This document shows, piece after piece, positions 1 through 64,000 of a stretch of DNA of 64,000 bases; position 1 is the first letter of the stretch; every line of letters begins with the position of its first letter. Source of the stretch: Bacteroidota bacterium (GTDB lineage: Bacteria; Bacteroidota; Bacteroidia; Flavobacteriales; Flavobacteriaceae). Made by a program: the position numbers and the translations under genes. The notes under the pieces are model-generated. The model worked only from the letters and a program-made list of their open reading frames with translations, had not been told where the DNA came from and did no database searches. The DNA lies in NCBI GenBank assembly GCA_018335575.1, contig JAGXRT010000032.1:1-64000 (forward strand), in the 5' to 3' direction.

Positions 1-262
1 AAAAAGGATAATTAAAGATTTTTTAGCTAAAACCCACAGCTTTTAAAATTATAAAATTGTATTTATAATAAATATTTAACATAATTTCTTGGTATAATTT
101 TAAATAAAATTCAATTTTTAACTAAGATAATTTGAAGAAGGTTAAAAAGCGATAAAAAAATGTATTTTAGCACGAATTTACTTGTGTTCACGTTAGTTAT
201 TCAAGGTGAAAAAAGTAAAAACAATTAACTAATTAAATAAATTATTAACTAAATTTTTATCT

Positions 263-3200
263 ATGAGAAAATTTACTTTTTGGCTTTCTGCATTGATGTT
301 GGTTTTCGGAATCAACCTAGCAACGGCCCAAACAAAAGTAATTTCCGGAAAAGTGACCGACGCAAGCGGGCCACTACCGGGAGTAAGTGTGGTAATTAAA
401 GGAACCACCAAAGGGACTCAAACAGATTTTGACGGTAAGTATTCCTTAACTGCCAATGTTGGAGATGTACTCCAGTTTACATTTGTAGGAATGGAAACAG
501 CCTCCAGAACTGTAGGAGCAGCCAATGTAATTGACCTAAAAATGGCTGAAGGTGCACTGGCATTGGAAGAGGTTGTTGTAACAGCTTTAGGTGTTGTTAA
601 GAAAAAAGACGCCGATTTAAGTTCCTCTACTACAGTTGACACCAAATCACTTCAAAAATCTGGTGAATCTGGTGTTATTCAAGCTTTAGCTGGAAAAACT
701 TCTGGACTTAGAATTACTAAAACTACTGGTGATCCTGGTTCTGGAGCTTATATGCAAATTCGTGGTCAGAATACCATTTTAGGAGATGCTTCGCCTTTAA
801 TTATTTTAGATGGGGTGCCGATTGCAAACTCTAATATTGGTAGTGGTACAGCTGGTGTTATCCAACAATCACGTTTAAATGATTTAAGCTCGGATGATAT
901 TGAAAACGTAACTGTATTAAAAGGAGCGGCTGCTGCTGCTGTTTGGGGTACGGGTGCTGCAAATGGTGTAATTATCATCAATACTAAAGCTGGAAAAATT
1001 GGTGCTAAAAAAATGAGCATTGAGGTTAGAAATTCAATTGCTATTGATAAAATTAATGTTGAGTTTGAAAAGCAACAAGTGTTTGGTCAAGGATTGAACG
1101 GCGTTTGGCAAGCAAATGGCTTACGCTCTTTTGGAGATAAAGTATCATTACGTAGCGGAGCTCCTGATGCTGTAACTGTTGGTAATTTAAGATTTGAATC
1201 GTACCAAACTGGTAAGATTTACTACCCTATAACTGCTAAAAACGATAAAACTAATTACAATAAGGTAAACAGAGATCAGGTTTTTGGTGATGGATTCACA
1301 TGGGATAAATCAGTAAGCATTAATTATGGTGCTGAGAATTCAAGTACATTCTTAAGTTTCTCTGACTGGGATCAAAAGGGTATAATCAACGCTGGTTCTA
1401 ATTACAGAAGACAAACACTCAGAGCAAATCAAACTACTAAATTGACGGATGATTTAACAGTTAAATTTAATACTTCGTATGCTAAAGTTAAATCTGATCG
1501 TATCCAAACTGGATCTAACGTTGAAGGTTTGTACTTAAGTTATTTAAGAAATCCACTAGATTTTGACAATACCGATTACAAAGGAGTACATTATAATGCT
1601 TCTGGCACTCCAACAAGAGATACACAAAGAGCATACAGAAACTATTTAGGAATTCCTTTAACCAGTGTATTTAACAATCCAGGTTGGACTTTAAATGAAC
1701 AAGATAATCCAAATAAAGTAGAGCGTTTTACTATTGCTCCAGAATTTAATTGGAATATTAGAGAGAATATGAAATTAACTGCGCGTTATGGGTTAGATTA
1801 CTATACAGACCATAGAGAGACTTACTTCCCTGTTCATTCAGGAGGTGGTAACATCAACGGATTCTACGGTCAGGATGATATTCAGGAAAAAACTCAAAAC
1901 TTCAACGTGTTTTTACAAACCAATTATGATTTAACAGATGCTGTTAAATTAAATTGGATTTTAGGAGCTACTCTTGATAGAAAAGAATATGCAAGAATTT
2001 CTGGTACGTCTTCTACCTTTGTAAATCCTTTTGTGGGAGATTTAAGAATTTTCTCTAACTCAACAGCAGCTAACACCAATGCTACTAGTTATAAGGAAGA
2101 GTCTAGAAAATCTGGAGGTTATGTAGTGTTAAATGCAGACATATACGATCAGTTATTATTAGAGTTAACAGGAAGATATGAAAGACCATCTTCATTAGAG
2201 GCTAATACGTTTTATCCAAGTGCATCCTTAGGATGGTTATTCTCTAAAAATTTTGAAAGCGATTTCTTAAGTTTTGGAAAATTCCGTGCAACCTATGGTG
2301 AAATTGGTATTGAACCAGCTGTTTATTCAACAAGTACTACATATGCTGCTACTAACATCGCATCTTCTTGGGGCGATGTGTTAAATGCATCAGTGTATGG
2401 AAATCCTTTTGCCCGTTCCTTAACGTTAGGAAATCCTTTATTAAAAGAAGAGCGTGTAAAAGAATTTGAAATCGGAACTGATTTACGATTTTTACAAAAC
2501 AAAGTAACCTTAGGGTTAACGTATTATGACAGAACTACTGAAGATGCTATCTTAAATTTAGATGTAGCTCCATCAACAGGTTTTGGTGGCACATTAGCAA
2601 ATGCGGCAGAAATAACCAACAAAGGTATTGAGATTGATTTAGGATTAAAATTAATTTCAAAAGGAGATTTTAACTGGAATATGAACATGAGCTACTCTCA
2701 AAACAAAAACATGGTAGAGAGCTTAAGCGGTGTTCAGTCAGTATTTTTAGCCGGATTTACAGGAGTTTCCTCAAGAGTAGTTGAAGGACAACCTATGGGT
2801 GCTCTTTGGGGTGTAGCATGGAATAGAGACGCAACTGGTAAATTAATTTTAGATGCAAATGGCTTCCCAACTGCAGCGCCAGCTGAATCTGTTCTTGGTG
2901 ATCCAAATCCAGATTGGATGGGTGGTTTAGGAACTACTATTTCATACAAAGGACTTACCTTATCAGCGCAATTAGAAACTTCTCAAGGAAATGATATGTG
3001 GTCTGGAACTAAAGGGGCGATGATTAACTACGGTACTTGGAAATCTACAGGAGATGAATCAGTTGCGCCGTCAGATATTAAAACATCTGCTGGTGTAGTA
3101 ATTCCTGCTGGAACAACCTTTAGAGGTCACGTTCAAGATTTTGGTGCTGGCCCAGTAGCATTAACACAAACCTGGTGGATGGGAACCGGAGGAGGTTTCG

Positions 3201-3472
3201 GTCCAGTAGGAGAACAATTTGTTGAAGATGCATCTTGGACAAGAATTAGAGAAATTTCATTAGCATATACGTTGCCTGTTAAATACCTTAAATCAACTGG
3301 TTTAACAAGTGTAGAAGTAAGTGCTTCCGGTAGAAACTTAGCTTTGTGGACAGATGTTGAAGGATATGATCCTGACTCTAATTTAACTGGTCCTTCTAAA
3401 GGACGTGGTTTAGATTATTTTGGTAATCCTAGTACAAAATCATATTTATTTACCTTAAAACTAGGATTTTAA
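263..3472 (+). CDS. SusC/RagA-family TonB-linked outer membrane protein
   Basis: 1069 aa; signal peptide; CarboxypepD_reg-like N-terminal domain (GKVTDASGPLPGVSVVIKGTTKGTQTDFDGKYSL), plug domain (ANGVIIINTKAGK), C-terminal beta-barrel ending in F; followed by SusD. Confidence 0.96.
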   Translation: MRKFTFWLSALMLVFGINLATAQTKVISGKVTDASGPLPGVSVVIKGTTKGTQTDFDGKYSLTANVGDVLQFTFVGMETASRTVGAANVIDLKMAEGALALEEVVVTALGVVKKKDADLSSSTTVDTKSLQKSGESGVIQALAGKTSGLRITKTTGDPGSGAYMQIRGQNTILGDASPLIILDGVPIANSNIGSGTAGVIQQSRLNDLSSDDIENVTVLKGAAAAAVWGTGAANGVIIINTKAGKIGAKKMSIEVRNSIAIDKINVEFEKQQVFGQGLNGVWQANGLRSFGDKVSLRSGAPDAVTVGNLRFESYQTGKIYYPITAKNDKTNYNKVNRDQVFGDGFTWDKSVSINYGAENSSTFLSFSDWDQKGIINAGSNYRRQTLRANQTTKLTDDLTVKFNTSYAKVKSDRIQTGSNVEGLYLSYLRNPLDFDNTDYKGVHYNASGTPTRDTQRAYRNYLGIPLTSVFNNPGWTLNEQDNPNKVERFTIAPEFNWNIRENMKLTARYGLDYYTDHRETYFPVHSGGGNINGFYGQDDIQEKTQNFNVFLQTNYDLTDAVKLNWILGATLDRKEYARISGTSSTFVNPFVGDLRIFSNSTAANTNATSYKEESRKSGGYVVLNADIYDQLLLELTGRYERPSSLEANTFYPSASLGWLFSKNFESDFLSFGKFRATYGEIGIEPAVYSTSTTYAATNIASSWGDVLNASVYGNPFARSLTLGNPLLKEERVKEFEIGTDLRFLQNKVTLGLTYYDRTTEDAILNLDVAPSTGFGGTLANAAEITNKGIEIDLGLKLISKGDFNWNMNMSYSQNKNMVESLSGVQSVFLAGFTGVSSRVVEGQPMGALWGVAWNRDATGKLILDANGFPTAAPAESVLGDPNPDWMGGLGTTISYKGLTLSAQLETSQGNDMWSGTKGAMINYGTWKSTGDESVAPSDIKTSAGVVIPAGTTFRGHVQDFGAGPVALTQTWWMGTGGGFGPVGEQFVEDASWTRIREISLAYTLPVKYLKSTGLTSVEVSASGRNLALWTDVEGYDPDSNLTGPSKGRGLDYFGNPSTKSYLFTLKLGF

Positions 3473-3492
3473 TAACTTAAAACATTATAGTC

Positions 3493-4803
3493 ATGAAAAA
3501 TACAATAAAACTATTATTTTTCCTTCTATTAACTATAAGCTTTGTTGCTTGTAGTGACTTTACAGACGGAATAAATGAAAACCCAAATAACTTTACTTCT
3601 GCACCTGGAAGTATGTTAATTGGTCAAGCTAATATGGAAGTAGTTAAACTATTTTCATCACAGGCAGGTAGAACATCATCTATTTTCACCGATCAATTAT
3701 CAGGTATTGATAGACAGTATACTTCGTTAAACACTTATGTTACTACTGCTGGTGATTATGATGATGATTGGACTGATTTATATGCTTCAGGTTATGGTCA
3801 GGCCAAATTAGCAGAACAAGATGCAGTTAAAACTGGTAATAAAGTGCTAGAAGGTGTAGCGCAAATTGTACAAGGTATGTTAATTGCAGAAGCTGCTAGT
3901 TTATGGGGTAATGTTCCATTCATTGAGGCTGGAGATTATGTAAAGTACCCAAATCCAATGTACGACGGTCAAAAAGCTGTTCTAGATGGTGCTCAAGCAT
4001 TATTTACTAAAGGAATTGCAAATGTTGGAACTGCAACTGTAGCTAGCCTTTTTGGAGCTCCTGTTTATAGAAGCAATAGCGCTACTTGGGCTAAGGTTGG
4101 TAACTCTTTAAAAGCACGTTATTATTTAGTAGCTAAAGATTATCCTAATGCTTTGGCTTTTGCAAAATTAGGTATATCTAGTAGAACGGAAGACTTATTA
4201 TCCAATCACACGAGTACAGTAGGTCAAAAGAATATGTATTTTCAGTTTTTAGCTGAGTTAAGATCAGGAATGTTAAGTGGTCAGAATTCTCATTTATATA
4301 AGTTAGTTTCTGGAACAACACCAAGATTATTGGCAACACCAGGAGATGCTCAAAGAAGAGCGATTTATTTTACTGGTACCGAGCCAAGAACTAGTTCTGG
4401 AGGAATTTTTGCAGTAGATGCTTCTTTCCCGATTATCTCATTTGTTGAAACTAAATTAATTGAAGCAGAAGCAGCTTACAGAACCGGTGGTGATGGGCTT
4501 ACTCCATTTAATGCTGTTCGTACTGAATTAGCTTCAGTTTACGGTGGAAGTTTCCCAGCTTCTACAGCTACAGGAAATGCCTTATTGTTACAGATTTTAG
4601 AAGAAAAATACATTTCTCTTTTAGGACAAACTCAGGTGTTCCACGATGTGAGAAGAACCAATAACGCTATTGGCGTGCCAATTAAGGGTGTTGGAGCTAC
4701 AAAAATACCACAACGATTTTTGTATCCACAAGTTGAAATTAATGCTAACAAAAATTTCCCTGGTTTGGTTGATTTATTTGAGCCAACACCGGTTAATAAA
4801 TAA
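3493..4803 (+). CDS. SusD/RagB-family nutrient-binding outer membrane lipoprotein (SusD-like_2 type)
   Basis: 436 aa; lipobox FVACSD; NENPNNFTSAP motif; paired directly downstream of SusC. Confidence 0.92.
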   Translation: MKNTIKLLFFLLLTISFVACSDFTDGINENPNNFTSAPGSMLIGQANMEVVKLFSSQAGRTSSIFTDQLSGIDRQYTSLNTYVTTAGDYDDDWTDLYASGYGQAKLAEQDAVKTGNKVLEGVAQIVQGMLIAEAASLWGNVPFIEAGDYVKYPNPMYDGQKAVLDGAQALFTKGIANVGTATVASLFGAPVYRSNSATWAKVGNSLKARYYLVAKDYPNALAFAKLGISSRTEDLLSNHTSTVGQKNMYFQFLAELRSGMLSGQNSHLYKLVSGTTPRLLATPGDAQRRAIYFTGTEPRTSSGGIFAVDASFPIISFVETKLIEAEAAYRTGGDGLTPFNAVRTELASVYGGSFPASTATGNALLLQILEEKYISLLGQTQVFHDVRRTNNAIGVPIKGVGATKIPQRFLYPQVEINANKNFPGLVDLFEPTPVNK

Positions 4804-4822
4804 TTGAATTAATTAGATTGTA

Positions 4823-4850
4823 AAAAGCGTTCTTCGGAACGCTTTTTTTT
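4823..4850 (+). terminator. Rho-independent terminator with UUCG tetraloop
   Basis: AAAAGCGTTC-TTCG-GAACGCTTTT followed by T-run, just after susD stop. Confidence 0.9.
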
Positions 4851-5142
4851 AACAAAAAATTAAACAAAAATTAACATATTTAAGTTATTCAATAAAAGCT
4901 TCTAAAACATGAGAAAAATATAATTAAAACTTTAAAAAAGTACATTAAAAGCAAAAAAATAACCATTATACTGTTTGTACTTATAATTTAGAAGCTGTTT
5001 TACAGCACTACTGCGGCGCCCTCTTTGTTAAATTGTTTTTTGAATGAAATTAAACAATATATTCGCGAATTATACAGAATTATCATTCAGGTAACTACTG
5101 TATAAAAATCAATAAATCAAATTATTAACTTAAATTTTATCT

Positions 5143-8100
5143 ATGAGAAAATTTACTTTTTGGCTAACGGCTTTATTTTTAGTTTTCGGACTAAACCTAG
5201 CTACTGCCCAAACAAAAGTAATTTCTGGTAAAGTGTCCGATAATTCGGGTGCATTGCCAGGAGTAAGTGTGGTAATTAAAGGAACCACCAAAGGAACTCA
5301 GACTGATTTTGATGGTAAGTATTCCATCCAGGCAAATGTAGGAGACGTGCTCCAATTTACATTTGTGGGTATGGAAACTGCTACTGCTACAGTAGGAGCT
5401 ACCAATGTTATTAATGTTACTTTAAAAGAAAGTGCATTGGCATTGGAAGAAGTTATTGTTGTGGCTTATGGTACTGCTAAAAAAGCAGATTTTACTGGTT
5501 CGGCTACAAAAATTTCTTCTGAAACAATGGGAACAAAACCTGTGACCAATTTATCACGCGTTATTGAAGGTAATTCTGCCGGTGTTATTGTAACCTCAGG
5601 TAGTGGTCAGCCAGGTGCCGGTCAGGATATCCGTATCCGTGGATTTGGTTCAGTTAATGCTTCAAGTGCTCCGTTATACGTAGTAGACGGTGCGCCATTT
5701 TATGGTGAAATATCTACCATCAATATGGGGGATGTGGAGAATGTTACCATTTTAAAAGATGCTGCCTCTACTGCTTTATACGGTAACAGAGCTGCCAATG
5801 GGGTAATTATGATTACCACTAAAAAGGGTAAGAAAGGATTTTCTCAAACATCCTTAAGTATCAACCGCGGTATTTCAAATCCGGGTATCAAAGAATATGA
5901 AAGAGTAAATGCGTATGAATACTATCCGTTAGCTTGGGAATCCTACCGTAATAGTTTGTATTTTAGAACTTCAGCCCCACTATTTACCATCGATAATGCC
6001 AACGGTATTGCCAGTGGCACGTATCCTCGTAATTCAAGTGGATTGCAAATTTATCCGGGTACTTCTACAACCTATTCAGACATTCATCAGTTATTGCAAA
6101 ACAACCCGTTTGATAAATCAGGGTTGAATTTAATTGGTACGGATGGTGTGCTGAATCCTGCAGCTAAATTAATGTATCCGGAAGATATGGATTGGCAAGG
6201 AGCATTATACCGTACGGGTCAGCGTAGTAATTACGATTTAGTATACCAAGGAGGTGCCGATAAAACTGATTATTATGTGTCGTTAGGATACTTAAATGAA
6301 GAAGGATATGCTGTTCAGTCTGATTACCAACGGTATACAGGTCGTATTAATGTAAATAATCAAGCAACCGAATGGTTTAAAACCGGTTTAAATTTAGGAG
6401 GTACCATCACCAAATCATTACAAGCAGAAAGCGGCGGAACAGCCTTTGTTAACCCATTCTTCACTGCTCGATTAATGGGTCCTATTTATCCGTTACACAA
6501 ACACGATCCGATTACCGGTTTGGTACAATACGATGCCGATGGTAAAAAAGTGATGGAAACTTCCCGTCCTATTCAAAACGGTAGACATTCTTATTATGAA
6601 ACCATCTTAAATGATCGTATTGCCAGAACCAATACTATTTTTGGTAAAACGTATTTTGAATTTAAATTCTTAAACGATTTTAAATTTACTACCAATGTAA
6701 GTGTTGATTCAAGAAATTACAATTTTGAACGTTACGACAACCGTTTTGTTGGGGATGGTAATCCTGCCGGTCGCGGAGGAAGAACTAACACCCTAACTAA
6801 AACAGTTAACATAAACCAGTTATTAAATTATACCAAGTCATTTGGTAACCATAATGTAAATGCCTTATTAGGTCATGAAAATATGGATTATACCTACCGT
6901 TATTTTTACGGATTCCGTCAGGGATTAATTGTTGATGGACATTCAGAATTAATAAACTTTACTACCACTAATACCTTAACATCCTATGAAGATAAATACC
7001 GCACCGAAGGTTATTTTGGACGTTTAGATTATAACTACAACAGCAAATATTATCTTTCGGGGTCCTATCGTAAAGACGGATCTTCTAAATTTCACGAAGA
7101 GGTACGTTGGGGTGATTTTTGGTCATTAGGAGCTTCATGGAGACTTGATCAGGAAAACTTTATGAAAGATTCTAATTGGTTTAATCAGTTAAAATTAAGA
7201 GGATCGTATGGTGAAGTTGGAAATGATGCTGGTATTGGATTGTATGCCAACCAGGCTTTATATGAATTAGGTAGAAACAATGCCAATGAACCAGGTTTTG
7301 TATTCCAGTCATTACCTAATGATGTATTATCATGGGAAGCAAATAAAAGTTTTGATGTTGCCGTAGAATTCGGTATCAAAAACAGAATTGAGGGATCGGT
7401 AGAGTTTTATCACAGAATATCAGATAATTTATTATTTGATGTGCCACTTCCGTTAACAGCTGGAGTTGGTAGTGTAACTAAAAATGCTGGAACCTTGTTT
7501 AATGAAGGTGTTGAAATTACTTTATCATCGGATATCATCAAAAAAGACAACTTTAAATGGAATCTTAATGTTAATGCTTCTACCATTAAAAATGAATTTA
7601 CCAAATTACCGGGTGATAAAATTAATGATGATGGTACTAAGTATTATGATGAAATTATAACAGGTACAAAAAAATTAAGAACAGGACAATCATTATACGA
7701 TTACTGGTTACGCGATTGGACCGGTGTAGACCCAGCAGATGGACTTTCGTTATACAAATTTGATGAAACCAGAACCCCTGGAGCCAGCGAGCGCACCATT
7801 AATGGCGTGTTAATGACTACCAATCCTAATAATGCACAGTATCATTATGTAGGATCTTCTATACCAGATGTAATGGGAGGTATCACCAATACCTTTAATT
7901 ATAACAACTTTACGTTATCGTTCTTAGTTACCTATCAGTTTGGAGGTTATTCATATGATTCAACCTATGCTAACTTAATGCACGGAGGATCATCAACAGG
8001 TCAAGCTTGGCACCCAGATATTTTCAAACGTTGGCAAAAACCGGGTGATATAACCGATGTGCCGCGTTTAGACTCAGCACAGTCTACCAATATCAGTGCA

Positions 8101-8349
8101 GCATCAGACCGTTGGCTAACAAGTTCTTCATTTGTTAGTTTAAAATCGATGAACTTAACCTATACCTTACCTAAAGATGTGGCTAAAGATTGGGGCTTAG
8201 TAAATGCTAGAATATATATCAGTGGCGAAAATCTTTATTTAGACGCTTCAAGACGTGGATTGGATGTACAACGTAGTTTCGCCGGAACTACCGATTATAC
8301 CTATACACCGTCTCGTATTATATCTACCGGATTAAACTTAACATTCTAA
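5143..8349 (+). CDS. SusC/RagA-family TonB-linked outer membrane protein
   Basis: 1068 aa; first ~100 aa nearly identical to the 263..3472 SusC; plug and barrel motifs (ANGVIMITTKKGK). Confidence 0.96.
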   Translation: MRKFTFWLTALFLVFGLNLATAQTKVISGKVSDNSGALPGVSVVIKGTTKGTQTDFDGKYSIQANVGDVLQFTFVGMETATATVGATNVINVTLKESALALEEVIVVAYGTAKKADFTGSATKISSETMGTKPVTNLSRVIEGNSAGVIVTSGSGQPGAGQDIRIRGFGSVNASSAPLYVVDGAPFYGEISTINMGDVENVTILKDAASTALYGNRAANGVIMITTKKGKKGFSQTSLSINRGISNPGIKEYERVNAYEYYPLAWESYRNSLYFRTSAPLFTIDNANGIASGTYPRNSSGLQIYPGTSTTYSDIHQLLQNNPFDKSGLNLIGTDGVLNPAAKLMYPEDMDWQGALYRTGQRSNYDLVYQGGADKTDYYVSLGYLNEEGYAVQSDYQRYTGRINVNNQATEWFKTGLNLGGTITKSLQAESGGTAFVNPFFTARLMGPIYPLHKHDPITGLVQYDADGKKVMETSRPIQNGRHSYYETILNDRIARTNTIFGKTYFEFKFLNDFKFTTNVSVDSRNYNFERYDNRFVGDGNPAGRGGRTNTLTKTVNINQLLNYTKSFGNHNVNALLGHENMDYTYRYFYGFRQGLIVDGHSELINFTTTNTLTSYEDKYRTEGYFGRLDYNYNSKYYLSGSYRKDGSSKFHEEVRWGDFWSLGASWRLDQENFMKDSNWFNQLKLRGSYGEVGNDAGIGLYANQALYELGRNNANEPGFVFQSLPNDVLSWEANKSFDVAVEFGIKNRIEGSVEFYHRISDNLLFDVPLPLTAGVGSVTKNAGTLFNEGVEITLSSDIIKKDNFKWNLNVNASTIKNEFTKLPGDKINDDGTKYYDEIITGTKKLRTGQSLYDYWLRDWTGVDPADGLSLYKFDETRTPGASERTINGVLMTTNPNNAQYHYVGSSIPDVMGGITNTFNYNNFTLSFLVTYQFGGYSYDSTYANLMHGGSSTGQAWHPDIFKRWQKPGDITDVPRLDSAQSTNISAASDRWLTSSSFVSLKSMNLTYTLPKDVAKDWGLVNARIYISGENLYLDASRRGLDVQRSFAGTTDYTYTPSRIISTGLNLTF

Positions 8350-8361
8350 AATCAGTACGAT

Positions 8362-9882
8362 ATGAAAAATATAGTTAAAAAAATAGGAATTTTATTAATG
8401 GTAGTGTCATTAGCTTCATGTAGTGACGATTACCTGGATACACTGCCTACAGATGCTGTAGGTGCAGATGATGCCATTGCAACCACTAAAAATGCCTGGG
8501 CATCCTTAAACGGAATTCACCGTTTGTTGTACTCTCAGCATAGAAGTACACAAGCCGAAGGTGGATTGGGAGGTATCTTTTTACTTTCGGATCATTTAGG
8601 AGAGGATATTGCTTATCCTAGTACTTCTAACAACACCTCATGGTTTGGAGGGACTCATAAATGGGTTGATCATAGAAATGAAAACAGTTCTATGGCTTCG
8701 TATCCGTATTATTTTTTCTATAGAATTATAAATGATGCTAATTTAATTATCAATAAGATTGACAATGCATCTGGAGATCCTACAGAAAAAAATAGAATTA
8801 AAGGTCAAGCTCTGGCTTATAGAGGTTGGGCACACTTTAACCTTGTACAATTTTACGGAAAACGTTATGTTGCAGGAACTACAAACAATCAACTAGGAGT
8901 TCCTATAATGTTGGCTTCTTCTGAAGAAGGAATGGCCCGCAATACCGTTGAAGAAGTGTATACCCAAATCAACAAAGATTTAAACGATGCGGCTACTTTA
9001 TTAACAGGGTACAACCGTGCCAATAAATCACACCTTAATTTGAATGTGGTGAATGGTTTAAGAGCGCGTGTTGCCTTAACACAAGGTAAGTGGGTAGATG
9101 CAGCTACGCATGCTGCAAGTGCAAGAACAGGCACTGGAATTGCTTTAATGTCTACTACCCAGTTTTTACAAGGATTTAATGATATTAGTAACCCAGAGTG
9201 GATATGGGGAAGCAATGTGCTTTCAGATCAAACCATGTTCTTTTATTCGTTCCATGCCTATATTTCAAGAAACTTTAGTTCTTCACACATTAGAACGCAT
9301 CCGAAGTCAGTATATTCCGATTTGTATACGAAGTTTCCTTCAACCGATGTAAGAAGAACTGTAGTAGCAACTACCAACTCTACTGCGGATAATTACCCAT
9401 CATATATGTCATTTGCTAGCGGTGTAACCTATAACCGTTTTGCTGCAGCGAGTAACAAATTCTGGGTTAAAGATCCTTCTAGCTCTGTAGCTGATATCGT
9501 TAATATGAGAGCGGCTGAGATGTTTTTAATAGAAGCAGAAGCAAGAGCCCGTAATGGTGAAGATGTGTTAGCTCAAAACGCCTTACACAGTTTAAATTTG
9601 ATGAGAAGAACGGATGTTCCTGTTAAATCAGTAAACACTGGTCAAGCCTTAATTGATGAAATTATGTTGCACAGACGTATGGAGTTATGGGGAGAAGGGT
9701 TTAGATACTTCGATTTAAAACGTACCAATGCTCCATTGAAACGAGATCATACCGGTACAAACCACAACAATACGCAAGTTGGCGGTATATTTAATGTACC
9801 TGCAGGAGATATAACTTGGGAGTTTATGATTCCACGTGCAGAGTTAAATGCCAACCCTAAAATGGTACAAAACCCTAGCTAA
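8362..9882 (+). CDS. RagB/SusD-family nutrient uptake outer membrane lipoprotein
   Basis: 506 aa; lipobox LASCSD; C-terminal ...RRMELWGEGFRYFDLKR typical of RagB/SusD. Confidence 0.95.
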   Translation: MKNIVKKIGILLMVVSLASCSDDYLDTLPTDAVGADDAIATTKNAWASLNGIHRLLYSQHRSTQAEGGLGGIFLLSDHLGEDIAYPSTSNNTSWFGGTHKWVDHRNENSSMASYPYYFFYRIINDANLIINKIDNASGDPTEKNRIKGQALAYRGWAHFNLVQFYGKRYVAGTTNNQLGVPIMLASSEEGMARNTVEEVYTQINKDLNDAATLLTGYNRANKSHLNLNVVNGLRARVALTQGKWVDAATHAASARTGTGIALMSTTQFLQGFNDISNPEWIWGSNVLSDQTMFFYSFHAYISRNFSSSHIRTHPKSVYSDLYTKFPSTDVRRTVVATTNSTADNYPSYMSFASGVTYNRFAAASNKFWVKDPSSSVADIVNMRAAEMFLIEAEARARNGEDVLAQNALHSLNLMRRTDVPVKSVNTGQALIDEIMLHRRMELWGEGFRYFDLKRTNAPLKRDHTGTNHNNTQVGGIFNVPAGDITWEFMIPRAELNANPKMVQNPS

Positions 9883-9902
9883 TTATTATAAAGCTATATA
9901 TT

Positions 9903-9929
9903 AAAAGCGTTCTTCGGAACGCTTTTTTT
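9903..9929 (+). terminator. Rho-independent terminator with UUCG tetraloop
   Basis: AAAAGCGTTC-TTCG-GAACGCTTTTTTT, same stem/loop as 4823..4850. Confidence 0.9.
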
Positions 9930-10065
9930 ATATCCTAAATTTAGATTTATGTAGGAATGTCTGATTATAAAAATCTTTTTTGGTTTTGTTGGCGCTGTCT
10001 TCAGCAGGATTGAGGTAGCTGTTGTGGTTAAAATAGGAAAGCGAACATGAAGTTTTATAAAAAAG

Positions 10066-10129
10066 TTGTACAATAGTTATATATAAGTTGTACAAAAAAA
10101 GTAATAAAGTTGTACAACTATTTGTACAT
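10066..10129. repeat. Phased palindromic repeat array TTGTACAA (3 perfect + 1 near-perfect)
   Basis: Copies at 10066, 10088, 10110 (exact TTGTACAA, each preceded by AG; 22-bp period) and 10122 (TTGTACAT); upstream of HU-like gene. Confidence 0.85.
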
Positions 10130-10218
10130 TTATGCTGAAGTTTGTTCTAAGTGTACCGTATCATTGACAAAAAGGTACCGCAAACTGCCATTTAACTACT
10201 AATTAAAACTTGTTAATT

Positions 10219-10617
10219 ATGTCTATACGTTACCGCATTACACAACGCAAGAACACCATTCAGCAATCATCGGAGGTGCTGCACATCATGCAGGCAGTTA
10301 CCACCGGTACCGTAGATTTGGAAACCATCAGTTACGAAATTAGTCAGGAATCTACCCTGAGTAGGGCTGATATTTATGCCGTTTTAATAGCTTTAGGTGG
10401 GAAGCTACAGCAACATCTGGCCGATGGCAAGATGGTAGATCTGGGCGATTTAGGAAAGTATCGGATAGGTTTTAAGGGTGTGGCCGAAAAAGACCGCAGC
10501 CAGTTATCGGTAAAAAGAATTAAACGGTTTTATCTTAACTACCAACCCTCATTGTGCCTTAAACACTGGCTGAAGAGCGGTGTTAACGTGTATAAAGAGG
10601 GGAGTAGGAGCCAATAA
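10219..10617 (+). CDS. HU-like (HU/IHF superfamily) DNA-binding protein
   Basis: MSIRYRITQRKNTIQQ...; typical Bacteroidota HU-like fold pattern (DLGDLGKYRIGFKG); ORF track starts at upstream TTG 10210, ATG at 10219 preferred. Confidence 0.8.
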   Translation: MSIRYRITQRKNTIQQSSEVLHIMQAVTTGTVDLETISYEISQESTLSRADIYAVLIALGGKLQQHLADGKMVDLGDLGKYRIGFKGVAEKDRSQLSVKRIKRFYLNYQPSLCLKHWLKSGVNVYKEGSRSQ

Positions 10618-10645
10618 ATTTAATCTGTGCAGCAAGTAATCTTGA

Positions 10646-11320
10646 TTAATGATAAATTTCAACAATCCAATTACCTTTTTCTAGGATTTTAAAGTTAAAC
10701 TCAGCGTCGTAATTAGAACCCCCAAATTTAGTAGGTACAGAGTACCGCATTTCACATTCAAAAGGATAGGTAGTAATGTTTTCAAAAACCGCTCTACCCA
10801 TTAATATATTTAAAGTACCGCTAGAACTTAGAATATTTCTGGGAACCGGAAATGAGTTTCCGCCGTTTTTAATGGTAATTGTAACTTTATTTACATCATC
10901 GCTGGCTTTACGAATAATGTACCGTTGAACCGATGTTTTTCTTATTACTTCGTATGGATTTACGACCTTTTTGCCCAGATATTCATTGTTTTTCCAAATG
11001 CCATCTGCAATAGAGTCTTTTCCCTGAACAATTGATACTAATGTTCCTTCACCATTGCGTTCCCCTTTTTTCCATTGTCCTGTGTAGGTAGAACCATCTT
11101 GATAGATCATTACTCCGTGGCCATGTGGGTACCCATTTTTAAATTCACCTTTATAGGTGTGTAATCCTTTTGCTGTACCTTTTCCATGTGCTAAATTTTT
11201 TTTGCATTCACCTAAATATTCTTCTGTTATATCTTTGAGTAAGACTTTGCAAGATTGTTGTGGGTATAAAAATGTTGAAAAAAAAAGTAAAAGTATTACT
11301 GTTATAGTTGAAGATTTCAT
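10646..11320 (-). CDS. MORN-repeat containing secreted protein
   Basis: 224 aa; signal peptide; MORN repeats YKGEFKNGYPHGHGVMIYQDGSTYTGQWKKGERNGEGTLV. Confidence 0.8.
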   Translation of the reverse strand: MKSSTITVILLLFFSTFLYPQQSCKVLLKDITEEYLGECKKNLAHGKGTAKGLHTYKGEFKNGYPHGHGVMIYQDGSTYTGQWKKGERNGEGTLVSIVQGKDSIADGIWKNNEYLGKKVVNPYEVIRKTSVQRYIIRKASDDVNKVTITIKNGGNSFPVPRNILSSSGTLNILMGRAVFENITTYPFECEMRYSVPTKFGGSNYDAEFNFKILEKGNWIVEIYH

Positions 11321-11385
11321 GTTATTATATTTTGATTGTATTAAAGTTACTAAATTAAAATTAGCTAGACCAGAATATAGATAAT

Positions 11386-11416
11386 AAAAAAAGGGTTGTA
11401 GCTACAACCCTTTTTA
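11386..11416 (-). terminator. Rho-independent terminator (possibly bidirectional)
   Basis: AAAAAAGGGTTGTAGCTACAACCCTTTTT directly after the stop of the 11433..11732 ORF (minus strand). Confidence 0.8.
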
Positions 11417-11432
11417 ATAAAACTAAATTTAA

Positions 11433-11732
11433 TTACAGTTTTGTTACGACAAATTTTGTGCCGTCGTTTACAACTTTAAGGATTTTATATGCTTTTGGAC
11501 TTCCCCAAGATGCAGGTCCTACAAAATATGTATATGGATAATTAGTACCATCAAAAGTGCCTGTAATAGTTTGGATAGTACCGTTTGGATGTAACAATTT
11601 AAAGGTATAGTTAAAGTTTACTCCTTCACCCCAATCTAAAATAGTTACATAATAATCTCCAACAGGGTCTTCTAACCAAATAGCATGATCAACTTCTGGA
11701 TTAGCACCAGTAGCCCCACCAGTACCCCACAA
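11433..11732 (-). pseudogene. C-terminal fragment of a secreted/lipoprotein-like protein (third gene of the Sus locus?)
   Basis: Only ~100 codons, starts at TTG, open in frame for only ~15 more codons upstream, no signal peptide; beta-rich sequence WLEDPVGDYYVTILDWGEGVNFNYTFKLLHPNGTIQTITGTFDG; sits directly downstream of susD3. Confidence 0.45.
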
Positions 11733-11854
11733 AGTGGCAGGATAGGTAGCGGTATCGCTATGCTTACATAGCCCTCAATCACCTCGCACACAAGTCAATA
11801 CATTTTGATTAACAACAATATTATTGACTTTTTTTCAATTTCTATACAAAAATA

Positions 11855-11880
11855 AAAGACCCTCAAACATGAGGGTCTTT
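11855..11880 (-). terminator. Rho-independent terminator after susD3
   Basis: AAAGACCCTCA-aaca-TGAGGGTCTTT hairpin between susD3 and the fragment. Confidence 0.75.
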
Positions 11881-11900
11881 AAGCAATATAAAACAATATA

Positions 11901-13319
11901 TTATTGGTTCCAGAATACTTTGGTTGTAAACTTGTCACCTCCAATAGCCGTACTGGCAGCTTTGTAGTTATCTCCATTTCTTTGAGATTCATCAGCCGGA
12001 TAAGTTAGTCGTACAGGAACTTTACCTTCAGCAGCTGCATCAGCTTCTGCAGGAGCTAATAATACTGGATATTTAAATATTCTCCAAGAAGACCATGCTT
12101 CAAAACCGCGGGAATAAAGGGCAATGTATTTTTGCATTCCAATTGATTGTTGCCAATTTGTAGCATCATAAGCTACACTTGGTTGTGCTATATAAGCAGC
12201 AGCATCTGCTGATGGTGCCCAATACTTAATAGAAGCTGTAATTGCCTCGTTGTAATGGGTTGCTGCACCCGTTACACCTCCTAGTCCTCTTGCTGCGGCT
12301 TCGGCTAATAAGAATTTAACCTCTGCATAGTCAAGGATAACACCTTCAAAGTCTGGTTTGTGAAAAATGTCCCCTAAATGTGTAAATGCAACAAAAGAGT
12401 TATTTGCGCCATAAGGCCCACCTATGTATGGAGTTTTATTATCTCCTAAATATACAGGGGTTCTAGGGTCATTTAGCGGAACAATAATGTTTACAAATGT
12501 ATCTGCAGCGACTACGTCAGAGCGTCCGCTTTCTACTAAATTCTCCCACAATGGATTAGCATAAGGAGAAGATGATAAAAATTTAAATGCAGCATTGTCT
12601 GCATTGGATGTAAATACACCACCAGCTACAGCTGATGCAACTTTACCTCCATCTTTAACTCTAAGAGCCATTCTTAATTTCAACGAATTTGCAAATTTCT
12701 TCCAGGATGCAACATTTCCGTTATAGATGAAGTCGGCTGATCCAAAAGAACCTGAGCTTGGATTTAAATCAGCAATTGCAGCATCAAGTTTAGTAAATAA
12801 AGAAGCATAGATATCTGTATCGTTATCGTACTTTGGAAGCGGGTTATCAATGTCAAGCGCTTCAGTATATGGTACATCACCAAATACATCAACTAAAACA
12901 TGAAATGTGTATACTTCTAGAATTGAAATTACAGCTAATTGGTTTTTATTTTTAGCTACTAATGCCGGTGCTATATTAGCGCCTTCAGCAGTTAAAATTT
13001 TCTTAGCTTCTTTAAAATCTATCAATACATCTCTGTACAAAGCATTCCAGAAACGTCCTGGGACGTCGCGCGTACCAAGTCTGTATTGAGTTTCATCTGG
13101 ATATGTAGTTGCAGACCAATATTGCGCCAAATTGTTAAATATGTTTATATTAACATTATGGGTTTTCATAGTTCTTGCCAAGTTTCTTTCAGCATTGCTG
13201 AACAGGGTGCTTGCAGGAACTTCGGTAGCTTGCTTAGGGTCTTTATTCCATTCACTAAAGTCATTAGTACATGAAACAGCACCTAATAAAACAAAAGCTA
13301 TTAATATATATTTTTTCAT
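11901..13319 (-). CDS. SusD/RagB-family nutrient-binding outer membrane lipoprotein (SusD-like_2 type)
   Basis: 472 aa; lipobox GAVSCTNDF; WNKDPKQATEVPASTLFSNAERNL. Confidence 0.92.
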   Translation of the reverse strand: MKKYILIAFVLLGAVSCTNDFSEWNKDPKQATEVPASTLFSNAERNLARTMKTHNVNINIFNNLAQYWSATTYPDETQYRLGTRDVPGRFWNALYRDVLIDFKEAKKILTAEGANIAPALVAKNKNQLAVISILEVYTFHVLVDVFGDVPYTEALDIDNPLPKYDNDTDIYASLFTKLDAAIADLNPSSGSFGSADFIYNGNVASWKKFANSLKLRMALRVKDGGKVASAVAGGVFTSNADNAAFKFLSSSPYANPLWENLVESGRSDVVAADTFVNIIVPLNDPRTPVYLGDNKTPYIGGPYGANNSFVAFTHLGDIFHKPDFEGVILDYAEVKFLLAEAAARGLGGVTGAATHYNEAITASIKYWAPSADAAAYIAQPSVAYDATNWQQSIGMQKYIALYSRGFEAWSSWRIFKYPVLLAPAEADAAAEGKVPVRLTYPADESQRNGDNYKAASTAIGGDKFTTKVFWNQ

Positions 13320-13333
13320 AATTAAATTACTTT

Positions 13334-16300
13334 TTAAAATTGAACTTTAAGGTTAATACCTAACTCTTTAACAGATGGGTATGCTCCAGATTGATATCCT
13401 TGAATATTTCCAGAACTTAAACCAGCTTCAGGATCTGCATACGGAGTGCTCTTATCAATAATCCATAAGTTTTTACCAATAGCAGTCAAAGTTAAATTGC
13501 TAACATGCAATTTTTTGAGTACATCTTTAGGGAAATCGTAAGAAAGAGCGACTTCTCTTAATTTAACAAAACCTGCATCATAAGTATGTTCTGCATTAGT
13601 TGCACGAGCATATCCCCAAGGGTTTGCATAGTAATCAGCTCTTACACGTTTTGTGTTAGGTGTGCCGTCAGCTAAAACTCCAGGTAAAATTACTCCACCA
13701 CCATTAGCTAAAGTATTTCTTACTGGGTTTCCTAAGTCATTAATAAATACAGTATTAGCATATATACCGGTTGCATAACCATACCAAGTATCTAATGAGA
13801 ATACGTCTCCTCCTTTTTTAACATCAATTAAGAAACTGAAGTTAATGTTTTTATATCTAAAGGAATTGTTGATACCGCCTATCCAATCAGGATTTACATT
13901 ACCAATAACTTCTTTTGAAGCAGATTTTTGATAGTAACCAGTTGAGGCAACTATTTTTTCTCCTTTTTCGTTGTAAACGTAGTTATAACCAACAATTGAA
14001 CCGTAAGGCTGGCCAACAGTAGCATTAATAGAAACTCCACCTTGTACAGAAGCTAATTGTAATTGATTTACCCCTTCATACAATGAAACTACTTTATTTT
14101 TATTTTTACTCCAGTTTAAATTAACATCCCAAGAAAAATCAGCTGTTTTAATTGGAGTAGCATTTAAACTTAATTCAACCCCTTTGTTGGTAATTTCACC
14201 AGAGTTAACCCATTTTGAATCGTACCCTGTAGCATTTGATACAGACACAGACATAATTTGGTTTATGGATGATTTGTCATAAGCAGAAAGGTCAAATCCT
14301 AATCTGTTGTTGATGAATCTCATTTCAAGACCAATTTCTTTTTCTTTGGTTGACTCATCTTTTAGGTTTGCATTGTTTTTAGATGCCGGTAATGAATATA
14401 ACGGATTTCCACCCATGTTACCAATGTTTGAATACGTATCGTAAATTCTTAAGGCGTCAGCAGCATTACCTGTTTCTGCATATCCTGCTCTTAACTTACC
14501 AAAGGTAATTACGTCACTTTCAATAAATTTAGAGAAAAGGAAGCTTGTTGAAACTGAATAATAATCAAATTTATTATCATCTTTAGGTAAGGTAGATGCT
14601 TTTTCATGTCTGTACGATCCCTCTAGGTATAAGTAGTTGTCATAACCTAAACTTACGTTTCCAAATATTGAATTTCTACCCCATTCAGCGTCGTATTCTC
14701 CTGGTGCAACCGATAATTCTTTACTGTTACGTAATGCATATAAACGCGGAACTACTAAACCACCTGTAGTTGCAGCAAAAATATTATTAGCTTTACTTCT
14801 TACAGCATTTGCCCCAACAGTACCTCTTACGTTTAATTTATCTGCCATAAAGTTTTTATCAAAATTCAAATAAAGGTCATAGTTGTTATTTTGGAAACTA
14901 TTTAAACCTTTGCTGTATTCTGATACGTCAACACTTCCTACTGCTACTCGTTCTTCTTGAATTTCATTATAAGTATCTAACGTACCTCTGGCCATAACAT
15001 CTAACCAATCATTAACTTTATATGTTAATGTAATGTGACCGTTTACACGATTTCTTTCGTCATTTTGATAATTTTCGTAACGAGTCCAATAAGGGTTGTC
15101 AAAATAAATTGGAGTTAAATCAAAAGGTGAATTTGTATTCCAAGTTATGTTTTCACGTGTCAAGAAATAAGCAGCTCTTTGTTCTTGGATATCAACGTTG
15201 GTTTGATACCATTGTTTGAATGATTGGTTAGGGTTTTTAGAATCATAACCTGTACCATAACGACCTTTACCCTTAATTCTAGAATAAGTTACTTTAGAAT
15301 TTACGCTAATTTTATCATTTAAATTGTACGATCCTCCAAAGTCAAAAATGTCTTTTTTGATTGAACTGTTAGGTAAGATACCTGATTGATCAAAATTAGT
15401 ATATGCTAAACGATAGGTTCCTTTCTCAGTTGCTCCATCAAACGAAACGCTATTAATAGCAGTTACTGATGTTTCAAAGAATGAAGTAGGATCATTATTA
15501 GCGGCTAACCATGGTCTTGGTTTTAAATACGTATCTGGTAATTGAGGATAGAACGAATCCCATTGGTAAACCAATTTGTTAGGATCAAAAGCGGCTCCAA
15601 AAGAAGCATCTTCAGTAGATGGAGTAACTAAATCTAATGAACCATCTCCATCCATATCATAATCTTCAAAATAACCAGTACTTCCATAATACGCACCATA
15701 TCCTGCACCATACGATTTTTGATATTTAGTATAGGTCGATGGGTCAAAATTACCAATTGAATAACTAGAATTTACAGTCAAACCTAATTGATTATCTTTT
15801 GCTTTACCTTTTTTGGTAGTAATAATTACAACACCATTAGCTGCGCTTGATCCGTACAATACAGAAGCAGCACCCCCTTTAAGGATATTGATTGATTCAA
15901 TATCATCTGGGTTAATATCTGATGCAGCATTACCATAATCATAACCACCTCTACCTGTTTGTTGATTAATACTATTTGTATTATTGTTGCTTAAAGGAAC
16001 ACCATCAACTACAAATAATGCTTGGTTATTTCCTGTTAATGAGCTGTTACCACGTATTACAACATTCGTAGAACCACCCATTGTACCACTCGACTTAATT
16101 TCAACCCCAGATATCTTACCAGATAGCGAATTCATAAAGTTTGCATCTTTAACACGAGCAACTTCATCACCACCAACCTGTTGAGTAGAATATCCTAAAG
16201 ATTTTTTCTCTTTAGAAATTCCGAGCGCAGTTACTACCACCTCATCTAAAACTTGTGTTCCAGATAATGTTACGTTAATAACGTTAGTAGATCCAACAAC

Positions 16301-16546
16301 TTTTGTTTGAGTTTCAAATCCCACATAGCTAAACATCAACGCATCGCCGACTTTAGCTTTAATTGAGAATTTTCCATCAAAATCTGTGGCGACTCCAACT
16401 GTGGTGCCTTTAATTAAAACACTAACTCCCGGTAATGGACCAGATTCGTCTGAAACAGTACCAGTTATAGTCTTTTCTTGTGCAAAGGAAATTTGCACAA
16501 ATAACGCTAATAATAGCGCTAGAATACCATTAAACTTTGTTTTCAT
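13334..16546 (-). CDS. SusC/RagA-family TonB-linked outer membrane protein
   Basis: 1070 aa; signal peptide, CarboxypepD_reg domain, plug (ANGVVIITTKKGK), C-terminal barrel. Confidence 0.96.
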   Translation of the reverse strand: MKTKFNGILALLLALFVQISFAQEKTITGTVSDESGPLPGVSVLIKGTTVGVATDFDGKFSIKAKVGDALMFSYVGFETQTKVVGSTNVINVTLSGTQVLDEVVVTALGISKEKKSLGYSTQQVGGDEVARVKDANFMNSLSGKISGVEIKSSGTMGGSTNVVIRGNSSLTGNNQALFVVDGVPLSNNNTNSINQQTGRGGYDYGNAASDINPDDIESINILKGGAASVLYGSSAANGVVIITTKKGKAKDNQLGLTVNSSYSIGNFDPSTYTKYQKSYGAGYGAYYGSTGYFEDYDMDGDGSLDLVTPSTEDASFGAAFDPNKLVYQWDSFYPQLPDTYLKPRPWLAANNDPTSFFETSVTAINSVSFDGATEKGTYRLAYTNFDQSGILPNSSIKKDIFDFGGSYNLNDKISVNSKVTYSRIKGKGRYGTGYDSKNPNQSFKQWYQTNVDIQEQRAAYFLTRENITWNTNSPFDLTPIYFDNPYWTRYENYQNDERNRVNGHITLTYKVNDWLDVMARGTLDTYNEIQEERVAVGSVDVSEYSKGLNSFQNNNYDLYLNFDKNFMADKLNVRGTVGANAVRSKANNIFAATTGGLVVPRLYALRNSKELSVAPGEYDAEWGRNSIFGNVSLGYDNYLYLEGSYRHEKASTLPKDDNKFDYYSVSTSFLFSKFIESDVITFGKLRAGYAETGNAADALRIYDTYSNIGNMGGNPLYSLPASKNNANLKDESTKEKEIGLEMRFINNRLGFDLSAYDKSSINQIMSVSVSNATGYDSKWVNSGEITNKGVELSLNATPIKTADFSWDVNLNWSKNKNKVVSLYEGVNQLQLASVQGGVSINATVGQPYGSIVGYNYVYNEKGEKIVASTGYYQKSASKEVIGNVNPDWIGGINNSFRYKNINFSFLIDVKKGGDVFSLDTWYGYATGIYANTVFINDLGNPVRNTLANGGGVILPGVLADGTPNTKRVRADYYANPWGYARATNAEHTYDAGFVKLREVALSYDFPKDVLKKLHVSNLTLTAIGKNLWIIDKSTPYADPEAGLSSGNIQGYQSGAYPSVKELGINLKVQF

Positions 16547-16747
16547 TGTATAATTATTTGAATTAATTAGCTCAAAAATCTTAAATTTATGTTAATAAAA
16601 CAACTATTTGAGCTTTTTTTTTTAGGTTAATGTTAAATTAAAGTATAAACGCTATTTAAATTTCATAATCGAAATAATATTACTAAGTTTACTGAATATT
16701 TTGTAAAAATTATTTCATGGTTTGCGAGAAAAATATGTAACTTTTTT

Positions 16748-18478
16748 TTAAAAAGTTTGTTTCCAAGTAATATGCACTTTAGCATTCTGAAAATCAAAGG
16801 AATCTCTGGGAAATTTTCCGATAGCATAGCTTAGCGATAGAAATCCATTGGGTATTTTAAACGCATAACCTAGTCCTAATCCAACCAATGCATCATTAGT
16901 ATTTTGAACCTGATTTTTTACAATTCCAAAATCGGAGATGCTGTAAAGAAAAGAATCATTAGCTGTTATAAAACGGTATTCTAAATTTAAAATACTATAG
17001 GCAGCTACCCGAATTTGCTGTTCGTTAAAACCTCTAATAGTAGTTGCTCCACCAATGAAGTACAATTCATTGGTGTAATAATCATCGCTTATAATTTTTT
17101 TGGATTGGTTCTGAACAAAAATATAATTCCGATTATTTAGTTCATGTGTATAATTCACGAACATCTCTAATTGTTGTTGGTTTGTTTTAGTTCCTTCAAC
17201 AGTTCTGCTACCAGTATAGGCATTAAAGTGTGTTTCCCATATCGTACTAAAAATTCTTGTAGGTTTTATAAGTTCATAAGAATACCCAATGCCTATTAAG
17301 TTTTTCTTAAAGGCTGCTAAACTCGAATTATTAGTTGTGTTTAAAAGACTGGATGTTTGCGCTTGATAAACAGTTTTTAATTGGTGTGCATTTAGTTGAT
17401 ATGACAGACCTGTATTAACTGTTGTAACCAAGTAGGTAGAATCTTGTTTGTGTAATTCAAAGGAGCCCTCCAAAGAAAATGGCGAATTAAAAAGGTAAGG
17501 CAACTTGGTATTTAATAAAAAATTGGTTCTGTCCATACCAGCCGCATTCCATTTAACGGAAAACTGTTCACCTTTATTTAAAAGATTATTGAATAATACA
17601 TTGGCATATCCATAAAACGTTAGCTTTGAGCTGTTTTCATCAGTTTTAAAACCTAGCAAACCATCAAATTGATGCGCTTTTTTCTTTTGAAGATATAAAA
17701 AGATTTGAGTAGAATCATTGGTAAACAATACTGCTGGCGGTTTTAGTTCTGATACGAATAAGAGTTTATTAAGTGCTGCACTGGCGTTTATTAATTTCTG
17801 CTGGTTATATACAGAGGTTTTTTTTAAGGAAGTTTGATGTTTAATAAAAGCTGTAGGAAAATCAGGGTAACCTTCAATAATTATTTTATCAATGGATCTT
17901 AGCTTGTTTTTTTTGATTTCTAAAAAAGCGACAAGTTTGTTGTCTTTAATAGCCTGGTTTTTTAATTGGACCGTTACAAAAGGATATCCCAAAGCGTTGT
18001 AATGTTTAAGAATTTCTGTAACAATAGTTTCCAGCATATCCGTGGCAACTTCAACAACGTTTAGTTCTATGTTAAATTTTTGTCGTATAGAAATTGGTAA
18101 GGCTTCATCAATCAATACGCTTATTGAAGTAAATTGCTTACCAGCTGTAAAATTGTATGCAACGGTATGGTCGTTTTTACTTGTGCGCTCAAAATACGAA
18201 TTGAGATATCCTTCTGTTTGTGCGAGTAAATTAATAGAGTCAAGTTCATGTTCAACTTCCTTAGCATTGTAAAAAACAGTATCGTATTTAAAGTTGTTTA
18301 GCAATCTTTTAGAAATACTGTCTGTTGGAAATAGTTTTAACTGAATTTCTTGTGCTTTTATTGGATAAAAAACAAAGAAAAAAATTAGTATATATATATA
18401 TGGTGTAAAAAATGCTTTTTGAAACACAAATTTATGAGTTAAAATACATAGGAAAGATACAAATTTTGAGCATTTCAA
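16748..18478 (-). CDS. BamA/TamA-family (Omp85-like) outer membrane protein with POTRA-like N-terminus
   Basis: 576 aa; POTRA-like segments (IDKIIIEGYPDFPTAFIKHQ) and C-terminal surface-antigen barrel (FIGGATTIRGFNEQQIR ... LGLGYAFKIPNGFLSLSYAIG); true start may be internal. Confidence 0.8.
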   Translation of the reverse strand: MKCSKFVSFLCILTHKFVFQKAFFTPYIYILIFFFVFYPIKAQEIQLKLFPTDSISKRLLNNFKYDTVFYNAKEVEHELDSINLLAQTEGYLNSYFERTSKNDHTVAYNFTAGKQFTSISVLIDEALPISIRQKFNIELNVVEVATDMLETIVTEILKHYNALGYPFVTVQLKNQAIKDNKLVAFLEIKKNKLRSIDKIIIEGYPDFPTAFIKHQTSLKKTSVYNQQKLINASAALNKLLFVSELKPPAVLFTNDSTQIFLYLQKKKAHQFDGLLGFKTDENSSKLTFYGYANVLFNNLLNKGEQFSVKWNAAGMDRTNFLLNTKLPYLFNSPFSLEGSFELHKQDSTYLVTTVNTGLSYQLNAHQLKTVYQAQTSSLLNTTNNSSLAAFKKNLIGIGYSYELIKPTRIFSTIWETHFNAYTGSRTVEGTKTNQQQLEMFVNYTHELNNRNYIFVQNQSKKIISDDYYTNELYFIGGATTIRGFNEQQIRVAAYSILNLEYRFITANDSFLYSISDFGIVKNQVQNTNDALVGLGLGYAFKIPNGFLSLSYAIGKFPRDSFDFQNAKVHITWKQTF

Positions 18479-18506
18479 TAACTTTTAAAAATTTAATTCT
18501 TAGGAG

Positions 18507-18538
18507 TTTGTTTAAAGTGAAAATTATTTCTAAATTTG
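18507..18538 (+). promoter_or_regulatory. Bacteroidota-type promoter for the ribosomal protein superoperon
   Basis: TTTG (18507-18510), 20-nt spacer, TAAATTTG (18531-18538) matching TTTG-N19-21-TAnnTTTG; rpsL ATG at 18597. Confidence 0.75.
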
Positions 18539-18596
18539 CAAACTCTTTAAAAATACGAGAGTTAAAAGAAAAACAAGTAATAAACAACAAATTAGT

Positions 18597-18974
18597 ATGC
18601 CAACTATTCAACAATTAGTAAGAACAGGAAGAGCCAAAATGACTAAGAAGAGCAAATCGGCTGCTTTAGATTCTTGCCCACAACGAAGAGGGGTATGTAC
18701 GCGTGTTTACACTACAACACCAAAAAAACCGAACTCAGCAATGCGTAAAGTTGCGCGTGTTCGTTTAACAAATGGTAATGAAGTAAATGCTTACATCCCA
18801 GGTGAAGGGCACAATCTACAAGAGCACTCGATAGTATTAGTAAGAGGCGGAAGGGTAAAAGATTTACCAGGTGTTAGATACCACATTGTACGTGGTGCGT
18901 TAGATACTGCCGGAGTTAACGGTAGAAATCAGCGAAGATCTAAATATGGTACTAAACGCCCTAAACAAAAGTAA
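18597..18974 (+). CDS. rpsL: 30S ribosomal protein S12
   Basis: [12 protein letters not shown]...[17 protein letters not shown]. Confidence 0.99.
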
Positions 18975-18999
18975 TTTTAAAAACTTTTAAAGAAAAGAC

Positions 19000-19476
19000 A
19001 TGAGAAAAAGAGCGGCCAAAAAAAGAATTCTTTTACCAGATCCTAAATTTAACGACCAGTTAGTAACACGTTTTGTAAACATGTTAATGTGGGATGGTAA
19101 AAAGTCTGTAGCTTTTAAAGTGTTTTATGATGCATTAGACATTGTAGAACAACGAAAACAAGACGAAGAAAAAACGTCACTTGAAATTTGGAAAGATGCC
19201 CTTTCTAACGTAATGCCACAAGTTGAAGTGCGCAGCCGTAGAGTAGGGGGTGCTACCTTCCAAATTCCGATGCAAATTAGACCAGATCGTAAAATATCAG
19301 TTGCGATGAAATGGTTGATATTATATGCTCGTAGACGTAACGAAAAATCAATGCCAAACAAATTAGCCGGTGAAATTCTATCAGCAGCAAAAGAAGAAGG
19401 TGCAGCAGTTAAGAAAAGAATGGATACCCATAAAATGGCAGAAGCAAACAAAGCCTTCTCGCACTTTAGATTTTAA
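19000..19476 (+). CDS. rpsG: 30S ribosomal protein S7
   Basis: [19 protein letters not shown]...[19 protein letters not shown]. Confidence 0.99.
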
Positions 19477-19486
19477 TTAAATTAGA

Positions 19487-21577
19487 ATGGCAAGAGATTT
19501 AAGATATACAAGAAATATTGGAATTGCAGCGCATATCGACGCCGGTAAAACTACAACTACCGAGCGTATCCTGTATTATACCGGAGTAAGTCACAAAATT
19601 GGTGAGGTACACGATGGTGCAGCAACAATGGACTGGATGGAACAAGAGCAGGAAAGAGGTATTACCATTACTTCTGCTGCTACCCACTGTAAATGGACTT
19701 ATAAAGGTGAAGCCTATTCAATCAATATTATCGATACTCCTGGTCACGTAGACTTTACCGTTGAGGTAGAGCGTTCATTACGTGTATTAGACGGTATGGT
19801 GGCATTATTTAGTGCGGTTGATGGAGTAGAACCTCAGTCTGAAACTGTATGGAGACAAGCAGATAAATACCGTGTTCCTAGATTAGGATTCGTTAACAAA
19901 ATGGACCGTCAAGGAGCTGACTTCTTTAATGTTTGTAACCAAGTTAGAGAAATGTTAGGAGGAAATCCTGTGCCACTTCAAGTGCCAATCGGAGAAGAGA
20001 TTGACTTTAAAGGAGTGGTTGATTTGATTTCTAAAAAAGCAATCATCTGGAATGAGGAGGATATGGGAATGACCTTTACAGAAATTCCAATTCCGGCTAA
20101 CTTAACTGATGATGTTACCAAATACAGAGCTCAATTAATTGAAGCAGTTGCAGAATATGATGAGAAACTGTTGGAGAAATTCTTCGAAGATGAAGATTCA
20201 ATCACAGAAGACGAAATCATTGCAGCATTAAGAGCAGCAACCATTGATATGAGTATCATACCAATGATGTGTGGTTCTTCATTTAAAAACAAAGGTGTAC
20301 AAACGATGTTAGACGCTGTGATGCGTTATTTACCATCTCCAGTAGACGTTGAAGCAATTGAAGGAACAAACCCAGATACAGAAGCTGCTGAATATAGAAA
20401 ACCAAGTGTAAACGAACCGTTTTCATCCTTGGCATTTAAAATTGCTACTGATCCGTATGTAGGTCGTTTAGCATTCTTCAGAGTTTATTCTGGTTCGTTA
20501 GATGCAGGTTCATATGTGTTTAATACTCGTTCTGAGAAAAAAGAACGTATCTCACGTATTTACCAAATGCATGCTAACAAGCAAAATCCTATCGAAAGAA
20601 TTGAAGCGGGAGATATTGGAGCTGCAGTTGGATTTAAAGACATCAAAACAGGTGATACCTTATGTGATGAAAAACATCCAATTATTTTAGAGTCAATGTC
20701 ATTCCCAACTCCGGTAATTGGTATCGCTGTAGAGCCAAAAACCAAAGCCGATGTTGATAAAATGGGTATGGCCTTATCTAAATTAGCAGAAGAAGATCCA
20801 ACGTTCCAAGTTAAAACAGATGAAGCTTCTGGTCAAACAATTATTTCAGGAATGGGTGAGTTACACTTAGAGATTATTGTTGATCGTTTAAAGCGTGAAT
20901 TCAAAGTTGAAGTAAACGAAGGACAACCTCAAGTAGAGTACAAAGAAGCCTTAACAAAAGTATCAGCTCACAGAGAAGTTTACAAAAAACAATCAGGGGG
21001 TCGTGGTAAATTTGGTGATATCGTATTTGAAATTGGACCTGCAGATGAAGGTGTTGTTGGATTACAATTTGTGGATGAAGTAAAAGGAGGAAACGTGCCT
21101 AGAGAATACATTCCTGCTGTTGAAAAAGGATTCAAGATTGCTATGCAAAACGGTCCTTTAGCAAGCTTTACCATGGATAGTATGAAAGTTACGTTAAAAG
21201 ACGGTTCATACCACCCAGTAGACTCGGATGCACTTTCGTTTGAATTAGCAGCTAAATTAGGATACAAAGAAGCTTCAAGAAAAGCCGGTGCTGTATTACT
21301 AGAGCCAATAATGAAACTAGAAGTGGTAACACCAGAAGTAAATATGGGAGATGTTGTTGGTGACTTAAACAGACGTAGAGGTCAGGTTAACAACATGGAT
21401 GACAGAGCTGGAGCTAAAGTTATTAAAGCATTGGTTCCACTGGCAGAAATGTTTGGTTATGTAACTACACTAAGAACATTGTCTTCAGGTAGAGCTACAT
21501 CATCTATGGAATTTTCACACTATGCCGAGGCACCAAGCAATATCGCCGAAGCTGTGATTACTAAAGCTAAAGGTTAA
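19487..21577 (+). CDS. fusA: Elongation factor G
   Basis: 696 aa; [22 protein letters not shown]; full-length EF-G. Confidence 0.99.
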
Positions 21578-21595
21578 TCTCATAATAATAATACG

Positions 21596-21901
21596 ATGAG
21601 TCAAAAAATCAGAATAAAATTAAAATCATACGATCATATGTTGGTAGACAAGTCTGCCGAGAAGATCGTGAAAACAGTAAAAAGTACTGGTGCTGTGGTA
21701 AATGGTCCAATTCCATTACCAACCCACAAAAAAATATTTACTGTATTACGTTCACCACACGTTAATAAAAAATCAAGAGAGCAATTCCAATTGAGTTCTT
21801 ACAAACGTTTATTAGACATCTATAGCTCGTCATCCAAAACGATTGATGCTTTAATGAAATTAGAACTTCCAAGCGGTGTTGAAGTAGAAATAAAAGTTTG
21901 A
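21596..21901 (+). CDS. rpsJ: 30S ribosomal protein S10
   Basis: [25 protein letters not shown]. Confidence 0.99.
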
Positions 21902-21903
21902 TA

Positions 21904-21929
21904 AAGAACCCTGAATAAGGGTTTTTTAT
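21904..21929 (+). terminator. Terminator/attenuator-like hairpin between rpsJ and rplC
   Basis: AACCC-TGAATAA-GGGTT followed by TTTTA, inside a co-directional operon. Confidence 0.55.
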
Positions 21930-21969
21930 CGATGTAAACAAGTATTATAAACAAATTAATAAATATAAA

Positions 21970-22587
21970 ATGTCTGGGTTAATAGGAAGAAAAATCGGCA
22001 TGACTAGTATTTTTGACGAGAATGGGAAAAACATCCCATGTACCGTTATTGAGGCTGGTCCTTGTGTGGTTACCCAAGTCAGAACCGAAGAGGTAGACGG
22101 GTATAAAGCGTTACAACTTGGTTTCGATGACAAAGTAGAAGCACGCACTACAAAAGCGTTGCAAGGTCACTTTAAAAAAGCTGGCACTACAAGTAAGAAG
22201 AAACTAGTTGAGTTTAAATGGTTTGAAAAAGAGTACAATCTTGGCGATACCATTTCAGTAGATTTATTTGAAGAAGGTGAATTTGTAGATGTCATCGGAA
22301 CTTCAAAAGGTAAAGGTTTTCAGGGAGTTGTTAAAAGACATGGCTTTGCCGGTGTTGGGCAATCAACGCATGGACAACATAACAGGTTAAGAGCTCCGGG
22401 ATCGGTAGGTGCTTCATCATATCCTTCTAGAGTATTCAAAGGAATGCGTATGGCAGGAAGAATGGGTGGTGAACGTGTTACGGTACAAAACCTACGCGTT
22501 TTAAAAGTAGTAGCTGAAAAAAACCTACTAGTAGTTAAGGGATGTGTTCCTGGTCATAAAAATTCTTACGTAATTCTTCAGAAATAA
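21970..22587 (+). CDS. rplC: 50S ribosomal protein L3
   Basis: [32 protein letters not shown]. Confidence 0.99.
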
Positions 22588-23216
22588 TGAAAGTAGCAGT
22601 TTACGACATCACAGGAAAAGAAACCGGTAGACATGTTGAATTGTCTGACGAGGTATTCGCAATAGAGCCGAACAAACATGCACTTTACTTAGATGTAAAG
22701 CAGTTTTTGGCAAACAGAAGACAAGGTACGCACAAAGCTAAAGAAAGAGCAGAAATTGCTGGTAGTACGCGTAAGATTAAAAAACAAAAAGGTACAGGTA
22801 CCGCACGTGCAGGAAGTATTAAATCTCCTGTATTTAGAGGTGGTGGTAGAGTTTTTGGTCCAAGACCAAAAGACTATTCTTTTAAATTAAACAAAAATTT
22901 AAAGCGTTTAGCACGTAAATCTGCATTGAGTTTACAAGCTAAAAACAACAATATTTTAGTGGTGGAAGACTTCAATTTTGAAACTCCAAAAACTAAGAGT
23001 TTTGTTAATGTTTTAAAGGCGTTTGGGTTAGAAAATAAAAAGTCCTTATTTGTATTGAGTGATTCAAATAATAATGTATATTTGTCATCACGAAATTTAG
23101 AAGGTGTAAAGACTGTAAGCAACTCAGGATTAAACACTTACAGTGTAATGAATGCTAAAAAAGTAGTAATACTTGAAGGTTCATTAGAAGGAATTGAATC
23201 TAATTTAAATAAATAG
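22587..23216 (+). CDS. rplD: 50S ribosomal protein L4
   Basis: [33 protein letters not shown]. Confidence 0.99.
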
Positions 23217-23224
23217 GGAGTAAG

Positions 23225-23515
23225 ATGAGTATTTTAATTAAACCTATTATTACAGAAAAAGCTACAAGTCATAGTGAGTTACATAACCGCTATGCTTTTG
23301 TTGTTGATCAGAACTCAAATAAAATTGAAATTAAGAAGGCTGTAGAGCAAGCTTATGGAGTTTCTGTAGAGAAAGTAAGAACAATGAATTACCCAGTGGT
23401 TCGCAAAACCAAATACACTAAAAAAGGTTTAGTGGAGGGGAAAACTAGTGCTTACAAAAAGGCAATTGTTGAACTAGCAGAAGGTCAAAATATTGACTTT
23501 TATAGCAATATTTAA
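23225..23515 (+). CDS. rplW: 50S ribosomal protein L23
   Basis: [18 protein letters not shown]; operon position. Confidence 0.99.
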
Positions 23516-23532
23516 TACGAAACGATACTATA

Positions 23533-24357
23533 ATGTCAGTTAGAAAATTAAAACCAATAACACCAGGTCAGCGATTTAAAGTAGTAAATGGCTTCGACAC
23601 TATTACTACTGATAAGCCGGAAAAAAGTTTATTAGTTCCGAATAAAAGATCTGGAGGTCGAGACAACAAAGGGAAAATGACTATGCGCTACACAGGTGGT
23701 GGTCATAAGAAAAATTACCGTATTATCGATTTTAAGCGTAATAAGTACGGTATCCCAGCTACTGTTAAATCTATTGAGTACGATCCAAATCGTACGGCAT
23801 TTATTGCATTATTGCATTATGCCGATGGTGAAAAAACATACATCATCGCTCAAAATGGATTACAGGTAGGACAAACATTACTTTCCGGAAAAGGAATTTC
23901 TCCAGAGATCGGAAACACTATGTTCTTAAGTGATATTCCACTTGGTACAACCATTTCTTGTATCGAATTAAGACCAGGTCAAGGTGCCGTTATGGCGCGT
24001 AGTGCTGGTTCATTTGCACAATTAATGGCAAGAGAAGGTAAATACGTAACTGTAAAGTTACCTTCTGGTGAAACGAGAATGATTTTGAATACGTGTATGG
24101 CTACTATTGGAGTAGTATCAAATTCAGACCATCAGTTGTTAGTATCTGGTAAAGCAGGTAGAAGCCGTTGGTTAGGAAGAAGACCACGTACCAGACCAGT
24201 AGCCATGAACCCTGTTGATCATCCAATGGGTGGTGGAGAAGGTAGAGCTTCTGGAGGTCATCCAAGATCAAGAAACTTAATCCCTGCAAAAGGATATAAG
24301 ACTCGTTCTAGAACCAAAGCAAGTAATAAACATATTATAGAACGTAGAAAAAAATAA
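23533..24357 (+). CDS. rplB: 50S ribosomal protein L2
   Basis: [41 protein letters not shown]. Confidence 0.99.
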
Positions 24358-24364
24358 TTGAGAT

Positions 24365-24643
24365 ATGGCACGTTCATTAAAAAAAGGACCTTACGTATTT
24401 CGTAAGTTAGAGAAAAAAGTTCAAGAAAATATAGATTCAGGAAAGAAGACTGTTGTTAAAACATGGTCTAGAGCTTCAATGATTATTCCTGATTTTGTAG
24501 GACAAACTATAGCAGTACATAACGGACGTCAATTTGTTCCGGTATATATAACTGAAAATATGGTAGGACATAAATTAGGTGAATTTTCACCAACTCGTCA
24601 GTTTAGAGGACATGCGGGTGCAAAAAATAAAGGTAAAAAATAG
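24365..24643 (+). CDS. rpsS: 30S ribosomal protein S19
   Basis: [19 protein letters not shown]. Confidence 0.99.
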
Positions 24644-24651
24644 TAGGAATC

Positions 24652-25059
24652 ATGGGAGCAAGAAAGAAAATTAAAGCTGATCAAAGAAAAGAAGCTAAAA
24701 AGCAGGTTGCTTTTGCTAAGCTTAACGGATGTCCTACATCACCAAGAAAGATGCGTATAGTTGCAGATTTAATCAGAGGCGTTCAAGTAGAAAAAGCCTT
24801 AGCAATACTTAAATTCAATCCAAAAGCAGCTTCAGTAAATTTAGAAAAGTTGTTGTTATCAGCAATTGCTAACTGGCAAGCTAAAAATGCAGATGCAAAT
24901 ATTGAAGATGCCGGATTACTTGTAAAAGAAATCACTGTAGATGGAGCAGGAATGTTAAAAAGATTAAGCCCAGCACCACAAGGTCGCGCGCACAGAATCA
25001 GAAAGCGTTCTAACCACGTAACTATAGTGTTAGGATCAAATAATTTAACCAGTAATTAA
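24652..25059 (+). CDS. rplV: 50S ribosomal protein L22
   Basis: [39 protein letters not shown]. Confidence 0.99.
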
Positions 25060-25068
25060 TCGAATAGC

Positions 25069-25785
25069 ATGGGACAAAAAACAAATCCAATAGGAAATCG
25101 TTTAGGAATTATCAGAGGATGGGAATCTAACTGGTATGGTGGAGATGACTATGGCGATAAAATTGCTGAAGATTATAAAATCAGAGAGTACGTAGGTGCT
25201 CGTCTGGCAAAAGCAAGCATATCCAGAATTATTATTGAGCGTACGCTTAAACTTATAACCGTTACTATCACTACTGCAAGACCTGGTATTATTATCGGAA
25301 AAGGCGGTCAAGAGGTAGATAAGTTAAAAGAAGAGCTTAAGAAAATTACGGGTAAAGAAGTTCAAATCAATATTTTTGAGATTAAACGCCCAGAGTTGGA
25401 TGCGATTATCGTTGCTCAAGGTATTGCTCGTCAAATTGAAGGCCGAATTTCATACAGAAGAGCAATTAAAATGGCAATGGCAGCCGCAATGCGTATGAAC
25501 GCAGAGGGTATCAAAGTGCAAATTTCTGGTCGTTTAAACGGTGCAGAGATGGCACGTTCTGAGCACATGAAAGAAGGAAGAATTCCACTTTCTACATTCA
25601 GAGCAGATATTGATTATGCACAGGCTGAGGCACACACTACCTATGGAAGATTAGGTTTAAAAGTGTGGATTATGAAAGGCGAAGTTTATGGTAAAAGAGA
25701 ATTATCACCGTTGGTTGGGTTAGCTAAAAAGCAAACCAAATCTGGTAATGCTCCGGCATCAAATAAACCACGTCGTAAAAAATAA
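25069..25785 (+). CDS. rpsC: 30S ribosomal protein S3
   Basis: [23 protein letters not shown]. Confidence 0.99.
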
Positions 25786-25804
25786 TTTTAAAAATTAGAC
25801 GGTT

Positions 25805-26233
25805 ATGTTACAACCTAAAAGAGTTAAATTTCGTAAAGTACAGAAAGGCAAAGGAAGTTTATCTGGTATTTCTCAAAGAGGTCACCAACTTTCCAACGGA
25901 ACATTTGGTATCAAATCTTTAGAGCAAACATTTATTACTTCTAGACAAATTGAAGCCGCTCGTGTTGCTGCAACTCGTTATATGAAGAGAGAAGGACAGC
26001 TGTGGATTAAAATATTTCCGGACAAACCAATTACCAAAAAACCACTTGAGGTTCGTATGGGTAAAGGAAAAGGTGCTCCAGAATATTTTGTAGCTGTAAT
26101 TAAACCTGGAAGAATAATGTTTGAAGTTGGAGGTGTATCGTATGATATTGCTAAAGAAGCATTACGATTAGCTGCACAAAAACTTCCGGTTAAAACTAAA
26201 TTTATAGTTGCTAGAGATTACGATAATGCTTAA
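25805..26233 (+). CDS. rplP: 50S ribosomal protein L16
   Basis: [35 protein letters not shown]. Confidence 0.99.
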
Positions 26234-26244
26234 TTGAGACAAAA

Positions 26245-26436
26245 ATGAAACAATCAGAAATTAAAGAATTATCTATAGCCGATTTGCAAGAGAAGCTTGA
26301 AGCATTCAAGAAAAACTATGCTGAACTGAAAATGGTTCATACCATTTCACCATTGGAAAAACCAATGCAAATTAGAACCATTAGAAAAACTGTTGCACGT
26401 TTAGCAACAGAATTAAAAAAAAGAGAATTACATTAA
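26245..26436 (+). CDS. rpmC: 50S ribosomal protein L29
   Basis: MKQSEIKELSIADLQEKLE; operon position. Confidence 0.98.
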   Translation: MKQSEIKELSIADLQEKLEAFKKNYAELKMVHTISPLEKPMQIRTIRKTVARLATELKKRELH

Positions 26437-26451
26437 TTGTTTTCAGTAAAG

Positions 26452-26709
26452 ATGGAAAATAGAAATCTTAGAAAAGAAAGAATTGGGGTAGTATCTAGTA
26501 ACAAGATGGACAAGTCAATTGTAGTATCTGAAGTTACCAGAGCTAAACACCCTATGTACGGTAAATTCGTGTTGAAAACAAAGAAATATGTTGCACACGA
26601 CGAAAAAAATGATTGCAATATCGGTGATACCGTTAAAATAATGGAAACTCGTCCTTTAAGTAAAACTAAACGTTGGAGATTAGTTGAAATCCTAGAAAGA
26701 GCTAAATAA
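26452..26709 (+). CDS. rpsQ: 30S ribosomal protein S17
   Basis: [25 protein letters not shown]; start set at internal ATG rather than track start 26437. Confidence 0.98.
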
Positions 26710-26711
26710 TT

Positions 26712-27080
26712 ATGTTACAGACAGAATCAAGATTAATAGTAGCGGATAACACTGGAGCCAAAGAAGCTTTAGTAATTCGTGTTTTAGGAGGAACAAGAAG
26801 ACGTTATGCTTCTGTAGGTGATAAAATTGTTGTTACCATAAAAGACGCAACACCAAACGGAAACGTTAAAAAAGGTCAAGTATCCAGAGCAGTTGTTGTT
26901 CGTACTAAAAAAGAAGTAAGAAGAAAAGACGGATCATACATTCGATTCGACGATAATGCATGTGTTTTATTAAACGCAGCAGAAGAAATGAGAGGTACCC
27001 GTGTATTCGGACCTGTAGCAAGAGAACTTCGTGAAAAGCAATTCATGAAAATTGTTTCACTAGCACCTGAAGTGCTTTAA
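26712..27080 (+). CDS. rplN: 50S ribosomal protein L14
   Basis: [27 protein letters not shown]. Confidence 0.99.
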
Positions 27081-27093
27081 TATTTTTGAAAAG

Positions 27094-27402
27094 ATGACAA
27101 AATTAAAGATCAAATCAGGAGATAAAGTTAGAGTTATTGCTGGAGATCACCGCGGTGAAGAAGGTAAAGTAGTTAAAGTTTTAATTGCAGATAACAAAGC
27201 TATAGTAGAAGGAGTTAACATGATTTCTAAGCACACAAAACCAAGCGCAAGCAATCCGCAAGGAGGTATTGTTAAAAAAGAAGCTCCTCTTCACATTTCT
27301 AATTTAATGTTAGTGGAAGATGGAAAAACTACCCGAGTAGGTTACCGCACAGAAGACGGTAAAAAGGTTAGATTTTCTAAAAAATCAGATAAAGCGATAT
27401 AG
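27094..27402 (+). CDS. rplX: 50S ribosomal protein L24
   Basis: [22 protein letters not shown]. Confidence 0.99.
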
Positions 27403-27956
27403 TGATGACGTATATACCAAGACTTAAGCAAGAATATAAGAGTAGAGTAATTCCAGCTCTTAAAGAAGAATTTGGATACAAAAACATAATGATGTTACCA
27501 AAACTTCAGAAAATTGTGGTTAGCAAAGGCGTTGGAGCTGCAGTGGCTGATAAAAAGTTAATTGACCACGCTGTGGAAGAATTAACTAAAATCACAGGAC
27601 AAAAAGCAGTATCAACCATTTCTAAAAAAGACGTGGCAAACTTTAAATTACGTAAAGGAATGCCTATTGGTGCAAAAGTTACCCTAAGAGGTGATAAAAT
27701 GTACGAATTTTTAGATCGCTTAGTAACTGTTTCACTTCCACGTGTAAGAGATTTTAATGGTGTAAACACTACCGGTTTTGACGGAAGAGGTAATTATAAC
27801 CTTGGAGTAACAGAACAAATTATTTTCCCTGAAATTGATATTGACAAAATCAATAAAATTTCTGGTATGGATATTACGTTTGTTACATCGGCCAATACCG
27901 ATAATGAAGCAAAATCACTTTTAAGAGAATTAGGTTTACCATTTAAAAAGAACTAA
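27402..27956 (+). CDS. rplE: 50S ribosomal protein L5
   Basis: [42 protein letters not shown]; start may be 27405. Confidence 0.99.
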
Positions 27957-27959
27957 GAA

Positions 27960-28229
27960 ATGGCTAAAGAATCAATGAAAGCCCGCGAGGCGAAAAGACA
28001 AAAATTAGTTGCAAAATTTGCTGCTAAAAGAAAGGAGTTAAAAGAAGCCGGAGATTATGAGGCGTTACAAAGCATTCCTAAAAACGCATCACCTGTACGA
28101 TTACACAACCGTTGTAAATTAACAGGTCGTCCAAAAGGATATATGCGTACTTTTGGGATTTCGCGTGTTACGTTTCGTGAAATGGCTAACCAAGGTTTAA
28201 TTCCTGGAGTTAAAAAAGCAAGCTGGTAA
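27960..28229 (+). CDS. rpsN: 30S ribosomal protein S14
   Basis: [50 protein letters not shown]. Confidence 0.99.
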
Positions 28230-28237
28230 ATCAATAA

Positions 28238-28271
28238 TTGGTTTCAGGTTTAACAAATAGTTAAAAACCAA
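28238..28271 (+). promoter_or_regulatory. Candidate structured RNA element upstream of rpsH
   Basis: TTGGTT-[TCAGG bulge]-TTTAAC-AAATA-GTTAAA-AACCAA: 12 bp coaxial stem with a 5-nt asymmetric bulge, no T-run. Confidence 0.55.
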
Positions 28272-28289
28272 AACCGCAAAATTAAATAT

Positions 28290-28688
28290 ATGTATACAGA
28301 TCCAATCGCAGATTATTTAACAAGAGTTAGAAATGCTGTTAGCGCAGGTCACAGAATCGTAGAAATTCCTGCTTCAAATTTGAAGAAAGAAATTACGAAA
28401 ATCTTATTTGACCAAGGATATATTTTAAGCTATCAATTTAATGATGACAAAGTACAAGGTACCATCAAAATAGCCTTAAAATATGATAAATTAACGAAAG
28501 AACCGGTTATCAAACACATCGAACGTGTAAGTACACCTGGTTTACGTAAATATGCAGGCGCTTCAGAAATGCCACGTGTTTTAAACGGACTTGGAATTGC
28601 AATCGTATCTACCTCTAAAGGTGTTATGACCAACAAACAAGCTCGTCAGGAAAATATTGGTGGTGAAATATTATGTACCGTTTATTAA
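28290..28688 (+). CDS. rpsH: 30S ribosomal protein S8
   Basis: MYTDPIADYLTRVRNAVSAGH. Confidence 0.99.
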   Translation: MYTDPIADYLTRVRNAVSAGHRIVEIPASNLKKEITKILFDQGYILSYQFNDDKVQGTIKIALKYDKLTKEPVIKHIERVSTPGLRKYAGASEMPRVLNGLGIAIVSTSKGVMTNKQARQENIGGEILCTVY

Positions 28689-28705
28689 TATAAGAATTAG
28701 TAAAG

Positions 28706-29248
28706 ATGTCAAGAATAGGAAAAAACCCAATTAATATTGTAAACGGCGTTACCGTTACGTTAAACGATAACATCATTACCGTAAAAGGAAAATTGGGAGA
28801 ATTATCTCAAGAAATAAAAGATGTTACCGTAACAATCGAAGATGGTGTAATTACAGTAGAAAGACCTTCGGATGCTAAAGACCACCGTTCTAAACACGGT
28901 CTTTACAGAGCGTTAATCAGTAACATGATTCAAGGAGTGTCAACTGGATTTACCTTAAACTTAGAGTTGGTAGGTGTTGGATATAGAGCAAGTAACCAAG
29001 GAAACCGTTTAGAGTTAGCCTTAGGTTTTTCTCACAACATCATTTTTGAAGTTGCAAAAGAAGTAACTGTAGAAACTGTAAGTGAAAAAGGTAAAAACCC
29101 AATCATTAAATTAACTTCATTTGACAAACAACTTGTAGGACAAGTTGCGGCAAAGATTCGTTCATTCCGCAAACCTGAACCATACAAAGGAAAAGGAGTT
29201 AAATTTGTAGGAGAAGAATTAAGAAGAAAAGCAGGTAAATCTGCATAA
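28706..29248 (+). CDS. rplF: 50S ribosomal protein L6
   Basis: [18 protein letters not shown]...[24 protein letters not shown]. Confidence 0.99.
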
Positions 29249-29259
29249 TTTATTGTATT

Positions 29260-29613
29260 ATGGCATTATCAAAGCTTGAAAGAAGAACACGCATTAAGCA
29301 CAGAATCAGAAAAGTTGTTTTCGGAACTGCTGAAACTCCTAGACTTTCAGTATTTAGAAGCAACAAAGAAATCTATGCTCAATTAATTGATGACAACGCT
29401 GGAGCTACGCTTTTAGCAGTATCATCTAGAGATAAAGAAATTGAAGTTAAAGGCAACAAATTAGAGCAAGCCGTAGCTGTTGGAAAAGCAGTAGCTACGA
29501 AAGCTGTAAACGCAGGAATCACTTCTTGTGCTTTTGACAGAAATGGATATTTGTATCACGGTAGAGTAAAAGCTTTAGCAGACGCTGCAAGAGAAGCTGG
29601 TTTAAAATTTTAG
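29260..29613 (+). CDS. rplR: 50S ribosomal protein L18
   Basis: [31 protein letters not shown]. Confidence 0.99.
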
Positions 29614-29619
29614 GATAAT

Positions 29620-30144
29620 ATGTTTCAAGATTATAAAAACGTAGAACGCGTAAAACCAAGTGGATTAGAGCTTAAAGACCACTTAGTAGCTGTAAACAGA
29701 GTTACCAAAGTAACTAAAGGAGGTAGAACTTTCGGGTTTTCTGCAATCGTAGTAGTTGGTGATGGAAACGGTGTAGTAGGTCATGGGCACGGAAAATCTA
29801 AAGACGTAGCTTCAGCAATTGCAAAAGCTATCGAAGATGCAAAAAAGAATTTAGTAAGAATTCCGATTATTGATCAAACATTACCACACGAACAAAAAGG
29901 TAAATACGGAGGAGCAAAAGTGTTTTTAAAACCGGCTGCTCATGGTACCGGGGTAATTGCCGGTGGTGCCGTACGTGCCGTATTAGAATCGGTTGGTGTA
30001 CATGATGTATTATCAAAATCACAAGGGTCATCTAACGCGCACAACGTAGTTAAAGCAACTTTTGATGCTTTATTGCAATTGAGAAGTGCGCAGTTAATTG
30101 CACAACAAAGAGGAATTTCTTTAGAAAAAGTTTTTAAAGGATAA
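29620..30144 (+). CDS. rpsE: 30S ribosomal protein S5
   Basis: [33 protein letters not shown]. Confidence 0.99.
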
Positions 30145-30157
30145 AATCAATAATACG

Positions 30158-30337
30158 ATGGCAAAAATACAAGTAACACAAGTAAAGAGTAAGATCAACT
30201 GTCCACAAAGACAAAAGTTGACTTTGGAAGCGTTAGGCTTACGTAAAATTGATCAGGTAGTAGAACATGAAGCTACTCCAGCTATCCTCGGAATGGTAAA
30301 TAAAGTTAAACACTTAGTTTCTGTTAAAGAAATTTAA
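30158..30337 (+). CDS. rpmD: 50S ribosomal protein L30 (absent from ORF track, 59 aa)
   Basis: Own translation: MAKIQVTQVKSKINCPQRQKLTLEALGLRKIDQVVEHEATPAILGMVNKVKHLVSVKEI*; operon position between rpsE and rplO. Confidence 0.97.
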   Translation: MAKIQVTQVKSKINCPQRQKLTLEALGLRKIDQVVEHEATPAILGMVNKVKHLVSVKEI

Positions 30338-30348
30338 TAATATTCAGT

Positions 30349-30801
30349 ATGAATTTAAATAACTTACAACCAGCAGAAGGATCTGTTAAGAAAGAAAAGA
30401 AAAGAATTGGTAGAGGCCAAGGATCAGGTAAAGGTGGTACTGCCACTAAAGGTCATAAAGGAGCTAAATCGCGCTCAGGATATTCTAGAAAAGTAGGATT
30501 TGAGGGCGGACAAATGCCTTTGCAAAGACGTGTGCCTAAGTTTGGTTTCACTAACATCAACCGTAAAGAGTATGTTGGTATCAATTTAGATAAAATTCAA
30601 GAGTTGGTAGATAATGGTAGACTTACCAATGAATTAACTTTTGATTTAATTGTTGAAAATCGTTTAGCAACGAAAAATGATTTAGTTAAAATTTTAGGAA
30701 GAGGAGAGTTAAAAGCTAAACTTAAAGTATCTGCCCACAAATTCACTGCAACTGCTAAAGCTGCTATTGAAAATGCTGGAGGAGAAGTAGTAACCCTTTA
30801 A
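30349..30801 (+). CDS. rplO: 50S ribosomal protein L15
   Basis: MNLNNLQPAEGSVKKEKKRIGRGQGSGKGGTATKGHKG. Confidence 0.99.
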   Translation: MNLNNLQPAEGSVKKEKKRIGRGQGSGKGGTATKGHKGAKSRSGYSRKVGFEGGQMPLQRRVPKFGFTNINRKEYVGINLDKIQELVDNGRLTNELTFDLIVENRLATKNDLVKILGRGELKAKLKVSAHKFTATAKAAIENAGGEVVTL

Positions 30802-30813
30802 GCTCTGATTTGA

Positions 30814-32154
30814 ATGAAAAATTTTATAAAAACCATACAAGATATTTGGAAGATAGAAGAGCTTAGAAATAAGCTCCTTCTTACCATTGGTTTTATGGTA
30901 GTGTATCGATTTGCTGCGCAAATTCCACTACCGGGAATCGATCCTGCTCAATTAGCTGAATTAGAAAGCAAAGCTAGTGGAGGTGGCCTTTTAGACATTT
31001 TAAATATGTTTACGGGTGGTGCATTTGCCAGTGCCTCGTTTATGGCATTGGGTATTATGCCTTACATTTCTGCTTCCATTGTTGTGCAGTTAATGGGTAT
31101 TGCAATTCCGTATTTACAAAAACTACAAAAAGAAGGTGAAAGTGGCAGAAAACGTATCAACCAAATTACACGTTGGTTAACAATTGCTATTACCACTGTA
31201 CAAGGACCTGCTTATATTGCTAGTTTACCGAGTTTAGGAATTCCTCAAAGTGCATTCTTGTTAGGAACCGGACCAATGTTTTGGTTTTCTTCTATGATAT
31301 TACTTACCACCGGTACAGTGTTAGCTATGTGGTTAGGAGAGAAAATTACTGATAAAGGTATTGGAAATGGTATTTCTTTATTGATTATGGTGGGTATTAT
31401 TGCCCGTTTTCCAAGTGCATTTGTACAGGAGTTTACCTCAAGAGTAACACAATCAAACGGAGGTTTAATTATGGTACTTATTGAAGTTATAATTTGGTTT
31501 GTTGTTATTTTATTATCCATATTATTGGTAACAGCAGTACGTAAAATTCCAGTTCAATATGCAAGAAGAACAGTTGCAGGTAATATAAAGGATATTGCAG
31601 GTGCAAGACAATACGTTCCGTTAAAATTAAACTCATCCGGAGTAATGCCAATCATTTTTGCACAAGCAATTATGTTTGTGCCGGCTGCATTAGTGAGTGC
31701 ATCATCATCTGAAACTGTTGGAGCAATAGCTCAAAGTTTTGTTGATATTAATGGACTAGGATATAACTTATTGTTTGCAACGCTAATTATCATTTTCAGT
31801 TATTTCTATACAGCAATTACAATTCCAACCAATAAAATGGCCGATGATTTAAAAAGAAGCGGTGGTTTTATACCTGGAATCAGACCTGGTAAAGAGACAG
31901 CTGATAAATTAGATGCCATTTTATCCAAAATTACCTTACCTGGATCACTGTTTTTAGCATTAATTGCAGTTTTTCCAGTATTTGTTGTTAAATTTGGAGT
32001 ACAACAATCATGGGCATTGTTCTATGGCGGTACTTCACTGTTAATTATGGTAGGAGTGGCAATAGATACAATTCAACAAATTAATTCACATTTGTTAAAT
32101 CGTCATTATGACGGTCTAATGAAAACTGGTACTAAACGTAAAAGCGTAGCATAA
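30814..32154 (+). CDS. secY: Preprotein translocase subunit SecY
   Basis: 446 aa, multi-[16 protein letters not shown]; operon position. Confidence 0.99.
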
Positions 32155-32155
32155 T

Positions 32156-32371
32156 ATGGCTAAACAATCAGCAATACAACAAGACGGAACCATTACAGAA
32201 GCATTATCTAATGCTATGTTCCGAGTAGAGCTTGAAAACGGGCATATTGTAACGGCTCATATTTCAGGTAAAATGCGTATGCATTATATTAAGTTGTTAC
32301 CTGGTGATAAGGTAAAACTTGAAATGAGTCCGTACGATTTAACAAAGGCTAGAATTACTTATAGATATTAA
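32156..32371 (+). CDS. infA: Translation initiation factor IF-1
   Basis: [41 protein letters not shown]. Confidence 0.99.
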
Positions 32372-32381
32372 AGACGAAACG

Positions 32382-32498
32382 ATGAAAGTAAGAACATCAG
32401 TAAAAAAGAGAAGTGCCGAGTGCAAAATTGTGCGTAGAAAAGGCAGATTATATGTAATAAACAAAAAGAATCCTAGATTTAAACAAAGACAAGGATAA
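32382..32498 (+). CDS. rpmJ: 50S ribosomal protein L36 (absent from ORF track, 38 aa)
   Basis: Own translation: [38 protein letters not shown]; between infA and rpsM. Confidence 0.98.
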
Positions 32499-32500
32499 TT

Positions 32501-32875
32501 ATGGCAAGAATAGCAGGTATAGACATCCCGAAAAATAAAAGAGGGGTAATTGCTTTAACCTATATTTATGGGATTGGCAGAAGCAGAGCAAAAGAAATTT
32601 TAGCGGCTGCTAAAGTTGAAGAAGGCAAAAAAGTATCAGACTGGTCTGATGACGAAATTGGTCACATCCGTGAGCAAGTAGGAACATTCACTATTGAAGG
32701 TGAATTGCGTTCGGAAGTTCAATTAAGCATTAAACGTTTAATGGATATTGGATGCTACCGTGGAATTAGACACAGAGCTGGATTACCATTAAGAGGTCAA
32801 CGTACTAAAACCAATTCTAGAACTAGAAAAGGTAAGCGTAGAACTGTAGCTAATAAAAAGAAAGCAACTAAATAA
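32501..32875 (+). CDS. rpsM: 30S ribosomal protein S13
   Basis: [26 protein letters not shown]. Confidence 0.99.
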
Positions 32876-32889
32876 TAAGTAGAAATAGT

Positions 32890-33273
32890 ATGGCAAAAAC
32901 AACATCAAAAAAGAGAAAAGTTATTATCGAAGCAACCGGTGAAGCACATATCACGGCATCCTTCAATAATATCATCATTTCTCTTACCAATAAAAAGGGC
33001 GATGTAATTTCATGGTCTTCTGCTGGTAAAATGGGGTTCAGAGGTTCTAAAAAGAACACTCCGTATGCTGCACAAGTTGCTGCAGAAGAGTGTACTAAAG
33101 TAGCTTTTGAAGCTGGTTTACGCAAAGTAAAAGTGTATGTAAAAGGACCAGGAAACGGAAGAGAGTCTGCAATCAGATCAATCCATAACGGAGGTATTGA
33201 AGTAACCGAAATAGTAGATGTTACTCCACTACCACACAATGGTTGTAGACCACCAAAAAGAAGAAGAATATAA
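32890..33273 (+). CDS. rpsK: 30S ribosomal protein S11
   Basis: [45 protein letters not shown]. Confidence 0.99.
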
Positions 33274-33302
33274 TTAATTAATGAATTTTTAGGAAGGAGT
33301 TA

Positions 33303-33336
33303 GATTATCGAAGGATTTACGCCTGAATTCATAATC
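33303..33336 (+). promoter_or_regulatory. Candidate leader hairpin between rpsK and rpsD
   Basis: GATTAT(C)GAA - GGATTTACGCCTGAA - TTCATAATC: 9-bp stem with one bulged C; in the 86-nt rpsK-rpsD gap, no T-run. Confidence 0.5.
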
Positions 33337-33359
33337 CCTTTCAATTAAAAAATGTAAAA

Positions 33360-33965
33360 ATGGCAAGATACAGAGGACCACAAACAAAAATTGCGCGTAA
33401 GTTCGGTGAGGCTATTTTCGGTGAAGACAAATCATTCGAAAAGAGAAATTACCCTCCAGGACAACACGGTAACTCAAGAAGAAGAGCAAAAAAATCTGAG
33501 TACGCAGTTCAATTACAAGAAAAACAAAAAGCAAAATATACTTACGGTATTTTAGAGCGTCAATTCCGCAACATCTTTGAAAAAGCATCAGCTAGCAAAG
33601 GAATTACCGGTGAGGTATTGTTACAATTATGCGAATCGCGTTTAGACAACGTGGTATTCCGATTAGGAGTAGCTCCATCACGTAGAGCTGCCCGTCAAAT
33701 TGTAACCCACAGACATATAACTGTAAATGGTGAAGTAGTAAACATTCCTTCTTACACGTTGAAAAATGGTGATGTTATTGCAGTTAGAGAGAAATCAAAA
33801 TCTCTTGAAGTAATTGAGAACTCATTAGCAAATAGAAATAACGTTTATGAGTGGTTAACTTGGAATGACGAAAGAAAACAAGGAACTTTCTTAAAAGCGC
33901 CTGAAAGAGTTCAAATTCCAGAAAATATTAAAGAACAATTAATCGTAGAGTTGTACTCTAAATAA
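33360..33965 (+). CDS. rpsD: 30S ribosomal protein S4
   Basis: [22 protein letters not shown]4 domain [18 protein letters not shown]. Confidence 0.99.
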
Positions 33966-33988
33966 TAACTAAGACACCAGTCAAAACT

Positions 33989-34981
33989 ATGGCAATTTTA
34001 AATTTTCAAAAGCCCGATAAAGTTATCATGATTAATTCTACCGATTATGAAGGTAGATTTGAATTCAGACCGTTAGAACCAGGATATGGTTTAACAATCG
34101 GTAACGCTTTAAGAAGAGTATTGTTATCTTCCTTAGAAGGATATGCCATTACTTCGATCAGAATTAGTGGTGTAGAACACGAATTTTCGACTATAAGTGG
34201 AGTTGTTGAAGATGTAACTGAAATTATCCTTAATTTGAAGCAAGTACGCTTAAAAAAACAAATTGATGATACAGACCGCGAAACGGTTTCAGTAACATTA
34301 ACAGGAAAAGAACAAATAACCGCAGGTGATTTTCAAAAATTTATCGCTGGCTTCCAAGTGTTAAATCCAGATTTAGTGATTTGTAACCTTGAGAAATCAG
34401 TTAAATTAGAAATGGAAATGACCATCGAAAAAGGAAGAGGGTTCGTTTCTGCTGAAGAAAACAAAAAGTCTGGAATGCCAATTGGTACTATTTTTACCGA
34501 CTCTATTTTTACTCCAATTAAAAATGTAAAATTTGCCATTGAGGATTTTCGAGTTGAACAAAAAACTGACTACGAAAAATTAGTGTTGGATATTGTTACC
34601 AACGGGTCAATCAATCCTCAAGATGCGTTAACAGAAGCCGCTAAAATATTAATTCACCACTTTATGTTATTTTCGGATGAGCGAATAACATTAGAGTCTG
34701 AAGTAATTGCTCAAACAGAAGCATACGATGAAGAATCATTGCATATGCGTCAATTATTGAAAACTAAATTAGTTGATATGGATTTATCTGTAAGAGCCTT
34801 AAACTGTTTAAAAGCAGCAGAAGTTGAAACATTAGGTGATTTGGTATCGTTTAATAAAAACGACTTAATGAAGTTCCGTAATTTCGGTAAAAAATCTTTA
34901 ACAGAACTAGATGAACTGGTTTATGGTAAAGGATTACACTTTGGAATGGATTTAAGCAAGTATAAATTGGATAAAGATTAG
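33989..34981 (+). CDS. rpoA: DNA-directed RNA polymerase subunit alpha
   Basis: [30 protein letters not shown]; alpha-CTD. Confidence 0.99.
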
Positions 34982-35017
34982 ATAAATAAACCTTTGGTTT
35001 AAGATAAGACAAGAAAA

Positions 35018-35485
35018 ATGAGACACGGTAAAAAATTCAATCATTTAAGCAGAAAAACAGCCCACAGAGCTGCAATGTTAGCAAACATGGCCTGTTCTTT
35101 AATACTGCATAAACGTATTAATACTACGGTAGAAAAAGCAAAAGCTTTACGCGTATATGTAGAGCCACTAATTACTAAATCTAAAGAAGATACTACCAAT
35201 AACAGACGAGTAGTATTTAGCTATTTGAAAGACAAATATGCTGTTACAGAGCTTTTTAAAGAGGTTTCGCAAAAAGTAGCAGACAGACCAGGAGGTTACT
35301 TACGGATTATCAAATTAGGTAACAGACAGGGAGATAATGCATCAATGGCAATGGTAGAATTGGTAGATTACAATCCAAATTACAATCCGAAAGGAACTAA
35401 GAAAGCAGCTAAAACCAGAAGAAGTAGAGCAAAGAAAACTACCGAAACTGCAGTTGAAACTCCTTCAGCGCCAGCGGCAGAGTAA
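35018..35485 (+). CDS. rplQ: 50S ribosomal protein L17
   Basis: [29 protein letters not shown]. Confidence 0.99.
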
Positions 35486-35508
35486 ATGGTTTTTAAAAAG
35501 TAAACATA

Positions 35509-35546
35509 TAAAAAGGATAAACTCAAAAAGTTTATCCTTTTTTTTA
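35509..35546 (+). terminator. Rho-independent terminator of the ribosomal superoperon
   Basis: AAAAAGGATAAACT-caaaa-AGTTTATCCTTTTTTTT. Confidence 0.9.
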
Positions 35547-35568
35547 AATTTGTAACTCAAACAAAAGC

Positions 35569-36672
35569 ATGGAATATAAAAATTTAGTAAAAGCAATTTT
35601 ATTATTAGAAGATGGAACCCAGTTTATAGGGAAAGCTGTAATAGAAGGAACTTCATTTGGAGAAGTATGTTTTAACACCGGTATGTCTGGGTATCAGGAA
35701 ATTTTTACAGATCCATCTTACAAAGGGCAGCTAATGGTTGCAGCCAATGTTCACATTGGAAATTATGGGATAAGTGAACTGGAAATGGAGTCGGAAGGAA
35801 TAAAAATTGCCGGCTTAATTACCCGTAATTTTAGTTCAGATTTTTCAAGAGTTAAGGCAACAGATTCGTTGTTTAATTGGCTAAAACAACAAGGATTGGT
35901 TGTATTAACCGAGGTGGATACAAGAGCAGTTGTACAGTACGTTAGAGATAATGGCGCCATGAACGCCGTTATTACTAGTGAATTAGATAAGCTTGATGAA
36001 ATTAAGGAAAAATTAAAACAAATTCCTAGCATGAAAGGGCTTGAATTAGCTTCCAAAGTTTCAACAAAAGAACCTTATTTTGTGGGAGATGAAAATGCCA
36101 CATACAAAATTGCTGCATTGGATTTAGGCATCAAGAAAAATATACTCAGAAATTTAGCTCAACGCGATTGCTACATAAAAGTGTTTCCGTTCGATACCAC
36201 TTTTGAAACAATGCAAACATTTAACCCCGATGGTTATTTTCTTTCTAACGGTCCTGGAGATCCAGAACCTTTAACAAATGCACAAGAAGTAGCAAAACAA
36301 ATTATAGATCAAAATCTTCCATTGTTTGGAATTTGTTTGGGTCATCAAATAATTGCGTTAGCTAATGGGATACCAACACTTAAAATGCATAACGGACACC
36401 GAGGTATTAATCACCCTGTTAAAAATATTATTACTGGAAAAGGTGAAATTACCTCTCAAAACCATGGATTTGTAGTTGATAAACAAGCAGTAGAACTTCA
36501 TCCTGATTTAGAAATTACGCACCTACACTTAAATGATGACACCTTAGCTGGTATGCGTATGAAATATAAAAATTGTTTTTCTGTTCAGTACCATCCAGAA
36601 GCCAGTCCAGGTCCACACGATTCATCCTATTTGTTTGATCAATTTATTGAAAATATTCAAAAAAATAAGTAA
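35569..36672 (+). CDS. carA: Carbamoyl-phosphate synthase small subunit (glutamine-hydrolysing)
   Basis: 367 aa; GATase motif FGICLGHQIIALA; GMSGYQEIFTDPSYKGQL. Confidence 0.98.
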   Translation: MEYKNLVKAILLLEDGTQFIGKAVIEGTSFGEVCFNTGMSGYQEIFTDPSYKGQLMVAANVHIGNYGISELEMESEGIKIAGLITRNFSSDFSRVKATDSLFNWLKQQGLVVLTEVDTRAVVQYVRDNGAMNAVITSELDKLDEIKEKLKQIPSMKGLELASKVSTKEPYFVGDENATYKIAALDLGIKKNILRNLAQRDCYIKVFPFDTTFETMQTFNPDGYFLSNGPGDPEPLTNAQEVAKQIIDQNLPLFGICLGHQIIALANGIPTLKMHNGHRGINHPVKNIITGKGEITSQNHGFVVDKQAVELHPDLEITHLHLNDDTLAGMRMKYKNCFSVQYHPEASPGPHDSSYLFDQFIENIQKNK

Positions 36673-36783
36673 AAGAATACGTAGTTTTTAATTAACTAAT
36701 TGAATTTATATCAATACCTAAGTTGAAATCGTTTTAGTATTAATTTGGTGTGAATTAATTTAAAATAGGTATCAAATTCGTAA

Positions 36784-38112
<1,329 letters not shown>

Positions 38113-38132
38113 AAAGTCTTTAAAAATAACAG

Positions 38133-38161
38133 AAAAGCTAGATGAAAATCTAGCTTTTTTT
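38133..38161 (+). terminator. Rho-independent terminator with GAAA tetraloop
   Basis: AAAAGCTAGAT-GAAA-ATCTAGCTTTTTTT after eno. Confidence 0.92.
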
Positions 38162-38197
38162 GTATCTTTAATTGCAGTAAATTCAACAGTTATTCAA

Positions 38198-38205
38198 TAA
38201 CTTTG
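38198..38205 (+). promoter_or_regulatory. -7 promoter element TAACTTTG upstream of gltA
   Basis: TAnnTTTG consensus 38 nt before gltA ATG. Confidence 0.45.
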
Positions 38206-38242
38206 AAAATAATTTAACAAACAAAATTTTAATCAATTACTT

Positions 38243-39526
38243 ATGTCAAACAAAGCTATATTAGAGTACGATGGCAAAAAATACGAGTTACCTGTTTTAG
38301 TTGGAACAGAAGACGAAGTTGCCATTGACATTGAAAAATTAAGAGGTCAGTCTGGTATTATTACACTTGACCCTGGATTTAAAAATACCGGTTCTTGTAA
38401 AAGTGCTATCACTTTTTTAGATGGAGAAAAAGGAATCCTTCAGTACAGAGGCTATACCATTGAAGAATTATCTGAAAAATCTTCTTTTATTGAAGTTGCA
38501 TTCTTATTAATTTTTGGTGAACTACCAACCAAAGCTGAACTTGAAAAGTTTAAAGCTGATATCAAGAAAGAATCCATGATTAGCGAAGAAATGAAAAACA
38601 TCTTAGATGGTTTTCCGAGAAGTGCGCACCCTATGGGCGTATTATCAGCATTAACCAGTGCTTTAACAGCATTTAATCCGATTCCGGTTAATGTTAACTC
38701 AAAAGAGGCCATATATAACGCGGTTTGTAAAACCTTAGGTAAGTTTCCAATTATTTCTGCCTGGGCTTATAGAAACTCGCAAGGATTACCATTAAATTAT
38801 TCTGATAATTCGTTGGATTATACCGCCAATTTTATGCGTTTGATGTTTAAAATTCCAACTGAAAAATATGTTGTGAATCCTGCAGTTGTTAAAGCCATGG
38901 ATCAATTACTTATTTTACACGAAGATCACGAGCAAAACTGTTCTACAGCAACGGTTCGCGTAGTAGGTTCATCTCATGCTGGATTATTTGCATCCATTTC
39001 TGCAGGAGTTTCTGCATTGTGGGGTCCACTACACGGAGGTGCAAATCAGGCAGTAATTGAAATGCTTGAGGCTATTCAAAAAGATGGAGGCGATGTTGAA
39101 AAATACATTTTAAAAGCTAAAGATCCAGATGATCCATTCCGATTAATGGGATTCGGACATAGAGTATATAAAAACTTTGACCCACGTGCAAAAATTATCA
39201 AAAAAGCAGCAGATGATGTCCTAGAATCGTTAGGAATTGAGGATCCAATTCTTAAAATTGCCAAACATTTAGAAGATGTTGCGTTAAAAGATGAATATTT
39301 TGTACAACGTAAATTATATCCAAACGTAGATTTCTATTCAGGAATCATATACAGAGCCTTAGGAATTCCAACCGAAATGTTTACCGTAATGTTTGCAGTA
39401 GGTCGTTTACCAGGCTGGATTGCACAATGGATTGAAATGCGTGAAAACAAAGAACCAATTGGTCGTCCACGTCAGTTATATGTTGGCGCCACTAAACGTC
39501 CATTTGTAGAAGTTGATAAACGATAA
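38243..39526 (+). CDS. gltA: Citrate synthase
   Basis: 427 aa; GFGHRVYKNFDPRAKII; HGGANQAVIEML. Confidence 0.98.
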   Translation: MSNKAILEYDGKKYELPVLVGTEDEVAIDIEKLRGQSGIITLDPGFKNTGSCKSAITFLDGEKGILQYRGYTIEELSEKSSFIEVAFLLIFGELPTKAELEKFKADIKKESMISEEMKNILDGFPRSAHPMGVLSALTSALTAFNPIPVNVNSKEAIYNAVCKTLGKFPIISAWAYRNSQGLPLNYSDNSLDYTANFMRLMFKIPTEKYVVNPAVVKAMDQLLILHEDHEQNCSTATVRVVGSSHAGLFASISAGVSALWGPLHGGANQAVIEMLEAIQKDGGDVEKYILKAKDPDDPFRLMGFGHRVYKNFDPRAKIIKKAADDVLESLGIEDPILKIAKHLEDVALKDEYFVQRKLYPNVDFYSGIIYRALGIPTEMFTVMFAVGRLPGWIAQWIEMRENKEPIGRPRQLYVGATKRPFVEVDKR

Positions 39527-39543
39527 GCGCTAAAACTCAATTT

Positions 39544-39572
39544 AAAACCTCAAGTTAACTTGAGGTTTTTTT
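39544..39572 (+). terminator. Rho-independent terminator after gltA
   Basis: AAAACCTCAAG-TTAA-CTTGAGGTTTTTTT. Confidence 0.92.
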
Positions 39573-39628
39573 ATATTTTTTTAAGTGATGAAATCGCTGT
39601 ATTTTTGACAAAAGTAAAAACTACATAT

Positions 39629-40603
39629 ATGAGAGAAGTAATTATCATTAAAAACAGATCGGATGTAGGAGCCGGAACGCGCGGTTCTGATTTAGGAATT
39701 GATGCTATTGAAATTGCTGCTATTGTTAAAGGAGATTTTTACTTTAACCATTACCCGTTTGAAGATGTACCAACTGAAAACGAAACCATTTACAACAAAG
39801 AAAAAAATTCATTTGCTAAACGAATTGACAGTGTAATTAATCAGTGCAATCGGGTGTGCGAAAGTGTGCAACGCAATTTAGCTGAGAATAAATTTCCAAT
39901 TGTGTTGTCGGGTGATCACTCATCAGCATTAGGAAGTATCAGCGGTATAAAAGCTATGTTTCCAGATAAAAAAATTGGTGTTGTTTGGATTGATGCACAT
40001 GCCGATATTCATTCGCCTTATACATCGCCTTCGGGCAATATTCACGGAATGCCTTTGGCAGCTGCCCTTTCATTGGATAATTTATCCTTACAGATCAATA
40101 AAATATCTAAAGAAACCGAATCGTGGTGGACCAAGATGAAAAATGTTGGAATTCCAGGTCCAAAAATTACATTTGATGAAGTAGTATATTTTGGTGTACG
40201 CGATACCGAAGAACCCGAAGATATCACCATTGCTAAAAATGGTATTAAAAATTATCCGGTGCATGAAATGCGATACCGAGGTTTTGACGTTTGTTTAGAC
40301 GAAGCTAAAACCAGATTAGCTCATTGCGATTTAATTTACATCTCTTTTGATGTGGATAGTATGGATTGTGACTTGGTATCAGACGGAACCGGAACGCCAG
40401 TGCCCAGAGGTTTTGATGCAGAAGAAGTAACAGAAATTATACTGCAATTTGTTAAAACAGGTAAAGTTATTTGTTTTGAATTGGTAGAAGTTAATCCTTT
40501 ACTGGATACTAAAGGTAATAAAATGGCAGAAACTGCCTTTGATATACTTAGAAAAGTGACTGATACCGTTGAGTTTACAAATAAAAAGAAATTGCATGCC
40601 TAA
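39629..40603 (+). CDS. Arginase / ureohydrolase-family protein
   Basis: Metal-binding motifs SGDHSSALGSI, WIDAHADIHSP, SFDVDSMD; start at ATG 39629 because track start 39560 lies in the terminator. Confidence 0.9.
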   Translation: MREVIIIKNRSDVGAGTRGSDLGIDAIEIAAIVKGDFYFNHYPFEDVPTENETIYNKEKNSFAKRIDSVINQCNRVCESVQRNLAENKFPIVLSGDHSSALGSISGIKAMFPDKKIGVVWIDAHADIHSPYTSPSGNIHGMPLAAALSLDNLSLQINKISKETESWWTKMKNVGIPGPKITFDEVVYFGVRDTEEPEDITIAKNGIKNYPVHEMRYRGFDVCLDEAKTRLAHCDLIYISFDVDSMDCDLVSDGTGTPVPRGFDAEEVTEIILQFVKTGKVICFELVEVNPLLDTKGNKMAETAFDILRKVTDTVEFTNKKKLHA

Positions 40604-41537
40604 AAAGCAAACTACTAATCATATTTTGATGATTCGTCCAACTAATTTTAGGATGAATGATCAAACAGCTGTAAACAATTTTTATCAACAAACATCAAAT
40701 GTAGCAACAGCCGCAGAAATGCAGGCTAAGGCTTTACAGGAGTTCAATAAATTAGTCGAAAAATTAAAGAATTGTGGTTGCAATGTTATCGTAATTGATG
40801 ATTTGCCGGCATCAACTTCTCCCGATTCAATTTTTCCAAATAATTGGATTTCATTTCATCAAGAGGGTGATGTAGTAATGTATCCCATGTTTGCAGAAAA
40901 TCGCAGAACCGAACGCAGAGAAGAGGTGCTTGATGTTCTTGAAGATGCAGGTTTTGTAATTGAAAACATCATGGATTATACCGATGCCGAATTGGAAAAG
41001 GTATTTTTAGAGGGTACCGGAAGTATGGTTCTAGACCGAGTTAATAAAAACGCTTATTGTGCCTTATCTCAACGTTCCGATGAAGAACTTTTTATAGAGT
41101 TTTGCGAAGATTTTGATTATAACCCAGTAGTTTTTACTGCTTATCAAACTGTAAATGGAAAGCGTGAAAAAATATACCATACTAACGTAATGATGAGTGT
41201 TGGTGAGAAGTTTGCGGTTATTTGTATAGATGCTATTGATGATACACAGGAACGTAGAAATGTGTTGAATCAATTAAGACAAAGTGGTAAAGAAATAATT
41301 CTCATTACAGAACAACAAGTTAATTGCTTTGCCGGAAATATGTTGGAAATTAAGGGAAAAGATAATGAATCTATAATTGTATTAAGTGAAACAGCATATA
41401 ATGCATTAACTGCTCTGCAAAAAAATCAATTGCAAAAGTTTGCTTCATTAGTATATAGTGATATTAATACTATTGAAAAATATGGTGGAGGAAGTGTGCG
41501 ATGTATGATGGCAGAAGTTTTTTTACCTAAAATGTAA
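40596..41537 (+). CDS. ctlX: Citrulline utilization hydrolase CtlX / dimethylarginine dimethylaminohydrolase-like amidinotransferase family protein
   Basis: MRPTNFRMNDQTAVNNFYQ, PDSIFPNNWISFH, LEGTGSMVLDR, CFAGNMLEI, GGGSVRCMMAEVFL; start at 40596 overlaps arginase stop by 8 nt. Confidence 0.85.
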   Translation: MPKKQTTNHILMIRPTNFRMNDQTAVNNFYQQTSNVATAAEMQAKALQEFNKLVEKLKNCGCNVIVIDDLPASTSPDSIFPNNWISFHQEGDVVMYPMFAENRRTERREEVLDVLEDAGFVIENIMDYTDAELEKVFLEGTGSMVLDRVNKNAYCALSQRSDEELFIEFCEDFDYNPVVFTAYQTVNGKREKIYHTNVMMSVGEKFAVICIDAIDDTQERRNVLNQLRQSGKEIILITEQQVNCFAGNMLEIKGKDNESIIVLSETAYNALTALQKNQLQKFASLVYSDINTIEKYGGGSVRCMMAEVFLPKM

Positions 41538-41540
41538 TAC

Positions 41541-42356
41541 CTATTTTAAAACACTGTACAAAATTTTTGCAACAGCATCATCGGTTTTATGCTTGTAAAA
41601 TACACCAGTATTTCGTTGGAAAGAGGTGTGTTTAATCCATACATAATTATCCTGTTTTTTATTTATAATTTCGATGGATGGATTTTGCTCTGTGATTTGT
41701 TCTATAAATAAAAATTTAGCATTGGAATGTCGAATTTTAATAGTATTCATAAACTCCATCAACGAATCAACGTTTAAATTTACCGGAAGTTTAAAATTTC
41801 TGTCAAAGCCTTTTGCCCAACCTGCACCAGATCTTTTTTCAGTTTCTGTAATTACAGTTATTACAAAAATTATTTCTGAGGTAGAATCAAAAACTTTTTT
41901 AAACCTTTCAACACACCGTTTATAATACTGAAAATCATCTTCTGTTTTTAAAGGATTTTTATGATTAAACAAACTCGAATGGTAAAATTTATGACCTGCA
42001 GAGTTTCCGCTTCTAGTGTTAAATATGTATGATTTTTCCAGATAGGTTTTAAAATCATCTTGTAAGCAATGTAGCACAATTTCGGGAGAACTGTATATCC
42101 AGTCAAATGGATACGATGCTTTTTTTAAACCCACAGCCTTAATATACCAAGCCGAGTTGCAGTTTTCACCCAAAGAAATTACTATTTTATCAGAGTTTTC
42201 ATCCTTGTTAATGGATTGTTTAACATGTGCTGCAATGTGATGAGCAGACTCAAGATACTCTTTCTCTACAGTTTTGGAAAGTTTTGGAGGATTAATCATC
42301 CATTTAAACTTCGAAATTAATATTGATAACATTTTAATTTTAATCATTATGCGCAC
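41541..42356 (-). CDS. DUF1796-like putative papain-like cysteine peptidase
   Basis: ISLGENCNSAWYIKAVGLKKASYPFDWIYSSPEIVLHCL resembles the DUF1796 N-terminal signature. Confidence 0.65.
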   Translation of the reverse strand: MRIMIKIKMLSILISKFKWMINPPKLSKTVEKEYLESAHHIAAHVKQSINKDENSDKIVISLGENCNSAWYIKAVGLKKASYPFDWIYSSPEIVLHCLQDDFKTYLEKSYIFNTRSGNSAGHKFYHSSLFNHKNPLKTEDDFQYYKRCVERFKKVFDSTSEIIFVITVITETEKRSGAGWAKGFDRNFKLPVNLNVDSLMEFMNTIKIRHSNAKFLFIEQITEQNPSIEIINKKQDNYVWIKHTSFQRNTGVFYKHKTDDAVAKILYSVLK

Positions 42357-42370
42357 TAAATATGATTAAT

Positions 42371-42378
42371 TATCTTTG
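42371..42378 (+). promoter_or_regulatory. -7 promoter element TATCTTTG immediately upstream of guaA
   Basis: TAnnTTTG ending 3 nt before guaA ATG (42382). Confidence 0.45.
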
Positions 42379-42381
42379 CAA

Positions 42382-43911
42382 ATGCAAAATAAAGTTTTAA
42401 TTCTAGATTTCGGGTCTCAATATACGCAACTTATTGCCCGAAGAGTTCGGGAACTCAATATTTATTGTGAAATTGTTCCATTTAATCATTTGCCAGAAGA
42501 CGTGACTACATTTAATGCGGTTATATTTTCTGGAAGTCCGTATTCTGTTCATCAAGAAAACGCACCTCAAATTGATGTAAATTTATTCCGCGGAAAAGTA
42601 CCTTTATTAGGGGTGTGTTATGGTGCTCAGTATATGGCACAACATGCTGGTGGCAACGTAACGCCATCCAAAATTAGAGAATATGGACGTGCAAACTTAA
42701 GTTTTATTGCAGATGCGCATCCGCTTTTTAATGGAATTAAGATAAAATCACAAGTGTGGATGAGTCATGGTGATACCATTGAAAAAATCCCAACTAATTT
42801 TAAAAAGATTGCCAGTACTCATGATGTTGAATTTGCTGCATACGAAATTGAAAACGAAAAAACATATGCAATTCAATTTCATCCAGAAGTTTATCATTCA
42901 ACAGATGGTATGCAATTGTTGAGAAACTTTTTAATTAACATTGCAGGTTTAACTCCCGATTGGACTTCGGAATCGTACATCGATATTACCATCCAAAATT
43001 TAAAGAAGCAAATTGGAAATGACAAAGTTGTTTTAGGATTGTCTGGTGGTGTTGATTCTACAGTAGCTGCTGTTTTGTTAGATAAAGCCATAGGTAAAAA
43101 TTTGTATTGCATCTTTGTTAACAACGGGTTGTTGCGCAAAAATGAATTTCAAAATGTATTAAACCAGTACCAGCATTTGGGTCTTAATGTTAAAGGAGTT
43201 GATGCTTCGGCACGTTTTTTGACGAAACTATTAGGAGTAGCAGATCCAGAAGAAAAACGTAAAATAATTGGGAATGAATTTATTAATGTGTTTGATGATG
43301 AAGCACATTTAATTGAAAACGTAAAGTGGTTAGGTCAGGGAACTATTTATCCCGATGTTATAGAATCGATATCTGTTAATGGTCCGTCTGCAACCATAAA
43401 GTCGCATCACAATGTAGGTGGATTACCAAATTTTATGAAACTCAAAGTTGTTGAACCTTTACGTTCGTTGTTTAAGGATGAGGTGAGAAGGGTAGGTGCT
43501 ACCCTGGGGCTTGATGCAGAATTGCTTGGAAGGCATCCATTTCCGGGACCTGGGTTAGCCATCAGAATAATTGGTGAAATAACCCCAAAAAATGTTGAAA
43601 TTATACAAGAAGTCGATGCTATTTTTATTGATGGTTTGAAAAAATGGAATTTATATAATGATGTTTGGCAGGCAGGAGCTATTTTATTGCCGGTACAATC
43701 TGTTGGCGTTATGGGTGATGAACGAACTTATGAGAAGGTTGTGGCGCTCAGAGCTGTGTCATCTACTGATGGAATGACTGCAGACTGGGTTAATTTGCCG
43801 TATGAATTTCTGCAAGAAGTTTCAAATAAAATTATAAATCAGGTAAAAGGAGTTAACAGAGTAGTTTACGATATAAGTTCTAAACCTCCGGCTACCATTG
43901 AATGGGAATAA
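42382..43911 (+). CDS. guaA: GMP synthase (glutamine-hydrolysing)
   Basis: [45 protein letters not shown]-terminal PPATIEWE. Confidence 0.99.
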
Positions 43912-43940
43912 TTTTTATTTTTGAATTTAAATTCTATTAA

Positions 43941-45668
43941 ATGAAAAAAGTTGTAGTTTTAATAATGGTGTTTTTGGTAGTTTTAAACCTTACAGCACAA
44001 ACAAAAAAGTACAAACAGTATGCTGTTAAAAAAGGTGAAACTGTCAGAAGTATAGCTAGGGATTTTGATGTAAACGCAAGGGATATCTATGATTTGAATC
44101 CTGATATTGACAGAAAACCTGTTGAAAACTCTATTATACTTATTCCAATTTTAGAAGAAACTACAATTCAAAATAATGTAACTTACACGGTTTTACCTAA
44201 AGAAACCCTTTACAGTTTATCTAAACGCTTTAATATTTCTATAGATGAGCTAATCAAATTAAATCCATTTTTGGTTGATGGATTAAAAGAAGGGCAGGTA
44301 CTAAGCATTCCAAAAACAAATTTTGAGAATCAGGCAGTAGAAATTGTTACAGAAACAAAATCTAAAGAAATAATACATAAAGTTGAAAAAGGTGAAACTA
44401 TTTATAGTTTAATCAGGCGTTATCAAATTTCTGAAGAAAAATTAACAGAACTCAATCCGACACTTAAAAATGGATTAAAAGAGGGGATGGAATTAGTAAT
44501 TCAAACTTCTAAAGATACTGAAGAGTTTAAAAAGGAAATGGCAAATAACAATTTCAAAGCTGCTGTAAAAACTCCTTTAAATTTAGGTTTTTCTAAAGGT
44601 AAAAGTGTTAATGTAGCTTTAATGTTGCCTTTTAAACTCAATGAAATTGAAGATGTAGGAGCTCATTTTAACAACAGTTCATCGCTTTTAAATATTACCA
44701 CCGAATTCTACCAAGGAGCTTTAATAGCCATCGACTCTTTAAGGGCTCAGGGAGCCATTATAAACTTAAAGACATTGGACACTGAAAGTTCTGACGAACT
44801 TCTTGTTTCCTTGCTTAAAACACAGAATTTAACAAAAACAGACTTGTTTATTGGGCCGTTATTTTTATCAAGCGCTAAAAAATTGGCTACAAATATAGCA
44901 AACGGTTTTGTTTTAGCACCCATGAATTCCAAAGAGCATTCCAAATTTAATGAAAGCAATTTGGTAAAAGCCGGAGTTAGTTTAGAAATTCTGGAAAATA
45001 AAATGATTCAGTTTATTAAATCAAAATACAATGGACAAAATATTGTCGTAATTGGGGATAATAAACCAGGATCGAGCGGTGAAGCTGATAGAATTGCTTG
45101 GAAATTAAAATCGAGTGGATCGATTAATTTTGTTCGAATTTTAAAACCTACTGCTGGATACATAACTAAGCAACAATTTGAAGCGGTTTTAAATCCTTCA
45201 AAACCTAACTGGATATTAATAGTTGGTGACGATAATGTAGTAATTACGGATGCTGTAAATACCTTTGGAATAGCAGATAAATCAATTCAAATACGGTTAT
45301 TTAGGCTTAATAATGAGGGGAATATAGAAAGAGCAAATAATAATCATTTAGCTAGATTAGAATATACATATCCAACATCAGAGTATAGTAATTTTGAAGA
45401 TCCATCAGTACAGGCATTTGTAAATGATTACAAAGAAAAATATTTAGCGCCACCTTCAATTTATGCCATAAGAGGTTTTGATGTTACATATGATAGTTTG
45501 TTCAGATTATTAAATGATGGAGTTTCTGTTGGAAGTTTTGATAAGTATAAATTTGACAGGGTTGCAGCACGGTTTGATTATAAACCTACAACTACAGCCG
45601 GACTTGAAAACTCAGGTGTTTTTATTGTAAAAATTGAACCTGATTTGAGTTTGAGTTTATTAGAATAA
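43941..45668 (+). CDS. LysM-repeat protein with C-terminal periplasmic-binding-like (type 1) domain
   Basis: Three LysM repeats (YAVKKGETVRSIARDF, YTVLPKETLYSLSKRF, HKVEKGETIYSLIRRY) then PBP1-like segment. Confidence 0.85.
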   Translation: MKKVVVLIMVFLVVLNLTAQTKKYKQYAVKKGETVRSIARDFDVNARDIYDLNPDIDRKPVENSIILIPILEETTIQNNVTYTVLPKETLYSLSKRFNISIDELIKLNPFLVDGLKEGQVLSIPKTNFENQAVEIVTETKSKEIIHKVEKGETIYSLIRRYQISEEKLTELNPTLKNGLKEGMELVIQTSKDTEEFKKEMANNNFKAAVKTPLNLGFSKGKSVNVALMLPFKLNEIEDVGAHFNNSSSLLNITTEFYQGALIAIDSLRAQGAIINLKTLDTESSDELLVSLLKTQNLTKTDLFIGPLFLSSAKKLATNIANGFVLAPMNSKEHSKFNESNLVKAGVSLEILENKMIQFIKSKYNGQNIVVIGDNKPGSSGEADRIAWKLKSSGSINFVRILKPTAGYITKQQFEAVLNPSKPNWILIVGDDNVVITDAVNTFGIADKSIQIRLFRLNNEGNIERANNNHLARLEYTYPTSEYSNFEDPSVQAFVNDYKEKYLAPPSIYAIRGFDVTYDSLFRLLNDGVSVGSFDKYKFDRVAARFDYKPTTTAGLENSGVFIVKIEPDLSLSLLE

Positions 45669-45692
45669 GACCGATAATTGAAAATATATTGA

Positions 45693-45719
45693 GCCAAAAC
45701 GACACCTTTTGGCTTTTTT
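45693..45719 (+). terminator. Rho-independent terminator
   Basis: GCCAAAA-cgacacc-TTTTGGC-TTTTTT. Confidence 0.85.
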
Positions 45720-46026
45720 TATATCTTGATTTCAAGTGTTTTTAGAGGTTTAAGCAATGATTTATCTCTTTTTACTGTTAAAAAAATAAATTATAAATAC
45801 GCCACACCCGATGTTTAAATGAAATCTTATATTGATTCTGATGAAATTTGGGACATCATAAACTCCACCTAAAAACCTACAAAGTAAGAAATTGCAGCAA
45901 TTATTGTAATATCACTATCCAAAAAGCATTTAAAAATGTAAGTAAATCAATTGATGATGATATTCCTTTAACTGACTTTAGTATTGTTTTCGAGAGAATG
46001 AAAGATCCTTTTAATTACTATATCAA

Positions 46027-46418
46027 CTGCGAAAAAACTTTGGTTATTTACCTGAAGAAGTACAAAAAGTGGTAGCTCAAAATCTAAACACTTCCTTAGC
46101 GCATGTATATGGGGTGGTTTCTTTTTATTCATTTTTTACGATGGCGCCAAAGGAAAATATCCTATAAATATTTGTATGGGTAAAGCCTGCTATGTACGTG
46201 GTGCCGAGCGTGTGTTAGATGAGTTTAAAGAGCTGCTCAATATAAAAGTGGGGGAAACTACCAAAGATAAAAAGTTTTCGCTTAGCAGTTTACGATGTGT
46301 TGGCGCCTGTGGAGTAACACCCGTTGTACTAGTAGGCGAAAAGGTTTACGGTAGGGTAACCTTGGATGGCGTTCAGGAAAATTTAAATGTATATAAGGAG
46401 GAAACGGTGATGGTTTAA
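46027..46418 (+). pseudogene. Decayed NuoE/HydC-like thioredoxin-fold [2Fe-2S] subunit (frameshifted, 5'-truncated)
   Basis: Frame 1 (46027-46164): LRKNFGYLPEEVQKVVAQNLNTSLAHVYGVVSFYSFFTMAPK then stop; 1-nt shift restores KGKYPINICMGKACYVRGAERVLDEF...LRCVGACGVTPVVLVGEKVYGRV to 46418; ligands C-x4-C and C-x3-C split over the two frames. Confidence 0.8.
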
Positions 46419-46433
46419 TTTAAGCCTAAGCAT

Positions 46434-46462
46434 AAAAAAAGCGACTTTAAGTCGCTTTTTTT
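46434..46462. terminator. Bidirectional Rho-independent terminator
   Basis: AAAAAAAGCGACT-tta-AGTCGCTTTTTTT between convergent genes. Confidence 0.88.
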
Positions 46463-46467
46463 ATGAG

Positions 46468-46983
46468 TTATATTTTTTTTAGTTGCTGCTTCATCATTTT
46501 AATTTGATCATTCAGCATATTGTGTTTGTCGTATTTTTTTGCATCAGATAATAACTCGGTTGCTTCTCTTTTTCTTCTCTTGGTCATGGCGATACCTGCT
46601 AAGTTTAATTTAGCCATGGCAATATCATGATCCATTGATAAACCCAACCCTAACGCTTTTTTAAATAATTTTTCAGATTCAGTTAAGTTAGTTTGAGAGA
46701 GCATTAATCCGTGTAAAAAATAAAAATATCCTTGTTGTTTTTTTACCAAAGCTCCTTCCGGATTTTTGATATAGGCTAACCATTTTTTTGCACCTTCAAA
46801 ATCTTGCTTTCGAAGCTTAAAAAATGCTAATAAAATAAATTCATTTTTAAAATAAAAAAATATAACAATTCCGGATAAGAGAACCAATGATATACCGTTC
46901 ATGATGTTACCATCGATGAACTGAAATACCGACCAAACAACAATGGCAAGAGCAATTACTAATTTTATATACTTATGAAACAT
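46468..46983 (-). CDS. Hypothetical membrane protein with TPR-like repeats
   Basis: 171 aa; two N-terminal TM segments followed by helical-repeat-like sequence. Confidence 0.6.
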   Translation of the reverse strand: MFHKYIKLVIALAIVVWSVFQFIDGNIMNGISLVLLSGIVIFFYFKNEFILLAFFKLRKQDFEGAKKWLAYIKNPEGALVKKQQGYFYFLHGLMLSQTNLTESEKLFKKALGLGLSMDHDIAMAKLNLAGIAMTKRRKREATELLSDAKKYDKHNMLNDQIKMMKQQLKKI

Positions 46984-47031
46984 AGTTTATATTTTTAAAA
47001 GTGCAAAGTTACATTATTGCTTGTTGTTTTT

Positions 47032-50000
47032 TTACCTTTTATAATATTTTTTAAATTGGAAATAGGCAAATGTTGATATTATTGCAACTACAGCTATTGA
47101 ATAATAAATGAAACTAGGCGTAATACGCGCATCGCTGCTACCGTATGAATGCAACCCCGACAAGTAGAAATTCACTCCAAAATAGGTCATTAAAATTGAT
47201 GCAAAAGCTAAAACTGTTGCCAAATTATAAGCATATCTTCCTTTTAATCCAGGTACTAATCGCATGTGTAATACAAATGCATATACCATAATACTTATTA
47301 ATGCCCAGGTTTCTTTTGCATCCCATCCCCAATAACGACCCCAGCTTTCATTAGCCCACTGGCCGCCTAAGAAGTTACCGATGGTTAATAAAACCAACCC
47401 TACTAAAAGAGCCATTTCGCTTATAGTGGTAAGTTCACTAATTGTTAAATCAAATTTTTCTTTGTTCTTTTCGGTAGTAAAAATCATTAAGACAAGGCAA
47501 ATTAATCCCAAAATCATTCCTAAGGCAAACGGACCGTAACTAGCAACAATTACGGAAACGTGTATCATTAACCAATATGAATTTAATACTGGAGGTAAAT
47601 TAGCAATTTCTGGATCCATCCAATTCCAATGCGCAATCATTAACATCATCGCTGTTAAAAAGGCTGTTGATGAAATTGTTAAAGGTGATTTTTTACCAAA
47701 GATCAATCCAAACAACATGGTTGCCCAGGCTACAAATATTACGGATTCATATGCATTACTCCATGGAGCTCTTCCACTGATATACCAACGAGTTGCTAAC
47801 CCAAGTGTATGCATAATGAAAAACAACACTACTATAGCAGTACACACTTTAATCAGGTTTGTAACAAATCGGTTATTTTTGAATATTTGGAACAATACTA
47901 CAAAGAACATAAATACACCTATGTACATATAATAACTGAACAAGGTTTTAAAGATGTCGTATTTGTTGTATAAAATTTCGTAAGTAATTTGTTTTTCCTT
48001 TGGATAAACCTTGGCACCAAACGTTTTTTGAATGGTAAAAATTCCATCCAACAACTGATCGGCCGTTTTGTAATCTTTAGAAACAATGGCATCATTTAAT
48101 GATTGTGCGTATAAATTAAATGATTGAGCTGCGATGGTATCTTTACCGGTATAATTTAAACGATCTACTTCTAATGGAGTAACCCATTTATTGTTTTTAT
48201 CGTCTTTTATTGGTAAAATAGTTAATATTGATCCGCCTAGGGCTGAGTATAATAAATTAACGCGTTTGTCTATATTAACAATGTCCTTCTCAAACTTACT
48301 TCTGTTTGCTTTTTTATTGGCTTCTTCTTGTAATGTTTGCAATTTGTATTGCCCCATTTCATTAAAAAAATCGCCTAAAGTTGCGTATTTATCTTCTTCA
48401 CCAACCCCAAGTATTTCTCGTACTTTAGTATTGCCGCGCTCTAAATAGATGATTGGAGCTTGAAACCAAGCGTATGGATCAATGGTTAAAGAAATTAACA
48501 CTTGATCAGCAGTATAACCTCTATACGTGTCGTATTTGCTAACTTTTCTAAGTAATTCAGAAGCAAAAGTATTTACAGGTTTCATACGTCCACCAGCATC
48601 CTGAATTATCAATCGCGCAAATTTGTCAGCATGTTCTTTTGAAACCATGCTTTTTTTAAGCATCTCATCTACTTGCTGATCTGTTAATTTATGCATGTGC
48701 TCTTGCGAAAACATCAAAGATGAAACAAGCAACAGAACAATGGTTAGTAATTTAGATTTTCTAAGTTCTATATCTTTTAAACGTCTTCTTAAATCGCCCA
48801 TACGTGTGTTTTTTAGCAATACCATAAGTAATAAACAGATATATAAAATGGTGTAACCAACATAGGTTACAAATGTTCCCCAATAATCGTGATTTACCGA
48901 TAAAATAGTTTGTTCGTAGGTATCTGTAATGTTATAGCTTGATTGGAAAAAACGATACCCACGATAGTTGAGAATATTATTCATAAATATTCTAAAATCA
49001 AAGGTGTTGTTTTGTTCTTCATCGATAACAGTAACCTCACTTGCATAAGACATAGCACTTTCTGAACCCGGATAATTCTCGAGTTGAAAATCATTAAGTT
49101 TTACATAAAAAGGAAGTAAATAAGTGCGCGCACCATAAACTAAATTAAAGTTTAAATTATCAATTTTAACGTTGGTAATTTCATTAGTTCTGTATTGTCC
49201 GCCTATTAACTCTACGCGTTCTGTTTTGTTTTTAGTAGTAATATCCAAGACAATCATATCGGCATTGTTGTTGTCTTGTTTTTTAGTCATTGATACATAC
49301 TTAACAGTAGCTTTAAAAACAGGTTTGGCAATGATAAAACGCATAACACCAGCACCGTGATCATGTCCTTCATGAGCAGGAAGTTGCATTTCATAAACAG
49401 ATCTTAGTTCAAAATCTTGCTCTACATCTTTTTCAAACTTCCCTTGAAACTGATCGGCCATACGGGTAAATGTACCTCCTGTTTTTGTGACAATTCGCAA
49501 TTTTCCATCAACTAATTTAAAATTGATATCCACATCGTCAGGTGAGTCAAACCCTACAGTTGTTTCGTGAACCTGTTCATAGGTGCCTCTTTTTATATTT
49601 TGATCATGACGATGTCCATCTTGACTGGCCTCCACAAATGTAATATACTCATCTCCTACAGGGCCTTCTTCCAATCGTTCGCCAAGATTAGGTAAATACT
49701 CTACCAATTCAATTTTTACGTCCTGATCTTTAAAATTGGTATTTATAGAAACATTATTTTTAGTTGCAGATGATAGCAATAAACGCTTGAAAATGGTCGG
49801 TTTTTGATCTTTACCATCATCAATTGAAACTTGTAAATAGGCTCCATCTGAGTAAAGAAGATTTGAAGATTCACCTTCTTTTATAGAAATAATTCCTTCA
49901 TAGCCAATATATCGGGTAATTCCAGCACCAGCAATTATGAAAATAAACGATAAGTGAAGCATTAAATTAATCCACTTTTCTTTACGGTATAATTTGTACG

Positions 50001-50199
50001 TAAATATATTTCCTATGAAATTGATGACAAAAACTACCATTATGGCTTCAAACCACCATGCGTTGTAGATTAATTGTCTGGCGGTTTGCGTTCCAAAGTC
50101 ATTTTCAACAAAAGTTGCAACACCCATAGCTGTAGCAAAAACTACAAATAAAATTGCCATTAATTGGGTTGAATACAAAAAGTCAAGTATTTTTTTCAT
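47032..50199 (-). CDS. ccsA: Fused ResB-CcsA cytochrome c biogenesis protein (System II, CcsBA)
   Basis: 1055 aa; N-terminal ResB-like, C-terminal CcsA with WGRYWGWDAKETWALI (WWD motif). Confidence 0.93.
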   Translation of the reverse strand: MKKILDFLYSTQLMAILFVVFATAMGVATFVENDFGTQTARQLIYNAWWFEAIMVVFVINFIGNIFTYKLYRKEKWINLMLHLSFIFIIAGAGITRYIGYEGIISIKEGESSNLLYSDGAYLQVSIDDGKDQKPTIFKRLLLSSATKNNVSINTNFKDQDVKIELVEYLPNLGERLEEGPVGDEYITFVEASQDGHRHDQNIKRGTYEQVHETTVGFDSPDDVDINFKLVDGKLRIVTKTGGTFTRMADQFQGKFEKDVEQDFELRSVYEMQLPAHEGHDHGAGVMRFIIAKPVFKATVKYVSMTKKQDNNNADMIVLDITTKNKTERVELIGGQYRTNEITNVKIDNLNFNLVYGARTYLLPFYVKLNDFQLENYPGSESAMSYASEVTVIDEEQNNTFDFRIFMNNILNYRGYRFFQSSYNITDTYEQTILSVNHDYWGTFVTYVGYTILYICLLLMVLLKNTRMGDLRRRLKDIELRKSKLLTIVLLLVSSLMFSQEHMHKLTDQQVDEMLKKSMVSKEHADKFARLIIQDAGGRMKPVNTFASELLRKVSKYDTYRGYTADQVLISLTIDPYAWFQAPIIYLERGNTKVREILGVGEEDKYATLGDFFNEMGQYKLQTLQEEANKKANRSKFEKDIVNIDKRVNLLYSALGGSILTILPIKDDKNNKWVTPLEVDRLNYTGKDTIAAQSFNLYAQSLNDAIVSKDYKTADQLLDGIFTIQKTFGAKVYPKEKQITYEILYNKYDIFKTLFSYYMYIGVFMFFVVLFQIFKNNRFVTNLIKVCTAIVVLFFIMHTLGLATRWYISGRAPWSNAYESVIFVAWATMLFGLIFGKKSPLTISSTAFLTAMMLMIAHWNWMDPEIANLPPVLNSYWLMIHVSVIVASYGPFALGMILGLICLVLMIFTTEKNKEKFDLTISELTTISEMALLVGLVLLTIGNFLGGQWANESWGRYWGWDAKETWALISIMVYAFVLHMRLVPGLKGRYAYNLATVLAFASILMTYFGVNFYLSGLHSYGSSDARITPSFIYYSIAVVAIISTFAYFQFKKYYKR

Positions 50200-50443
50200 T
50201 TATAACTGTATTAAAAGTTACACAAAAATAGACATATTATTTTAATCAAAACCTGCGTTTTATCATTTAATTGATACAATTTTTTGTTAATTTAGCAACA
50301 AATTAAGTGTAGAAAATTTGTTTACAAACTGTTTTTATATTGATGTTTATGTATTAATTAAAGAACGCGATTCGTTTCTTGCGTAAAATTAATACCAATT
50401 TATCTTTTATAAACATCTCATTAATAATTAATTACACTTACTT

Positions 50444-51820
50444 ATGAAATTACCTTATGCAGAGCCATTTAAAATTAAAATGGTTGAACCTATAAAAAAA
50501 TCCACTAAAGAGCAACGTTCGCAATGGATTAAAGAAGCAGACTACAATTTATTTAACTTAAGTTCTGACAAAGTTTTTATTGATTTATTAACCGATTCTG
50601 GTACAGGTGCCATGAGTCAGTTTCAATGGTCAGAAATGATGCTGGGTGATGAAAGTTATGCTGGTTCTTCGTCGTTTTTAAAATTAAAAGAAACCGTTCA
50701 AAGAATAACTGGATTCGAATATTTTTTACCTACTCACCAAGGTAGAGCAGCCGAAAATGTGTTGTTTTCTGCTTTGATAAAGGAAGGCGATATAGTTCCT
50801 GGCAATTCTCACTTTGATACCACCAAAGGTCATATTGAATATAGAAAAGCAAAAGCCATTGATTGTACCATAAAAGAAGCATTTGATACTGCGATACAAC
50901 ATCCGTTCAAAGGAAACATAGATGTTGATGCATTGGAAAAGGTATTTAAAAAATATCCTAATGAAAAAATTCCAATGGTCATCGTTACAATTACGTGTAA
51001 TACTGCTGGAGGACAACCTGTTTCTATGGAAAATATAAAAGCAGTGTCATCACTGTGTAAGCAGTACAAAATCCCTTTATACTTTGATGCTGCCCGTTTT
51101 GCAGAAAATGCTTACTTTATTAAAACTAGAGAAGACGGATATCAAAATAAAACCATCAAACAAATTGTTAAAGAATTCTTTTCCTACGGTGAAGGAATGA
51201 CCATTAGTGCCAAAAAAGATGGATTGGTGAATATGGGAGGTTTTATAGCATTGAATAATGAAGAGGTTTTTAAAAAAGCAACTGTTTTCAATATTATGTA
51301 CGAAGGATTCATAACTTATGGCGGTTTAAATGGGCGCGATATGGGTGCTTTAGCCGTTGGCTTGGATGAAGCTACAGAAGTTGATTATCTTGAAAGCAGG
51401 GTAGGGCAGGTAGCATTTTTAGGAAGTAAACTTGTTGAATATGGCATCCCTGTTCAGCAACCGTTTGGAGGTCATGCTATTTTTGTAGATGCAACTAAGT
51501 TTTTACCTAATATACCTAGAGAACAATACACTGCTCAAACCTTAGCGATAGAACTGTATATTGAAGGAGGAATTAGAGGCGTTGAAATTGGAACGATTTT
51601 AGCCGATAGAGATCCAGAAACCAGAGAAAACAGGTATCCTGCCTTAGAATCAGTTCGTTTAGCTATTCCGAGAAGAACGTATACTAACAACCATATGGAG
51701 TACATAGCTGCAGTTCTGAAAAATGTTTTTGATAAAAAATCAGAAATAACAACAGGATATAAAATAGTAGAAGAAGCACCAATTATGCGTCATTTTACAG
51801 TTAAGTTAGAGAAAATATAA
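50444..51820 (+). CDS. tnaA: Tryptophanase
   Basis: 458 aa; PYAEPFKIKMVEPI, TDSGTGAMSQFQWSEMMLGDESYAGS, PTHQGRAAE. Confidence 0.95.
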   Translation: MKLPYAEPFKIKMVEPIKKSTKEQRSQWIKEADYNLFNLSSDKVFIDLLTDSGTGAMSQFQWSEMMLGDESYAGSSSFLKLKETVQRITGFEYFLPTHQGRAAENVLFSALIKEGDIVPGNSHFDTTKGHIEYRKAKAIDCTIKEAFDTAIQHPFKGNIDVDALEKVFKKYPNEKIPMVIVTITCNTAGGQPVSMENIKAVSSLCKQYKIPLYFDAARFAENAYFIKTREDGYQNKTIKQIVKEFFSYGEGMTISAKKDGLVNMGGFIALNNEEVFKKATVFNIMYEGFITYGGLNGRDMGALAVGLDEATEVDYLESRVGQVAFLGSKLVEYGIPVQQPFGGHAIFVDATKFLPNIPREQYTAQTLAIELYIEGGIRGVEIGTILADRDPETRENRYPALESVRLAIPRRTYTNNHMEYIAAVLKNVFDKKSEITTGYKIVEEAPIMRHFTVKLEKI

Positions 51821-51826
51821 GTACCT

Positions 51827-51870
51827 AAACAGTAGTTTCGTTTGACAAAACTAAAAGCTACTGTTTATTT
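51827..51870 (+). terminator. Putative terminator after tnaA
   Basis: AAACAGTAG ... CTACTGTTT, then TATTTTTTAT. Confidence 0.6.
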
Positions 51871-51949
51871 TTTATTTAAAATAAAAGATAAAAAGGTCTT
51901 AATATAAATATATTTATTTATATTTGAACATTATAACTAAATCAACTTT

Positions 51950-52522
51950 ATGAAAAATTTGTTTAATTTGATTAAAATACTTACTATCTTAGTAGTGTTT
52001 GTTTTCTTTTCTTGTCAAGGTGACAAAAAAAGTGAAGAGTCTCAGTCTAAATCTGAAAGCACATCAGAATCTAATAAAGGTCAAGCTTTTATTGAAGATG
52101 AATCAACAACTCCCAATGTATTAAAAATAGCAATTGGTTCTAAAGACCATTCAACTTTAGTGGCAGCTGTACAGGCGGCACAATTAGAGAATGTGTTAGT
52201 AAATGCAGGGCCTTTAACTGTTTTTGCACCTACCAATGAAGCATTTGATAAATTACCTGCCGGAACGGTTGAAGGATTACTTAAGCCTGAAAGTAAGGAG
52301 GCGTTAGCTAATATTATTAAGTATCATGCTACTCCTGGTAACTTATCAAAAGAGATGATAGGTAAATTTAAAAAATTAGGACAAGCTAACAATCAAGATG
52401 TACAAGTTGAAGTTAAAGACGGAGAAGTTTTTGTAGGAGGTGCTAAAATTATAGCAAGTGTACCGGCAAGTAATGGAATTGTACATGTAGTTGACAACGT
52501 TTTACTACCTCCTTCGAAATAA
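51950..52522 (+). CDS. Fasciclin (FAS1)-domain lipoprotein
   Basis: Lipobox VFFSCQGD; VNAGPLTVFAPTNEAFDKLPAGTVE; NGIVHVVDNVLLP. Confidence 0.92.
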   Translation: MKNLFNLIKILTILVVFVFFSCQGDKKSEESQSKSESTSESNKGQAFIEDESTTPNVLKIAIGSKDHSTLVAAVQAAQLENVLVNAGPLTVFAPTNEAFDKLPAGTVEGLLKPESKEALANIIKYHATPGNLSKEMIGKFKKLGQANNQDVQVEVKDGEVFVGGAKIIASVPASNGIVHVVDNVLLPPSK

Positions 52523-52552
52523 ATTAATAATTTAATAAATTAAATATAGTAT

Positions 52553-53011
52553 ATGAAATTAAATGTTTTAGTCTTGTTATTATCAGTTTTGTTTATAACA
52601 AGTTGCGGAAATTCTGATAAAAAAAGTAATGATAAAGCCGGATCAGCTGACTCTGAAAAAAAAGTATTTGATAATCCATTGGATGATAAAGGAATTGGTC
52701 CTGTAACAAGTTTAGTGTTACCAGCAGAAATAGATGAAGCTTTGGCTGCAAAAGGTAAAGAAATATATAAAGCGAAATGTTCTGCCTGTCATAAGGAAAC
52801 TGAGCGGTTTATTGGTCCGGCTCCAGTGGGTATTTTTGAAAGAAGATCACCTGAGTGGATTATGAACATGATTTTAAATCCAGAAGTAATGGTCAAAGAA
52901 AATGAGGCTGCTAAAAAATTATTGGCAGAGTATGTGGCCCCTATGGCAAATCAAAATTTAACTGAAGAAGAGGCAAGAGCAGTTTTAGAGTATTTCAGAA
53001 CAATTAAATAG
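52553..53011 (+). CDS. c-type cytochrome lipoprotein
   Basis: Lipobox ITSCGN; CXXCH motif KCSACHKET; distal Met region. Confidence 0.93.
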   Translation: MKLNVLVLLLSVLFITSCGNSDKKSNDKAGSADSEKKVFDNPLDDKGIGPVTSLVLPAEIDEALAAKGKEIYKAKCSACHKETERFIGPAPVGIFERRSPEWIMNMILNPEVMVKENEAAKKLLAEYVAPMANQNLTEEEARAVLEYFRTIK

Positions 53012-53033
53012 AACTTAACCAAACTTAAATACA

Positions 53034-54989
53034 ATGAAAACAATTTTAAAATCTACATTTATTCTTCTTGCATTTGCTGTAATTTTTTCAAGTTGTGGTA
53101 AAAGCGAAAAACAATCAGATGGGATATTAGCTTCCAATGCAGCCGAAAAGGTTTATGTTAAACCTGGTGAATTAGATGAATACTACGCTTTTGTGTCTGG
53201 TGGATTTAGTGGTCAATTAACCGTTTATGGTCTTCCTTCAGGGAGATTGCTGAAAGTAATACCCGTTTTTTCTGTTGATGCAGAAAAAGGATGGGGATTT
53301 AATGAAGAAACTAAACCGATGCTAAACACTTCTCATGGATTTATCCCTTGGGATGACTCGCACCACCCTGATATTTCTCAAACTGTTGGAGAAGTTGACG
53401 GTCGTTGGGTTTTTATCAATGGAAATAATACACCACGTATTGCTAAAATTGATTTAACAACCTTTGAAACAACTGAAATTATAGAGTTGCCAAACAGTGC
53501 AGGAAATCACAGTTCATCATTTGTTACCGAAAATACTGAATATATAGTTGCAGGAACACGTTTTTCAGTTCCTGTTCCACAAAAAGATATGCCAATAAAA
53601 GAATATAAAGGAAACTTTAAAGGAGCTTTATCGTTTATCAGTGTTGAGCCTACTCACGGTAAGATGAATTTAGAATTCCAGATTTTAATGCCAGGATTTA
53701 ACTATGATTTAGCCCATCCTGGAAGAGGAAATTCACATGGCTGGTTCTTCTTTACAACCTATAACACAGAAGAAGCAAATACACTACTTGAAGTGAATGC
53801 TTCGCAAAATGATAAAGACTTTATAGCTGCTGTTAATTGGAAAAAAGCAGAGGAGTACATTAAAGCAGGAAAAGGTAAGAAAATGCCAACAAATTATGCA
53901 CACAATGTATACGATGAAGAAACTCATATGGCTACTTCTACCATGAAAAAGGAAGTTTTAGTGTTAGATCCATCAGAATTGCCAGGATTGGTTTATTTCT
54001 TACCTACACCAAAATCACCACACGGTTGTGATGTTGATCCTTCAGGTGAGTATATTGTTGGATCTGGTAAATTATCTGCTAACTTAACAGTACACTCTTT
54101 TAGTAAAATGTTAAAAGCTATCGAAGGAAAGAAATTTGCTACTTCATTGTATAACATTCCAGTTATTAATGCAGAAGATATTCAGGCCGGAGTAGTACAA
54201 CAAGCCGGATTAGGCCCACTTCATACGGAGTTTGATGATAAAGGAAATGCCTATACAACCTTTTTTATAACTTCTGAAGTTGTAAAATGGAAATTAGGAA
54301 CCTGGGATGTAGTTGATAGAAAACCAACGTATTATTCAGTAGGTCACTTAATGATTCCTGGCGGAAACTCAAGAAAACCATCTGGAAAATATTTATTGGC
54401 AATGAATAAGATTACGAAAGACCGTTATCTGCCAACAGGGCCAGAAGTTACACAATCGGCTCAATTATTTGATATCAGTGGTGAAAAAATGGAATTGTTA
54501 TTAGATTTTCCAACCGTTGGAGAGCCGCATTACGCTGCTGGAATTAGTGCTGATAAGGTTATTAAGAATTCTAAAAAATACTATGATCTAAGTAAAAACA
54601 AACATCCTTATGTTGTAAAATCTGAAGCAGAAACTAAAGTTGTGCGTAACGGAAAAGAAGTGCATGTTTATATGACATCTATTAGAAGCCACTTTGCTCC
54701 TGATAATATTGAAGGAATAAAAGTTGGCGATAGAGTGTATTTCCATGTAACTAATTTAGAACAAGATTACGATGTGCCACATGGTTTTGCTATAATTGGC
54801 GCTAATAATGCAGAATTGTTAATTATGCCTGGTCAAACTGAAACTTTAGTATGGGAACCTAAACAAGTTGGAGTATGGCCGTTTTATTGTTCCGATTTTT
54901 GTTCAGCATTACACCAAGAAATGCAAGGATATGTTAGAGTCTCACCTGCAAATTCTGCAATTGAACTAAAATGGTCCATTGGAGAATAA
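53034..54989 (+). CDS. nosZ: Nitrous oxide reductase, clade II (Sec-dependent, lipoprotein-type)
   Basis: 651 aa; DDSHHPDISQT, SPHGCDVDPSGEYIVGSGKL, CuA motif CSDFCSALHQEM; lipobox FSSCGK instead of twin-arginine signal. Confidence 0.97.
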   Translation: MKTILKSTFILLAFAVIFSSCGKSEKQSDGILASNAAEKVYVKPGELDEYYAFVSGGFSGQLTVYGLPSGRLLKVIPVFSVDAEKGWGFNEETKPMLNTSHGFIPWDDSHHPDISQTVGEVDGRWVFINGNNTPRIAKIDLTTFETTEIIELPNSAGNHSSSFVTENTEYIVAGTRFSVPVPQKDMPIKEYKGNFKGALSFISVEPTHGKMNLEFQILMPGFNYDLAHPGRGNSHGWFFFTTYNTEEANTLLEVNASQNDKDFIAAVNWKKAEEYIKAGKGKKMPTNYAHNVYDEETHMATSTMKKEVLVLDPSELPGLVYFLPTPKSPHGCDVDPSGEYIVGSGKLSANLTVHSFSKMLKAIEGKKFATSLYNIPVINAEDIQAGVVQQAGLGPLHTEFDDKGNAYTTFFITSEVVKWKLGTWDVVDRKPTYYSVGHLMIPGGNSRKPSGKYLLAMNKITKDRYLPTGPEVTQSAQLFDISGEKMELLLDFPTVGEPHYAAGISADKVIKNSKKYYDLSKNKHPYVVKSEAETKVVRNGKEVHVYMTSIRSHFAPDNIEGIKVGDRVYFHVTNLEQDYDVPHGFAIIGANNAELLIMPGQTETLVWEPKQVGVWPFYCSDFCSALHQEMQGYVRVSPANSAIELKWSIGE

Positions 54990-55031
54990 GTATAAGTTCA
55001 TTTTAATTTCAATTATAATAATTTCGTCTGA

Positions 55032-55064
55032 AAAAAGTGGGTAGCTTAGTACTATCCACTTTTT
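55032..55064 (+). terminator. Rho-independent terminator after nosZ
   Basis: AAAAAGTGGGTAG-cttagta-CTATCCACTTTTT. Confidence 0.85.
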
Positions 55065-55082
55065 ATTAAAGACACTAAGCAA

Positions 55083-55098
55083 AGTAACATTTGTTACT
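55083..55098. promoter_or_regulatory. Perfect inverted repeat AGTAACA-TT-TGTTACT, candidate Crp/Fnr-family operator
   Basis: 7-2-7 perfect dyad, 17 nt upstream of the 55116 start codon and downstream of the nosZ terminator. Confidence 0.6.
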
Positions 55099-55115
55099 AA
55101 AAAAATAACTTCAAA

Positions 55116-55682
55116 ATGAAAAAATCAAAATTAGTAATGATAGTAGGAGCATTGCTTACCTTAGCTTTATTTGTTTTTCCCTTGTGGAATATAACCTTAG
55201 AAGCTCCGCAATATCCTGAACCTTTGGGTATGGACATTTGGATAACTAAAATTACAGATCACAATCCACACGATATAAAAAACATTAATTTAATGAATCA
55301 TTATATCGGAATGCGCGATGTTCCAACAGATTTACCTGAATTTAAAATATTCCCTATCGTAATTCTTGTTATGGCATTTTTAGGTGTAATAGTTGGGTTA
55401 ATTGGCAATAAGAAACTTTATCTTTCTTGGGGAATACTAATGATTTTACTTGGTTTAGCTGGCATGTACGATTTTTATCTTTGGTTGTATGATTATGGAC
55501 ACAATTTAAGTCCGCATGCAGCAATTAAAATTCCAGGTCAAGGATATATGCCACCATTACTTGGGTCAAAATCCATATTAAATTTTAATGCAATTTCATT
55601 GCCAATGACAGGAGCATACTTTTTGTTTGCTGGAATTGGAATGTCATTTTTGTCCTATTTTATGGCAAAAAAAGAATTATAA
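55116..55682 (+). CDS. nos-cluster integral membrane protein of unknown function
   Basis: 188 aa; about 4 predicted TM segments; conserved-looking NPHDIKNINLMNHYIGMRD motif; between nosZ and nosL. Confidence 0.75.
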   Translation: MKKSKLVMIVGALLTLALFVFPLWNITLEAPQYPEPLGMDIWITKITDHNPHDIKNINLMNHYIGMRDVPTDLPEFKIFPIVILVMAFLGVIVGLIGNKKLYLSWGILMILLGLAGMYDFYLWLYDYGHNLSPHAAIKIPGQGYMPPLLGSKSILNFNAISLPMTGAYFLFAGIGMSFLSYFMAKKEL

Positions 55683-55694
55683 TAAAGATACTAT

Positions 55695-56132
55695 ATGAGA
55701 CGATTTGTAATTTTATGCTGTGCAATGCTATTCTTTTCATCTTGCAAAGTAGAACCTAAAGAAATTGACTTTGGTTACGATGTGTGTCATTTCTGTAAAA
55801 TGACTATAGTTGATAAGCCGTTCGCTGCTGAAGTTGTAAATTCTAAAGGAAAGGCATTTATGTACGATGCCATAGAATGCATGGTAAATAACAATTTGAA
55901 TGAACATATAGATGCGTCACTGTTTTTAGTATTTGATTATACTAATTATAATGAATTTATAAATGCTAAAGAGTCATATTTTGTGATAAGTGAAACTATT
56001 AAAAGCCCGATGGGTGAAAATTTAGCGGCCTTTAAAGAAAAATTTTCTGCTGAAAAATTTATAAATGTAAATAAAGGAAAGATGTTTAATTGGGAGGAGT
56101 TAAATGCCTATTTTAAAAAGTATGCAAAATAA
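55695..56132 (+). CDS. nosL: NosL copper-chaperone lipoprotein
   Basis: Lipobox FSSCKV; CHFCKMTIVDKPFAAEVVNSKGKAFMYDAIECM. Confidence 0.92.
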   Translation: MRRFVILCCAMLFFSSCKVEPKEIDFGYDVCHFCKMTIVDKPFAAEVVNSKGKAFMYDAIECMVNNNLNEHIDASLFLVFDYTNYNEFINAKESYFVISETIKSPMGENLAAFKEKFSAEKFINVNKGKMFNWEELNAYFKKYAK

Positions 56133-57357
56133 ACTTACAGTTTTAATTTTTCTGATTATTTCAACAATATCAGTTCATGCATCAACTATTGAAGTGTGTA
56201 ATAGTTGTAAATTTAAATCGATAAAAACTGCAATTGAGTATGCAAAACCTTTTGATACTATTATTGTACAAAACGGTATTTATCCTACAACAAACATAAT
56301 TATACAAAAACCTTTAACTATTATTGGTAAAGCTATGCCAACGCTCGATGGCTTGTTAAAGGGAGATATATTTAAAATTCAGGCTAACGAAGTAACAATT
56401 AAAGGATTCAATATTATAAACGTTGGAAAAGATTTTGCCAACAGTAATACTGCTATTAGAATTCAAAAAAGTAAGAATTTTAACATTTCAAACAATCAAT
56501 TTAAAAATGTTTTATACGCAATTTATCTTGAAAAATCATCTCACGGAAAAGTAGTAAATAATAAAATTTTTGGCAATGCAGTGTCCGAAATAAACTCTGG
56601 AAATGGCATTCACATTTGGGACAGTAGTAATGTGCAAATAACCAATAACTATATAGAAAAAGTTAGAGATGGCATTTATTTAGAATTTGCAAAAAACTGT
56701 ACGATAGCTAAAAATATCAGTACCCAGAATTTAAGATACGGACTTCATTTTATGTTTTCTAACAATAATGTTTATACACACAATAAATTTATCAATAATG
56801 GAGCTGGTGTTGCAGTAATGTTTTCAAAAAAAATTGACATGCATCACAATGTATTTATGAAAAACTGGGGATCGGCTTCTTATGGCTTACTACTGAAAGA
56901 AATTAATGACGCCGATATTAAAAACAATATTTTTGAAGAAAACACCATTGCTATTAACGTAGAAGGGTCTAACAGAATCAACTACAGTAAAAACAATTTT
57001 ATTAGAAATGGCTGGGCTTTAAAAGTACGCGGAGCCTGTTATAATAATATTTTTGAGTCTAATAATTTTATCAGCAATTCATTTGATGTCTCATGGAATA
57101 CAAAAATGAACGATAATAAGTTTTCAAATAACTTTTGGAGTGCATATGCAGGTTACGATATAGATAAAGATGGTGTTGGTGATGTGCCTTACAGACCAGT
57201 AAAATTATTTTCATATATTGTGAATAAAACTCCTGAAACCATAATTTTATTAAGAAGTTTATTTATAAATTTAATTGATTTTTCTGAAAAAGTTACTCCA
57301 GTCTTTACCCCCGATTTTTTAATTGATAATCAGCCTAAAATGAAACCTGTATTATGA
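56122..57357 (+). CDS. nosD: NosD periplasmic copper-binding/maturation protein (parallel beta-helix)
   Basis: Signal peptide MQNKLTVLIFLIISTISVHAS; NosD repeats; C-terminal WSAYAGYDIDKDGVGDVPYRPV. Confidence 0.94.
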   Translation: MQNKLTVLIFLIISTISVHASTIEVCNSCKFKSIKTAIEYAKPFDTIIVQNGIYPTTNIIIQKPLTIIGKAMPTLDGLLKGDIFKIQANEVTIKGFNIINVGKDFANSNTAIRIQKSKNFNISNNQFKNVLYAIYLEKSSHGKVVNNKIFGNAVSEINSGNGIHIWDSSNVQITNNYIEKVRDGIYLEFAKNCTIAKNISTQNLRYGLHFMFSNNNVYTHNKFINNGAGVAVMFSKKIDMHHNVFMKNWGSASYGLLLKEINDADIKNNIFEENTIAINVEGSNRINYSKNNFIRNGWALKVRGACYNNIFESNNFISNSFDVSWNTKMNDNKFSNNFWSAYAGYDIDKDGVGDVPYRPVKLFSYIVNKTPETIILLRSLFINLIDFSEKVTPVFTPDFLIDNQPKMKPVL

Positions 57358-58061
57358 TAGTATTTCAAGATCTTAAGAAAAATTTTGGCAAATTTGAAGT
57401 ATTAAAAACTATAAACCTTAAGATAAATGAAGGTGGTATTTTTGCGATATTAGGCCCTAACGGATCAGGCAAAACAACCTTAATAAAATCGCTATTAGGG
57501 ATGGTTATACCCCAAAATGGAACCATTACCATAAACAACCAACAAGTAATTCATAAATGGAATTATAGGGATAAAGTTGATTATTTACCTCAAATTGCCA
57601 ACTTTCCATCTAACTTAAAAGTGATAGAATTAATCAATATGGTTAAGGATATCAGAGGTAGAAAATGTAGAGACCAAGAATTAATAAACTTGTTTAGAAT
57701 TACACCCTTTTTAAATAAGAAATTAGGAACATTATCTGGAGGCACCAAACAACGTGTAAATTTAGTTTTAACCTTTATGTTTGACAGCCCCTTAATTATT
57801 TTAGATGAGCCAACCTCTGGTTTAGACCCCGTAGCTTTAATTACCTTAAAAGAACTTATTATTAATGAAAAGGCAAAAGGCAAAACCATCATTATAACAT
57901 CACATATTATGAGTTTTGTTGAAGAACTTTCTGATGAGGTTGTATTTATTTTAGATGGTGAGATTTATTTCCAAGGATCAGTGTCCAAATTAAAAGAACA
58001 AACCAAGCAATCTAGTTTTGAGTATGCTATTGCTTCAATTTTAAAAGAACAGTATGTTTAA
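57354..58061 (+). CDS. nosF: ABC transporter ATP-binding protein NosF
   Basis: Walker A GPNGSGKTT, signature LSGGTKQR, Walker B LIILDEPTSGLDP; ATGA overlap with nosD. Confidence 0.94.
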   Translation: MIVFQDLKKNFGKFEVLKTINLKINEGGIFAILGPNGSGKTTLIKSLLGMVIPQNGTITINNQQVIHKWNYRDKVDYLPQIANFPSNLKVIELINMVKDIRGRKCRDQELINLFRITPFLNKKLGTLSGGTKQRVNLVLTFMFDSPLIILDEPTSGLDPVALITLKELIINEKAKGKTIIITSHIMSFVEELSDEVVFILDGEIYFQGSVSKLKEQTKQSSFEYAIASILKEQYV

Positions 58062-58836
58062 AATATTAAAATACAGCATTTTCGACTTGTTAAGAAGCAG
58101 GTGGAGTTTTATTTACTTAGTGTTTTACCTTTTATTAGGTTCGGTTTTATTATTATTAAACAGTAATTTATCAAATGCAATTATTACGTTATTAAATGTA
58201 GTAACAGTATTGGTGCCGCTAATAGGAACCATATTTGGTATCATGTATTATTACGATTCTAAAGAATTTACTGAATTGTTATTAGCGCAACCAATTAAAC
58301 GTTCAAACATATTTCTTGGGCAGTATTTTGGAGTGGCCATTTCGTTGTCGCTAAGTTTGATTATTGGTTTAGGTATACCCTTTTTGTTTTACGGTTTAGT
58401 AATTTCTGAAAAGGTTTTTGAATTTATTTCGCTCATAATAGTAGGTACTTTTTTAACTTTCATCTTTACAGCCATTTCTTTTTTTATTGCGCTATCATTT
58501 GATAATAAAATTAAAGGTTTCAGTGTTGCTATACTAATGTGGTTACTGCTTGCAGTAATTTATGACGGAATATTTCTTATATCGTTGGTTTATTTTGAAC
58601 AGTATCCCTTGGATGTTTTTTCGTTAACAGCAGTAATGTTAAATCCGATTGATTTGGGAAGAACATTAATGTTGTTAAAACTCGATATTTCGGCCCTGTT
58701 AGGGTATACTGGAGCTATTTTTAAAAAGTTTTTTGGCACTAATTTAGGTAGTACTATTTCTTTTATTGTTTTAATTATTTGGTCATTAATCCCTATTTTA
58801 GGAATTGTATGGAAATCCAATAAAAAAGACTTCTAA
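58054..58836 (+). CDS. nosY: ABC transporter permease NosY
   Basis: 260 aa multi-TM; overlaps nosF; FTELLLAQPIKRSNIFLGQYFG. Confidence 0.92.
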   Translation: MFKILKYSIFDLLRSRWSFIYLVFYLLLGSVLLLLNSNLSNAIITLLNVVTVLVPLIGTIFGIMYYYDSKEFTELLLAQPIKRSNIFLGQYFGVAISLSLSLIIGLGIPFLFYGLVISEKVFEFISLIIVGTFLTFIFTAISFFIALSFDNKIKGFSVAILMWLLLAVIYDGIFLISLVYFEQYPLDVFSLTAVMLNPIDLGRTLMLLKLDISALLGYTGAIFKKFFGTNLGSTISFIVLIIWSLIPILGIVWKSNKKDF

Positions 58837-59454
58837 TTATTTTAACAATAAAATAACGGTTGATAAAATATATTCAACCCCAATAGCAATTACAATAAAT
58901 CCGATGATTCTTGAAAGCGCATTAATACCATTTGGACCTAAAGCTTTTATAATTAGATTAGAACTTCTTAAAGTGATATAAATTAGAACTGAAATTACCA
59001 AAATTGCTGCAGTTAATATTCCGCGCTCCAATACTTGAGTATATTCTTGATGATAAGTTATAAGTAGAGAAATAGTTCCAGGTCCGGCTAACATGGGTAT
59101 TGCTAGGGGAGTTAATGACACTTCGTCACGTTCCATAGCTGCATTTTTATTCTTTTCATTCATCCCTTTGTGTTGAGAAAATTTACCCGTTAACAAGGCA
59201 AAACCTGAGGAAGCAATGATTAATCCACCTGCAATTTTTAAGGAGTTTAAACTGATACCGAAAAACAACAAGATAAACTTTCCTAAATAGAAGGATATTA
59301 ACAAGATAATAAGAACATTGATGGCTGTTGCCAAGGCAATTTTATTAATTTCTTTTTTTGTTTTTTCTTTTGTTAATCCTACAAAAATAGGAACAGTTCC
59401 TAGCGGATTAATAACAGAAAATATAGCAGCAAGCGCAATAAGAAATAAACTCAT
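58837..59454 (-). CDS. MarC-family integral membrane protein
   Basis: AIFSVINPLGTVPIFVGLT; TPLAIPMLAGPGTIS. Confidence 0.92.
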   Translation of the reverse strand: MSLFLIALAAIFSVINPLGTVPIFVGLTKEKTKKEINKIALATAINVLIILLISFYLGKFILLFFGISLNSLKIAGGLIIASSGFALLTGKFSQHKGMNEKNKNAAMERDEVSLTPLAIPMLAGPGTISLLITYHQEYTQVLERGILTAAILVISVLIYITLRSSNLIIKALGPNGINALSRIIGFIVIAIGVEYILSTVILLLK

Positions 59455-59518
59455 TTAATTTTTTTTTACAAAGGTACTTATATAATAATCGAATAATCGC
59501 AGTAATTATAAGTTGTTT

Positions 59519-61582
59519 TTATAAATCAATTTTTTTTAATAATAGCTCTAAAATATTTATGGCAGCAGTACTTATTTTAGTGCCTGGTCCAAAAATTCCG
59601 GAAACACCTGCATTAAATAAAAAATCATAATCCTGACTAGGTATAACGCCTCCTGCAATTACTAATATATCACCTCTTCCGTATTCATTTAACGCATTTA
59701 TAACCTGTGGTATTAAAGTTTTATGTCCAGCAGCTAATGATGATACTCCTAAAACGTGTACATCATTTTCCATAGCGTGTTTAGCAACCTCTTTAGGAGT
59801 TTGGAATAAAGGGCCAATGTCAACATCAAAACCTAAATCAGCAAAACTAGTTGCAACTACTTTTGCCCCTCTATCGTGTCCATCTTGCCCCATTTTAGCT
59901 ACCAATATTCGGGGTCTTCTCCCATCTAAGTCGGCAAATTTATTGGCTAAATCTACTGCCTTTTTAAACTCGTTATGGTCTTTAATGTTTTTAGAATACA
60001 CGCCTGAAATGGATTTTATAGTAGCTTGATAACGGCCAAATACTTTTTCTAGAGCTTCAGAAATTTCTCCCAATGTGGCTCGTTCTCGTGCTGCAATTAC
60101 AGCCAAATCTAATAAATTTCCTTCACCTGATTGTGCGCAAAAGGTTAAATTAGCTAGAGCCAAGGCTACTTTTTGAGAATTTCGGGACGATTTTAACGCT
60201 TCTAATCGTTTTATTTGGCTTTCTCTAACAGCATTATTATCAACTTCTAAGATGCTTAACGGCTCTTCTTCTTTAAGTTGATAAGCATTTACACCTACTA
60301 TAATGTCTTGTTCACTATCTATCAGAGCTTGTTTTTTAGCTGATGCTTCTTCGATTCGAATTTTAGGTATACCAGCTTCAATCGCTTTAGTCATGCCTCC
60401 TAATTGTTCAACTTCCTGAATTAAATTCCAGGCATGTTGTGCAATTTTTTCTGTTAGATCTTCCACGTATGAAGAACCTCCCCAAGGATCAACAGTCGCT
60501 GTTATACCCGTTTCCAGTTGCAAGTAAAGTTGGGTATTTCTGGCAATTCTTGCAGAAAAATCGGTTGGCAATGCAATAGCTTCATCCAAGGCATTGGTAT
60601 GTAAACTTTGAGTACCTCCAAGTGCAGCAGCCATGGCTTCAATAGTTGTTCGTGCAACATTGTTAAAAGGGTCTTGTTCGGTTAAACTCCAGCCACTGGT
60701 TTGACAATGGGTCCTTAACGACATTGATTGTGGTTTTTTAGGATTAAATTGTGATACAATTTTAGCCCAAAGCATTCTACCGGCTCTAAGTTTTGCTATT
60801 TCATTAAAGTGATTCATCCCTATGGCCCAAAAAAACGATAGTCTAGGTGCAAAATCATCGATATCTAATCCAGATGCTAAACCAGTTCTTAAATATTCTA
60901 ATCCATTGGCTAAGGTATAGGCAAGTTCAATTTCCGGTGTTGCGCCTGCTTCTTGCATGTGGTAACCAGAAATAGAGATTGAATTAAATTTTGGCATGTG
61001 TTTACTGGTATATGCAAATATATCAGCTATAATTTTCATCGATGGAGTAGGTGGGTAAATATAAGTATTACGAACCATAAACTCCTTTAATATATCATTC
61101 TGTATAGTGCCCGTTAACTGGTTTCTAGCAACCCCTTGTTCTTCTGCTGCTACTATATAAAACGCCATGATGGGTAAAACGGCTCCATTCATAGTCATTG
61201 AAACCGACATTTGATCCAATGGAATATTGTCAAACAATACCTTCATATCTTCAATTGAATCGATGGCAACGCCTGCTTTTCCAACATCACCCTGTACGCG
61301 TTCCTGATCAGAATCATAACCGCGATGTGTTGCTAAATCAAAAGCTATAGACAATCCTTTTTGTCCGGCAGCTAAATTGCGTCTGTAAAATGCGTTGCTT
61401 TCTTCGGCAGTTGAAAATCCGGCATATTGTCTAACAGTCCAGGGTTTATTAACATACATGCTTGCGTACGGACCTCTTAAAAAAGGGGGAATACCAGCTA
61501 CAAAATTCTCGTGTTTAAAATTAGTATTTTGTTGCTGCTCAGATTTAACGGTAAGTTTTGATAGGTCTTTACGCTTTTTCAT
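59519..61582 (-). CDS. scpA: Methylmalonyl-CoA mutase, large (catalytic, B12-binding) subunit
   Basis: 687 aa; [43 protein letters not shown]12 motif [11 protein letters not shown]. Confidence 0.97.
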
Positions 61583-62936
61583 GACTTAATCTGTTTTGTT
61601 CATAAGATTCTGAAAGACGATGTGGTATTATTGTTGGAAGCAAAGTTTTCCTTGATTTTTTACGTAAAAACGGATAAATTTCAACGGCTGCTTTCATATG
61701 GTCTTGTGGATTTGGGTATTTGTTAGTACCCAGTAAAATTATCTCATTAGCGTTAAATAATTCCTGTTCTTTTTTGGCGCTTTCTTGAATTTTTCGTTGG
61801 ATAATTCCATCTTTTAGTTGGTTTAAAAATCCGCCACCTTTTTCAATTTCTTTAAATAACGTTAATGCTTTTTCTGCTAATTGCTTGGTTAAGGTTTCGA
61901 TATAATAGCTGTTTTCAGCAATCGTATCAGCTTTTTTAAAATTACTTTCTTCTTTTAAAATTAAGAGTTGATTGCGAGCAATACGCTCTCCAAACTCGTT
62001 TCTATGCTTGTAAATTCGATCGTATGAAACATTAGAAATAGTTGTTATGCCCCCTAAAACTGCACTCATACATTCTGTAGTGGCACGCAACAAATTAGTA
62101 TTGTAATCGAATAAAGTTTTATTTCTAAGAGTAGGCTCGGCAAATATTATAGCAGGTGCAGTTGTTTGATACTCTTTTAATAATATATCCCACAAATACC
62201 TGAATGCTCTTAATTTGGCAATTTCCATAAAATAATGACTTCCAATTGCAAATTGAAATTGAACTTTCGACGCAACAGCAGCTCCAAAATGATTTAAATA
62301 TTCATTGGCATGGGCTAAAGCATAAGCAATTTGTTGTACGTTATTGGCACCAGCATTTTGATATAACGAAGCGTTTACACCTATGAGACAGTTGTTTTTA
62401 GAAGAAATGTCATACAACTTATTAAGAATTTCATGGTCTTTTTTTAGGTTGAAAAACCAATTTCCTGTTGCTGCTAAATTTCCTATTATATCGATATTAA
62501 AATAAGTTTTTTGTTCAATTAAAAAGTGATGCAAAGTTGATATATAATTTTCATCTAAAAATTCAAATTGAAAATGAAGTTCTGCTGTTGGGAATTGATC
62601 AATAACAGATTGAAGTAACAATTTATTGTTAATAGCTTTTGGGATAATGAAATTGATAGACTGAGCTCCTCGTACTAAAGCATCAATTGCCAATGCTGAT
62701 GCTTTTTTTTCATCAGACACATAGATTGTTTGGCAAATTAAGAAATCACTGTTTAAATTGGGAATGGTTAGTTTCTCATAATCATCCGAATGGTAAAATG
62801 GTCGAATGGTAATGCCTTCCAATGTTTTGGTTAACAAGGTTTTATTATAATCGGCGCCTTTTAAATCAAACTGAATTTTTTGCTTCCATTGCGATGCACT
62901 TACGGCATCAAATTCTTGAAATAAGAATGAATCCAT
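61569..62936 (-). CDS. mutA: Methylmalonyl-CoA mutase, small subunit
   Basis: 455 aa, divergent MCM N-terminal-like domain lacking B12 motif; overlaps large subunit by 14 nt. Confidence 0.9.
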
Positions 62937-62941
62937 AGTAC

Positions 62942-63256
62942 TTATTTTATGGTATCGTATTCAATTAAATATAGATCTTCGTTTTCTTTTTTCATTTTAT
63001 ACTGCTCACGGGCATATTTCTCAAGTTTTTTATTGTTTTTTAAATCTTCAATAACTTGTTTGTCCTGTTTTATTTCTTTGGTATAAAATTCTTTATTTGA
63101 TTCTAATTTTTCAATTTCTTTGTTGAGCATTTGATGCGTTTCATACGAGTTTTGATCAAAGAAAAGCATCCAAACAGCAAATCCTACTGTTATTAAAAAG
63201 TATTTATTGGTTATAAACCTAACAATTTTTTTATCTTTAAATTGTTTGTAAGTCAT
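62942..63256 (-). CDS. FtsB/DivIC septum formation initiator-like protein
   Basis: 104 aa; single TM followed by coiled coil; EKYAREQYKMKKENEDLYLIEY. Confidence 0.85.
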   Translation of the reverse strand: MTYKQFKDKKIVRFITNKYFLITVGFAVWMLFFDQNSYETHQMLNKEIEKLESNKEFYTKEIKQDKQVIEDLKNNKKLEKYAREQYKMKKENEDLYLIEYDTIK

Positions 63257-63260
63257 AGAT

Positions 63261-63866
63261 TTACAATCTGTTACTTATTACAGTGCGTACAATATCAATT
63301 GCAACTGTGTTATACCTGTCATTCGGAATAATGATATCAGCATAGGTTTTAGAAGGTTCTATAAATTGCTGATGCATCGGTTTTAGTGTGCTTTGATACC
63401 TGCCAAGAACTTCGTTAATGTCCCTGCCGCGTTCTTCGATATCGCGTCTAACACGTCTAATGAGACGTTCATCAGCATCAGCATGTACAAATACTTTAAT
63501 ATCAAACAAATCGCGAAGAGGTTTACTGTTAAAAATAAGAATTCCTTCTACAATTATTACATTGCGTGGATGTGTTTTATGCGTGTCTTTGGTTCTATTG
63601 TGAGCAATAAACGAATATACGGGTTGTTCAATAACATTTCCTTTTTTAAGTTCTGAAACATGTTCTACCAATAGGTCAAAGTCAATTGCATTGGGATGAT
63701 CGAAATTTATTTTTGTTCGATCTTCAAACGATAAATCAACGGTTTCTTTATAATATGAATCTTGAGAAATAACACAAACCTCATCGGGAGGTAGTTCATG
63801 AAGTATCTGATTTACAACTGTTGTTTTACCGCTACCGGTTCCTCCAGCAATTCCAATGATAAGCAT
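63261..63866 (-). CDS. udk: Uridine kinase
   Basis: Walker A GIAGGTGSGKTTVV; SQDSYYKE; RRVRRDIEERGRDINEVLGRYQ. Confidence 0.97.
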   Translation of the reverse strand: MLIIGIAGGTGSGKTTVVNQILHELPPDEVCVISQDSYYKETVDLSFEDRTKINFDHPNAIDFDLLVEHVSELKKGNVIEQPVYSFIAHNRTKDTHKTHPRNVIIVEGILIFNSKPLRDLFDIKVFVHADADERLIRRVRRDIEERGRDINEVLGRYQSTLKPMHQQFIEPSKTYADIIIPNDRYNTVAIDIVRTVISNRL

Positions 63867-63965
63867 AAATACTATTTTTAAATACTTTACAAATTTAGGA
63901 AAAATACTGAGCTATTGTAGTTAAAACAAAAAAAGCCTTCTGGATTAGAAGACTTTTATTACAGA

Positions 63966-64000
63966 GCCGATAGAGGGGCTCGAACCCACGACCTGCTGAT
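63966..64000 (-). tRNA. 3' part of a tRNA, probably tRNA-Thr, truncated by window end
   Basis: Reverse complement ATCAGC-AGGTC-GTGGG-TTCGAGC-CCCTC-TATCGGC-T: T-arm with TTCGA loop and acceptor 3' strand; anticodon itself not in window. Confidence 0.7.

Follow-up and report, generated by a model that had tools for sequence, protein, structure and literature searches.

The window, by which we mean the whole analysed stretch of 64,000 nucleotides, contains an array of three copies of the palindrome TTGTACAA on the + strand, at 10066..10073, 10088..10095 and 10110..10117. The first-pass annotation of this DNA had described these copies as spaced by 22 bp, and their period is indeed exactly 22 bp; the sequence AGTTGTACAA starts two bases ahead of each TTGTACAA, at 10064, 10086 and 10108. 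The array is intergenic, between a susD-like gene that ends at 9882 and a gene of the HU-HIG family (10219..10617, + strand, stop codon included) that encodes a protein of 132 aa. Copy 3 lies 101 bp from the ATG start codon of this gene at 10219, and the whole array about 100-150 bp upstream of it. A perfect hairpin followed by a T run (9904-9929) comes after the susD-like gene and is likely a terminator separating that gene from the array region. A fourth sequence on the + strand, TTGTACAT (10122..10129), starts 12 bp on from the start of copy 3. It had also been counted as a member of the array, but it is out of the 22-bp register and no counterpart is conserved in the orthologues, so we left it out as probably foreign to the array.

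The expected number of equally spaced triples in 64 kb, allowing any lag from 14 to 40, is about 1e-7, which bears out the earlier claim that the arrangement is not due to chance. The motif on its own is unremarkable, since TTGTACAA occurs 7 times in the window against 2.7 expected from shuffles; we rejected it as a genome-wide motif because, taken alone, it is near background. The rest of the assembly, which comprises 2.2 Mb and is 88.9% complete, has no further pair of TTGTACAA separated by a gap of 10-18 bp, although it does contain lone AGTTGTACAA sites. No known RNA matched the region upstream of the window gene above the gathering score, and its best leader hairpin is no more stable than those of shuffled sequences (z 0.06). 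Two orthologues have a strong hairpin between array and ATG (L057:3935-3972, z -4.5; L056:3937-3970, z -2.7), a feature for which the window gives no support.

The window protein belongs to the family PF18291 (HU-HIG; E 2e-25, 89.7 bits for a cut-off of 26.2), and it is a near miss for TIGR01201 (HU_rel), under which we did not file it because its 66.1 bits fall below the cut-off of 68.6. Both families are defined on protein sequence, and the descriptions retrieved in our literature search make no mention of an array. The AF2 model (pLDDT 92) predicts the fold of HU/IHF (DNABII) proteins, namely two helices, a beta-sheet with beta-ribbon arms and a C-terminal helix, with an extra N-terminal beta-hairpin on the HU core. 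When compared using Foldseek, this model matched HU, IHF and Hbb chains with a probability of 1.00 (TM by target about 0.65-0.9), the nearest solved structure being 4FMR (Bacteroides vulgatus, putative DNA-binding protein), ahead of HU, IHF and Hbb. HU-HIG proteins thus appear to have their fold in common with the DNABII proteins, including the site-specific IHF, Hbb and phage TF1, and are presumed to bind DNA as dimers through their beta-arms, whereas the extra N-terminal hairpin is a feature of HU-HIG.

The 22-bp phase across the HU-HIG family

We scanned regions upstream of HU-HIG genes blindly, accepting every palindrome and all lags between 14 and 40. Genes were selected on protein similarity, irrespective of their arrays. 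The scan settings became stricter in the course of the analysis, each being used on the complete gene set, and P-values were derived from first-order Markov shuffles. In the first set of upstream regions, ten beat all shuffles and all ten did so at lag 22, among them that of the window genome's own HU-HIG paralogue, which has three copies of AGTATACT. When 118 HU-HIG genes were scanned, the 19 best were likewise all at lag 22, with palindromes that differ from one gene to another (e.g., ATACGTAT, CTANNTAG, ACGTACGT, and ATGTACAT). The phase is also apparent in the base autocorrelation of 60 cluster representatives, with z = 8.4, 4.9 and 3.9 at lags of 22, 44 and 66, respectively, compared with z = -1.6 at lag 22 in control flanks. 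Our genome sample comes mainly from one order; members from other families of Bacteroidia reach z = 9.4 at lag 22 (n = 18).

Within 344 kb around 136 Bacteroidia HU-HIG genes, we found 56 matches at lag 22 and 16 at lag 21, and at most 5 at each other lag from 13 to 40, while 276 ordinary gene flanks contained no lag-22 match beyond the arrays already known. The 461 kb of the window's own genome that we scanned in stretches contained only two lag-22 arrays, both flanking HU-HIG paralogues, and the ordinary HU gene within these 461 kb (contig C2) is devoid of one. The control flanks and the own-genome scan argue against a generic A-tract or 11-bp promoter periodicity. The array, its phase, its linkage with HU-HIG genes and the private character of its sequence (see below) are established. 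In several Bacteroidales loci where the HU type is accompanied by DUF4248 and glucosaminidase/amidase genes, a 22-bp array is found farther away, about 0.5-0.65 kb upstream (L213, about 1836-1945; L219, about 1902-2011; L192, at a distance of about 530 bp). In L213, an annotated Parabacteroides record, the array is separated from the HU gene by a DUF6722 gene. At L195:15443-15560, consecutive repeats of about 20 bp (AAATGGTACCAAATGTCCTA) are located some 3 kb away from the third HU-HIG gene of the genome.

The window array recurs next to the Mesonia and Haloflavibacter putidus orthologues. Among 400 genomes of the family, two Mesonia genomes are exceptional in having ten TTGTACAA pairs apiece, always at 22 bp and forming four arrays per genome, the other pairs retrieved in this family-wide search being mostly isolated singles outside Mesonia. 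In both genomes, one of the arrays precedes the HU-HIG orthologue by about 120 bp. The remaining three are intergenic and adjoin no HU gene, which shows that linkage between array and gene is not strict; they are near genes that, from reading their translations, we take to be aroA/queA, a sigma-factor gene and a KDO8P synthase gene. These orphan arrays (L033, L034, and L051, with G300 counterparts L036, L053, and L054) have flanking motifs in common and occupy identical sites in the two species, in one case between convergent genes. Six of the 16 Mesonia-group genomes encode the orthologue, five of them with perfect arrays and the sixth with a degenerate one in the same register (TTGTACAA, ATGTACAA, and TTCTACAA at 22-bp steps), and none of the ten without the orthologue has the perfect pattern. 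The orthologue of Polaribacter filamentus, which is more closely related to the window protein, has three copies of TACTAGTA at exactly 22 bp in place of TTGTACAA, a pattern found nowhere else in its genome. Conservation of the spacing beside orthologues had been proposed beforehand as a check: the 22-bp geometry is kept in Mesonia, Haloflavibacter and P. filamentus, but the letters of TTGTACAA are not what is conserved. Neither the orthologue neighbourhoods nor the immediate neighbours revealed a partner gene shared between genera.

Private palindromes and their candidate reader

The two HU-HIG paralogues of the window genome are accompanied by unrelated palindromes, TTGTACAA and AGTATACT, in the same 22-bp phase, and the same holds for the paralogues L176 and L181 of genome G835. 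Repeat units are very similar (0.83-1.0) where the proteins are at least 84% identical, whereas most pairs at about 70% protein identity score only about 0.5-0.6, which is no better than random. Two genomes of the same genus (G208 and G381), whose proteins share 84% identity, have their arrays at identical positions but made of ATACGTAT in one and CTANNTAG in the other. The palindromes diverge together with the neighbouring protein. The economical reading is that this protein is the one that reads the array.

Palindromes of 8-10 bp suit many dimeric regulators, so an unlinked factor, such as an XRE, MerR or LexA-like repressor, could in principle bind the array and control the HU-HIG gene. A shared regulator of this kind would need to read unrelated sites, since the paralogue palindromes in the window genome and in G835 differ at the same phase, and it would also have to accommodate the confinement of 22-bp arrays in 461 kb to HU-HIG genes. 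We regard this explanation as very improbable. The first-pass annotation had named both the HU-like protein itself and an unlinked factor as potential readers; the differing paralogue palindromes and their divergence in step with the protein favour HU-HIG as the candidate. It counts against site reading by HU-HIG that ordinary HU, the standard example of a nucleoid protein with little sequence preference, binds DNA with little sequence specificity. The data nevertheless suggest that each HU-HIG protein may read its own address, a property for which HU proteins are not known. To our knowledge, no linked array of private 22-bp-phased palindromes has been described for HU or IHF. A search of the literature retrieved no earlier description of HU-HIG-linked arrays, which is weak evidence for novelty because most subscription papers were outside its scope. 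In our alignment A2, the two orthologues with TACTAGTA-type arrays (L055 and L083) differ from those with TTGTACAA-type arrays by a one-residue insertion (N) at column 101, where the second beta-arm strand begins.

Position of the arrays and possible role

Nearly all matches at lags 21 and 22 fall within -375 to -69 or 0 to +158 relative to the HU-HIG gene. Simple negative autoregulation, with the array as nothing more than an operator of the HU-HIG promoter, agrees with the position of the window array, about 100-150 bp before the ATG, and with that of the 34 upstream matches, most of which end 70-270 bp ahead of the start codon. However, another 38 matches are downstream, 0 to 158 bp past the stop codon, and several of these arrays are found between convergent genes (e.g., HU-HIG and a gene resembling a dicarboxylate symporter), where no promoter is expected; the same applies to one of the Mesonia orphan arrays. 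With about half of the arrays downstream and several between convergent genes, pure autoregulation is too narrow an explanation, and an unlikely one. The proposal of a cooperative operator or nucleoprotein assembly site that had been made for the window array is supported in part, but probably not as a pure promoter operator.

A second alternative is that array and gene constitute one selfish or mobile cassette, in which the arrays would act as recognition ends or as repeats of the REP type. Gene neighbourhoods vary between genera, the distribution is patchy (as in the 6 of 16 Mesonia-group genomes mentioned above), and the dispersed Mesonia copies have similar flanks, all in agreement with mobility. 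By contrast, no transposase or recombinase is conserved nearby, the array is usually one-sided, with a side that is inherited within clades (it changes 7 times on the tree versus 22 times in shuffles), and the Mesonia orphan arrays occupy identical sites in two species, which makes a mobile cassette improbable, even more so than simple autoregulation. REP/RAYT systems are alike in having lineage-specific palindromes tied to one gene and, as in Mesonia, some dispersed copies. They differ in that HU-HIG is not a Y1 transposase, no linked gene of this type being conserved nearby, and in that HU-HIG arrays are fixed at 22 bp with few dispersed copies. We also rejected a phage or plasmid origin, for which we found only two weak phage matches and 14 plasmid records, nearly all from Bacteroidales.

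The explanation that we consider probable is that the array serves as the cognate, private and helically phased site of the adjacent HU-HIG dimer. A dimer would bind each dyad-symmetric site and, as 22 bp correspond to two turns of about 11 bp, the sites would all point to the same side of the double helix, which would allow neighbouring dimers to assemble cooperatively and build a short nucleoprotein filament. Palindromes are specific to the HU-HIG lineage, and paralogues in one cell thus do not share sites. For upstream arrays, including that of the window gene, occupancy probably also controls transcription of the gene itself. The basic role is more likely that of a fixed nucleoprotein or architectural site than of a promoter operator alone, because many relatives carry the array downstream and some of them between convergent genes; the Mesonia orphan arrays also favour such an additional architectural role. 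It is possible, though doubtful, that HU-HIG proteins and their private arrays represent chromosomal self-addressing modules across the class, with centromere-, anchor- or boundary-like functions. Filament formation by each protein would then be restricted to its own 22-bp-phased array, whether this is upstream or downstream of the gene or, in some species, elsewhere on the chromosome, and the co-diversification of proteins with their sites would let several modules coexist in one cell.

This layout resembles that of plasmid centromeres (ParB-parS, ParR-parC, and StbA) and replication iterons, where the gene for a DNA-binding protein is likewise flanked, on its upstream or downstream side, by an array of phased sites private to that protein. 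The HU-HIG module differs in being chromosomal, in its predicted HU fold and in the absence of a conserved partition ATPase or Rep gene. We detected neither a conserved linked partition NTPase (as in ParABS or ParMRC) nor a Rep initiator in the orthologue neighbourhoods or among recurrent immediate neighbours, and for that reason did not file it with these systems. If confirmed, this little-studied HU branch, many of whose genes carry invariantly phased but sequence-private sites, would represent a novel type of protein-DNA address system. Such a system would provide a natural series for studying how DNA specificity evolves on the HU fold as well as an immediate supply of orthogonal protein-site pairs, and an unexplained family (HU-HIG, 4FMR) would gain a candidate ligand that is directly testable.

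Among 84 HU-HIG genes with both flanks available, a strict cut-off placed the array upstream only in 21, downstream only in 25, on both sides in 4 and on neither side in 34. The last group, which speaks against the array being the site of the neighbouring protein, includes L056 and L063 even though an array is visible in them, whereas in others (e.g., L084 of G229 and L007 of G030) a nearby array seems truly absent. Many HU-HIG genes whose upstream region lacks an array (L069, L070, L075, L088, L090, L092, L102, and others) have in common an upstream element similar to TTGTTGAWAACT, recognized by eye only. The immediate neighbours of the HU-HIG genes at L004, L005, L008, L070, and L124 constitute one similarity group, and those at L004 and L005 look like glycosyltransferases of the sort found at the edges of surface-polysaccharide clusters.
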